Made by a program: the position numbers and the translations under genes. DNA of 34,416 nt, from IMG/VR virus record IMGVR_UViG_3300030118_000474, positions 1-34,416 of that record; one strand, written 5' to 3'. The DNA comes from a virus. Numbering within the stretch: position 1 is the stretch's first letter; each line of letters starts with the position of its first letter. The notes below the pieces were generated by a model that was not told the origin of the DNA, ran no database searches, and worked only from the letters and a program-made list of their open reading frames with translations. Of the stretch, positions 1-34,416 are shown one piece after another.

Positions 1-1
1 T

Positions 2-928
2 GCTATTGGCTGGAGTACATCTTACTTTCCATTTATTCAGTATGGTATTGATTTAGTTTTTGTAGACGTTGATAAAGACACATGGAATATTAACGTAGAT
101 CAAATAGAAGACAATATAAAGGATGGTGTAAGAGGTGTTCTTGCTATTAATATTTTAGGCAATCCTTGTAATTACGAAGTAATTAATTCTATTTGTAATA
201 ACTATGATTTGGTATTGTTTGAAGATAACTGCGAGTCTATGGGAGCAAAGCAGGGAGATACTAATTGTGGAGGATTTGGTGACATAGGTACATTTAGTAC
301 ATTTTTTAGTCATCATATACAAACAATGGAGGGTGGCGTAGTTGTTTGTAATGATCCTGAAACATATAATGTTTTGCTGAGTCTAAGATCACATGGTTGG
401 ACAAGAGGCACAAAATACTTTAAGGATAATCCTTTTGAGTTTGTCACTCTAGGATACAATGTGCGACCAGGAGAGTTGAATGGTGCGTTAGGTTCTGTCC
501 AGCTAAAAAAGCTGGAGAATATGAACAATCAAAGAATTAAAAACGCGGATACGTTTATAAAATATTTTGGTAATAAAGATTATTGTAGAATACAAAAGGT
601 AGAGAATAACAGTATCTCTTCATGGTTTGGTTTTGGAATTGTGTTTGAGAAGAACGCCTTTAGAGAAAGAACAAAACAAATTCTTAAAAATTATTCTATT
701 GATAGCAGACCTATATGCACAGGTAACTTTTTTAAACAGCCTGTCTGCGAAAAGTATTCTGATAATATGACAAGAGGTTCTTCATTGGTGGCGGCTACTA
801 ATATTGATGATAATGGTTTGTTTTTAGGAAACAATCCTATGGATTTAGAGCCAGCTATCAAAAGTCTTAGTGAAATTTTAGACCATGAATTTAGTGAACA
901 AAACATTATAAATTCTGGGTTGTTATAA
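2..928 (+). CDS. DegT/DnrJ/EryC1-family PLP enzyme, ColD/RfbH 3-dehydratase-like (5' partial)
   Basis: The reading frame is open at the left edge, so the N-terminus is missing; 308 codons are visible. The sequence opens with the family motif WSTSYFP, followed by FVDVD. EDNCESMGA around residues 74-82 of the visible part contains the Asp (D75) that binds the PLP pyridine nitrogen. The motif that normally carries the PLP-binding Lys reads FFSHHIQTMEGG, with His104 where Lys is expected. Known family members with this His (ColD, RfbH/E1) are PLP/PMP-dependent sugar 3-dehydratases rather than simple aminotransferases. The role is therefore likely nucleotide-sugar 3-deoxygenation, feeding a surface or virion glycan. 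It lies upstream of glycosyltransferase genes on the same strand. The family call is firm; dehydratase versus aminotransferase is inference from one residue. Confidence 0.85.
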   Translation, partial: AIGWSTSYFPFIQYGIDLVFVDVDKDTWNINVDQIEDNIKDGVRGVLAINILGNPCNYEVINSICNNYDLVLFEDNCESMGAKQGDTNCGGFGDIGTFSTFFSHHIQTMEGGVVVCNDPETYNVLLSLRSHGWTRGTKYFKDNPFEFVTLGYNVRPGELNGALGSVQLKKLENMNNQRIKNADTFIKYFGNKDYCRIQKVENNSISSWFGFGIVFEKNAFRERTKQILKNYSIDSRPICTGNFFKQPVCEKYSDNMTRGSSLVAATNIDDNGLFLGNNPMDLEPAIKSLSEILDHEFSEQNIINSGLL

Positions 929-941
929 GTTGTTTTAGAAT

Positions 942-1811
942 ATGGCAGCAGCAAAAACTATTGATACTCTTGTTGAAGATATTTATAATATTTTTGAATG
1001 TGATGAAGAAGTAAGAGTAAAAGAAGAAGATGTTAATGAGTTGGTAAAAGGTATAGTTGATGCTGTTACCTCCTCCCTGAAAGAGAGAGAAAGATCAAGA
1101 GGAAATTTAAGACTATCTCTTATCGGTCATCCTGACAGAAAAATATGGTACACTGTTAGAGATGGCGATAAGTTGGGTAAAGAGAAATTAAAAGGACAAG
1201 ACAAAATAAAGTTCTTGTACGGTGATATTCTAGAATGTCTTCTTATCTTTCTTTCTCGAACTGCTGGTCATACAGTTACTGATGAGCAAAAGACTGTTAG
1301 TGTTAAAGGTGTGGTTGGGCATCAAGACGCTATAGTTGATGGCGTTCTTATTGATTTTAAGAGTGCTTCAAGTTATGGTTTTAAAAAATTTAAAGAAAAA
1401 ACAATTCATTCAGATGATCCATTTGGTTACATGGCACAGATATCTGCTTATGCTAAAGCAAATAACTTAGATAAGGCTGGCTTTGTAGCAATAGATAAAT
1501 CATCAGGTGAGATTTGTTATTGTCCTGTTCATTCTATGGAGATGATAAATGCAGAAGAAAGGATTGAGTCTCTCAAAGCAACTATTAAATCTGATGTGCC
1601 TCCCCCTCGCTGTTATAGTGATATTCCTGATGGTAAGTCTGGCAACTATAAGCTTCATATTGGCTGTGTGTATTGCTCTTATAAGCATATCTGCTGGGCT
1701 GATTCTAACGGCGGTAACGGCCTTAAAAAATTCAATTACTCTACTGGTCCGAGGTACTTAACCAGGATAGGCCGTATGCCTGATGTAGAGGAAATATATG
1801 ACGAGATTTAG
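942..1811 (+). CDS. PD-(D/E)XK nuclease, RecB/Cas4-like exonuclease
   Basis: The 289-residue protein has the PD-(D/E)XK core GHQDAIVDGVLIDFKSAS, giving likely metal ligands D129 or D133 and D138 with catalytic K140. A QISAYAKA segment follows, as in the QxxxY motif of RecB-type nucleases. Near the C-terminus C242-x2-C245-x5-C251 matches the three-cysteine part of the Fe-S cluster of AddB/Cas4 nucleases. The N-terminal cysteine expected before the R-K-x-W-Y motif is replaced here (GHPDRKIWY), so an intact 4Fe-4S cluster is uncertain. The likely role is DNA end processing in replication or recombination, or host DNA breakdown. It overlaps the endonuclease I gene by 14 bp, so the two are probably co-translated. 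No clear Shine-Dalgarno precedes the ATG. Confidence 0.85.
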   Translation: MAAAKTIDTLVEDIYNIFECDEEVRVKEEDVNELVKGIVDAVTSSLKERERSRGNLRLSLIGHPDRKIWYTVRDGDKLGKEKLKGQDKIKFLYGDILECLLIFLSRTAGHTVTDEQKTVSVKGVVGHQDAIVDGVLIDFKSASSYGFKKFKEKTIHSDDPFGYMAQISAYAKANNLDKAGFVAIDKSSGEICYCPVHSMEMINAEERIESLKATIKSDVPPPRCYSDIPDGKSGNYKLHIGCVYCSYKHICWADSNGGNGLKKFNYSTGPRYLTRIGRMPDVEEIYDEI

Positions 1812-2223
1812 ATCAAAGTCTGAGAGAATAACAAACGATTTTTTAAAGGATAAGAAGGTTTCTTTTAAATTTGAACCATACTTTATTAAATATATGTGGG
1901 TTGAAAATAAAAAATATCTGCCTGATTTTGTCCTAGACAATGGTGTTGTTTTAGAAGTGAAAGGTAGATTTACTTTAGATGACAGAAAGAAGCATCTCTT
2001 TCTTAGAAAAAGTAACCCCGACTTGGACGTTAGATTTGTATTTAATAACCCAAACTCTAAACTTTACAAAGGGGCTAAATCAACCTATGCTAACTGGTGT
2101 AGTAAGCACGGTTTTTTATTTTGTAAATTGTCTGATGGTATTCCTGAAGGTTGGATAAGTGGAAAAAAAAGAAACAAAAATTCTTCTAGAAATAGAAGAG
2201 ATAATAAAAAGAAGAAAAGCTGA
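1798..2223 (+). CDS. Endonuclease I, T7 gp3-like Holliday-junction resolvase
   Basis: The 141-residue protein aligns by eye with T7 gp3 over nearly its whole length. The catalytic set E9, D43 (in LPDF), E53 and K55 (in LEVKG) corresponds to T7 E20, D55, E65 and K67. The following DDRKKHL and KLYKG motifs are also typical. In T7 the enzyme resolves branched DNA before packaging and helps degrade host DNA. The start lies inside the 3' end of the preceding nuclease gene. The C-terminus is a Lys/Arg-rich tail (KKRNKNSSRNRRDNKKKKS) that overlaps the next reading frame. Identification is strong. Confidence 0.95.
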   Translation: MTRFRSKSERITNDFLKDKKVSFKFEPYFIKYMWVENKKYLPDFVLDNGVVLEVKGRFTLDDRKKHLFLRKSNPDLDVRFVFNNPNSKLYKGAKSTYANWCSKHGFLFCKLSDGIPEGWISGKKRNKNSSRNRRDNKKKKS

Positions 2224-2503
2224 TCCAGAACAACTTCTGTTTATGAGTGTTATCCTGCAAGCTATGCTTGATGCTACTAAACCGAAAACTCCTAGAGAAT
2301 CAACTGAAGCTATAATAGCCAGAGAAACAGCAATGTCTTGGTTCTTTTGTTCTGTCGGTGTCACCGCCGATGATTTTATGACTGTGTGTGATATAGCAGA
2401 TGTTGATCCTGATTATGTAAGATCATTTGCTCACAAAGTTATACGTTCAAAAGAAGTTGACTTTGTTCGTAAAAGAATAAATACTGTGCTAACTTTTAAT
2501 TAG
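2159..2503 (+). CDS. Conserved-looking phage protein of unknown function
   Basis: This 114-residue frame begins at a GTG inside the last 65 bp of the endonuclease I gene. A later ATG (the MSVILQ methionine) is an alternative start. The N-terminal third is charged and helical. The C-terminal half (WFFCSVGVTADDFMTVCDIADVDPDYVRSFA) resembles, from memory, short proteins common in marine phages and alphaproteobacteria with a W-F-x(n)-VCxxAxxDPxYVR pattern. No enzymatic motif is visible. Its place between the nucleases and a DUF3310-like gene suggests a replication-associated role, but that is only context. Confidence 0.7.
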   Translation: MEKKETKILLEIEEIIKRRKADPEQLLFMSVILQAMLDATKPKTPRESTEAIIARETAMSWFFCSVGVTADDFMTVCDIADVDPDYVRSFAHKVIRSKEVDFVRKRINTVLTFN

Positions 2504-2513
2504 GATAAATTTA

Positions 2514-2783
2514 ATGTACAGATTTTATGAAGACCATTATGTCGAAGAGATACAAAAGTATATTGATCAAACTTACGAGCAACATTATGCTCAAGACAAA
2601 TATCAGGCTACAGATGTAATTTTAGATGCAGGATATGGAGAAGGTTTTTGCATAGGCAACATATTGAAATACTGTAAAAGGTACGGAAAAAAAGAGGGTA
2701 GAAACAGAAAAGATTTGTTAAAGGTAATTCACTATGCAATAATTATGCTTCACATTCACGACCAGCAAGAGGAAGGAAGCTAA
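2514..2783 (+). CDS. DUF3310-like small protein
   Basis: The 89-residue protein carries the DUF3310 pattern. A YEQHY start is followed by GFCIGNILKYCKRYGKK (the family's FxxGNxxKYxxRxxxK) and a helical KDLLKVIHYAIIML segment. DUF3310 proteins are frequent in tailed phages next to nucleotide-metabolism or replication genes. Their biochemical role is not settled; some annotations call them nucleotide kinases without proof. It is preceded by TAGGA about 6-9 nt before the ATG and sits immediately ahead of the ribonucleotide reductase, with which it is probably co-transcribed. Confidence 0.8.
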   Translation: MYRFYEDHYVEEIQKYIDQTYEQHYAQDKYQATDVILDAGYGEGFCIGNILKYCKRYGKKEGRNRKDLLKVIHYAIIMLHIHDQQEEGS

Positions 2784-2786
2784 CCT

Positions 2787-4472
2787 ATGCCACAGTTTCG
2801 CTCAAATGAAAACCCTATGTTTCGTTCTAAATTTAGCGAAGATATTTTCAAACATAAATACGCACATACGGGTTGTGAAACTTGGTCAAGTTTAGCAGCA
2901 GTTCTTGTCGAAGATGTTTGTCAAAGCAAGATGAGTAAAGAAGACAAGGATGATCTTGTCAACTACATTACAGATTTAAAATTTATTCCAGGCGGTAGGT
3001 ATTTGTATTATGCTGGTCGCACCAATAAGTTTTTTAATAATTGTTATTTATTAAAAGCAGAAGAAGACACAAGAGAAGATTGGGCGAATGTATCTTGGAA
3101 GTCAGAATCATGTTTAATGACAGGTGGTGGTATAGGAATAGACTACTCTGTGTATAGAGAAGAAGGACGTATACTGGCTGGTACTGGCGGTCTTGCATCT
3201 GGACCTATCCCGAAGATGATGATGATCAACGAGATTGGTAGGCGTGTTATGCAGGGTGGCAGTAGAAGGTCTGCTATATATGCCAGCCTTAATTGGCAAC
3301 ATCCTGACATATATAAATTTCTTGAATGTAAGAATTGGTATGATATGCCAGTGGGTGATACAGGATTTAGTGTCGGTCAGGTTAAAGAACAAGATTTTAA
3401 TTTTAATGCACCTCTAGATATGACTAACATCAGTGTTAACTATGATACTGAGTGGCTGTTAAAGTATTTACGAACAGGTGATACAGGAGAGGTTTTTGAG
3501 AAGAACGTAAAGCAAGCTTTAAGCACAGCAGAACCTGGGTTTAGCTTTAACTTCTTTGATAAAGAAAATGAAACACTTCGCAACGCTTGCACCGAAGTTT
3601 GCTCAGACACAGATTCGGACGTTTGTAATTTAGGATCATTAAATCTTGGACGTATTGAAAGTATTAAAGAACTTAGTGAAATAGTAGAACTTGCTACGAA
3701 GTTTCTTTTATGTGGTACATTACGAGCAAAGCTACCGTATCAAAAAGTTTATGAAGTGAGAGAGAAAAACCGTAGGCTTGGTCTTGGTTTGATGGGCATA
3801 CATGAGTGGCTAATTAAACGTAATTCTAAATATGAAGTTACTGAAGAACTACATCAGTGGTTGTCTGTATATAAGGGTGTTAGTGACTCAGTATCTCAAA
3901 AGTTCTCGGATGAACTTAGTATTAGCCGACCAGTTGCTAATCGTGCTATTGCACCAACAGGATCAATAGGTATTCTTGCTGGCACAAGCACAGGTGTAGA
4001 ACCTATATTTGCTGTGGCTTACAAGCGCAGATATTTAAAAGGTGGGACTAGATGGCATTATCAGTACGTGGTTGATAGTGCAGCGCAGGAACTTATTAAT
4101 ATCTACGGCACTAAACCAGAAAAGATTGAATCTGCCCTTGATCTTGCTGATGACTACAAACGTAGAATAAAGTTTCAGGCTGATGTACAAGACTATGTGG
4201 ACATGTCTATTTCATCTACAATTAATTTACCTGCATGGGGTAGTAAACTTAATAATGAAGACACAGTAAAAGACTTTACTAAAACTCTTGCTTCATATGC
4301 TAGTAGGTTAAGAGGCTTTACTGTATATCCTGACTCATGTCGTGGAGGACAACCATTAACAAATGTGCCTTACTCTGAGGCTGTGGATAAACTGGGTGAG
4401 GAGTTTGAAGAGGGCGTAGAAACACATGACATCTGTGACATTACAGGTCATGGAGGTAGTTGTGGGGTATAA
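2787..4472 (+). CDS. nrdJ: Class II (adenosylcobalamin-dependent) ribonucleotide reductase
   Basis: The 561-residue protein converts ribonucleotides to deoxyribonucleotides for phage DNA synthesis. Visible motifs are FNNCYLL (C86, redox partner), N266-A-C268-T-E270 (active site with the thiyl-radical Cys), CNLGS (C280, second redox Cys), and PTGSIGILAGTSTGVEP in the C-terminal half. The terminal CDITGHGGSC (C550/C559) is the C-terminal dithiol that re-reduces the active site. No class I beta subunit (nrdB) and no class III activase or glycyl-radical motif is present, which fits class II. The enzyme then needs B12 from the host. A strong Shine-Dalgarno (GAGGAAGGAA) precedes the ATG, and the stop codon abuts the next gene's ATG. 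Confidence 0.95.
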   Translation: MPQFRSNENPMFRSKFSEDIFKHKYAHTGCETWSSLAAVLVEDVCQSKMSKEDKDDLVNYITDLKFIPGGRYLYYAGRTNKFFNNCYLLKAEEDTREDWANVSWKSESCLMTGGGIGIDYSVYREEGRILAGTGGLASGPIPKMMMINEIGRRVMQGGSRRSAIYASLNWQHPDIYKFLECKNWYDMPVGDTGFSVGQVKEQDFNFNAPLDMTNISVNYDTEWLLKYLRTGDTGEVFEKNVKQALSTAEPGFSFNFFDKENETLRNACTEVCSDTDSDVCNLGSLNLGRIESIKELSEIVELATKFLLCGTLRAKLPYQKVYEVREKNRRLGLGLMGIHEWLIKRNSKYEVTEELHQWLSVYKGVSDSVSQKFSDELSISRPVANRAIAPTGSIGILAGTSTGVEPIFAVAYKRRYLKGGTRWHYQYVVDSAAQELINIYGTKPEKIESALDLADDYKRRIKFQADVQDYVDMSISSTINLPAWGSKLNNEDTVKDFTKTLASYASRLRGFTVYPDSCRGGQPLTNVPYSEAVDKLGEEFEEGVETHDICDITGHGGSCGV

Positions 4473-5039
4473 ATGCTAACCCATTATTGTTTTAAAGAAG
4501 TCCTTCCAAAAGGATTTTGTGATGGCATGATGAATGTTGCAAGAGAGTTAGACTCAAAAGAAGCAGAGGTTTATAAAGAAGGAGATAACGTAGTATTATC
4601 AGAAATAAGAAACAACAGAGTAGCTTGGTTAGCTAATCCAGAGTTGTCTGAAATACTAGAATTATATGTAGATATAGCCAACGAAAAAGCTGGTTGGAAT
4701 TTTAATTTAACTTCTTTTGAAGTACCTCAAATATCTTTCTATGGTAAAAATCAATTTTATGATTGGCATGTAGATACAGGAATAGAAAAAAAGAGTGATC
4801 CATACTTTAGAAAATTAGCCATATCTATAACATTAAACAGTGAATTTAAAGGTGGCGATTTTCAAATACAAAATTTTGTACATCCTCAAGCATCAAACAG
4901 ATTTAAAACTATCAAAGAAATGAGAAGACAAGGAAGTATTGTTGTCTTCCCTTCTTTTATTTTTCATAGAGTAACTAAAGTAAAAGAAGGAGAAAGATGC
5001 GCTATGACTTGTTGGTTTAGAGGTAAAAAATTCTCTTGA
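4473..5039 (+). CDS. 2-oxoglutarate/Fe(II)-dependent oxygenase (prolyl-4-hydroxylase-like fold)
   Basis: The 188-residue protein has the double-stranded beta-helix signature. H99-x-D101 in YDWHVDTG and H165 in FHRVTKV are iron ligands, and R175 in GERCAMTCWFRG is the 2-oxoglutarate anchor. The GGDFQI segment between them is typical of PKHD/P4H-type oxygenases. The substrate cannot be read from the sequence; protein side chains, a base or a small molecule are all possible. The ATG follows the RNR stop codon directly, so the two are translationally coupled. The 3' end contains the -35 box of the downstream heat-shock promoter. Comparable oxygenases are common in marine T4-like cyanophages. Confidence 0.9.
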   Translation: MLTHYCFKEVLPKGFCDGMMNVARELDSKEAEVYKEGDNVVLSEIRNNRVAWLANPELSEILELYVDIANEKAGWNFNLTSFEVPQISFYGKNQFYDWHVDTGIEKKSDPYFRKLAISITLNSEFKGGDFQIQNFVHPQASNRFKTIKEMRRQGSIVVFPSFIFHRVTKVKEGERCAMTCWFRGKKFS

Positions 5040-5064
5040 CTACAATTGGTTTATATAGTACTAT
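5036..5064 (+). promoter_or_regulatory. Sigma70-like promoter upstream of the small heat-shock gene
   Basis: TTGACT at 5036-5041 and TACTAT at 5059-5064 are separated by exactly 17 bp, giving a near-consensus host-type promoter. The -35 box overlaps the stop codon of the oxygenase gene. The predicted transcription start is near 5071, leaving a 5' UTR of about 48 nt before the ATG at 5119. It would allow hsp20 to be expressed by host RNA polymerase independently of the upstream operon. Confidence 0.75.
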
Positions 5065-5070
5065 GACTAC

Positions 5071-5118
5071 GGCATGACATAATGTGTGCCACATAATCTC
5101 GCTTAATAGGAGAATAAA
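5071..5118 (+). promoter_or_regulatory. 5' UTR of hsp20 with imperfect palindrome and partly sequestered Shine-Dalgarno
   Basis: An imperfect palindrome (GGCATGACAT/AATGTGTGCC) lies at 5071-5090, just at the predicted transcription start. It could be an operator or an RNA stem. Further down, TCTC at 5097-5100 can pair with GAGA at 5110-5113, which covers part of the Shine-Dalgarno AGGAGA (5108-5113). A weak stem over the ribosome site is how RNA thermometers of small heat-shock genes work, but this one is only four base pairs. Confidence 0.35.
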
Positions 5119-5598
5119 ATGAATATAGAATTACTACAAGCTCATAATAAAAACGCACTACACTCTATAAATGACAACGTAAAAGAGTTATTGAAAAACT
5201 TTAGTGTTGGTTTTGAAGATTATCTTTCTTCACCAATGTTGTCTTTCCACAAAGATAATGCAACTACATTCCCATTCCATGACATTTCTAAAGATGGAGA
5301 TGATGGATATATTTTAGAAATTGCTTTGGCAGGATATTCTAAAGAAGATATAACAGTAGAAGAAAGAGACGGCTTTTTAACTGTTGCTTCCAGTGATTTC
5401 TACAATAAAAAAGAATTAGCAGAAGAAGTTGCTGATGCTATTGTGGTAAAAAATATTTCAAAAAGAAAATTTAAAAGAACATTTTCTTTAAATCCCAACT
5501 ATGTTGTAGCTGCCGCAGAAATGGTAGACGGTTTACTAAAAGTAAAATTAAAGATGAAAGCTGACGATCAACATAAAAAAGTAATCCCAATAGAATAG
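5119..5598 (+). CDS. hsp20: Small heat-shock protein (Hsp20/IbpA family)
   Basis: The 159-residue protein is an ATP-independent holdase that would keep unfolding proteins soluble during infection. The alpha-crystallin domain spans about residues 60-147, with YILEIALAGYSKEDI at its start and the conserved DGLLKV strand at 137-142. A C-terminal IPI (156-158) is the I-x-I motif used for oligomer assembly. The start is supported by AGGAGA five bases upstream and by the promoter ahead of it. Hsp20 is a recurrent accessory gene of marine T4-like cyanophages. Its presence here with RNR and a 2OG oxygenase resembles that set, in a phage whose virion genes look podoviral. Confidence 0.93.
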   Translation: MNIELLQAHNKNALHSINDNVKELLKNFSVGFEDYLSSPMLSFHKDNATTFPFHDISKDGDDGYILEIALAGYSKEDITVEERDGFLTVASSDFYNKKELAEEVADAIVVKNISKRKFKRTFSLNPNYVVAAAEMVDGLLKVKLKMKADDQHKKVIPIE

Positions 5599-5608
5599 GT
5601 AGTATATA

Positions 5609-5632
5609 GGGGTGGGGTATTGTCCTCACCCC
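5609..5632 (+). terminator. GC-rich hairpin after hsp20
   Basis: The arms 5609-5617 and 5624-5632 (GGGGTGGGG with CCTCACCCC) form a 9-bp stem with one G-U pair and a 6-nt loop. It stands out strongly from the AT-rich surroundings. It is followed by TTATCATAT rather than a clean U-run, so it may be a weak terminator or an RNA-stabilising end. It ends 14 bases before the next ATG. Confidence 0.55.
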
Positions 5633-5646
5633 TTATCATATAAAAA

Positions 5647-6408
5647 ATGTTAAATAAACCATACAAAATATATGTAGGGTATGACGATAAAGAAAAAACT
5701 TACTTCGATGTTCTATCCTACAGCATAATAAAAAATACAAATCATCCTGTAGACATAATCCCTTTAAAACAAAACAATCTTCGTAGAGCAGGTCTTTATT
5801 TCCGAGCTAAAGATATTAATGAAGACAATCAATTTGTAGATTGTTTTGATGGTAAACCCTTTTCAACTGAATTTAGTTTTACTAGATTTCTAGTTCCTTT
5901 CTTAAATCAATTTGAAGGGTATGCTTTATTTATGGATTGCGATATGTTTGTGAATACGGATATATCTGAATTATTTAATGAGTATTGCGATCCTTCATTT
6001 GCTGTTAGTTGTGTAAAACACGATCATGTTACAGATGGCGGCTTAAAAATGGATGGTCGTATTCAGTCTAACTACAGCAGAAAAAACTGGTCTAGTTTTG
6101 TTATGTGGAACTGTGGACATGAAGCATTAAAAGATTTTACTGTACATGATGTAAATACAAAAAGTGGTTCTTGGTTACACAGATTTGCTTTTCTCGATAG
6201 AGAATACGAGGATGATCTTATAGGATCTATACCTCAAGAATGGAATTGGTTAGACGGACATTCTCCTGCTAATTTAAAACCTAAGTGTGTTCACTTTACT
6301 ACGGGCGGTCCAATATACAAGAATTGGGATGGAAAAAGAACTGTAGATAATAAATATGCTAAAGAGTGGTCAGCGTTATATTCAGAGATGGTAAAACGAA
6401 ATGGTTAG
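5647..6408 (+). CDS. Glycosyltransferase, GT-A fold (GT8-like)
   Basis: The 253-residue protein opens with KIYVGYDDKEKTYFDVLSYS, typical of phage GT-A enzymes. It has a D97-C-D99 motif (LFMDCDMFV) as the metal/nucleotide-sugar binding DxD. Later segments WNWLDG and HFTTGGP resemble the C-terminal acceptor/metal-binding region of such transferases. The role is transfer of a sugar to an unknown acceptor (virion protein, host glycan or DNA). No Shine-Dalgarno is evident; the ATG sits just after a GC-rich hairpin. It overlaps the following multidomain gene by 8 bp, so the two probably act in one pathway. Confidence 0.85.
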   Translation: MLNKPYKIYVGYDDKEKTYFDVLSYSIIKNTNHPVDIIPLKQNNLRRAGLYFRAKDINEDNQFVDCFDGKPFSTEFSFTRFLVPFLNQFEGYALFMDCDMFVNTDISELFNEYCDPSFAVSCVKHDHVTDGGLKMDGRIQSNYSRKNWSSFVMWNCGHEALKDFTVHDVNTKSGSWLHRFAFLDREYEDDLIGSIPQEWNWLDGHSPANLKPKCVHFTTGGPIYKNWDGKRTVDNKYAKEWSALYSEMVKRNG

Positions 6409-8698
6409 ATTTGTAACATCTTTTTCAGGTAGACACTTTGATGTATATGCAAAGAAGATGCTTGAGTCTGTTGTTGAACATTGGGCAGACGATTTAAAAC
6501 TTATAGTTTATTATGACACTGTAACCGAGGAACAGAAGAAAGAGTTTCCTCAGTCACCAATTATTGAGTATAGAGATTTAGATCAGGTAGAAGATAGAAC
6601 TAAATTTCTAGAAAAGATGAAAGGGTATGATGGTACGTCTAATGGTCAGATGCCTTATAACTTTCGCATGGATGCTTTGCGTTTCTGTCATAAAGTTTAT
6701 GCGCTGACAGATTATTTTTTAGAAGTGTCAGAGAATGAAGTCAAAGGTGGTTGGTTAATATGGATGGATGCGGATGTATTGACAACCTCTCCTTTGTCTG
6801 AAGAAATATTGTTTGAAGCATTTCCAAAAGACGCTGAACTAATACACTTGGGCAGAACAGATATTGATTTTAGTGAGACAGGATTTATTGGTTTTAATTT
6901 AGACACGATGCATAGCCATTATTTCTTAGCTGATATAAGAGGATGCTACGACATAGGAGAAGTGTTAGCTTACAGAGAATGGACTGATGCTTTTATTATG
7001 ACTAGGTTCATTAAAATATACGCGGCTCATGGCATGAAGGTGCATAATTTAAGTGAAGGTGCTACTGGACTAGCTGTGTTTCCTCAGTCTAACCTTGCTA
7101 AATTTATGGTTCACTATAAGGGTAACTTAAAAAATAACATAGACAAAAATGAAGTTACTCCTGACGTTAATCTTCCCAGGTATGCCCAGTTAGCAGAACT
7201 TATCAGAACTTATAAACCAAAAAGAATTGTAGAAGTTGGAACTTGGAATGGTGGTAGAGCTATAGAAATGGCTTTAGCTGCTTTTGAAAACAGAGATAGA
7301 GTACACTACACAGGGTTTGATTTATTCCAAGATGCGACTGCTGAGACAGATAAGAAAGAGCAGAATACAAAACCACACAATCACTTTGATGCTGTAGTAA
7401 AAAGACTTGAAGAATTTTCTGAGAAGATGAAAGAGAAAAATAAAACCTTTACGTTTAGTTTACTGAAAGGTGATTCAAAAGAAACTATGCCAAGAGCAAA
7501 GAAGGAGTTAAAGAAAACTGACTTTGCATTTATAGATGGTGGACATAGCGAAGAAACCATTTTGTCTGACTATGAAAATTTAATGCATGTTCCTGTTGTT
7601 GTTTTGGATGACTACTATGCTAAAGATGCAGATGGTAAAATTCCTGGTGATGAGTTTTTAGGCACTAACAGATTACTGGAAACAATGAAGGAAAATTCCA
7701 GAGTATATGTTTTACCTTCTCAGGATAGAGTAAAAGATGGCGGGACAGTGCATCTTATGGTGAGGCTAAAAACAGAGGATCTTCCTGATTTACCTAAATC
7801 TTTAAGCAGAACGCCCATTATAGTTCAGCCTAGAGATTGTGTGCCTAAAGAAGAAATATTAGATAATATAAATGAAAACATAGACTTAATAAAAGATTGG
7901 GATTTTGTACAAAACTGTGACATACATGATGAACATATAATTGTAGCTTCTGCTGGTCCTTCTCTTGACTTTGAAGAATTAAAAGCTGTCCAAGAAAAAA
8001 ACAACGCTAAAATAGTATGTGTAAAACACAGTTATCCTTTACTTTTAGAGGCTGGTATTCAACCGTGGGCATGTGTTATACTTGATCCTAGACCCATAAG
8101 TGGAACAAGCACACATGGCATCGTGCGAACAGAATTATTTAAGGAGATAGATCAAACCACAAAGTTCTTTATAGCTTCTATGACTGATCCTAGTGTTACT
8201 AAGTTTATCATGGACAAAACAAAGAACGTATACGGATGGCACGCTTTCTCTCAAGCTGTCGCTGATATAGTGAGTGGTAAAGTTGAGATAGACTATAAGT
8301 TAAAGATAGATAAAGACAATGCCACATTTGTTAGTGGTGGCACATGTGCAGCTATGAGAGCTATAGGAATGATGCACATATTCGGGTTTAGAAACTTTCA
8401 TCTATTTGGCTTTGACTGCTCTGTTGATGGTCTTACAGAGGAGCAGAAAAAAGAGAAGCTGGATGACGGTGTAAGACCAAAGTATATGCCAGTAGAAATA
8501 AACGACTGTCATTTTTGGACTACTGGTGAACTTCTTGCTATGGCACAAGATTGTGAGAAGTTGTTTGATAATCCGCAGGTTGAAATGGCGGTGCATTTTT
8601 ATGGGGAAAATACATTAGTATCTGAGGTTTACAAACTTTCTAGAAGAAGTAAACCAAAGAGCTACATGGACTTGATAGAAGAAAAACAAGCAGCCTAA
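6401..8698 (+). CDS. Three-domain fusion: glycosyltransferase - SAM methyltransferase - Maf/MptE-like (DUF115)
   Basis: The 765-residue protein has three recognisable parts. Residues about 1-245 are GT-A-like, with D123-A-D125 in WLIWMDADVL. Residues about 262-455 are a class I SAM-dependent methyltransferase. Its glycine loop EVGTWNGGRA is at 278-287, an acidic FDLF end is near 306, and DGGHSEE follows at 379. Residues about 505-760 match the DUF115/MAF_flag10/MptE Rossmann family, with IIVASAGPSLD at 513-523 and VSGGTCAAMRAIG at 644-656. Known members include Maf transferases that glycosylate flagellin, and archaeal MptE. I infer synthesis or attachment of a methylated glycan. It overlaps the preceding glycosyltransferase gene. 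The domain calls are good; the substrate is unknown. Confidence 0.85.
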   Translation: MVRFVTSFSGRHFDVYAKKMLESVVEHWADDLKLIVYYDTVTEEQKKEFPQSPIIEYRDLDQVEDRTKFLEKMKGYDGTSNGQMPYNFRMDALRFCHKVYALTDYFLEVSENEVKGGWLIWMDADVLTTSPLSEEILFEAFPKDAELIHLGRTDIDFSETGFIGFNLDTMHSHYFLADIRGCYDIGEVLAYREWTDAFIMTRFIKIYAAHGMKVHNLSEGATGLAVFPQSNLAKFMVHYKGNLKNNIDKNEVTPDVNLPRYAQLAELIRTYKPKRIVEVGTWNGGRAIEMALAAFENRDRVHYTGFDLFQDATAETDKKEQNTKPHNHFDAVVKRLEEFSEKMKEKNKTFTFSLLKGDSKETMPRAKKELKKTDFAFIDGGHSEETILSDYENLMHVPVVVLDDYYAKDADGKIPGDEFLGTNRLLETMKENSRVYVLPSQDRVKDGGTVHLMVRLKTEDLPDLPKSLSRTPIIVQPRDCVPKEEILDNINENIDLIKDWDFVQNCDIHDEHIIVASAGPSLDFEELKAVQEKNNAKIVCVKHSYPLLLEAGIQPWACVILDPRPISGTSTHGIVRTELFKEIDQTTKFFIASMTDPSVTKFIMDKTKNVYGWHAFSQAVADIVSGKVEIDYKLKIDKDNATFVSGGTCAAMRAIGMMHIFGFRNFHLFGFDCSVDGLTEEQKKEKLDDGVRPKYMPVEINDCHFWTTGELLAMAQDCEKLFDNPQVEMAVHFYGENTLVSEVYKLSRRSKPKSYMDLIEEKQAA

Positions 8699-8711
8699 GA
8701 AAGGATTTATT

Positions 8712-8927
8712 ATGCTTCAAACTATTATTGATAACAGTGATGTTATTCTAAGTACACTAACAGGTATTGTGACCATAGCCAGTATTATCGTTGCTGGCAC
8801 ACGCACACCTTCTCCTGATAGTGTTATGGGTAAAATATATAAAGCAGTAGAGTTTTTGTCTCTAACGATAGGTAAAGCTAAAGATACAGGTACTCAAGTA
8901 TCTGAACCTGCTCCAAAGAAAGACTAA
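8712..8927 (+). CDS. Small single-span membrane protein, holin candidate
   Basis: The 71-residue protein has one hydrophobic stretch at about residues 11-29 (VILSTLTGIVTIASIIVAG) and then a polar helical tail ending in PAPKKD. AAAGGA precedes the ATG by about 7 nt. It heads a run of overlapping membrane genes: its stop shares a base with the i-spanin start (TAATG). Position and topology suit a small class III-type holin or pinholin, but there is no sequence signature that proves it. No endolysin gene is adjacent. Confidence 0.6.
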   Translation: MLQTIIDNSDVILSTLTGIVTIASIIVAGTRTPSPDSVMGKIYKAVEFLSLTIGKAKDTGTQVSEPAPKKD

Positions 8928-9157
8928 TGCCGATAATATCATCTATTGTATCCTCAATTGTAAATATCTTTACTAAGATATTACCTTTTTTGTTTGCATA
9001 TAAAGCAGGTAAAAATAGTGCAGAGAAAAAAGAACTTGAGGATGCAATAGAAAAAAACAGGGAGGCAGATAAAATTGAAGAGGATATTGACCGTATGGCT
9101 GATGATGCTGTCACTAGCAAGTTGCGGAAGCGTTGGAGGAGGAAAGACGTACTGTAG
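8927..9157 (+). CDS. Rz-like inner-membrane spanin subunit
   Basis: The 76-residue protein has an N-terminal transmembrane helix (about residues 5-25). A charged, coiled-coil-forming periplasmic segment follows (AEKKELEDAIEKNREADK), then a basic tail. This is the usual i-spanin layout. Its 3' third overlaps in the +1 frame with a lipoprotein gene, the classic Rz/Rz1 arrangement. The pair would fuse inner and outer membranes at the end of lysis, implying a Gram-negative host. Identification rests on topology and gene architecture; spanins are too divergent for motif proof. Confidence 0.75.
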   Translation: MPIISSIVSSIVNIFTKILPFLFAYKAGKNSAEKKELEDAIEKNREADKIEEDIDRMADDAVTSKLRKRWRRKDVL

Positions 9158-9260
9158 CTGGGTAAAACCTATTCTTATTTCTGACAACGATAAACTTACT
9201 GGCGGCACTGCAAGACGCATACTTGCACACAACGAAACCTGGAATAAGTTCTGTAACTAA
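9075..9260 (+). CDS. Rz1-like outer-membrane lipoprotein (o-spanin)
   Basis: The 61-residue frame starts at TTG. The choice is supported by GGAGG at 9061-9065, nine bases upstream, and because only this start keeps the full signal peptide. Residues 1-16 form a lipoprotein signal (basic MKR, hydrophobic core) ending in the lipobox L14-A15-S16-C17. The mature part has Cys27 and the terminal Cys60 and a WNKFCN end. It overlaps the i-spanin gene by 83 bp in another frame, as Rz1 does within Rz. In the known mechanism it pairs with Rz across the periplasm. Confidence 0.8.
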   Translation: MKRILTVWLMMLSLASCGSVGGGKTYCSWVKPILISDNDKLTGGTARRILAHNETWNKFCN

Positions 9261-9262
9261 TT

Positions 9263-9796
9263 ATGGCTGAATTAAAAATCAGACAGGAGAAGTTCTGTCA
9301 AGCATACATTATGTATCGTAATGCAACAGAGTCTGCCAAGATAGCTGGCTACTCTGAAGGTTCTGCACATACTCAAGGTCACAGACTTTTACAAAGAGAA
9401 GATATCAGGGAAAGAATAGAAGAGTTAGAGAAAGAAATAGAGACACGTATCGATGTTGTCTCTGAAATAGAAAATCAATATACCTATGCAAAGAACAACG
9501 GACATACAAACAGTGCTATTAAAGCATTAGAAGTCCTGACTCGTGTGCGTTCTGCTAAAGAAGAAGAAGCGCCTAAGACTATAGCTGAAGTAGAAGAAGA
9601 TATAATTAAGTATCTTGAAGTTCTGGGTGAGAAAGAAACATCAAAACTTTTTTTAAAGTGTGACTTTTTCGCAGATGAAGAACAGGAAGAAGAACTTGAT
9701 GAAGCAGAACATATAAGAAAAAAGATAGAATCTGTTCCAAAAAGAAATGTCAGGAAAGAATATCTTGAATCCAGAGAAGGTCATGTACTAAAATAG
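9263..9796 (+). CDS. terS: Terminase small subunit
   Basis: The 177-residue protein begins with the Terminase_2-type helix-turn-helix. RQEKFCQAYI, then NATESAKIAGYS, then HRLLQREDIRERI span residues about 6-50. This is the DNA-recognition domain that selects packaging sites. The central part is a helical oligomerisation region, and the C-terminal third is very acidic (ADEEQEEELDEAE). The gene closes the + strand arm right after the lysis genes. No large terminase subunit is adjacent or anywhere in the window. No good Shine-Dalgarno is visible, so translation may be coupled to the lipoprotein gene whose stop lies 2 nt upstream. Confidence 0.85.
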   Translation: MAELKIRQEKFCQAYIMYRNATESAKIAGYSEGSAHTQGHRLLQREDIRERIEELEKEIETRIDVVSEIENQYTYAKNNGHTNSAIKALEVLTRVRSAKEEEAPKTIAEVEEDIIKYLEVLGEKETSKLFLKCDFFADEEQEEELDEAEHIRKKIESVPKRNVRKEYLESREGHVLK

Positions 9797-9833
9797 CATA
9801 AATCTTCTGTGCGCCTGATAATTAAACACACAT

Positions 9834-9901
9834 AAAATTAGCTTATCTTCTGGTGGTAGGGTAGCCGAGAGGTTCTTTACCTACACTGTACGGCTAATTT
9901 T
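9834..9901. other. Structured convergent-end element with 9-bp inverted repeat
   Basis: The + and - transcription units meet here. AAAATTAGC (9834-9842) and GCTAATTTT (9893-9901) are perfect inverted repeats around 50 nt. Inside, GTAGG (9856-9860) can pair with CCTAC (9880-9884). Alternatives AGCCG/CGGCT (9863-9867/9891-9895) and AGGT/ACCT (9870-9873/9879-9882) compete with these. The right arm covers the stop codon of the - strand gene. Both outer arms end in A/U runs, so the element may act as a bidirectional terminator with an internally folded loop. It could also be a small structured RNA. The remainder of 9797-9899 holds no reading frame that I can support. Confidence 0.5.
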
Positions 9902-10262
9902 AGGACTTATTTTTTGTTAGAATCTCTTCAAGAGCAGGATGACGACCATTATGCATGTGTTGGAGCGTTGTAATATCTTTTTCCATTTGATTTAATTTTT
10001 CTGCTATTTCACCCTGCCACTCGTATTGAACTTTAAGATTGTCAGGACTTAGAATGTCTGCCAAAACCTTAATCTGACTTCTCAAAACAGACACAGCATT
10101 CTCTGCTGTATCCAGTTCTCTGTTTAATTCATCCACATAGTTTTTTATTTCAGCTTGATTAGCTTTGAGTGTATGCACTTGTGATCTTACCAACGCCCAT
10201 GCGCCAGACAAAGAAGCTATAACTGCTCCTACTTGGAACAGAAACTGTCCATTCATTTCCAT
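9900..10262 (-). CDS. Membrane-anchored coiled-coil protein of unknown function
   Basis: The 120-residue protein has an N-terminal hydrophobic helix (about residues 7-25, FLFQVGAVIASLSGAWALV). A long coiled coil follows (about 30-105, rich in heptad-like L/I/V and charged residues). It is the last gene of the virion-gene arm, and its ATG shares a base with the stop codon of the 1259-residue protein (TAATG). The topology resembles small phage membrane or injection-accessory proteins, and also i-spanin-like proteins. With an Rz/Rz1 pair already present, I leave the function open. Confidence 0.75.
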   Translation of the reverse strand: MEMNGQFLFQVGAVIASLSGAWALVRSQVHTLKANQAEIKNYVDELNRELDTAENAVSVLRSQIKVLADILSPDNLKVQYEWQGEIAEKLNQMEKDITTLQHMHNGRHPALEEILTKNKS

Positions 10263-13200
10263 TAGTCTGAACCTATTTGAATATCAGGTGGTTCTGCATT
10301 TAAACTTCTACCTTTATAAAACTCTTCTAATCTAGATAATTGTCTTCTAAGATTATTTATATCTTTTCTATAAGAAAAACCTGTTTTCTTTCCTAACTCT
10401 CTTATAATTTTAGCAAACTCTTTAGACTGATCGGATAGAGTTGTTGGTAATGCACGTTCATTATTTATTGCTGCTTTCCTAGCTTTTTTTGATAGTAATA
10501 CACCCTTACTTGAATCTTCTAAAGATTCTATAATATTTAATAATTCTTTTTTACCTACAATCTTTTCCATATCTCTGTATAAATTTAAAAAAGCTTGTTG
10601 AGATACAAACTCTTGCTGTAAAATCTCATCATAGTCTTTTAGTATAGAGACAGGATTAATTTCTGTACGAGGATCAGAAAGATTATCTTTTAAATCTTTA
10701 ATAAATTTTCCTCTTTCTAAATTATAATTTTTATTAATATTAGACATAGCAAATCCCATAGTCTTTTTAGGATTAAATGTTTTTGTTTTAGCACCTGGAA
10801 TTACAAGACCATTTTTAGAAAGTAATTCAAAAAGATTTTCTGCTCTTGCATCTTGAGTACCAAACACTTCACCATATTTAAATTTTTCTACGTCTTTTCC
10901 TACCTGACCAAACTTTTCAAATACACTGGCATCTCTTGCCATATCTGTTAAAAAGTTAAGATATCCTGGTTCAACAGCAGACAAAGCTTTTAAAAGATTT
11001 CTTCCTTCTCCTGTTGTTACAAACTCTTTCATATTTTTAGTAAACTCAAATGCTAAACTAGGATCGACGTAAGGATCAACTAGTTCATAAAAAGAATTTG
11101 TTAAAGATTTATCTAAGTCCTTTGATACATCTTCGCCTCTAGCTGCTTTGAGAATAAGAGGAACAACTGCATTTTGAAACTGACTATCAGGATGAATATA
11201 AGTAAGATTGACATAATCGTAGTTGCCGTTTTTATTTTTACCTGTTACTACTAACGCGCCATTCTTTTCCCAATCAGGAAGAAAATTACGCATTCCATCT
11301 ACCACATCTCCAAAGCCATTGCTTTCATTCATAACGTAAGCACCAGTATACAGCGCACCTTGAGCCGCACTCCACTGAGCAAGACGAGATATCCCCTGTT
11401 TAGTTAATTCTTTGTTTCCTGTTTCAAAACCCTCTCTTAATTCATCTGTTGCAATTTTAAATATTTGATAAGTATTACGGATACGTTCTGCAGGATAAGC
11501 AGTAAAAGAACCTATCACTGGCAATGCTCTTAGCTTTTCTAATATTTTAGGAATACGGCCATATACAGGAGTAAGATTTAAAGTTTTCTGAGAAGCTATT
11601 TCTTTAATGTAATCCTTTGCTGTAGATGTTCCTCTACCAGCATTAAATGTTTGATCAAACTCTGCAAGTTTAGCTGCCTGTTGTTCCTTTGAAAGAGAAT
11701 CAAATACTTTTTTAGCTTTTGTTTTCTCATTAGCAAAAACAGCTAATCCTTTAAAAGCATCGTCAACACCACCATAAAAATCTTGAGCAGTTTTAGCAGC
11801 TTTTGTTCCTGGTTTTCCAAATGCAGCTAAACCACCACTTTTAACAAGACGTTCTATGATATTACCGTCATCTATCTTATCAGATATATCTCCAAATCTT
11901 TTTAATACCTGATTAAGATCAATGTTAGAACCTCTAATTCCTAAATCAGTATATTCCTTAATAAGATCATCTTTTTCTTTCTTAGGTAGTGCCATTGCAT
12001 ATCTAAAACCATCTAGAAGACCTTTAAGATTTCCACTTGTTATTGTATATCCAATCGCACCTACAGTGTTTCTAATGTGTGCTAACGGAGAATAGATAGT
12101 CTTACCTGCTTTAGATAATCCCTGCACTCCAGAGAATGTTCTTACAACAGTTCCTACAACATTATCTTGTTTATAAAGATCACTAAGAAAACCTTCCCCT
12201 TCAAAAAGTTCTTTTAACTTCTGACCTTCTGTCTTTGTAATATACACATTTTTTAATGAATCATCTATAGCATCAAAGGGAAGGCGCATAACTGCATCTT
12301 CTTTTTCACCCTTAGATATCTTTTGAAAAGAACCAGTAATAGGCATTACATCCTCACCACCCAAACTTTGTCTGGCTACTGCTTCTGGATTTTTAGCTGC
12401 CTTGTCTACAGTAACAGCCACCCCTCTGCGGGTAGCATCTCCTATTATATCTCTGGCAGCATTAGTTCTTGAGGCTGTATCAACTATACCATTTATAGTT
12501 TCAGCTATTCTTAATCCTGGGATATTATTGTAACCAATAAATTTCTTTAACGTAGGACTTAAATCTTCTTTTCTTTTCTCAAACGCACCTGTTTCTTTTT
12601 TTAATTTTTTTGTAGGAGCATATAAACTTTCAGCAGCTTCATCTATAATCTTATCTACTTTAGTATTATCTAATGTTTCTTTAGCTACCCCTTCACTGTC
12701 TACTTGGATATATCTATCAGTAAATTTTTTCCAATTTGAATTTTCAGGATCGAGAAGCATAGCCTGTCTTAATTCTGATTTAATGTCTGGATTTCTTTTA
12801 ATGAAGTCTTTATAACTTTCTGTTCTTTTAGTAACAGCATATTTTTCTGGAACATTACGAACATAATTAGGGTCTTTATCAAATATGCCTAGTATCTTTT
12901 TATTAACAGAAGAATTTTTAGCGAAGTCAAAAGCTTCATTTCTTAAACTAAAAAAGTCATCGATTAAATTTCTTGCTTCTTGACTTTTATTTTGAACTAA
13001 AGACAAACTATCCGCATCACCCTGAAGTGCTTTATTAATTAAACTTTCCTCTGCAAGTATTTCTTTTGTTCCTGTAGCATCGTCCTTTTTTATTCCTATG
13101 ATATCTGCTTCTGTAAAATCTCTTTTTAAAACATCATTAAAAGAATTTGTTAAATCTTCTGCTCTGTTTTTGAAAGACATTGCCTGACCTGACTGACGTT

Positions 13201-14041
13201 CTATCAATCGTCTTTGTGTATCAGACGCACCACCCGCAGGTAAAAGATTACGCTCTAACCAAGCAACACCAGATTCTATACCTTCTTTTTTTGCATCAGG
13301 AAGAACTTGTATTGCTTTTCTACCTGAAGCTTTACCTAACTGATATGCACCACCGCCAGCAACATTACCCAAAACACCTATGACAGGAGAAGCAACACCT
13401 TCTATAATACCTTGAGTTGCAGCCTCTGTTAAATCAATACCATCTTCTTCATCCCGTAGTCCTACTTCTTGCTGTATCTTTTGATTGATAACATTTGTTG
13501 CTGCACCACCAGTTCCAGCTACAGTTCCTTCTACTGCATAACTGGCTAATGCTGGTTTAGAAACAGCGGCTTTTATTTTTGATTTAAGATATTTTCTTAC
13601 ACCCTGTTTAGCAGCTTCTTTAGCAGCCAAACTAGCAGCACCTCCTGCACCTAAAGTAAATGCAGCGGCTACAGCAGAAAATAAATTAGTAGGATCAGTT
13701 ATACCAGCAAGACCATAGTCTGCTATTTTTTTACCGAGAGGTGCGGCACCTTCTCCAAAGGTAGGAAGTTTATCTGCTTCTTGTAAAGAGTATCCAAGAA
13801 TAGCTTTGCTATCATCATCCAAATCATCTATAGCACTTTTTGCTACAGGAGCAGCTACAAGATTGTTTTCAAAAAATCTCTTTCTTGTAAGAAAAGCATC
13901 TACGATACTTTGTTTATTTTGATAGTCAACATCAATTTCTAAATCTTTCAAGACATAGAAAAGACCATCAGTAAAGTCTTTATCAGCAACTAAACTTTCA
14001 TATGACCTTTCTTGTACGGAAGGTTGTTGTTCTTCAGCCAC
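10262..14041 (-). CDS. Very large internal virion/DNA-ejection protein
   Basis: The 1259-residue protein starts at GTG (AAGGA upstream; the nearby ATG opens a frame of only four codons). Near the N-terminus there are Gly/Ala-rich hydrophobic stretches (about residues 110-240, e.g. FTLGAGGAASLAAKEAAK and VLGNVAGGGAYQLG). Such stretches are typical of phage ejection proteins that must cross membranes. The centre and C-terminal half are helical (PLAHIRNTVGAIGY, AERIRNTYQIFK, WSAAQGALYTGAYV) and resemble, from memory, large polyvalent-protein-associated domains of podoviruses. Size and terminal position after gp13- and gp14-like genes parallel T7 gp16/gp15. No transglycosylase motif is seen here; that activity appears to sit in the gene at 16282. 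The function is inferred from family resemblance and order. Confidence 0.75.
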   Translation of the reverse strand: MAEEQQPSVQERSYESLVADKDFTDGLFYVLKDLEIDVDYQNKQSIVDAFLTRKRFFENNLVAAPVAKSAIDDLDDDSKAILGYSLQEADKLPTFGEGAAPLGKKIADYGLAGITDPTNLFSAVAAAFTLGAGGAASLAAKEAAKQGVRKYLKSKIKAAVSKPALASYAVEGTVAGTGGAATNVINQKIQQEVGLRDEEDGIDLTEAATQGIIEGVASPVIGVLGNVAGGGAYQLGKASGRKAIQVLPDAKKEGIESGVAWLERNLLPAGGASDTQRRLIERQSGQAMSFKNRAEDLTNSFNDVLKRDFTEADIIGIKKDDATGTKEILAEESLINKALQGDADSLSLVQNKSQEARNLIDDFFSLRNEAFDFAKNSSVNKKILGIFDKDPNYVRNVPEKYAVTKRTESYKDFIKRNPDIKSELRQAMLLDPENSNWKKFTDRYIQVDSEGVAKETLDNTKVDKIIDEAAESLYAPTKKLKKETGAFEKRKEDLSPTLKKFIGYNNIPGLRIAETINGIVDTASRTNAARDIIGDATRRGVAVTVDKAAKNPEAVARQSLGGEDVMPITGSFQKISKGEKEDAVMRLPFDAIDDSLKNVYITKTEGQKLKELFEGEGFLSDLYKQDNVVGTVVRTFSGVQGLSKAGKTIYSPLAHIRNTVGAIGYTITSGNLKGLLDGFRYAMALPKKEKDDLIKEYTDLGIRGSNIDLNQVLKRFGDISDKIDDGNIIERLVKSGGLAAFGKPGTKAAKTAQDFYGGVDDAFKGLAVFANEKTKAKKVFDSLSKEQQAAKLAEFDQTFNAGRGTSTAKDYIKEIASQKTLNLTPVYGRIPKILEKLRALPVIGSFTAYPAERIRNTYQIFKIATDELREGFETGNKELTKQGISRLAQWSAAQGALYTGAYVMNESNGFGDVVDGMRNFLPDWEKNGALVVTGKNKNGNYDYVNLTYIHPDSQFQNAVVPLILKAARGEDVSKDLDKSLTNSFYELVDPYVDPSLAFEFTKNMKEFVTTGEGRNLLKALSAVEPGYLNFLTDMARDASVFEKFGQVGKDVEKFKYGEVFGTQDARAENLFELLSKNGLVIPGAKTKTFNPKKTMGFAMSNINKNYNLERGKFIKDLKDNLSDPRTEINPVSILKDYDEILQQEFVSQQAFLNLYRDMEKIVGKKELLNIIESLEDSSKGVLLSKKARKAAINNERALPTTLSDQSKEFAKIIRELGKKTGFSYRKDINNLRRQLSRLEEFYKGRSLNAEPPDIQIGSD

Positions 14042-14047
14042 TAGCCA

Positions 14048-15850
14048 TTATCCTTTAGGTCTTCCACGTTTGTTTAATTGTTCTCGACTTCGTTGACCCA
14101 ATCTTGATTTATCAATTATAGGAACATTATTTTGGTTACCTGTGGCAGGTGGAAGCGATCCTGGTTTATCAGATAAGGTTTTACCCATTGCAATTCTATA
14201 TTGTTTTTGTACTCTAGGATCATTAGGATAAAGAGCAGCTATTTCTTTTTTAGCCTCTGGACTGACAGTACCATCATTAAATGTAGTTATTAGTTTACGA
14301 AGTTCTGAATTAGTAACCCTGCCAACTTTCGCTGCTTTAATATCTAATTCTCGTTTTTCTAATCCTAACCTTCTTCTAGCTATTTCATTAGCCAATCTTT
14401 GCTGCCTTTCTTTAGCTTGCTTGGCAGACATAGATGCAGCAGCTTGACCAAACTGTGTTCCTAAAGGTTTAGAAGGATCAGCCTGTGAATAACCTATAAG
14501 AAAGTCACCAAGAGTATCTAATCTAGTAGGAGTAGCAAAAGGATCTTGCTTTGGACGTTCCGTAAAAAAGTCACGTATTGAAGAAATACCTGAACTTACT
14601 GTATCTCTTGCAGTTTCAAAAAATCCTGGCTGCGCCTCTGCTAAAACTGCTGCTAAAGCTGCTTCTTCTTCTTTAGTAAATTTATCTGGATCATCTTCTG
14701 GATCAGGAATTTGTCCTCCAGCTTGAAGAGAAGCCAGTCCAGATGAACCTCCTACTTTACCACCAGTTTTTCTAAATTTTGATAACGCACCTAAAAATCC
14801 TGAAGCTTGTTGAAGATAGGTTGGTTGTGCCTGTCCTGGTCCTATGTTCGTGCGTGTACCTGCTGCACCTAACTGTCTTTGAGTGGGTTGAATAAACTCA
14901 GAGTATTGAGCAAGTGTAGCCTCTGGGAAAGTTCTTTCTTCTAAAAACTTTCTTTGTGATATATCTAAATCAGCTTGGCTTCGTCCTCTACGTGCTGCAC
15001 CGACTGCTTCTAAACGTGCAAGTTCATCAGCAGTTCCTCTAGGTGCAACCTGTGCAAGTTCAGTAAGACTACGAGCAGCGCCTAATCTATTCTCTTGTTG
15101 TGCTTGTGCCTGTTGCACTGCTTGTTTAAAAGCTTCTGACAAACCTGCGGTTCTTATGTCAGCAATACCCTGTTCTAAATTACGGCGGCGTTCTGCTTCT
15201 AAGATAGCCTCTCTGCTACCACCAAATGCACCAGCCTGAACTGCTCTTGCAGCTAACTCCTGTTGTTCTATATCTGCTGCTCTTCTACGCTCACGCTCTG
15301 CTCTTTCAATAACCTGGGATACATAAGGATTCATAAACCTTGAGATGTCTGCATCTGTAGTTCCAAGACCAGCTAACCCTGCAAACTGTGCAGCAGGAGT
15401 AGCAAAAGCTTGGGTTTGTCCCACTGCTTGAGAAGTAAGATCGAATGCTCTTTCTTGTTCTGGACTAAACTCAGCTATCTCTTGACCAGTATAAGGAACA
15501 TATCCTTCTTCTTTACGTGTTCTATAAATGTCCTGTGCTTCAGAAAGAACTTCTTTAACATAAGGTTTTAACTCTTCAGGTATTTCAGATGTCTGTCTTG
15601 ATACTGTTTGTACAGGAGGAGGTGGAGGAGGTGAACCAAAGAACTGCACACATTTGGTATTTTCGTTTATCGTTCCTACGCCACCCATAGAACGAAGAAC
15701 AGCCATCTCATGTTTGTTAACGTGAGCAAGTTCAGTGTCACCACATATGCCTTTACCAGACAATTCTTCATATAAAAAGTTATATAATAATACTTTCTCT
15801 ACACTAGAAAAGTCTGACAAGACTTTATTAAATTTATTTTTCATGCTCAT
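14048..15850 (-). CDS. Internal virion protein, gp14-like candidate
   Basis: The 600-residue protein has a distinct N-terminal domain (about 1-72) ending in a six-proline run. A helical, Ala/Glu/Arg-rich middle follows (about 160-330, e.g. SRFMNPYVSQVIERAERERR and AFGGSREAILEAERRR). Such segments recur in internal core proteins of marine podoviruses. A GGKVGGSSGLASLQAGGQIPD linker precedes a C-terminal helical region. The likely role is part of the internal core or ejectosome. AAGGAA precedes the ATG; a second ATG two codons on is possible. It sits between the gp13-like and the giant ejection protein genes, in T7 order. Confidence 0.7.
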   Translation of the reverse strand: MSMKNKFNKVLSDFSSVEKVLLYNFLYEELSGKGICGDTELAHVNKHEMAVLRSMGGVGTINENTKCVQFFGSPPPPPPVQTVSRQTSEIPEELKPYVKEVLSEAQDIYRTRKEEGYVPYTGQEIAEFSPEQERAFDLTSQAVGQTQAFATPAAQFAGLAGLGTTDADISRFMNPYVSQVIERAERERRRAADIEQQELAARAVQAGAFGGSREAILEAERRRNLEQGIADIRTAGLSEAFKQAVQQAQAQQENRLGAARSLTELAQVAPRGTADELARLEAVGAARRGRSQADLDISQRKFLEERTFPEATLAQYSEFIQPTQRQLGAAGTRTNIGPGQAQPTYLQQASGFLGALSKFRKTGGKVGGSSGLASLQAGGQIPDPEDDPDKFTKEEEAALAAVLAEAQPGFFETARDTVSSGISSIRDFFTERPKQDPFATPTRLDTLGDFLIGYSQADPSKPLGTQFGQAAASMSAKQAKERQQRLANEIARRRLGLEKRELDIKAAKVGRVTNSELRKLITTFNDGTVSPEAKKEIAALYPNDPRVQKQYRIAMGKTLSDKPGSLPPATGNQNNVPIIDKSRLGQRSREQLNKRGRPKG

Positions 15851-15852
15851 TG

Positions 15853-16281
15853 TTATAGTTCCTTAGTTAATACGGTGGCGTATTTTTTATAATTAAACTT
15901 CTCCAGTTTTCTTTTCCAACCATCCCTTGCAATTATTTTAATATGCTTTACGTTATTTTGTTTCGCATATTGAACCATGTCAGAATCATCAGACACACAG
16001 TAGTCTAACCAATCATCTATTGTATTTGTCTTTGCACCTACTAAGCAAATAGTAAGAACATTATAATTAGGATATTTATCAAGTTGGGTTGTTGCAGCGA
16101 CAACAATTCCATTTTCTTCACTAAGTCCAACCCACAACTCCATTACTTCTGTTATTAATAAATTATAAATATCTTCTAAGTTATATTCCCCGTGACTTCT
16201 TTTCAGTGGTTTAGCCAGTAAGTCTTTTACATACGGCCATGTAATCTCTATACAGTTTGACCTTATCTTTGTAACTTCCAT
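15853..16281 (-). CDS. T7 gp13-like (DUF2833) GNAT-fold protein
   Basis: The 142-residue protein looks like a degenerate GNAT acyltransferase. It has a NGIVVAATTQL strand, an LTICLVGA strand, a helical YAKQNNVKHIKI segment and RDGWKRKLEKFNYK near the end, the equivalent of the GNAT GWxRxLxKxGY tail. T7 gp13 and relatives (DUF2833) share this pattern and are needed for assembly of the internal core. Its ATG directly follows the stop codon of the lysozyme-domain gene. An acetyl-CoA P-loop is not obvious, so it is probably structural rather than catalytic. Confidence 0.7.
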   Translation of the reverse strand: MEVTKIRSNCIEITWPYVKDLLAKPLKRSHGEYNLEDIYNLLITEVMELWVGLSEENGIVVAATTQLDKYPNYNVLTICLVGAKTNTIDDWLDYCVSDDSDMVQYAKQNNVKHIKIIARDGWKRKLEKFNYKKYATVLTKEL

Positions 16282-17595
16282 TTAAGATAACGAACTTAGT
16301 CCTTTCTCTGCGTCAATTTCTGTCTGTTGCTTCTCTCTTCCGAAAGCCTCTTTACGTGTATCTTTTACAAAATCATCTAACTCATCCGCGCCAGCGTCAG
16401 AAGAACCGTTACCAAGCATAGACACTACATCAGCAGGTATGACATACTCATCTTTACTAAGAAGAGCAAAGTCAGGATTACCACCTTCTACTCGGAAAGG
16501 TATTTCATCAGACATACCGTCACCCTTTCCTTCTACCTGACCTTCAAAATATTCTCCTACATCACCGCCTTCTCTAAGGCCAAGAAATTCTCTGACAGCG
16601 CTTATACCTTCGCTACCGTAAGATTTTATAGTGTCTAGAAAATTTTCATCTTCAGCTTGATTTGTATTTGAAAATGTTTTAGCGGCCTTAATTCTTTTAT
16701 TTAAGTTTGGCTTTCCAGGTCTTTCAAATATTTCCATAAATCCAGTTGTTGTTTCTTCTACACTTCCTGTATCTAATATATTTTTTAATTTTTTAGCATT
16801 GCCTGAACCAAGAATACTTTTTTCAGGATTATTAATTTGCTCTGTCATAAAATCTATCTGACTAATCTCAGAATCTTTTTTACCTGTATCTTTTAAATAT
16901 TGTTTATAATAAGGTTTCATAAAATCAAACTGAAATAAACCTATGGCATTTCCATTATCTTGTTTTCTTTTATAGTCAAAGGTATCATTTTCTCCAAAAA
17001 TATTTCCCATTATTCCTGCAACTGCGTTAGGAGAATAATTTTTAGAAATTAAATAATTTTCAATTTTATTTTTATTTTTTTCTATTTGTTCTTTACTAGG
17101 TCTTCCACCTTCTTTCATAGGCATCATAGTAGTTAACCCTGGTTGAGGAGCTACTTCACTGATTTGGATTTCTTCTTGCGCTTGAACTGGCATAGCCATT
17201 GCTGGCATATCAGTTCTAGTTCTATCGGGTAATGATGTAGCAACATTCTTGACAGCATCTAAATTCTCCCTCTCTGACTCAGCCTCTACACGTCTGTCTA
17301 TCATATTAGCTGCTTCACTACCTGCTCCAAAAGCAGCCAATGCTGCAGCAAACGGTGCGGTCTTTTGTGGATTAGCCATAGCATATTGACCAGCTACAGT
17401 GGCTACCTGACTTACTGCATCAGCAGGACTAAAACTTACTGGCATGCCTGTAGCCATGTCTACCTCTTGCTGTCCCAGACTTTGTAAACCAGCATCAGGA
17501 GAAGGCATCTGCATCTGTTGTACTTCAGCAGGAGGACGTTGAGCAGCCTCACGTAAAGCCTGTATATCTGCCAGCTTATCTAATCCTTCAACCAT
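16282..17595 (-). CDS. Virion-associated protein with phage lysozyme domain
   Basis: The 437-residue protein has a low-complexity Ala/Gln-rich N-terminus (about 1-155). A lysozyme-like domain follows at about 168-300: ENYLISKNYSPNAVAGIMGN with likely catalytic E202 in IFGEND, then GNAIGLFQFDF. This matches the Phage_lysozyme2 (tail lysozyme) pattern. The C-terminal part (about 340-415) has the GKGDGMSDEIPFRVEGG and LSKDEYVIPADVVSMLGNG signature found at the end of many podovirus structural proteins. The likely role is local peptidoglycan digestion during DNA entry. It could also serve as the lysis endolysin, since none is seen beside the spanins. An upstream AGGAGA lies within the 3' end of the preceding gene. 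Confidence 0.8.
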   Translation of the reverse strand: MVEGLDKLADIQALREAAQRPPAEVQQMQMPSPDAGLQSLGQQEVDMATGMPVSFSPADAVSQVATVAGQYAMANPQKTAPFAAALAAFGAGSEAANMIDRRVEAESERENLDAVKNVATSLPDRTRTDMPAMAMPVQAQEEIQISEVAPQPGLTTMMPMKEGGRPSKEQIEKNKNKIENYLISKNYSPNAVAGIMGNIFGENDTFDYKRKQDNGNAIGLFQFDFMKPYYKQYLKDTGKKDSEISQIDFMTEQINNPEKSILGSGNAKKLKNILDTGSVEETTTGFMEIFERPGKPNLNKRIKAAKTFSNTNQAEDENFLDTIKSYGSEGISAVREFLGLREGGDVGEYFEGQVEGKGDGMSDEIPFRVEGGNPDFALLSKDEYVIPADVVSMLGNGSSDAGADELDDFVKDTRKEAFGREKQQTEIDAEKGLSSLS

Positions 17596-17600
17596 TATAA

Positions 17601-17810
17601 TTATCTCCTAATATCCATGTAGTTAGACTGTATCTTAGTCATATCTGCATGTAATGTATTTTCTTTATTATACAGCGAATCTTTTGAATATGCCATACCT
17701 TCAGATTTAGTTGCTCCAAAAAAATCAGGCGGCTGTACTATACCTTTATTTACATTCTCAATAAATGTATTCTGATTTATTACTTCTAAAACTTTCTTAT
17801 AGTCATACAT
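17601..17810 (-). CDS. Small structural-region protein, unknown
   Basis: The 69-residue protein starts at the ATG that overlaps the upstream stop codon (TAATG at 17812-17808). A start six codons earlier is possible but less likely, because several boundaries in this operon use the same TAATG arrangement. It contains a helical N-terminus (YDYKKVLEVINQ) and a polar remainder with no known motif. The last two sense codons (AGG AGA) form the Shine-Dalgarno of the lysozyme-domain gene. The function is unknown; the tail-module context suggests a virion component. Confidence 0.65.
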   Translation of the reverse strand: MYDYKKVLEVINQNTFIENVNKGIVQPPDFFGATKSEGMAYSKDSLYNKENTLHADMTKIQSNYMDIRR

Positions 17811-18076
17811 TAGTGAAAGTCCACCCAACTATTACCTACATAGCCTTTAAACTTACTTGAGCTTATAGAGAAAGCGATATCTCCACTAGCGGGTCTACCT
17901 ATTTCTGATACAGTAACAACACTAAATATTTTAGTAGCTGGAGTAGAACCTAGCTCTACATCTCTTGATTCTAAAAGAAACTTTAACTCACCAGCATAAG
18001 CTACAAGAGTATTGTATACCTGAGTTAAATCCTCTGTGTTCTGATATCTGGGTAGTTCTGGATAAAGAAAAGCCAT
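17810..18076 (-). CDS. Small tail-module protein
   Basis: The 88-residue protein has a helical first half (TEDLTQVYNTLVAYAGELKFLLESRD). Its second half is beta-rich, ending in GDIAFSISSSKFKGYVGNSWVDFH. That ending resembles the short SGDxxFSxxxxxFxGYxGxxWVxF endings seen in phage fibre-associated proteins. Its ATG overlaps the stop codon of the tail-hub gene by one base, indicating coupled translation. The function is unknown, but location and fold propensity suggest a fibre or hub attachment subunit. Confidence 0.7.
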   Translation of the reverse strand: MAFLYPELPRYQNTEDLTQVYNTLVAYAGELKFLLESRDVELGSTPATKIFSVVTVSEIGRPASGDIAFSISSSKFKGYVGNSWVDFH

Positions 18077-19944
18077 TATCGTTTACCATCTCTTTGAATT
18101 GCCATACGAACACTACCCCACTTCCATGAGGTATTAAAGTCATTACAGGAAACTCTCACGTTAGATTGTCTTCCTCTTCCTCTGAAGTCTATCTTCTTCG
18201 TGCCTGAGTTAATTTCAAATGGTCCTTTCTCAATAGTGTTAGCCGCAGGAAACTCTCTGAAGTTAACAGACATATTTATGTTACCCTGATTTATAGTGTA
18301 GTCAGGAATAATTCTGTCTGCAAATATCAGATCGTTACCATCCTCTATATCAAAGTCTGCAGATTGCAGGAAAGAAGACAATGCTACTCCATCACCAGTA
18401 AATATAGACACAGGTTCGTTATCCCAGATATGGGGTGTTGCTCCTGCAGATACTTTTCCTGTTGCTATAGTATTAGTAAATACCGTAGCATCTTTGAAGG
18501 TTGTGTAGAAACCAGTGCCATATGCCCAAGTGTCTTCCTCATAGTTATAAAGAACATAAGCATTAGGTTCTAATGAACCTTCTTTAGGATAGTACCAGAC
18601 AACTTCGTGAAACTCTGAGTTGACTGCAGCATAAACTTTATCACCCTGCGCCATATTAAAATCATCGTATAAATATCTGCGAACAGTGCAGTCTAGTTTA
18701 TCCACTCTACCATCAAACCTGTAGAAGTTGTTGTCTCCCATCCAATAAGAAATACCGTCTACGTTAATAGCTGCATGTTGACCTATTAATCCACAGTTAG
18801 TTCCTAGTTGTGATATAGCAAAGATAAATGGTGGACCTACATACTGTAAAGAATATAATGCTTGGTCAGACCAAACATGTATTGTATTACGTGATCTAAT
18901 ACCGCCCTTGAGAGTTGTTCCATCTACTACTTGTAACTCACCTGATGTAGAGGAAACTGATGGTGTCCAGTTGGTAAAGTCTTCCTGATCTGACCATCTA
19001 ATTAACAAAGGATTAAATGCACCACCAGCAAACTCATTTGTACCAAAAGCTAAAACGTGTCTGTCATTAGGGGACACAACAATGCTATTAATACTAGCAG
19101 GAGCAGTAGTTACTATAGCTGCTCTAATTGGTCTAATGCTTGCATCTGCATCCCAGTGTAATAAATTACCACCTCTGCGAACAGCTAATAAATCTTCACC
19201 AAAGTTATCTAGTGACCACTGAGTAGCAGCAAAAACTATATCTGAAGATTCAGCAGGTCTGTTCCACGCTCTTCCACCTGTTGTGGATACACCAGCATTG
19301 TAGACTCCTGCACCATAACCTAGACCCTGAATGTTATCATTTTGTCCTGTTCTTAAAAGGAAGTTAACTGTTGCTGTACCCGCACTTGTGCTTGTGGCTG
19401 TTGCCACACTTGTGGTGCTAATAAGAAAACGATTTGTTCCGCTTGTGCTAACCGCTCTAAATACAGGTCCACCAAAACTACTGGCAGCAAAGTTAGTGCT
19501 GGCAAAGTTTCTTATAGATGCGCTGGTAAAAAAGATATAGTCATTTACTGAAACATTATTTGCATTAAGACTAACTGCTATCTTATTAGAACCTGAAACA
19601 GTTGCTAACTTACCTATTGTTCCATCTGTTCCTACAGTTACTGTACTCACGATAGGAGTTACATCATATAAAATATCACTGGCAAGAACATATAGTTTTT
19701 GTTCTGTGCCAAAAGATAAAAGTTTTTCTGTATTGTTATTCTGCCAAGTAAGTAAGTCTCTTGCTGTGCCATCAAAAGTAGTATCTAAATGTTTTTGATA
19801 GCCACGTAAATTTTCTGGCTTGCCTTCCCTAAAACGCACACGGTCACAGTCATACCAAGAACCACTTTCAGAGTAGTCTGTAGACTCTCTGCGTATTCCA
19901 GGTCTGAGATTAAATTTAAATAATCTTGCTGTTGTGCTTGCCAT
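18076..19944 (-). CDS. Probable tail hub/nozzle beta-propeller protein
   Basis: The 622-residue protein begins with FNLRPGIRRESTDYSESGSWYDCDRV, a motif shared by a widespread podovirus family (consensus PGIxRExTxYxxxGxWxDxDxVRFRxGxPE). Repeated blade-like segments follow, e.g. LLTWQNNNTEKLLSFGTEQKLYV, LHWDADASIRPI and ISYWMGDNNFYRFDGRVDKL, consistent with a beta-propeller. Equivalent proteins (P22 gp10, T7 gp12 type) form the tail tube/hub below the adaptor ring. The ATG abuts the stop codon of the collar-fibre gene. The family is recognised; the precise position in the tail is inference. Confidence 0.75.
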   Translation of the reverse strand: MASTTARLFKFNLRPGIRRESTDYSESGSWYDCDRVRFREGKPENLRGYQKHLDTTFDGTARDLLTWQNNNTEKLLSFGTEQKLYVLASDILYDVTPIVSTVTVGTDGTIGKLATVSGSNKIAVSLNANNVSVNDYIFFTSASIRNFASTNFAASSFGGPVFRAVSTSGTNRFLISTTSVATATSTSAGTATVNFLLRTGQNDNIQGLGYGAGVYNAGVSTTGGRAWNRPAESSDIVFAATQWSLDNFGEDLLAVRRGGNLLHWDADASIRPIRAAIVTTAPASINSIVVSPNDRHVLAFGTNEFAGGAFNPLLIRWSDQEDFTNWTPSVSSTSGELQVVDGTTLKGGIRSRNTIHVWSDQALYSLQYVGPPFIFAISQLGTNCGLIGQHAAINVDGISYWMGDNNFYRFDGRVDKLDCTVRRYLYDDFNMAQGDKVYAAVNSEFHEVVWYYPKEGSLEPNAYVLYNYEEDTWAYGTGFYTTFKDATVFTNTIATGKVSAGATPHIWDNEPVSIFTGDGVALSSFLQSADFDIEDGNDLIFADRIIPDYTINQGNINMSVNFREFPAANTIEKGPFEINSGTKKIDFRGRGRQSNVRVSCNDFNTSWKWGSVRMAIQRDGKR

Positions 19945-21030
19945 TTAAGTTTTTATTATATAGTTGAGAATAAATGTAGGTTGAATATTATTATGTGCTT
20001 CACCACTACCTTGTTCACTAGTACCATTACCACTTGAAAAAGCATCTCTTCCACTTCCAGCTTGTGCTGTATTATTTGCAGCAGCATTATTAAAGTAGTG
20101 GAAATCAGGTAAAGTAGAAACTGTAATTGTATTACTTTGTGAACCACCAGTATTTCCTAAAGCAGAACCATCTATTCCTCCAGGAGTAGATGAAGTAAGA
20201 ATACTAACTGCTGTGCCACCCATATCATCTTGACCTGCAACAACTCTTCCTCTAAGGTCAGGAACATTAAAAGTACTTGAACCATCTCCTGCACCATAAG
20301 TTGCACTTACTACTGCAAACAAATCAGAATAAGTACTTCTACTTACAGCTTGTCCAAAACAAAGTAAAAATCCTGTTGGTGCAGAACCTCCTGCATAAGG
20401 AGAAATCATTCCTGTAGGTATTATACCCAGACCAGCAAATGCAGAAGCAGACACTGTTCCTGAAAATCTACCTGATACAGCAGATACTGATGTAGCATGT
20501 ATAGCTGTAGCCGACACTTGAGCAGCAGTCATAATACTGGTAGATACTTTAGTAGCATTAAGAACATTGGTAGATACTGATGTAGCTGTAAAACTATTAG
20601 CAGTAAAAGAACTTACGGATGTTGGGAATGCAGTCTGATATACATCTGTGCCATCAGATGCTACCATCACATTAGAACCTTGTTCTATAGTAATAGCTGT
20701 ATTACCTGCAGTTTTAATTTTAAGAGCAAATGATCCTGATGTATTGTTTCTTACATAATACATCTTATTAACAGAAGGAATAATGATAGAAGTTTCTGCT
20801 GTGAGTGTACCATCAAAAGACAAGATAGCTTTACGTGACTGATCTGTAGCACCATTAACCTGAGTTAGTGTTATAGGAGTAGTACCACTAACCGAAACTA
20901 CCTGATATGCTGCAACCGCCTGATCAACCAGATCAATAACATTAGTATTAAGAATTGCTCCCCAAGCATTAGGATTTTCTCCATCTGCTTGCTTCTCTAG
21001 TCTTATATTTGATGTATAAGTACTTGCCAT
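19945..21030 (-). CDS. Tail fibre with phage tail collar domain
   Basis: The 361-residue protein has an N-terminal domain often found on marine phage fibres (TSNIRLEKQADGENPNAWG, about 7-25). A Ser/Thr/Val repeat region (about 138-198) follows, then a tail collar domain (about 205-262: PTGMISPYAGGSAPTGFLLC through FNVPDLRGRVVAGQD). The C-terminal region is rich in Asn/Gly/His and ends HNNIQPTFILNYIIKT, the usual ending of this family. It would bind or present the receptor-recognition tip. The Shine-Dalgarno (AGGAG) lies inside the end of the upstream gene. Confidence 0.9.
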   Translation of the reverse strand: MASTYTSNIRLEKQADGENPNAWGAILNTNVIDLVDQAVAAYQVVSVSGTTPITLTQVNGATDQSRKAILSFDGTLTAETSIIIPSVNKMYYVRNNTSGSFALKIKTAGNTAITIEQGSNVMVASDGTDVYQTAFPTSVSSFTANSFTATSVSTNVLNATKVSTSIMTAAQVSATAIHATSVSAVSGRFSGTVSASAFAGLGIIPTGMISPYAGGSAPTGFLLCFGQAVSRSTYSDLFAVVSATYGAGDGSSTFNVPDLRGRVVAGQDDMGGTAVSILTSSTPGGIDGSALGNTGGSQSNTITVSTLPDFHYFNNAAANNTAQAGSGRDAFSSGNGTSEQGSGEAHNNIQPTFILNYIIKT

Positions 21031-21031
21031 T

Positions 21032-21412
21032 TTAAACTCCTAATTCTGGTGCAGACAGATATAATATATAACCAAACTCTGTGGGATTTGTCTTAATCTT
21101 GTAAACTATTGTTTGTGTTTTTAAATAATTTTTAAATCTATATATTTCTTCAATTACTAAACCTATTACTTTTCTTGGATGAGTAAAACATCTCTCTCCC
21201 GCAGACAAACTAAGAAATAAAAGATCTGCTTTTTGTTTTGACTCTTGTAAACCTTTACCTACTCTTAATATTGAATCTTCATCTATACAAAAACTTTTAT
21301 AAGTTATTAAGTCTTCAGACATAGGAACTGAATTATGATTACCTTGTGCAGAAAAAGAATATAAAAAAACCTGTAAATAAAATAGTGTGAAAATTAAAAT
21401 GTATTTCTTCAT
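21032..21412 (-). CDS. Exported protein of unknown function within the fibre cluster
   Basis: The 126-residue protein starts with a clear Sec signal peptide (MKKYILIFTLFYLQVFLYSFSAQG, cleavage near residue 22-24). The mature part has two cysteines (C42 in KSFCIDED and C75 in ERCFTH) that could form a disulfide in the periplasm. It overlaps the fibre-assembly-like gene by 4 bp (ATGA). A secreted protein inside a fibre cluster is unusual. It could be a superinfection-exclusion or envelope-acting factor, but no family is recognised. Confidence 0.75.
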   Translation of the reverse strand: MKKYILIFTLFYLQVFLYSFSAQGNHNSVPMSEDLITYKSFCIDEDSILRVGKGLQESKQKADLLFLSLSAGERCFTHPRKVIGLVIEEIYRFKNYLKTQTIVYKIKTNPTEFGYILYLSAPELGV

Positions 21413-21909
21413 GTTCTTGGGTCTTCAGGCCATCCACTGTTTATATCAATTGCTTCTAACTCTGAAACACTACTGGCATTATTAATAGCTGTTTCTAACT
21501 CTGCATGTTTAGTTCTTAAATTTGTACGCCATGTGGCTAAGTCACTGGGTTTAGCTTTCGATGTTTCTTGTTCACGAATTATTATCCAATCAGTACTTCT
21601 TAATAAATCTGAAAGATTAAAATTAATTTTTTCTACTAAAATTTTTTGACAATCACTTAAACTTTTTTCTGTGTTAGTATATGTTCTTGTTACACCACCA
21701 TTTTTAAATTCATCTTTATAAGTATTAGTGTATAAAATATTATTTTTTCCTGATCCATTTTCTGTTACTTTATAAATACCTATAGCTTCTAACTCTGAAT
21801 CACTCCATAGTGTAAATATATTTTTAGGATATTGAATAGTATCTATAGTAGTAGCTTTTGGTTGTTTAAAAATTTTAACTACAGAATTATTTTTAACTAA
21901 TGCCCACAT
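21409..21909 (-). CDS. Tail fibre assembly-like protein (DUF4376-like)
   Basis: The 166-residue protein ends with the pattern typical of tail-fibre assembly chaperones. This is DWIIIREQETSKAKPSDLATW, RTNLRTKHAELETAINNA and a terminal GWPEDPR. The N-terminal half (MWALVKNNSVVKIFKQPKA) resembles the beta-rich front domain of the same group. It lies directly downstream of a lectin-like putative fibre gene and probably helps fold or trimerise fibres. AAGGAAAG precedes the ATG. Confidence 0.7.
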   Translation of the reverse strand: MWALVKNNSVVKIFKQPKATTIDTIQYPKNIFTLWSDSELEAIGIYKVTENGSGKNNILYTNTYKDEFKNGGVTRTYTNTEKSLSDCQKILVEKINFNLSDLLRSTDWIIIREQETSKAKPSDLATWRTNLRTKHAELETAINNASSVSELEAIDINSGWPEDPRT

Positions 21910-21920
21910 AATCTTTCCTT

Positions 21921-22805
21921 TTAAACTGGTGCTGAAACAGCTACATCAAGAATAGATATTGATGTTTTAACTGTAAAATCTGAACCAAAACCTCTATTTG
22001 TAGCAAATTCAGTTGCAGCTTCTCCATCTCTTAAAGATAAATACATCATAGGTCTACTACCTGTTGGAGTTGAACCATCTGCACCTAAATCAACAGGTGT
22101 GCCATCAGCATTAATAAATTTTCTTCTATTAGATTCAATATTAAAATTAATGTACTGCCCAGGTGCATAATAATATTCTGCTAAACCTCCTCTATAAGCA
22201 GCATGCGCACCACTAGGGCCAAACAAAGAAGCGCCAATATAAAATCTTGATGCACCAGCCGTATTTAAAAATAAACCAGTAGCTGTACCAACAGACGCTT
22301 TATGAGTATCATTAACATATACATTGCCTACATTAGTTACACATGTATTAAAACTAATTTGTATACAATTCCACTGATTAGTAACAAATACATTAGACAT
22401 TCCTGCTTTTGAAAACATAAAAGATCCAGCAGGTGGTGACATAAAAGCATCATACCCACCAGCAGCATCACCTTTTCTATGAAAAAAACTATATTGAGTA
22501 GTTATTTGAGTACCATTAGTATCATTTCCTGTGACTGCTCCAGCGCTAAAAGGATATATATGTGTACCAAATCCAACATTAGCTGCTGATATTTGAGAGG
22601 GATAAATCCAATAAGACCACGATGCTTTTTTAGTATTAGCTATGAGTGTTGAACTGCTACTACTAACAGTGGCATTTGCTGTACAAGAAGTAAATAAATA
22701 ATTTAAACCCCCTGCACTTGTATTAGGGAGAAATGCAGCTTTAGGACTAAAACCTTCTTCACCTTGACCACCAGAACCAGCTAATATATTTGTATTAAAA
22801 ACCAT
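21921..22805 (-). CDS. LamG/concanavalin-like putative receptor-binding protein
   Basis: The 294-residue protein has a jelly-roll (LamG-type) signature. Segments KKASWSYWIYPSQ, NQWNCIQISFNT, GNVYVNDTHKASVG and FYIGASLFGPSG fit the alternating beta strands of such carbohydrate-binding domains. An AEYYYAPGQYINFNIESNRR stretch follows, common in phage lectin-like tail proteins. The N-terminus is Gly-rich and may be an attachment segment. The likely role is glycan recognition on the host surface. It is preceded by the repeat-containing fibre gene and followed by the assembly-like protein. Confidence 0.7.
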   Translation of the reverse strand: MVFNTNILAGSGGQGEEGFSPKAAFLPNTSAGGLNYLFTSCTANATVSSSSSTLIANTKKASWSYWIYPSQISAANVGFGTHIYPFSAGAVTGNDTNGTQITTQYSFFHRKGDAAGGYDAFMSPPAGSFMFSKAGMSNVFVTNQWNCIQISFNTCVTNVGNVYVNDTHKASVGTATGLFLNTAGASRFYIGASLFGPSGAHAAYRGGLAEYYYAPGQYINFNIESNRRKFINADGTPVDLGADGSTPTGSRPMMYLSLRDGEAATEFATNRGFGSDFTVKTSISILDVAVSAPV

Positions 22806-22818
22806 TTAAATTTAAACC

Positions 22819-24246
22819 TTATGATGTACTTGCATATGCTTTAGTTAACACTGCTTGAGTTAAGACAGCAGTATGTACTATGTAATCTAATCTGTCTATT
22901 GCATTAGCAGCAGTTGAAAGATCAGGTGCAGTTCCTCCAGCAAATTGATAATAGTTTGAATAGCCTAAAGTTCTGTTTCCTGTTCCATCTTGAACTATAA
23001 ATATACTACCTACCTGACCTGGGGTGCAATTAGTAGGATTACCTAAAGTTCTGTTATCAGTAAGAGTAACTGTAAAGTTTTGACCTGTGTTAAAATCAAC
23101 TGCAATAACTGTAGCATCTGTCAACTGATTTACATCTGCAGCGGCTGACTTAGAAATATGTATTTGTTTTTCTGGTGAAGCTTTGTCTACACCAATCTTA
23201 CTTCCTACTCTTAACTCACCACTTACAGATGCAGAAGTTTTAACTACGAGAGTATTGAATGTTCCTTTGTCTGCAGATACACTGCCTTCAATAACAGCAT
23301 TGATAGAAGTAATAGCAGCAGCATTAACACTGGTCAAAGCACTGACTGCTGCAATGTTTGTATTGCTGTTTCCTATACTTGTAGCTAATGCTGACGATAC
23401 AGCCGCCAACTCTGCCGATGTAGCAAAGTTAGATCCATCTCCAAGAATAGAATTAATCGATGTAATAGCTGCATTACTATTTCCTATACTTGTAGCTAAT
23501 GCCGATGACACAGCAGCCAGTTCCGCTGATGTAGCAAAGTTAGAACCGTCTCCTAGTATGGAGTTAATAGAGGTTATAGCTGCTTTATTTACACTTGTAA
23601 GTGCGCTAACTGCAGCTATATCTGAAGCAGTAGGAACTGCAGAACCACCTACAAATACATTAGTAGATGCAAATAAATTAGCTGCACTGACATTACCACT
23701 AAACTCTGCAGCAGTGCCACTGACCTTTCCATTAAATGCTGCACCACTTACAACTGTAAGCTGATTAACTGTAAATGCTGATACTGAACTAGGAGCAGTA
23801 GGTAAATTAGTTAAGTTAGATCCATCACCAAAATAAGATGCTGCGCTAACATTGCCACTAAATTCTGCTGCAGTTCCGCTAACCTTACCTGTAAACGATG
23901 CTCCACTAACTACTGTTAATTGATTTATTGTAAATGTTGATACAGATGTTGGTATAGATGCTTCTACACCTGTTAAATTAGAACCGTCACCAAAATATGT
24001 TGATGCACACACAGTAGCTATTAGAGTTGCAGCATTAGCTGTTATGTTTCCTGATGCGCTAAGATTAGCACCAACTGTTAGTTTACCTGTTGTCTCTACT
24101 TCAGAGTTACTTATTTTTAAGGCTGAGTTTGTTCCTTCACCGTCTGAAACAAAACGTACAGTTGAATCTACACCACTGTTACTGTTACTTACCTGAAGTA
24201 AATCTTTGTAACTGTTTGATATGAGTTTGCCAGTAAGTGTTGCCAT
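22819..24246 (-). CDS. Repeat-containing tail fibre protein
   Basis: A 475-residue protein if translation starts at the ATG overlapping the upstream stop codon (TAATG at 24248-24244); a start five codons earlier is less likely. The centre consists of internal repeats. One is a 53-residue unit with NQLTVVSGA, FSGNVSAA and FGDGSNL; the other is a 37-residue unit, twice in tandem, with SINSILGDGSNFATSAEL. Such repeats suit a trimeric beta-structured shaft. The C-terminal portion (DVNQLTDATVIAVDFNTGQN and onward) resembles pyocin/phage fibre head domains. It probably forms the distal fibre with the neighbouring lectin-like protein. Confidence 0.8.
   Translation of the reverse strand: MATLTGKLISNSYKDLLQVSNSNSGVDSTVRFVSDGEGTNSALKISNSEVETTGKLTVGANLSASGNITANAATLIATVCASTYFGDGSNLTGVEASIPTSVSTFTINQLTVVSGASFTGKVSGTAAEFSGNVSAASYFGDGSNLTNLPTAPSSVSAFTVNQLTVVSGAAFNGKVSGTAAEFSGNVSAANLFASTNVFVGGSAVPTASDIAAVSALTSVNKAAITSINSILGDGSNFATSAELAAVSSALATSIGNSNAAITSINSILGDGSNFATSAELAAVSSALATSIGNSNTNIAAVSALTSVNAAAITSINAVIEGSVSADKGTFNTLVVKTSASVSGELRVGSKIGVDKASPEKQIHISKSAAADVNQLTDATVIAVDFNTGQNFTVTLTDNRTLGNPTNCTPGQVGSIFIVQDGTGNRTLGYSNYYQFAGGTAPDLSTAANAIDRLDYIVHTAVLTQAVLTKAYASTS
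23362..23583 (-). repeat. Two tandem 111-bp coding repeats in the fibre gene
   Basis: Units 23473-23583 and 23362-23472 encode the same 37 residues, including SINSILGDGSNFATSAEL. The DNA copies differ at many third codon positions, so the protein is conserved while the DNA has diverged. This points to an old duplication held by selection rather than a recent slippage event. Confidence 0.8.
23665..23949 (-). repeat. Two 53-residue-period coding repeats in the fibre gene
   Basis: Residues encoded at 23791-23949 and 23665-23790 share a pattern of NQLTVVSGA, GKVSGTAAEFSGNVSAA and related positions. The second copy is cut short by the following AAVSALTSVN region. As with the tandem pair, synonymous differences separate the DNA copies. 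Confidence 0.7.
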
Positions 24247-24524
24247 TATATTAAATTCCAAAATCTATCTGTGTCTTCCCATTTAGTATTAGCATTTTGC
24301 CACTCAATGCCTCTATCTAAGTTAGACGGTGGACGAGGATTACGAATATTTATATCATCTCTTACATCAGGTACTTTATTCTGCGGATGATTTTTTAAAT
24401 CATATGCTCCATCAAAATCAGTAGGACAAACAAGTAAACCATAACTGTTTAGTTTCATTACCCTGTGAGGATAAACAAAACCGCATATATCACATACAGC
24501 TTTGGCGTTCTTATTGCTTGCCAT
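24246..24524 (-). CDS. Small protein with zinc-ribbon-like cysteines
   Basis: The 92-residue protein has C11-x2-C14 (AVCDICGFVYPH) and a third cysteine at 33 in LLVCPTDFDG. These, with nearby His residues (H20, H46), could bind a metal. The C-terminus contains NIRNPRPPSNLDRGIEW, reminiscent of small tail-module proteins in marine podoviruses. It lies between the tail adaptor and the fibre gene, and its stop codon overlaps the fibre start. The function is unknown; a structural metal site is inference. Confidence 0.7.
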   Translation of the reverse strand: MASNKNAKAVCDICGFVYPHRVMKLNSYGLLVCPTDFDGAYDLKNHPQNKVPDVRDDINIRNPRPPSNLDRGIEWQNANTKWEDTDRFWNLI

Positions 24525-24526
24525 TA

Positions 24527-25201
24527 TTATAACCTATTTATTCTAGGTAAAAAATAAGCACTTGCTCTTTCTCTGTCTTCATCCATAGCGTGCATAAGAC
24601 GTTCTTCATACTCTGCTTTGAGAAGACCAATCCGACCTACGTCAACACCTGGACGTTTCATAGCCATGTAATAAGCCAGACCTGTAGTAAGACAAGGAAG
24701 AAATCTACGAGATATATCAGCATTCTGACCAGCAGATTTTGTTACATCTTCTGTATGCTTAACCTGCTCCAGCTTTAGAATATCTGTAGTATTATCTGGC
24801 ACAGGCCAAAGGAATAAAACAGGATTGCCTCTCTCTCTACGAATAGCATATTGATTAGGTCTTCCTGTTTGACTCTTACGAGGAATCTTTAAATATTCTT
24901 CCATCGTAATACGTTCAAGCTGAAGATCAATATTATCTCTTCGTAAAACTGCTTCGGTAACATCAATGGTGCTTGAAGTTAAAGCATAAGATGTTACACT
25001 GGTAGATACTGAGATAGCAGTAGTACCAGCAGTCCAAAGAAGAATGCCACGGTTCTGCCAATCTTGGAGAAGAAGATTAATTGATCTACGAGCAGACTTA
25101 GGTTCATGTCCCAGTGTCTGCTCACCACCAATCATCTCCGTTGCTTCTTGAATAACTTCATCAATATCCATTGAGAAGTCGTATGTTCCGCTAGTACCCA
25201 T
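24527..25201 (-). CDS. Tail adaptor/accessory protein (P22 gp4-like role)
   Basis: The 224-residue protein has features of a widespread podovirus connector family. DIDEVIQEATEMIGGE is followed by SARRSINLLLQDWQNRGI, a central beta region with ERITMEEYLKIPRKSQTGRP and FLWPVPDNT, and a C-terminal helical AEYEERLMHAMDEDRERAS. These proteins join the portal or adaptor ring to the tail hub. TAGGA lies about 10 nt before the ATG. The family pattern is recognised from memory; the exact ring position is not resolvable here. Confidence 0.75.
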   Translation of the reverse strand: MGTSGTYDFSMDIDEVIQEATEMIGGEQTLGHEPKSARRSINLLLQDWQNRGILLWTAGTTAISVSTSVTSYALTSSTIDVTEAVLRRDNIDLQLERITMEEYLKIPRKSQTGRPNQYAIRRERGNPVLFLWPVPDNTTDILKLEQVKHTEDVTKSAGQNADISRRFLPCLTTGLAYYMAMKRPGVDVGRIGLLKAEYEERLMHAMDEDRERASAYFLPRINRL

Positions 25202-25211
25202 TTAGTTATTC

Positions 25212-25415
25212 CTAGTCGTTGTATTCTATGATTTTTCCTGGCTCATAGTCCACTACAACATCCTGCTCTGCAGCTTTAATCTGTGGACCTTTACGTGCAG
25301 CGCCATACCCCTGACCAGTAGGACGACCCGTCATCTTGTCTATGTCTTCTGCAGTGCGAGGATTACGAATATAATTAAAAGTATATTCAGTTATCCCTTT
25401 TGGATTGTTAGACAT
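25212..25415 (-). CDS. Small unknown protein ahead of the tail adaptor
   Basis: The 67-residue polar protein (MSNNPKGITEYTFNYIRNPR through DYEPGKIIEYND) has no recognised motif. Its start is well supported by AAGGAGA, 5-6 bases upstream. Those bases are also the last Arg codons of the preceding 42-residue gene. It sits between the basic-protein block and the tail adaptor gene and is probably a minor virion protein. Confidence 0.65.
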   Translation of the reverse strand: MSNNPKGITEYTFNYIRNPRTAEDIDKMTGRPTGQGYGAARKGPQIKAAEQDVVVDYEPGKIIEYND

Positions 25416-25417
25416 GT

Positions 25418-25546
25418 TTATCTCCTTCTAGATCTTCTTCGCCTGTTAGTTTTCAAAGCAAGCGATCTAATAAGTTTTTTACTTTTTTTCTTTTTAGAAG
25501 GTGCTTTGATAATCTGTTGGCTTATCTTTGACCTGTTTATTGTCAT
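25418..25546 (-). CDS. 42-residue Arg/Lys-rich protein
   Basis: This short frame (ATG at 25546-25544, TAA at 25420-25418) encodes 18 Lys/Arg among 42 residues and no acidic residue. It includes PSKKKKSKKLIRS and ends in NRRRRSRRR. It begins 2 nt after the stop codon of the SKGGAMK-repeat gene. Its last codons supply the Shine-Dalgarno of the next gene. That tight fit, and the lack of any other frame in this interval, support it as real. It resembles a protamine-like DNA-binding tail. The function is inferred. Confidence 0.65.
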   Translation of the reverse strand: MTINRSKISQQIIKAPSKKKKSKKLIRSLALKTNRRRRSRRR

Positions 25547-25548
25547 TA

Positions 25549-25707
25549 CTAGTAAAGACGATTATGAGGTGCTTTAGTAGATTTTTTCTTCATAGCACCA
25601 CCCTTTGAAGCATTCTTAGTTCCTTTTTTCATTGCTCCACCTTTAGACATGTACTTAGTATTTTTCATAGCGCCGCCCTTAGACATATATTTAGTGTGTT
25701 TAGGCAT
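25549..25707 (-). CDS. 52-residue lysine-rich tandem-repeat protein
   Basis: The frame runs from ATG at 25707-25705 to TAG at 25551-25549 and overlaps the upstream gene by 8 bp. Residues 5-16, 17-29 and 30-42 are three copies of a 12-13 residue unit, consensus T-K-Y-M-S-K-G-G-A-M-K-K. By my count it has 14 Lys and 1 Arg and no acidic residue. The periodic basic repeat suggests binding along DNA or along an ordered virion surface. No named family is recognised. Confidence 0.7.
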   Translation of the reverse strand: MPKHTKYMSKGGAMKNTKYMSKGGAMKKGTKNASKGGAMKKKSTKAPHNRLY

Positions 25708-26371
25708 CTTCAGTCTCCTCTTGATACAAGTTGTTAAAAGTTAAATATGGATTCATGTAGCTGTCGTGTATTTCTGCTGAATGAACATACTGACTTGGTG
25801 CAAAGTCTGGCGCACCTTCACCAGTTACCCATAAAGCAGGATTAGTAACTCTAACCCTATTATTTGGTAGTGCTACTATATTACCAGTATATGGTCCTGC
25901 ATCAATCAACTCTATAACATGTGACTGTTTATGTTGTGCAGGATCATCTGATATAGAACTATCCGTATAATCTACTGTAAACAAATACCTCCCAGTGTGA
26001 AAAACATTATCTATTTTACATAACCACGGACTTGATGATATTCTGTCCATTACTATTATAGCATGATTTCTAGAAGAACAGTCCCAAGGTTGTGCTAAAT
26101 GTGTCGGCATTTTAACAGGCCATTCTTCTAATCTGGTGTCAGCTATCAAAGCTGTGATAGGCATCCTTGCCCACATTGCTCCACCATGTACATTTTCTTC
26201 TTCATCGCATCCAGTAAATACAACATTAAAAGTTAATGATCTGTCTGGTATTGTATTAACTGCAATTACTAAAGCGTGTAAATATTCTCCTTCATAGTCC
26301 ATGTGGTTATTAGTAAATTCTTTTCGTACCCAACACTTAAACTGTGGGATGTTTGAACTTAAATATGCCAT
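25700..26371 (-). CDS. Conserved-looking phage protein of unknown function
   Basis: The 223-residue protein is the one non-basic, globular-looking product inside the basic-protein block. It contains alternating beta-like segments (YLHALVIAVNTI, LTFNVVFTG, HAIIVMDRIS, GRYLFTVDYTD, NRVRVTNPALWVTGEGAPDF) and four cysteines. No catalytic motif stands out. The ATG lies one base after the stop codon of the 97-residue basic gene. A minor capsid or connector role is possible from position. I recall similar sequences in marine phage genomes but not a function. Confidence 0.75.
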   Translation of the reverse strand: MAYLSSNIPQFKCWVRKEFTNNHMDYEGEYLHALVIAVNTIPDRSLTFNVVFTGCDEEENVHGGAMWARMPITALIADTRLEEWPVKMPTHLAQPWDCSSRNHAIIVMDRISSSPWLCKIDNVFHTGRYLFTVDYTDSSISDDPAQHKQSHVIELIDAGPYTGNIVALPNNRVRVTNPALWVTGEGAPDFAPSQYVHSAEIHDSYMNPYLTFNNLYQEETEDA

Positions 26372-26372
26372 T

Positions 26373-26666
26373 TTATTTTTTACTTTTGTGTTTCTTTCTT
26401 AATGTTTGTTTAGCAACTTTTGCCAACCTGGATTGTTCAGGTTTGTTTGCAAACTTTGCGCGTTGTTCCAATACTGTTAATATCTGTATTTTTCTTGCAT
26501 ATGGCTTTCTTATCCTTTTAACTTTTGCAATAGTATCTTTAGCATCCTTAATTGTAGCATACTTTATACCTACTGTATCCTTTGGATTTTCATCTGTATA
26601 AAGTCTACGACCAGAACCTTTAGGTTTTTTTCCTGTTCCTACTTTTGGGTCTTTTACTTTTCTCAT
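26373..26666 (-). CDS. Basic 97-residue protein, giant-virus-type domain
   Basis: The protein starts MRKVKDPKVGTGKKPKGSG and continues RRLYTDENPKDTVGIKYAT, DAKDTIAKVKRIRKPYARKI and VLEQRAKFANKPEQSRLAK. Its end, TLRKKHKSKK, is strongly basic. I recall this domain (Pfam DUF5824, name to be verified) from marine phages and large algal viruses. The conserved GSGRRLYTDENPKDTV and KPYARKIQILTV segments make it more than a generic basic peptide. Its first 47 bp overlap the end of the 47-residue gene in another frame. The function is unknown; a nucleic-acid-binding virion role is plausible. Confidence 0.75.
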   Translation of the reverse strand: MRKVKDPKVGTGKKPKGSGRRLYTDENPKDTVGIKYATIKDAKDTIAKVKRIRKPYARKIQILTVLEQRAKFANKPEQSRLAKVAKQTLRKKHKSKK

Positions 26667-26763
26667 TTTTCTTCACATAGTTTTTAATAATATTAGATTG
26701 CTGTTTATGTAAACGAGAGGCTTTTGATAATGCTTTAGAAACTTTTTTTAACTTTTTAACCAT
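26620..26763 (-). CDS. 47-residue lysine-rich protein
   Basis: The ATG at 26763-26761 follows the TAG of the 186-residue gene with no gap, and the frame ends at TAA 26622-26620. The product (MVKKLKKVSKALSKASRLHK onward) has 19 Lys/Arg in 47 residues and one Glu. It overlaps the next gene by 47 bp, and both frames of the overlap encode basic peptides. Direct abutment to the upstream stop codon and absence of any other frame in 26667-26760 support it. Confidence 0.65.
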   Translation of the reverse strand: MVKKLKKVSKALSKASRLHKQQSNIIKNYVKKNEKSKRPKSRNRKKT

Positions 26764-27324
26764 CTAACATCTCCACCTTCTTCTGGCTTGTCTAAGTCTT
26801 GAGTTAGGATTCTTTGCAGCTTTAGGAAACTTTTTCATTTGTCCTGCTGATCTGGCACAAAAACTTTTTCTTCTGGCTGCTCTTGCTTTAGTTCTTGGTT
26901 TCTTTTCAGTCACAGCAGTTTGAAGTTTACTACCAGGATTTTGTCTTCTGTATTTTGCTACCCCTTTAGCAGTTAGACCTGCACCAGCTTTTGTGGGACG
27001 CTTATCTCCTTTACCGATAGTAAGACCTTTCATGCCTTTACCAGTAGTTTTCTTTTTCTTTTTAGCTGCCACAGTACCACCCTTTTTTCTAAAAGCTTTT
27101 GTTTTCTTTGCGATAGATTTAGGTTGTTTAGAAAATTGTTTTCCTTTTTTAGTATCTTTTCTTTTCTTTCTACTTGTAGCAGCATATTCTGCAGGAGACA
27201 ATGCCGCTATAGCTTTAGATGGTAAATAACGTTCACCAGTTTTAGCTGAAGGCTTTCCTGACTTTGTACGCCACTTCTGCTTTGTCCAATCTTTTAAACT
27301 CTTCTGTGATTTTTTTAAAGCCAT
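26764..27324 (-). CDS. Highly basic 186-residue protein with two conserved domains
   Basis: By my count the protein has about 63 Lys/Arg and 6 Asp/Glu. The N-terminal domain (about 12-70) reads WTKQKWRTKSGKPS, GERYLPSKAIAALSPAEYAA and KKRKDTKKGKQF. The C-terminal domain (about 118-186) has TAKGVAKYRRQNPGSKLQTA, RRKSFCARSAGQMKKF and NPNSRLRQARRRWRC. I recall both segments as conserved domains of marine phages and nucleocytoplasmic large DNA viruses (Pfam DUF5872 and DUF6321, to be verified). A Lys run (KKKKK) links them. The composition suggests a histone-like, virion-packaged DNA binder. Two cysteines sit in the conserved C-terminal motifs. Confidence 0.8.
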   Translation of the reverse strand: MALKKSQKSLKDWTKQKWRTKSGKPSAKTGERYLPSKAIAALSPAEYAATSRKKRKDTKKGKQFSKQPKSIAKKTKAFRKKGGTVAAKKKKKTTGKGMKGLTIGKGDKRPTKAGAGLTAKGVAKYRRQNPGSKLQTAVTEKKPRTKARAARRKSFCARSAGQMKKFPKAAKNPNSRLRQARRRWRC

Positions 27325-27326
27325 TT

Positions 27327-27533
27327 TTACTTGTATCCACCACCCGCAGCTTTATATTGTTTAGCCAGCATTTGCGCTTTTCTTGCACTCCACTGACCAG
27401 GATTTCCACCCTTGCTGCCAGCTTTAATTTTATTAAATAATCTTTTACGCATAGTAGGTTTAGTATAATTACCAGCTTGATTAACTTTAGATTTAGATTT
27501 ACGGACAGCTTTCTTTCTCATTTTTATACCCAT
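27327..27533 (-). CDS. Basic 68-residue protein with conserved GGNPGQWSARKAQ motif
   Basis: The protein has 20 Lys/Arg and no acidic residue among 68. The conserved portion is GNYTKPTMRKRLFNKIKAGS followed by KGGNPGQWSARKAQMLAKQY and AAGGGYK. I recall it as a recurring partner of the preceding-type domains in marine phages and giant viruses. The start at 27533 overlaps the previous stop codon by 10 bp; an ATG four codons later is an alternative. It is two bases from the 186-residue gene, so co-translation is likely. Confidence 0.75.
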   Translation of the reverse strand: MGIKMRKKAVRKSKSKVNQAGNYTKPTMRKRLFNKIKAGSKGGNPGQWSARKAQMLAKQYKAAGGGYK

Positions 27534-28399
27534 CTATTAGTTTTACCTTTAGATTGCCTACCTATTTTACCACCAACTTTCATTGTTTTAAAACCTCTCA
27601 TTGCAGCACGAACACCACGAGGTGCTTTACTTACTTTTTTCTTTTTACCTTTTCCTACACGACCACCTTTGAAGTCACCTTCATAAAGTTCTGCTTCTTC
27701 TAGTCTTTCACGTATTTCATCAGGCATTTTATTCTTGTCTACTTCATACATTAATCCTAAATCTTTTGAAGTTTGACCAGGATAAAAAGCAAAACGTCCA
27801 CCTTCTGTTGGATCTTTCTCAGGTTTTGTTTTTTGAGGTTTAGTTTTTTTAGTAGTAGAAATAGGAGCAGGTTTTTTAATTGGCTTTGTTTTCTTAGGAG
27901 TGGTTTTTTTAGGAGTAGATTTTTTACTATCACTACCCATAATAGAACCTGCTGCTGCTGTACCTACAACAGCCGCTGCAGTTCTGGTTTGTTTGGCTTT
28001 TTCCTGAGCAGCTTTAGATATTGGCCTAGCTCCTAATGGCTTACCGTCTGGACCTTTCTTAAATCTTGATGTAACAAGATTACTTTTTTTAGAACCAACT
28101 TTTTTATCTAATCCAAATGCTAATCTAAGAGCATCTTTATTATCTTTACTATTTAATGCTGTTCTAACATTTTTAACAAAGTTTGGTCCTCTTGTCGCTA
28201 ATGCTTTTCCAATTTTTGCAGCACCTAAACCAGGAATAGCAAGACTAGCTATTTCTGCAACAAGTTGTCCTTGTTTTCTTCTTTTTTGAAGTTTAGGACT
28301 TTCTGCTATTCTTTTGCTTTTTTCTTCAGCTTCTGTTTTCCCAACTTTACCCCTATCTTTTCTTCTTTTAAATTCTTCTATTTGTTTTAATGTAGCCAT
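27524..28399 (-). CDS. Basic, Lys/Pro-rich structural-region protein
   Basis: The 291-residue protein has a charged helical N-terminus (about 1-45) and a hydrophobic Ala/Gly segment (about 50-70, IASLAIPGLGAAKIGKAL). A Lys/Pro/Thr-rich linker follows (about 158-198, repeated PKKT/TKPxK), then a globular stretch with FAFYPGQTSKDLG. The C-terminal tail has GGRVGKGKKKKVSKAPRG and AMRGF. That tail is shared with the 97-residue protein encoded upstream. AAAGGATAT precedes the ATG. No family is recognised; a DNA- or scaffold-binding virion protein is inferred. Confidence 0.75.
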   Translation of the reverse strand: MATLKQIEEFKRRKDRGKVGKTEAEEKSKRIAESPKLQKRRKQGQLVAEIASLAIPGLGAAKIGKALATRGPNFVKNVRTALNSKDNKDALRLAFGLDKKVGSKKSNLVTSRFKKGPDGKPLGARPISKAAQEKAKQTRTAAAVVGTAAAGSIMGSDSKKSTPKKTTPKKTKPIKKPAPISTTKKTKPQKTKPEKDPTEGGRFAFYPGQTSKDLGLMYEVDKNKMPDEIRERLEEAELYEGDFKGGRVGKGKKKKVSKAPRGVRAAMRGFKTMKVGGKIGRQSKGKTNRWV

Positions 28400-28417
28400 A
28401 ATAATATCCTTTCTTAA

Positions 28418-28711
28418 CTAAAAGCCGCGTAAAGCAACACCTGCTCCACGACCTAAAAAGTTAGCTCTTTTTTTAACTACAACCTTTTTTTTCTTACCTT
28501 TTCCTACACGACCACCAGCAGACTCACCCTGCGCTGACATTAGTTTTTCAAAGGTAGGCATGTTTGCTTGTTGCTTTTCATAAGCTTCATCAAACTCTTC
28601 ATCCTTAGATTTTTTTCTACTCCCTCCTCTATTCATAGCATCAATTTCTCTTTGATACTTTGAAGCAGGACTTTCATTGGGATTAAGAGGATCAAAGATA
28701 GGACCAGCCAT
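28418..28711 (-). CDS. 97-residue protein with basic C-terminal tail
   Basis: The N-terminal part is polar and helical (SPASKYQREIDAMNRGG and DEEFDEAYEKQQANMPTFEK). The C-terminus is AGGRVGKGKKKKVVVKKRAN and ends ALRGF, matching the tail of the next protein downstream. AAAGGAG precedes the ATG. It opens the basic-protein block directly after the head-tail connector gene. The function is unknown; the shared tail suggests a common binding partner inside the virion. Confidence 0.7.
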   Translation of the reverse strand: MAGPIFDPLNPNESPASKYQREIDAMNRGGSRKKSKDEEFDEAYEKQQANMPTFEKLMSAQGESAGGRVGKGKKKKVVVKKRANFLGRGAGVALRGF

Positions 28712-28722
28712 TATAGTCTCCT

Positions 28723-29379
28723 TTAATTAGTATTAGCTACCAGATTGTCATCTGCACCAGCAGGACTTGCAGGAGTCTGCATGTCATCTCTACGTGTTCT
28801 ACGTGCCTGATTACGCTGTAACTCTAGAAGCTGTGCATATCGTTGTTCATATAATTGTGAAGTGGGATAATCTTTTTGAAACATCATTGCCTCTATCATA
28901 GAAGCATTATAAAGAAGGTCGTAACAAAAATCAGTAAAATAGTTTTCAGGAGTTGCGGATGTTAATGTTACTGGGCGATTAACATGAACGACCTGTCCAC
29001 TGTAAGTAGATGCAGGAGTAGGTGCAATTAAAACTGTAGAATTATTACGAGGCGCATAATACCTTGGTTCATCAGTTGATGCGCTTACAGGCCAGTAATC
29101 ATTAATATATTCATCAGTTCGTTGCAGTAAATTAATCTTTGTAGAGTCGCTTATAATATTAATATTCTTAACTATGCGTGTGCCTGTGGGTAAGGTAAGG
29201 ATATTGTTTCCAGAAGAAACAGCAACAGAAGTATAAGAGACTAAACCATAGTCATCCAAATCTTTTGTCAGACGTTCTTCGGCACGATTAACCATCTTAG
29301 GAATATAGTTAATAAACTCTGTTCCTTCATTTTCAGATGTCTGAATAATATCGTTTACCAGATAAGTATAATCAACCAT
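28723..29379 (-). CDS. Head-tail connector/adaptor-like protein
   Basis: The 218-residue protein has an N-terminal helical portion, YIPKMVNRAEERLTKDLDDY, typical of gp6/gp8-type connector proteins. A beta-rich middle follows (VSSGNNILTLPTGTRIVKNI, PRYYAPRNNSTVLIAPTP). The C-terminal helix has FCYDLLYNASMIEAMMFQK, SQLYEQRYAQLLELQRNQAR and a polar tail. The family is common in marine podoviruses. It overlaps the 101-residue gene by 8 bp and precedes the basic-protein block. The connector role is from pattern and order. Confidence 0.75.
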   Translation of the reverse strand: MVDYTYLVNDIIQTSENEGTEFINYIPKMVNRAEERLTKDLDDYGLVSYTSVAVSSGNNILTLPTGTRIVKNINIISDSTKINLLQRTDEYINDYWPVSASTDEPRYYAPRNNSTVLIAPTPASTYSGQVVHVNRPVTLTSATPENYFTDFCYDLLYNASMIEAMMFQKDYPTSQLYEQRYAQLLELQRNQARRTRRDDMQTPASPAGADDNLVANTN

Positions 29380-29677
29380 AGAATACTGCTGTTGTAGCTG
29401 TTGAACTTGGAGCAGAAACTACAACTGTTCCTTTCATCGCAATACCTAAATCAGAGAAATAAACTTCGTTTGCATCCGATGCTGTCGTATTTACAAACCT
29501 AATATTATTTCCTTTAACCGTACCTCGCGCATCAGTAGAAGTTCCAGTGATAAGAAACTGACCAATACCTGTAGCAAATACAGAGCGAATACGTGTGTCT
29601 GCGAGAGAAACACTGGTTACAGTATCAAGAACTGCTCCACTTCCAGTTACAAATCCTTGTCGAAGAGTGGTTGCCAT
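29372..29677 (-). CDS. Small beta-rich virion-region protein
   Basis: The 101-residue protein (MATTLRQGFVTGSGAVLDTV through SSTATTAVFYG) is Ser/Thr/Val-rich with predicted beta strands and no charged clusters. This fits a head-decoration or head-completion subunit. AAAGGAAC lies 7-8 bases ahead of the ATG. It is the first gene after the terminator and candidate promoter that separate it from the capsid gene. The exact role is unknown. Confidence 0.7.
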   Translation of the reverse strand: MATTLRQGFVTGSGAVLDTVTSVSLADTRIRSVFATGIGQFLITGTSTDARGTVKGNNIRFVNTTASDANEVYFSDLGIAMKGTVVVSAPSSTATTAVFYG

Positions 29678-29717
29678 GTTTTGTTCCTTTACATAAACAG
29701 AAGATAATTATTTATAT

Positions 29718-29746
29718 TATATATCAAGACAGGTAATTAGAAAAGC
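29718..29746 (-). promoter_or_regulatory. Candidate promoter behind the capsid terminator
   Basis: On the - strand a perfect TATAAT at 29723-29718 stands 17 bp after TTTTCT (29746-29741), a weak -35. It lies between the terminator hairpin and the next gene's Shine-Dalgarno, a sensible place to restart transcription of the connector and tail genes. AT-rich sequence makes chance matches common. Confidence 0.4.
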
Positions 29747-29750
29747 AAAG

Positions 29751-29790
29751 GGTGAAGAAAAAGAATTGTGCGTCTTTCTCTCCACCCTTA
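29751..29790 (-). terminator. Rho-independent terminator after the major capsid gene
   Basis: Arms 29775-29790 and 29751-29766 form a 16-bp stem around an 8-nt loop. In the - strand RNA two positions are G-U pairs; in the + strand RNA they would be A-C mismatches. The hairpin is therefore built for - strand transcripts. It is followed by TTGCTTTTCT, a U-rich tail. It probably limits read-through so that capsid and upstream head genes are expressed above downstream genes. Confidence 0.8.
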
Positions 29791-29827
29791 TTTAACCTAG
29801 TCTATACTAACCTAGTTTACACGGCTC

Positions 29828-30772
29828 TTAGGAAGAACCTGAAGCACCGTAATAGCTACGCCAATCAGAAAAGCCAAAGCTGTAACGCTCACGCGCTTTA
29901 AATCTAAGATTACCTGTATCGAAATCAGGTTCCATCTTAGTTTGAAGAGGTGAACGAACAAACATTTTAGCACCATTTGGGCAGTCAGTACGCAAGAACC
30001 AAGCATTACCGTCTTGGAATCTACGGTTTACATAAAAACCACCAGGAACTAAACCTTGACTGCGGATGCTGTTAATGTCGTTAACATTTGTTGCACCATT
30101 ACCAGCAGTCGTTGGGTTAACTCCAATAGTCGTTGACAGCGTGCTATTCAAGATTTGGTCTGCTGTGAAAGCAAGATCAGGCGGCACATGAAGTGATTCA
30201 ACCTGTAGACCAATAAGAATACCACGATCATCTTCTGCTTTTGAGATAGTAATCAAAGCCGACTCAAGAGATGCTTCTGAAAGATCAGTAGCACCAAGAG
30301 TGTTGGATTGAGTACCACCACCAACTACTGGATGACTAGCACTAAAGAAAGGCTGTCCGTCCCCACCAGGACTTCCTGCCGCAAAGCCGTTGTTGAAAAC
30401 ATCAGCAGCTTTAACTTGTTTAGTGTTTGCCATTGCACGAGCAAGACCACGCGCACGTAGTTTAGCAAAAGTGTCATAAAGATTATCTTCCATAGCTTCT
30501 TCAGTTACTGCAAAAGCAAGAGCTATTGTCTCGTGGCTGTAACGAGAAGCATAGCCTTCTTGTGCATCATCAAACTGAACGGCAGCACCTTCACTTTTAA
30601 CAGGTGCAGTGCCAAAGCCAGTGAATAGAACTTCTTCCTCAAACGCACGATCTGACTGTTCAATATCAAAGAGTGGAGCATGTTCATTATCCACATCATT
30701 GTATTCAATGCCAAATACAGCATTTAATCCTGGGAGCAGTTCTTTCGCAATACTAGAGCGATTAATAGCCAT
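29828..30772 (-). CDS. Major capsid protein (Mu gpT-like/HK97 fold)
   Basis: The 314-residue protein matches a common podovirus capsid family. The N-terminus MAINRSSIAKELLPGLNAVF is followed by HETIALAFAVTEEAMEDNLY, helical KLRARGLARAMANTKQ, PFFSASHPV and VESLHVPPDL. It ends FKARERYSFGFSDWRSYYGA. The FGFSDWRxYYG ending is characteristic of these HK97-fold proteins. AGGAAGGGAG precedes the ATG. It lies behind scaffold-like and decoration-like genes and ahead of a strong terminator, as expected for the most expressed virion gene. Confidence 0.88.
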   Translation of the reverse strand: MAINRSSIAKELLPGLNAVFGIEYNDVDNEHAPLFDIEQSDRAFEEEVLFTGFGTAPVKSEGAAVQFDDAQEGYASRYSHETIALAFAVTEEAMEDNLYDTFAKLRARGLARAMANTKQVKAADVFNNGFAAGSPGGDGQPFFSASHPVVGGGTQSNTLGATDLSEASLESALITISKAEDDRGILIGLQVESLHVPPDLAFTADQILNSTLSTTIGVNPTTAGNGATNVNDINSIRSQGLVPGGFYVNRRFQDGNAWFLRTDCPNGAKMFVRSPLQTKMEPDFDTGNLRFKARERYSFGFSDWRSYYGASGSS

Positions 30773-30790
30773 TTGTTATTACTCCCTTCC

Positions 30791-31378
30791 TTAGTTAGCC
30801 GATGAGTCAGCGGAGATGTAAGCATCTACGTGACGCACGATACGAACTTCAAGTTTCGGGAAGGCACGATCTGCGGCAACAGTAATATCATTTCCTGGCT
30901 CATCCAGTACAGCGATGGGACGAAGCATTCCACCTGTGGTGGTGGTGCGAGAACCAGCTTCAATTCCAAAGCCTGAACGACCAGTTACCGTAGAACCTGC
31001 ACCCAATGTGCAACTAAAGTTCTGTGACATAATATCACCAGCGGTGACAGAAGCATCAGCTTGAACTATAAAGGTAGCTTGCGGATCATCAACAACGAAC
31101 GCAACCGCATCGTCAGATGACGTACCACTAGGCCAATAGTTAGAATACTTAATTTCACCGTTAGCAGTATATTTACAACCCTGAAAAACACCTATAGCTT
31201 TTTGAGTTGAAACGCTCAAAACGACCACATTTCCTGCAGCATTACATACAATATCACCACTGAAGATATTGGTTGAGAAACCACTTGCAATGGGATACTC
31301 ATTCGTAGCGTTGCTGTTAACAGCGCCACCACGTTTGCGAGAAGGAGTAAGGCCGTTTAGTGCTTTAGTATCAGTCAT
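30791..31378 (-). CDS. Putative head decoration/stabilisation protein
   Basis: The 195-residue protein starts MTDTKALNGLTPSRKRGGAV and has NIFSGDIVCNAAGNVVVLS, AIGVFQGCKYTANGEIKYSN and FIVQADASVTAGDIMSQNFS. This beta-rich pattern (GFxxxxxxGGxxN, aIFxGDxV, GVFxGCxY) recurs next to capsid genes of marine podoviruses. The likely role is a capsid surface subunit made in amounts similar to the capsid protein. GGAAAGGAAT precedes the ATG. Confidence 0.7.
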   Translation of the reverse strand: MTDTKALNGLTPSRKRGGAVNSNATNEYPIASGFSTNIFSGDIVCNAAGNVVVLSVSTQKAIGVFQGCKYTANGEIKYSNYWPSGTSSDDAVAFVVDDPQATFIVQADASVTAGDIMSQNFSCTLGAGSTVTGRSGFGIEAGSRTTTTGGMLRPIAVLDEPGNDITVAADRAFPKLEVRIVRHVDAYISADSSAN

Positions 31379-31425
31379 AACACTATTCCTTTCCTTGTTT
31401 TAAGTTACGATGACAAACAGGAAAG

Positions 31426-31908
31426 CTACTCTTGAAAAGAAGGTTGCCTCCCTGTAGTTACCCTTGAGCGACTGGAGTTTGATATCGGCATACGTGAGTC
31501 TGAATTACGCATTAGTTGTGCGTTTACAGCGCCTACCGCATCTCTACTCTTTTGCTCATAAAATTCTTGACGGGATTCAGCCAGGTCAGTTGGCATCTTT
31601 GCCAAAGCCAAGTCTCCACGACAGACTGCTCCTGAATATCGTCCTTCCTCTCTCACGACAGAGGAGTGTGTCATTTCGGGAACTTCCTCGGACTGAACTA
31701 TCTCCCAACCTTCGGCCTGACGTTTACTTATATTTTGAATATCGTCATTACCTTTAATTGTCATTCTGATCCAGCGTAAAGACATGCCTTCACTTTTGAA
31801 TCTTTCTGTGACAGTTGGGGGAATGTCTAACCAATTAGGTTCTTCAAATGTCCTACGAGGTTTAGCTTCCCTTGTGCTACTACTACGTGAGTTTGTATTT
31901 CGTGCCAT
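31426..31908 (-). CDS. Head-region protein of unknown function
   Basis: The 160-residue protein is read from the ATG at 31908 (MARNTNSRSSSTREA), which has GAAGGAAA upstream; a GTG six codons earlier overlaps that ribosome site and is less likely. Ordered parts include EEPNWLDIPPTVTERFKSEG, MSLRWIRMTIKGNDDIQNIS and RQAEGWEIVQSEEVPEM. I recall this pattern beside scaffold genes of marine podoviruses. The C-terminus is Ser/Arg-rich. A minor head or scaffold-associated role is inferred. Confidence 0.7.
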   Translation of the reverse strand: MARNTNSRSSSTREAKPRRTFEEPNWLDIPPTVTERFKSEGMSLRWIRMTIKGNDDIQNISKRQAEGWEIVQSEEVPEMTHSSVVREEGRYSGAVCRGDLALAKMPTDLAESRQEFYEQKSRDAVGAVNAQLMRNSDSRMPISNSSRSRVTTGRQPSFQE

Positions 31909-31928
31909 TGTAAATTTTCCTTCCACGC

Positions 31929-32948
31929 TTAATTAAAAATGCTAGTGTAATCGCCTTCAGCTTTTTCAACTTTCAGCTTTTCCGCAGCATATTGTTCAAG
32001 TGATATCCCCCATTTGTTAGCTAAACGAACATCTTCTTGCGTTAGTTTAACTTTATTACCCTTAGAGGTTTTAGGTGTGCGTGATGCACCAGCTACCACT
32101 TGAGCAGAATTTGACGGTGTATCCTGCAAACGGGGTGTTTCAGGTTCTTGGGCAGAAGTATCCTGAAACCTTTGAGGATAACGACTACGTAATCTGTTGT
32201 CGATTTCCTCATAAAAATCATCATCAGAAGGATCGTATCCTTCATCTTTTAACTCTTGATCTATTGACAAAGCGGCGGTAGTCATTATCTGATCTTTACC
32301 AAACCAATTATTTTTAGCTGCCCAATCAACAGCTTTAGGATCATATTTAGGTGTCTGTTGTTGTGGTTGACTTACCTGTGATTGCTCTGCCTGTGTGCTG
32401 TAATTTTCTAATGCTGTGCGCTGATTACTAATCTGATTAAGTTCAGCGTATGCTTTACTAATACTTTCTTGTGCTGCAATCTGAGCATCTACATCGCTAT
32501 TTTCTATAGCTTGCCTATAAATACTTTTAGCAGCTTCTAAATTACTGTTTAACTGACTTTCACTATTATCTATAGAACTTTTTAAAGAGTTAGATAATTG
32601 TTCTTCTTTTTGATTTAATTCATTCTGAAGTGTACTAAGACGCTCCTCCATCTTCTGAAGTTTCTCGTCGCGTTCCTTACGTTGACGAATTAATTGTCTG
32701 ATACGCTTTTCCGCGCCTTTAGTCTCAATACCTTCTAATTCTTTTACTGGCTTTTCTTCATTCTCAACCTTTTCAGGTTTTAAACCTTCCTGTATTTGTT
32801 CAACATAGGTCGATTCTTCTTTTTGTTCTGTAGCAGCTTGAACAGGTTCTTCTTTTGTCTCTTCACCCTCTACTTCAAACTCAACAGGTTTCTTCTTTTC
32901 TACACCATCTATTTCAATGGTTGACCATTCCTCTTGATTCTCATTCAT
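31929..32948 (-). CDS. Scaffolding-like coiled-coil protein
   Basis: The 339-residue protein is highly charged. It has an acidic N-terminal region (about 1-85, many EEK/EEP repeats), a coiled coil (about 83-195, KRIRQLIRQRKERDEKLQKM and further heptads), and a Gln/Pro linker. The C-terminal part is VKLTQEDVRLANKWGISLEQ and EKLKVEKAEGDYTSIFN. Helical, acidic, positioned just before the capsid genes, it fits a scaffolding protein directing procapsid assembly. AAAGGA precedes the ATG. The sequence is not specific enough for more. Confidence 0.75.
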   Translation of the reverse strand: MNENQEEWSTIEIDGVEKKKPVEFEVEGEETKEEPVQAATEQKEESTYVEQIQEGLKPEKVENEEKPVKELEGIETKGAEKRIRQLIRQRKERDEKLQKMEERLSTLQNELNQKEEQLSNSLKSSIDNSESQLNSNLEAAKSIYRQAIENSDVDAQIAAQESISKAYAELNQISNQRTALENYSTQAEQSQVSQPQQQTPKYDPKAVDWAAKNNWFGKDQIMTTAALSIDQELKDEGYDPSDDDFYEEIDNRLRSRYPQRFQDTSAQEPETPRLQDTPSNSAQVVAGASRTPKTSKGNKVKLTQEDVRLANKWGISLEQYAAEKLKVEKAEGDYTSIFN

Positions 32949-33045
32949 TACTTTTCCTTTACATACCGCTAGTGGCGAACCTAACGAATTGAGGTTTATC
33001 CTGCGCCTTTACTATATTTTATATTATGAAATATAAATATACAAA
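32949..33045 (-). other. AT-rich intergenic stretch with imperfect 21-bp palindrome
   Basis: The interval between the GroES stop and the scaffold Shine-Dalgarno contains an AT-only near-palindrome around 33013-33035 (ATATTTCATAATATAAAATAT on the - strand, one mismatch). It could be a promoter region or processing site for the capsid-proximal genes. No -35/-10 pair with proper spacing is convincing, and no reading frame is supported. Confidence 0.35.
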
Positions 33046-33465
33046 TTAATTTGAAAGATTAAAAGTCGGGTCAAGCATATGTGGACTTTGTACCCGCATA
33101 ATAATCTGATCATCAAACAGAAGAATTAGTTTAAGACCTTTGTATACAAACTTCTGACCACTGAACTTTCCATAGCAAACATAATCACCTGTAGCACACC
33201 ACTCACCTAACGGAAACTTCTCTTTGTCCTTGTAAGCAAGATCGCCCAGTTTTAATACTCTGCCTACCGTTGTAAGATATGCTATATCATCCTTTAACTT
33301 TTCTGGGATAATAATACCACCTTTAGTTTTTTCTTTTACTACTACTGGTTGAACTAAAACATGATAACCAGGAATATCTGGCAAGTCATTCACATCAATT
33401 AGATTACTGTCTGGATTTACCCAATCTGAATTATTAATTGATTTGTCTAACTGTACAGCTTGCAT
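33046..33465 (-). CDS. groES: GroES-like co-chaperonin with N-terminal extension
   Basis: The 139-residue protein contains the GroES fold. PGYHVLVQPVVVKEKTKGGI (about 32-51) covers the first strands and mobile loop that contacts GroEL. VGRVLKLGD follows at about 67-75, then ATGDYVCYGKFSGQKFVYKG and DDQIIMRV. It is longer than bacterial GroES (about 95 residues), with roughly 28 extra residues in front and a 14-residue tail. In T4 the equivalent gp31 redirects host GroEL to fold the capsid protein. The location just ahead of scaffold and capsid genes supports that role. The start shares a base with the upstream stop codon. Confidence 0.9.
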   Translation of the reverse strand: MQAVQLDKSINNSDWVNPDSNLIDVNDLPDIPGYHVLVQPVVVKEKTKGGIIIPEKLKDDIAYLTTVGRVLKLGDLAYKDKEKFPLGEWCATGDYVCYGKFSGQKFVYKGLKLILLFDDQIIMRVQSPHMLDPTFNLSN

Positions 33466-33656
33466 TAATTTTCTTCCTCATATATTCGGTGTTTAACTAT
33501 ATACTTCAATAAGTCTTGTGCAAATTCAATACCCTCTATCAGACCTACTGCCTGACGATATTCATCGTAACTAGAGGCATTTCCATATGCAAGAGATTTT
33601 TTTGTTTCTTCTATCTTTTCTTCAAACTTTAAATTTAACTCGTCCCAAAATTCCAT
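33465..33656 (-). CDS. Small acidic helical protein between portal and GroES
   Basis: The 63-residue protein (MEFWDELNLKFEEKIEETKK through IVKHRIYEEEN) is largely helical and acidic with no known motif. AAAGGATAAC precedes its ATG, and it shares one base with the GroES start. From its position it could assist portal or prohead assembly. Small proteins at this site are common in marine podoviruses. I do not recognise a named family. Confidence 0.7.
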   Translation of the reverse strand: MEFWDELNLKFEEKIEETKKSLAYGNASSYDEYRQAVGLIEGIEFAQDLLKYIVKHRIYEEEN

Positions 33657-33658
33657 TG

Positions 33659-34416
33659 TTATCCTTTATTACTGTCAGAGATAAACTTACTCAGCATGTC
33701 TGCTGCTTTAAGAGTTTTGTCTCTATCAATATTTGCCTCTGTGTCTGCCAATTCAAGTAGTGCTTCCATAGCTGCAATAGCTTTCTTAGACTCTCTGTTA
33801 CGTTCAGAATCTTCTGCTTTTGCTGTAATACTAGCACCTTCTTTGAACATGTCCAGTTGAATTTGCAGTTCTTTAAGATCAAGTTCACGTTGTTTATTGG
33901 CAGCATTAACTGCTTCTTTAGCTGCCTGTGTCTGAACCTTTTGCTGCTCAAGACCAAGCTTCTGTCCTTCAATCTGAACAAGCTGTGCTTCAGGTGACAT
34001 AGCCTGTTGTTGCATAGCAGCAACCTGATTAGCTTGCATAACCTGTTGAGCGGCAGTAGCCATAACTGCTGAAATTAGATCAGGATTATTTGGATCAATG
34101 CCCTGCTGTTCTGCTTCATCACCATATGTAGAAATCATTTCCTCTGTTATACCAGTGATCTGTTCCTGATATTTTAACATAAGATGTTCCTGCATGTTTG
34201 CTTCTAAAATTGGTGCTATCCGTTTCATTAATGGGTTAGCACCATTAGCAGGGTCTTGTAGATATGTAGTTTTAACTTGTATATGGGCATCATGGTTTTG
34301 ACCAGGAAATGCTTTAATAGCCATACCTTTAACTGCTGCACTAATATCACTGAGAGGATCAAGCGGTACAGGCTTTGGCTTGCTTGGCATGATCTTATCT
34401 AAGTTAGGAATATTTG
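33659..34416 (-). CDS. Portal protein, C-terminal part (partial)
   Basis: The frame stays open to the right edge; the ATG at 34390 is internal (upstream codons read NIPNLDKI), so about 252 C-terminal codons are visible. The first part has a DPLSDISAAVKGMAIKAFPG segment and TYLQDPANGANPLMKRIAPI. A long Gln/Ala-rich helical region follows (AVMATAAQQVMQANQVAAMQ, EGQKLGLEQQKVQTQAAKE). Such tails end the long portal proteins of marine podoviruses and may form the internal barrel. The rest of the gene, and perhaps the large terminase, lie beyond the window. Identification depends on tail pattern and gene order. Confidence 0.65.
   Translation of the reverse strand, partial: NIPNLDKIMPSKPKPVPLDPLSDISAAVKGMAIKAFPGQNHDAHIQVKTTYLQDPANGANPLMKRIAPILEANMQEHLMLKYQEQITGITEEMISTYGDEAEQQGIDPNNPDLISAVMATAAQQVMQANQVAAMQQQAMSPEAQLVQIEGQKLGLEQQKVQTQAAKEAVNAANKQRELDLKELQIQLDMFKEGASITAKAEDSERNRESKKAIAAMEALLELADTEANIDRDKTLKAADMLSKFISDSNKG

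Follow-up and report, generated by a model that had tools for sequence, protein, structure and literature searches.

The 34,416-base virus record analysed here in full (IMG/VR IMGVR_UViG_3300030118_000474; hereafter the window) carries a major capsid protein with 54% identity to Phage DSL-LC04 and Pelagibacter phage HTVC023P and 48% identity to Roseobacter phage CRP-901. A megablast search of window positions 22000-34416 against phage records gave no match. The late operon lies on the minus strand; from the head end it encodes a portal C-terminus-like protein, a GroES-like protein, an acidic scaffold-like protein (phrog_28737) and the major head protein (phrog_371), followed by a connector-like protein, a block of ten genes, an adaptor-like protein, and tail and fibre genes. 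The names portal, GroES and scaffold are likely assignments, drawn from gene position and a reading of the sequence. A promoter scan was uninformative, with 29 sites versus 26.3 expected. The block and its two borders are arranged as follows.

28723-29379, minus strand: upstream border, connector-like virion protein (phrog_2941).
28418-28711, minus strand: A97, 97 residues, mixed body and polybasic tail, with the RGxGxAxRG-type end peptide GRGAGVALRGF.
27524-28399, minus strand: B291, 291 residues, Lys/Arg-rich and of low complexity; its C-terminal GGRVGKGKKKKV..RGVRAAMRGF is a variant of the RG peptide.
27327-27533, minus strand: C68, 68 residues, gamma module (phrog_17747).
26764-27324, minus strand: D186, 186 residues, alpha (residues 1-80, phrog_14910) fused to beta (residues 115-184, DUF6321).
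26620-26763, minus strand: E47, 47 residues, eta module; its gene overlaps that of F97 by 47 nt, and the eta-zeta order is found in 19 relatives.
26373-26666, minus strand: F97, 97 residues, zeta module (GSGRRLYTDENPKDTV).
25700-26371, minus strand: G223, 223 residues, acidic, phrog_3704, a frequent companion of the block.
25549-25707, minus strand: H52, 52 residues, three TKYMSKGGAMKK-like repeats and HNRLY at the end.
25418-25546, minus strand: I42, 42 residues, with the conserved N-terminal motif M[AVT]IxRSSIxQQIxKPxxKKKK and a polybasic remainder.
25212-25415, minus strand: J67, 67 residues, neutral and non-basic, the tenth gene of the interval.
24527-25201, minus strand: downstream border, adaptor-like protein (phrog_12985), whose CRP-901 homologue is annotated as a tail adaptor.

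A sequence-only reading of this DNA had described ten minus-strand genes between the connector and the tail adaptor, eight of them with basic or basic-tailed products, and had placed them inside the late structural operon. Both points held, the two remaining products being the acidic G223 and the neutral J67 and the connector and adaptor genes bordering the block on both sides; the range given, 25418-28711, was otherwise right but left out the tenth gene at 25212-25415. Its residue counts were exact on recount, with 63 Lys/Arg and 6 Asp/Glu in D186 and no Asp/Glu in I42, H52 and C68. The corresponding Lys/Arg and Asp/Glu counts were 19 and 1 in E47, 32 and 8 in F97, 76 and 28 in B291, and 20 and 12 in A97, which is basic in its tail only. 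When strongly basic was defined as an excess of Lys and Arg over Asp and Glu of at least 15% of residues, seven of the ten block genes fell into this class compared to none of the 37 genes that the window has outside the block (Fisher p = 1.9e-6). The genes are tightly spaced (gaps of -47 to 18 nt), and Shine-Dalgarno-like sequences are present at several of them. The ferredoxin and PurM labels of phrog_3704 were not adopted for G223.

Profile searches showed that D186 joins two families, a fusion that could not be recognised in the sequence-only reading. Residues 1-80 matched positions 1-80 of 80 in phrog_14910 (E 1.3e-38), and residues 115-184 matched DUF6321 (PF19846) at 52.6 bits (E 7.5e-14; curated cut-off 28.5 bits). 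In addition, residues 9-68 of C68 matched positions 4-63 of 63 in phrog_17747 (E 6e-38), and C68 shares 92% identity with the end of HMO-2011 gp63 across 51 residues. We named the N-terminal half of D186 alpha, its C-terminal half beta and C68 gamma. By tblastn against cultured phages, residues 1-79 of D186 matched HMO-2011, HTVC033P and CRP-13, residues 109-186 matched HTVC023P and residues 109-175 matched HTVC010P, while no cultured-phage record spanned 80% of the protein. No alpha-beta fusion was seen outside the window among the loci that we fetched. In locus L073, alpha and beta are separate genes with a 4-nt overlap; thus, the fusion in the window may have arisen through loss of the boundary between adjacent alpha and beta genes.

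Since a joint alignment of alpha and beta seemed to set beta rows on the alpha region, separate alignments were used. Alpha has 24 invariant positions, two tryptophans among them, and gamma has 30 of about 55. Both members of a cysteine pair are present in all 173 ungapped beta rows and in D186. Two modules of related loci, delta and epsilon, also have cysteine pairs: the epsilon pair is kept in 68 of 68 rows, and of the delta2 profile cysteines both occur in 28 and neither in 13. The distant beta-like proteins MEP402 gp50 and L213 are without both cysteines. The co-conserved pairs in beta, delta and epsilon fit a disulfide or a metal site.

To follow the block among relatives, we fetched 80 IMG/VR records via the capsid protein. 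In the 23 records with both borders in order, the window included, the connector-adaptor interval holds 3 to 12 ORFs, of which on average 59% are strongly basic. Profile searches for each product and a look for clustering in relatives had been proposed earlier; the former matched phrog_14910, DUF6321 and phrog_17747, and in the latter basic ORFs recurred in these 23 records. Median amino-acid identity among relatives was 0.72-0.74 for alpha, 0.86-0.89 for beta and 0.73-0.75 for gamma, at a pN/pS of 0.20-0.29 and a pS of 0.63-0.82. Conservation exceeded that of the connector in 139 of 152 genome pairs for alpha, 169 of 171 for beta and 64 of 78 for gamma, figures that describe non-independent pairs and are not tests. 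Constraint on the three modules was comparable to that on the capsid protein; it was weaker in zeta and in the I42 N-terminus. These results collectively demonstrate that alpha, beta and gamma are under purifying selection. They also rule out a composition or coding artefact of an A-rich strand as the cause of the Lys richness, because identities of 72-89% persist while synonymous sites are near saturation; the same near-saturation makes recent transfer an unlikely source of the high identity.

The modules also occur in cultured phages, in several arrangements. In HTVC023P, gp54, which is similar to the window adaptor at its start, comes immediately after gp50 (with the I42 motif), gp51 (delta with an RG-type end), gp52 (epsilon) and gp53 (with an RG motif of similar kind); beta is gp43 and is followed by the phrog_3704-like gp44. 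Gamma and alpha are both found in HMO-2011, MEP402, CRP-13, HTVC034P and Lederberg, and are adjacent in all except HMO-2011; in MEP402 they stand directly before the terminase gene. In CRP-7, genes resembling epsilon, delta and beta form a row ahead of the terminase gene, and in T4-like cyanophages epsilon, delta and beta form one protein encoded near the terminase genes (P-SSM2_123, S-SM1_115, Syn9 gp114 and S-SCSM1_29). That separate genes in one phage correspond to a single protein in another argues that the modules work together. In HTVC010P-type phages, the module genes occupy an interval bordered by peptidase M15 and dnaA, at a distance from the head genes. HTVC100P has beta alone at the site that beta, gamma and alpha occupy in HTVC034P, a comparison that led us to soften an early idea of interchangeable cassettes.

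We then examined the loci fetched for alpha and for beta, using module profiles built iteratively from the same loci, so that the counts describe these loci and not the whole collection. Gamma was present in 72 of 80 loci fetched for alpha, and epsilon and delta in 41 and 40, respectively, of the 79 fetched for beta. Gamma preceded alpha in 60 cases and followed it in none, with the two far apart in 41; adjacent pairs likewise kept a fixed order for delta-epsilon (45 versus 0 reversed) and eta-zeta (19 versus 0), while the order of alpha and beta was free. Fused ORFs joined gamma and alpha (15), epsilon, delta and beta (7), kappa and gamma (6), and delta and epsilon (3). Epsilon, and delta plus epsilon in locus L011, resemble DUF5872 (PF19197) below its curated cut-off; the window has no epsilon, and its proteins gave no DUF5872 match in the profile search. 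Among 70 large neighbours sampled from alpha loci, terminase large subunit families made up the largest named class (at most 13 proteins each); behind them came phrog_3704 and the families for head closure and the major head protein. Among 70 sampled from beta loci, phrog_12985 and major head or head-protease families led with 11 each; some of the sampled loci belong to the phage family of the window itself. IMG/VR holds at least about 600 rows each for alpha and beta. In the genome collection, beta gave 62 matches and was rare outside viral contigs; of the beta contigs L103, L120, L136 and L142, the first two show phage head gene order and L136 has cellular-looking genes. A cellular origin of beta was set aside, given its rarity outside viral contigs in this one locus collection, where no cellular parent was seen. 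The modules are shared by unrelated marine phages, where they accompany genes for terminases or major head proteins that belong to several lineages.

Two C-terminal peptides recur on basic ORFs. An NRLY end was found on 26 non-redundant ORFs, 25 of them basic, where shuffling predicted 0.2, and an RGxGxAxRG-type end on 86 ORFs from 60 loci, 78 of them basic, where shuffling predicted 6.6; related loci contribute to both counts, so that events are fewer than ORFs. The RG peptide is also found on ORFs at the position of B291 in relatives. The codons of the NRLY end vary, which argues that the peptide and not merely the DNA is kept, and proteins sharing the HNRLY or the RG end have otherwise unlike bodies. 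By analogy with the N-terminal targeting sequence of T4, these ends may be sorting tags for entry into the head.

Evidence from virions comes from the cyanophages. The DUF6321 match in S-CREM2 (109306-109518) lies at the protein end of gp137 (108049-109521), a protein found in the virion proteome by mass spectrometry with 4 unique peptides and 4.1% coverage (PMC10665884), a coverage too small to assign the detected peptides to the beta part. SSCSM1_29, the DUF6321 protein of S-SCSM1, is labelled 'virion protein' in GenBank; 45 virion proteins of this phage are reported from mass spectrometry (PMC9602691), and the label presumably reflects such detection. The beta protein S-SZBM1_192 did not turn up in the main text on that phage, where a table does include its neighbour 190 (PMC9146016). 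Neither the S-SM1 nor the Syn9 orthologue is annotated as structural. Mass spectrometry after trypsin digestion disfavours proteins rich in Lys and Arg, which the enzyme cuts up extensively. For the window proteins, virion association is thus indicated, by analogy, through one or two relatives.

The earlier reading had also proposed a multi-component, histone- or protamine-like DNA-condensing or scaffold-neutralising system packaged in the head. Its multi-component nature and its setting in the structural operon stood, and the arrangement recurs in relatives including HTVC023P; histone or protamine kinship found no support, as none of the ten products matched the histone, HU or protamine Pfam families and D186 and C68 matched nothing in a PDB sequence search. 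Furthermore, AlphaFold models of beta (pLDDT 82, pTM 0.62) and gamma-alpha (pLDDT 75, pTM 0.50) gave no Foldseek match at E <= 0.001. Bulk charge neutralisation was weakened as well. One copy each of the eight basic products contributes +208 net charge, so that about 480 copies of each would be needed for the roughly 100,000 phosphates of a genome of about 50 kb, a size assumed from relatives, and the beta-bearing protein of S-CREM2 has a net negative charge over its full length. Nothing in the analysis supports a scaffold-neutralising role. Protamines are of low complexity, in contrast to alpha and gamma with their 24 and 30 invariant positions. Since invariant positions and cysteine pairs are conserved and net charge is not, specific binding by folded domains is a better reading than protamine-like condensation; bulk condensation is more plausible for A97, B291 and H52 than for the folded modules.

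We consider it an even call that the block encodes nucleic-acid-binding proteins that are modular, made late and associated with the virion, some of them brought in by tags. The block keeps its position in the 23 records and in cultured HTVC023P (gp50-gp53 before gp54); for the window proteins, nucleic-acid binding and location in the head are predicted. Also in favour of this reading are the terminase, major-head and adaptor families near alpha and beta genes, the S-CREM2 and S-SCSM1 virion proteins, the fusions, a constraint similar to that on the capsid protein, and end peptides well above shuffled numbers. Weighing against it are the Foldseek and PDB searches, in which no nucleic-acid-binding fold was recognised, the low S-CREM2 coverage, the S-SZBM1, S-SM1 and Syn9 observations, and the distance from the head genes in HTVC010P-type phages. 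In this model, alpha, beta, gamma, zeta, eta and other small, basic, folded modules would be made together with the head, would get into it along with the DNA or ahead of it, and would touch the genome, perhaps near the portal, while A97, B291 and H52 would be carried into the head by their C-terminal RGxGxAxRG and HNRLY peptides acting as sorting tags.

It is unlikely, in our judgement, that the modules are instead packaging accessories, with DNA or the terminase-portal complex as their binding partner while the genome is packaged or cut, and that they are not retained in the mature virion. The prominence of terminase among named alpha neighbours, the MEP402 arrangement and the position of the cyanophage module protein near both terminase genes would all suit such a role; however, S-CREM2 gp137 is present in virions, and the window and its relatives place the genes between connector and adaptor, not beside the terminase. 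We are more doubtful that the proteins, virion-borne or made late, act on nucleic acid, ribosomes or nucleases of the next host cell in the manner of T4 IPI. Strictly conserved folded motifs suggest specific partners and the T4 internal proteins offer a precedent, but Foldseek gave no host target or fold match, and the rarity of beta outside viral contigs in the one locus collection leaves no cellular parent in sight. A role as structural glue, joining capsid, connector or tail parts without contact with the genome, appears improbable: the genes do sit between connector and adaptor and paired cysteines could give stabilising disulfides, but phages whose head and terminase families differ carry these modules too, and other genomic positions also occur, a poor fit to a fixed structural contact. 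Finally, although module order and content are shuffled and a T4-GC119 cyanophage gene has been listed along with zwf and gnd as part of a potential mobile cassette, we give hardly any credence to passenger cassettes without a particle role, given the purifying selection at near-saturated synonymous sites, the fixed gamma-alpha, delta-epsilon and eta-zeta order where adjacent, and the retention of the block at one position across a family.

Returning to virion-associated, nucleic-acid-binding modules, a broader form of this reading is offered tentatively, and we lean somewhat against it: the modules might form an undescribed combinatorial kit of encapsidated nucleic-acid-binding proteins, sorted by C-terminal peptides and swapped, split and fused among unrelated marine tailed phages, perhaps also algal viruses via DUF5872, with each module strictly constrained. 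The families were known before as profiles without function, and the literature searched holds no earlier account of their linkage, the fusion or the end peptides; DUF6321 is unnamed in the open-access full texts searched, and DUF5872 is named in one of them, in a table. Alpha and beta are common unexplained proteins of marine viruses, and once the modules are connected with each other, with genes for the head and for DNA packaging and with a virion proteome, a scatter of hypothetical proteins becomes a single system open to experiment. If the proteins are encapsidated, the C-terminal peptides would represent a new way of bringing proteins into the heads of phages.

Among the closest known proteins to the window modules are those of phrog_14910 and phrog_17747 (HMO-2011 gp59 and gp63, MEP402 gp48 and gp49, HTVC034P gp21 and gp22), families whose profiles alpha and gamma cover almost completely; in cultured phages with phrog_14910, alpha is a separate gene, whereas only the window has it fused to beta. 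The DUF6321 proteins of cyanophages (P-SSM2_123 and S-SM1_115 of T4-GC119, Syn9 gp114, S-SCSM1_29 and S-CREM2 gp137) have beta in common with D186, and most of them also contain delta and epsilon. They differ in being one long protein encoded near the terminase genes, whereas in the window beta is fused to alpha among small genes between connector and adaptor. DUF5872, listed in a table for the algal virus CpV-BQ1, is the family that epsilon and the delta plus epsilon of L011 resemble, in all cases below the cut-off. The adenovirus core proteins V, VII and mu are small, basic, encoded together and packaged with DNA; we know of no sequence relation between them and the block proteins, and binding and packaging, established for the adenovirus core, are for the window block predicted features. 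The internal head proteins IPI, IPII and IPIII of T4, present in hundreds of copies and dispensable for assembly, are synthesised alongside the head and travel with the DNA, and the block proteins may resemble them in this; no sequence match to them came up in the searches made here. In T4, the targeting sequence cut by the protease is N-terminal, whereas the conserved end peptides of the block are C-terminal.

The acidic 223-residue protein encoded within the block of basic genes (phrog_3704, 25700-26371, minus strand) was a repeated neighbour of basic genes in relatives and in the cultured phage HTVC023P. A role as chaperone or acidic partner is conceivable for this protein, and the public labels of phrog_3704 (ferredoxin, PurM) look doubtful. 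A 17-pair hairpin followed by a T-rich stretch (29748-29789, minus strand) was found directly 3' of the gene for the major capsid protein. This hairpin may terminate transcription or damp it ahead of the downstream genes, the block among them.

A tiny conserved basic protein (MARQKFTHFVPRxKPxKRPxxHKK...) is common to the phages HTVC023P, HTVC010P and HTVC100P; it is additional to the described set of modules and is no member of that set. Its copies lie at the following positions:

L318:38632-38766, tiny conserved basic protein
L319:25000-25128, the same protein
L089:4340-4474, the same protein

The beta module (DUF6321) was detected in an actinobacterial MAG contig (L136:6001-6228), where it adjoins cellular-looking genes, possibly reflecting a provirus edge or a misassembly.

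On the plus strand, a predicted 141-residue protein resembling T7-type endonuclease I (1798-2223) carries a polybasic C-terminal tail and is encoded outside the block, and 5119-5598 was read from the sequence as a putative Hsp20-like small heat-shock protein. The head operon contains a candidate GroES-like gene (33046-33465, minus strand), and the annotated GroES genes of HTVC023P and Roseobacter phage CRP-901 occupy the equivalent position.
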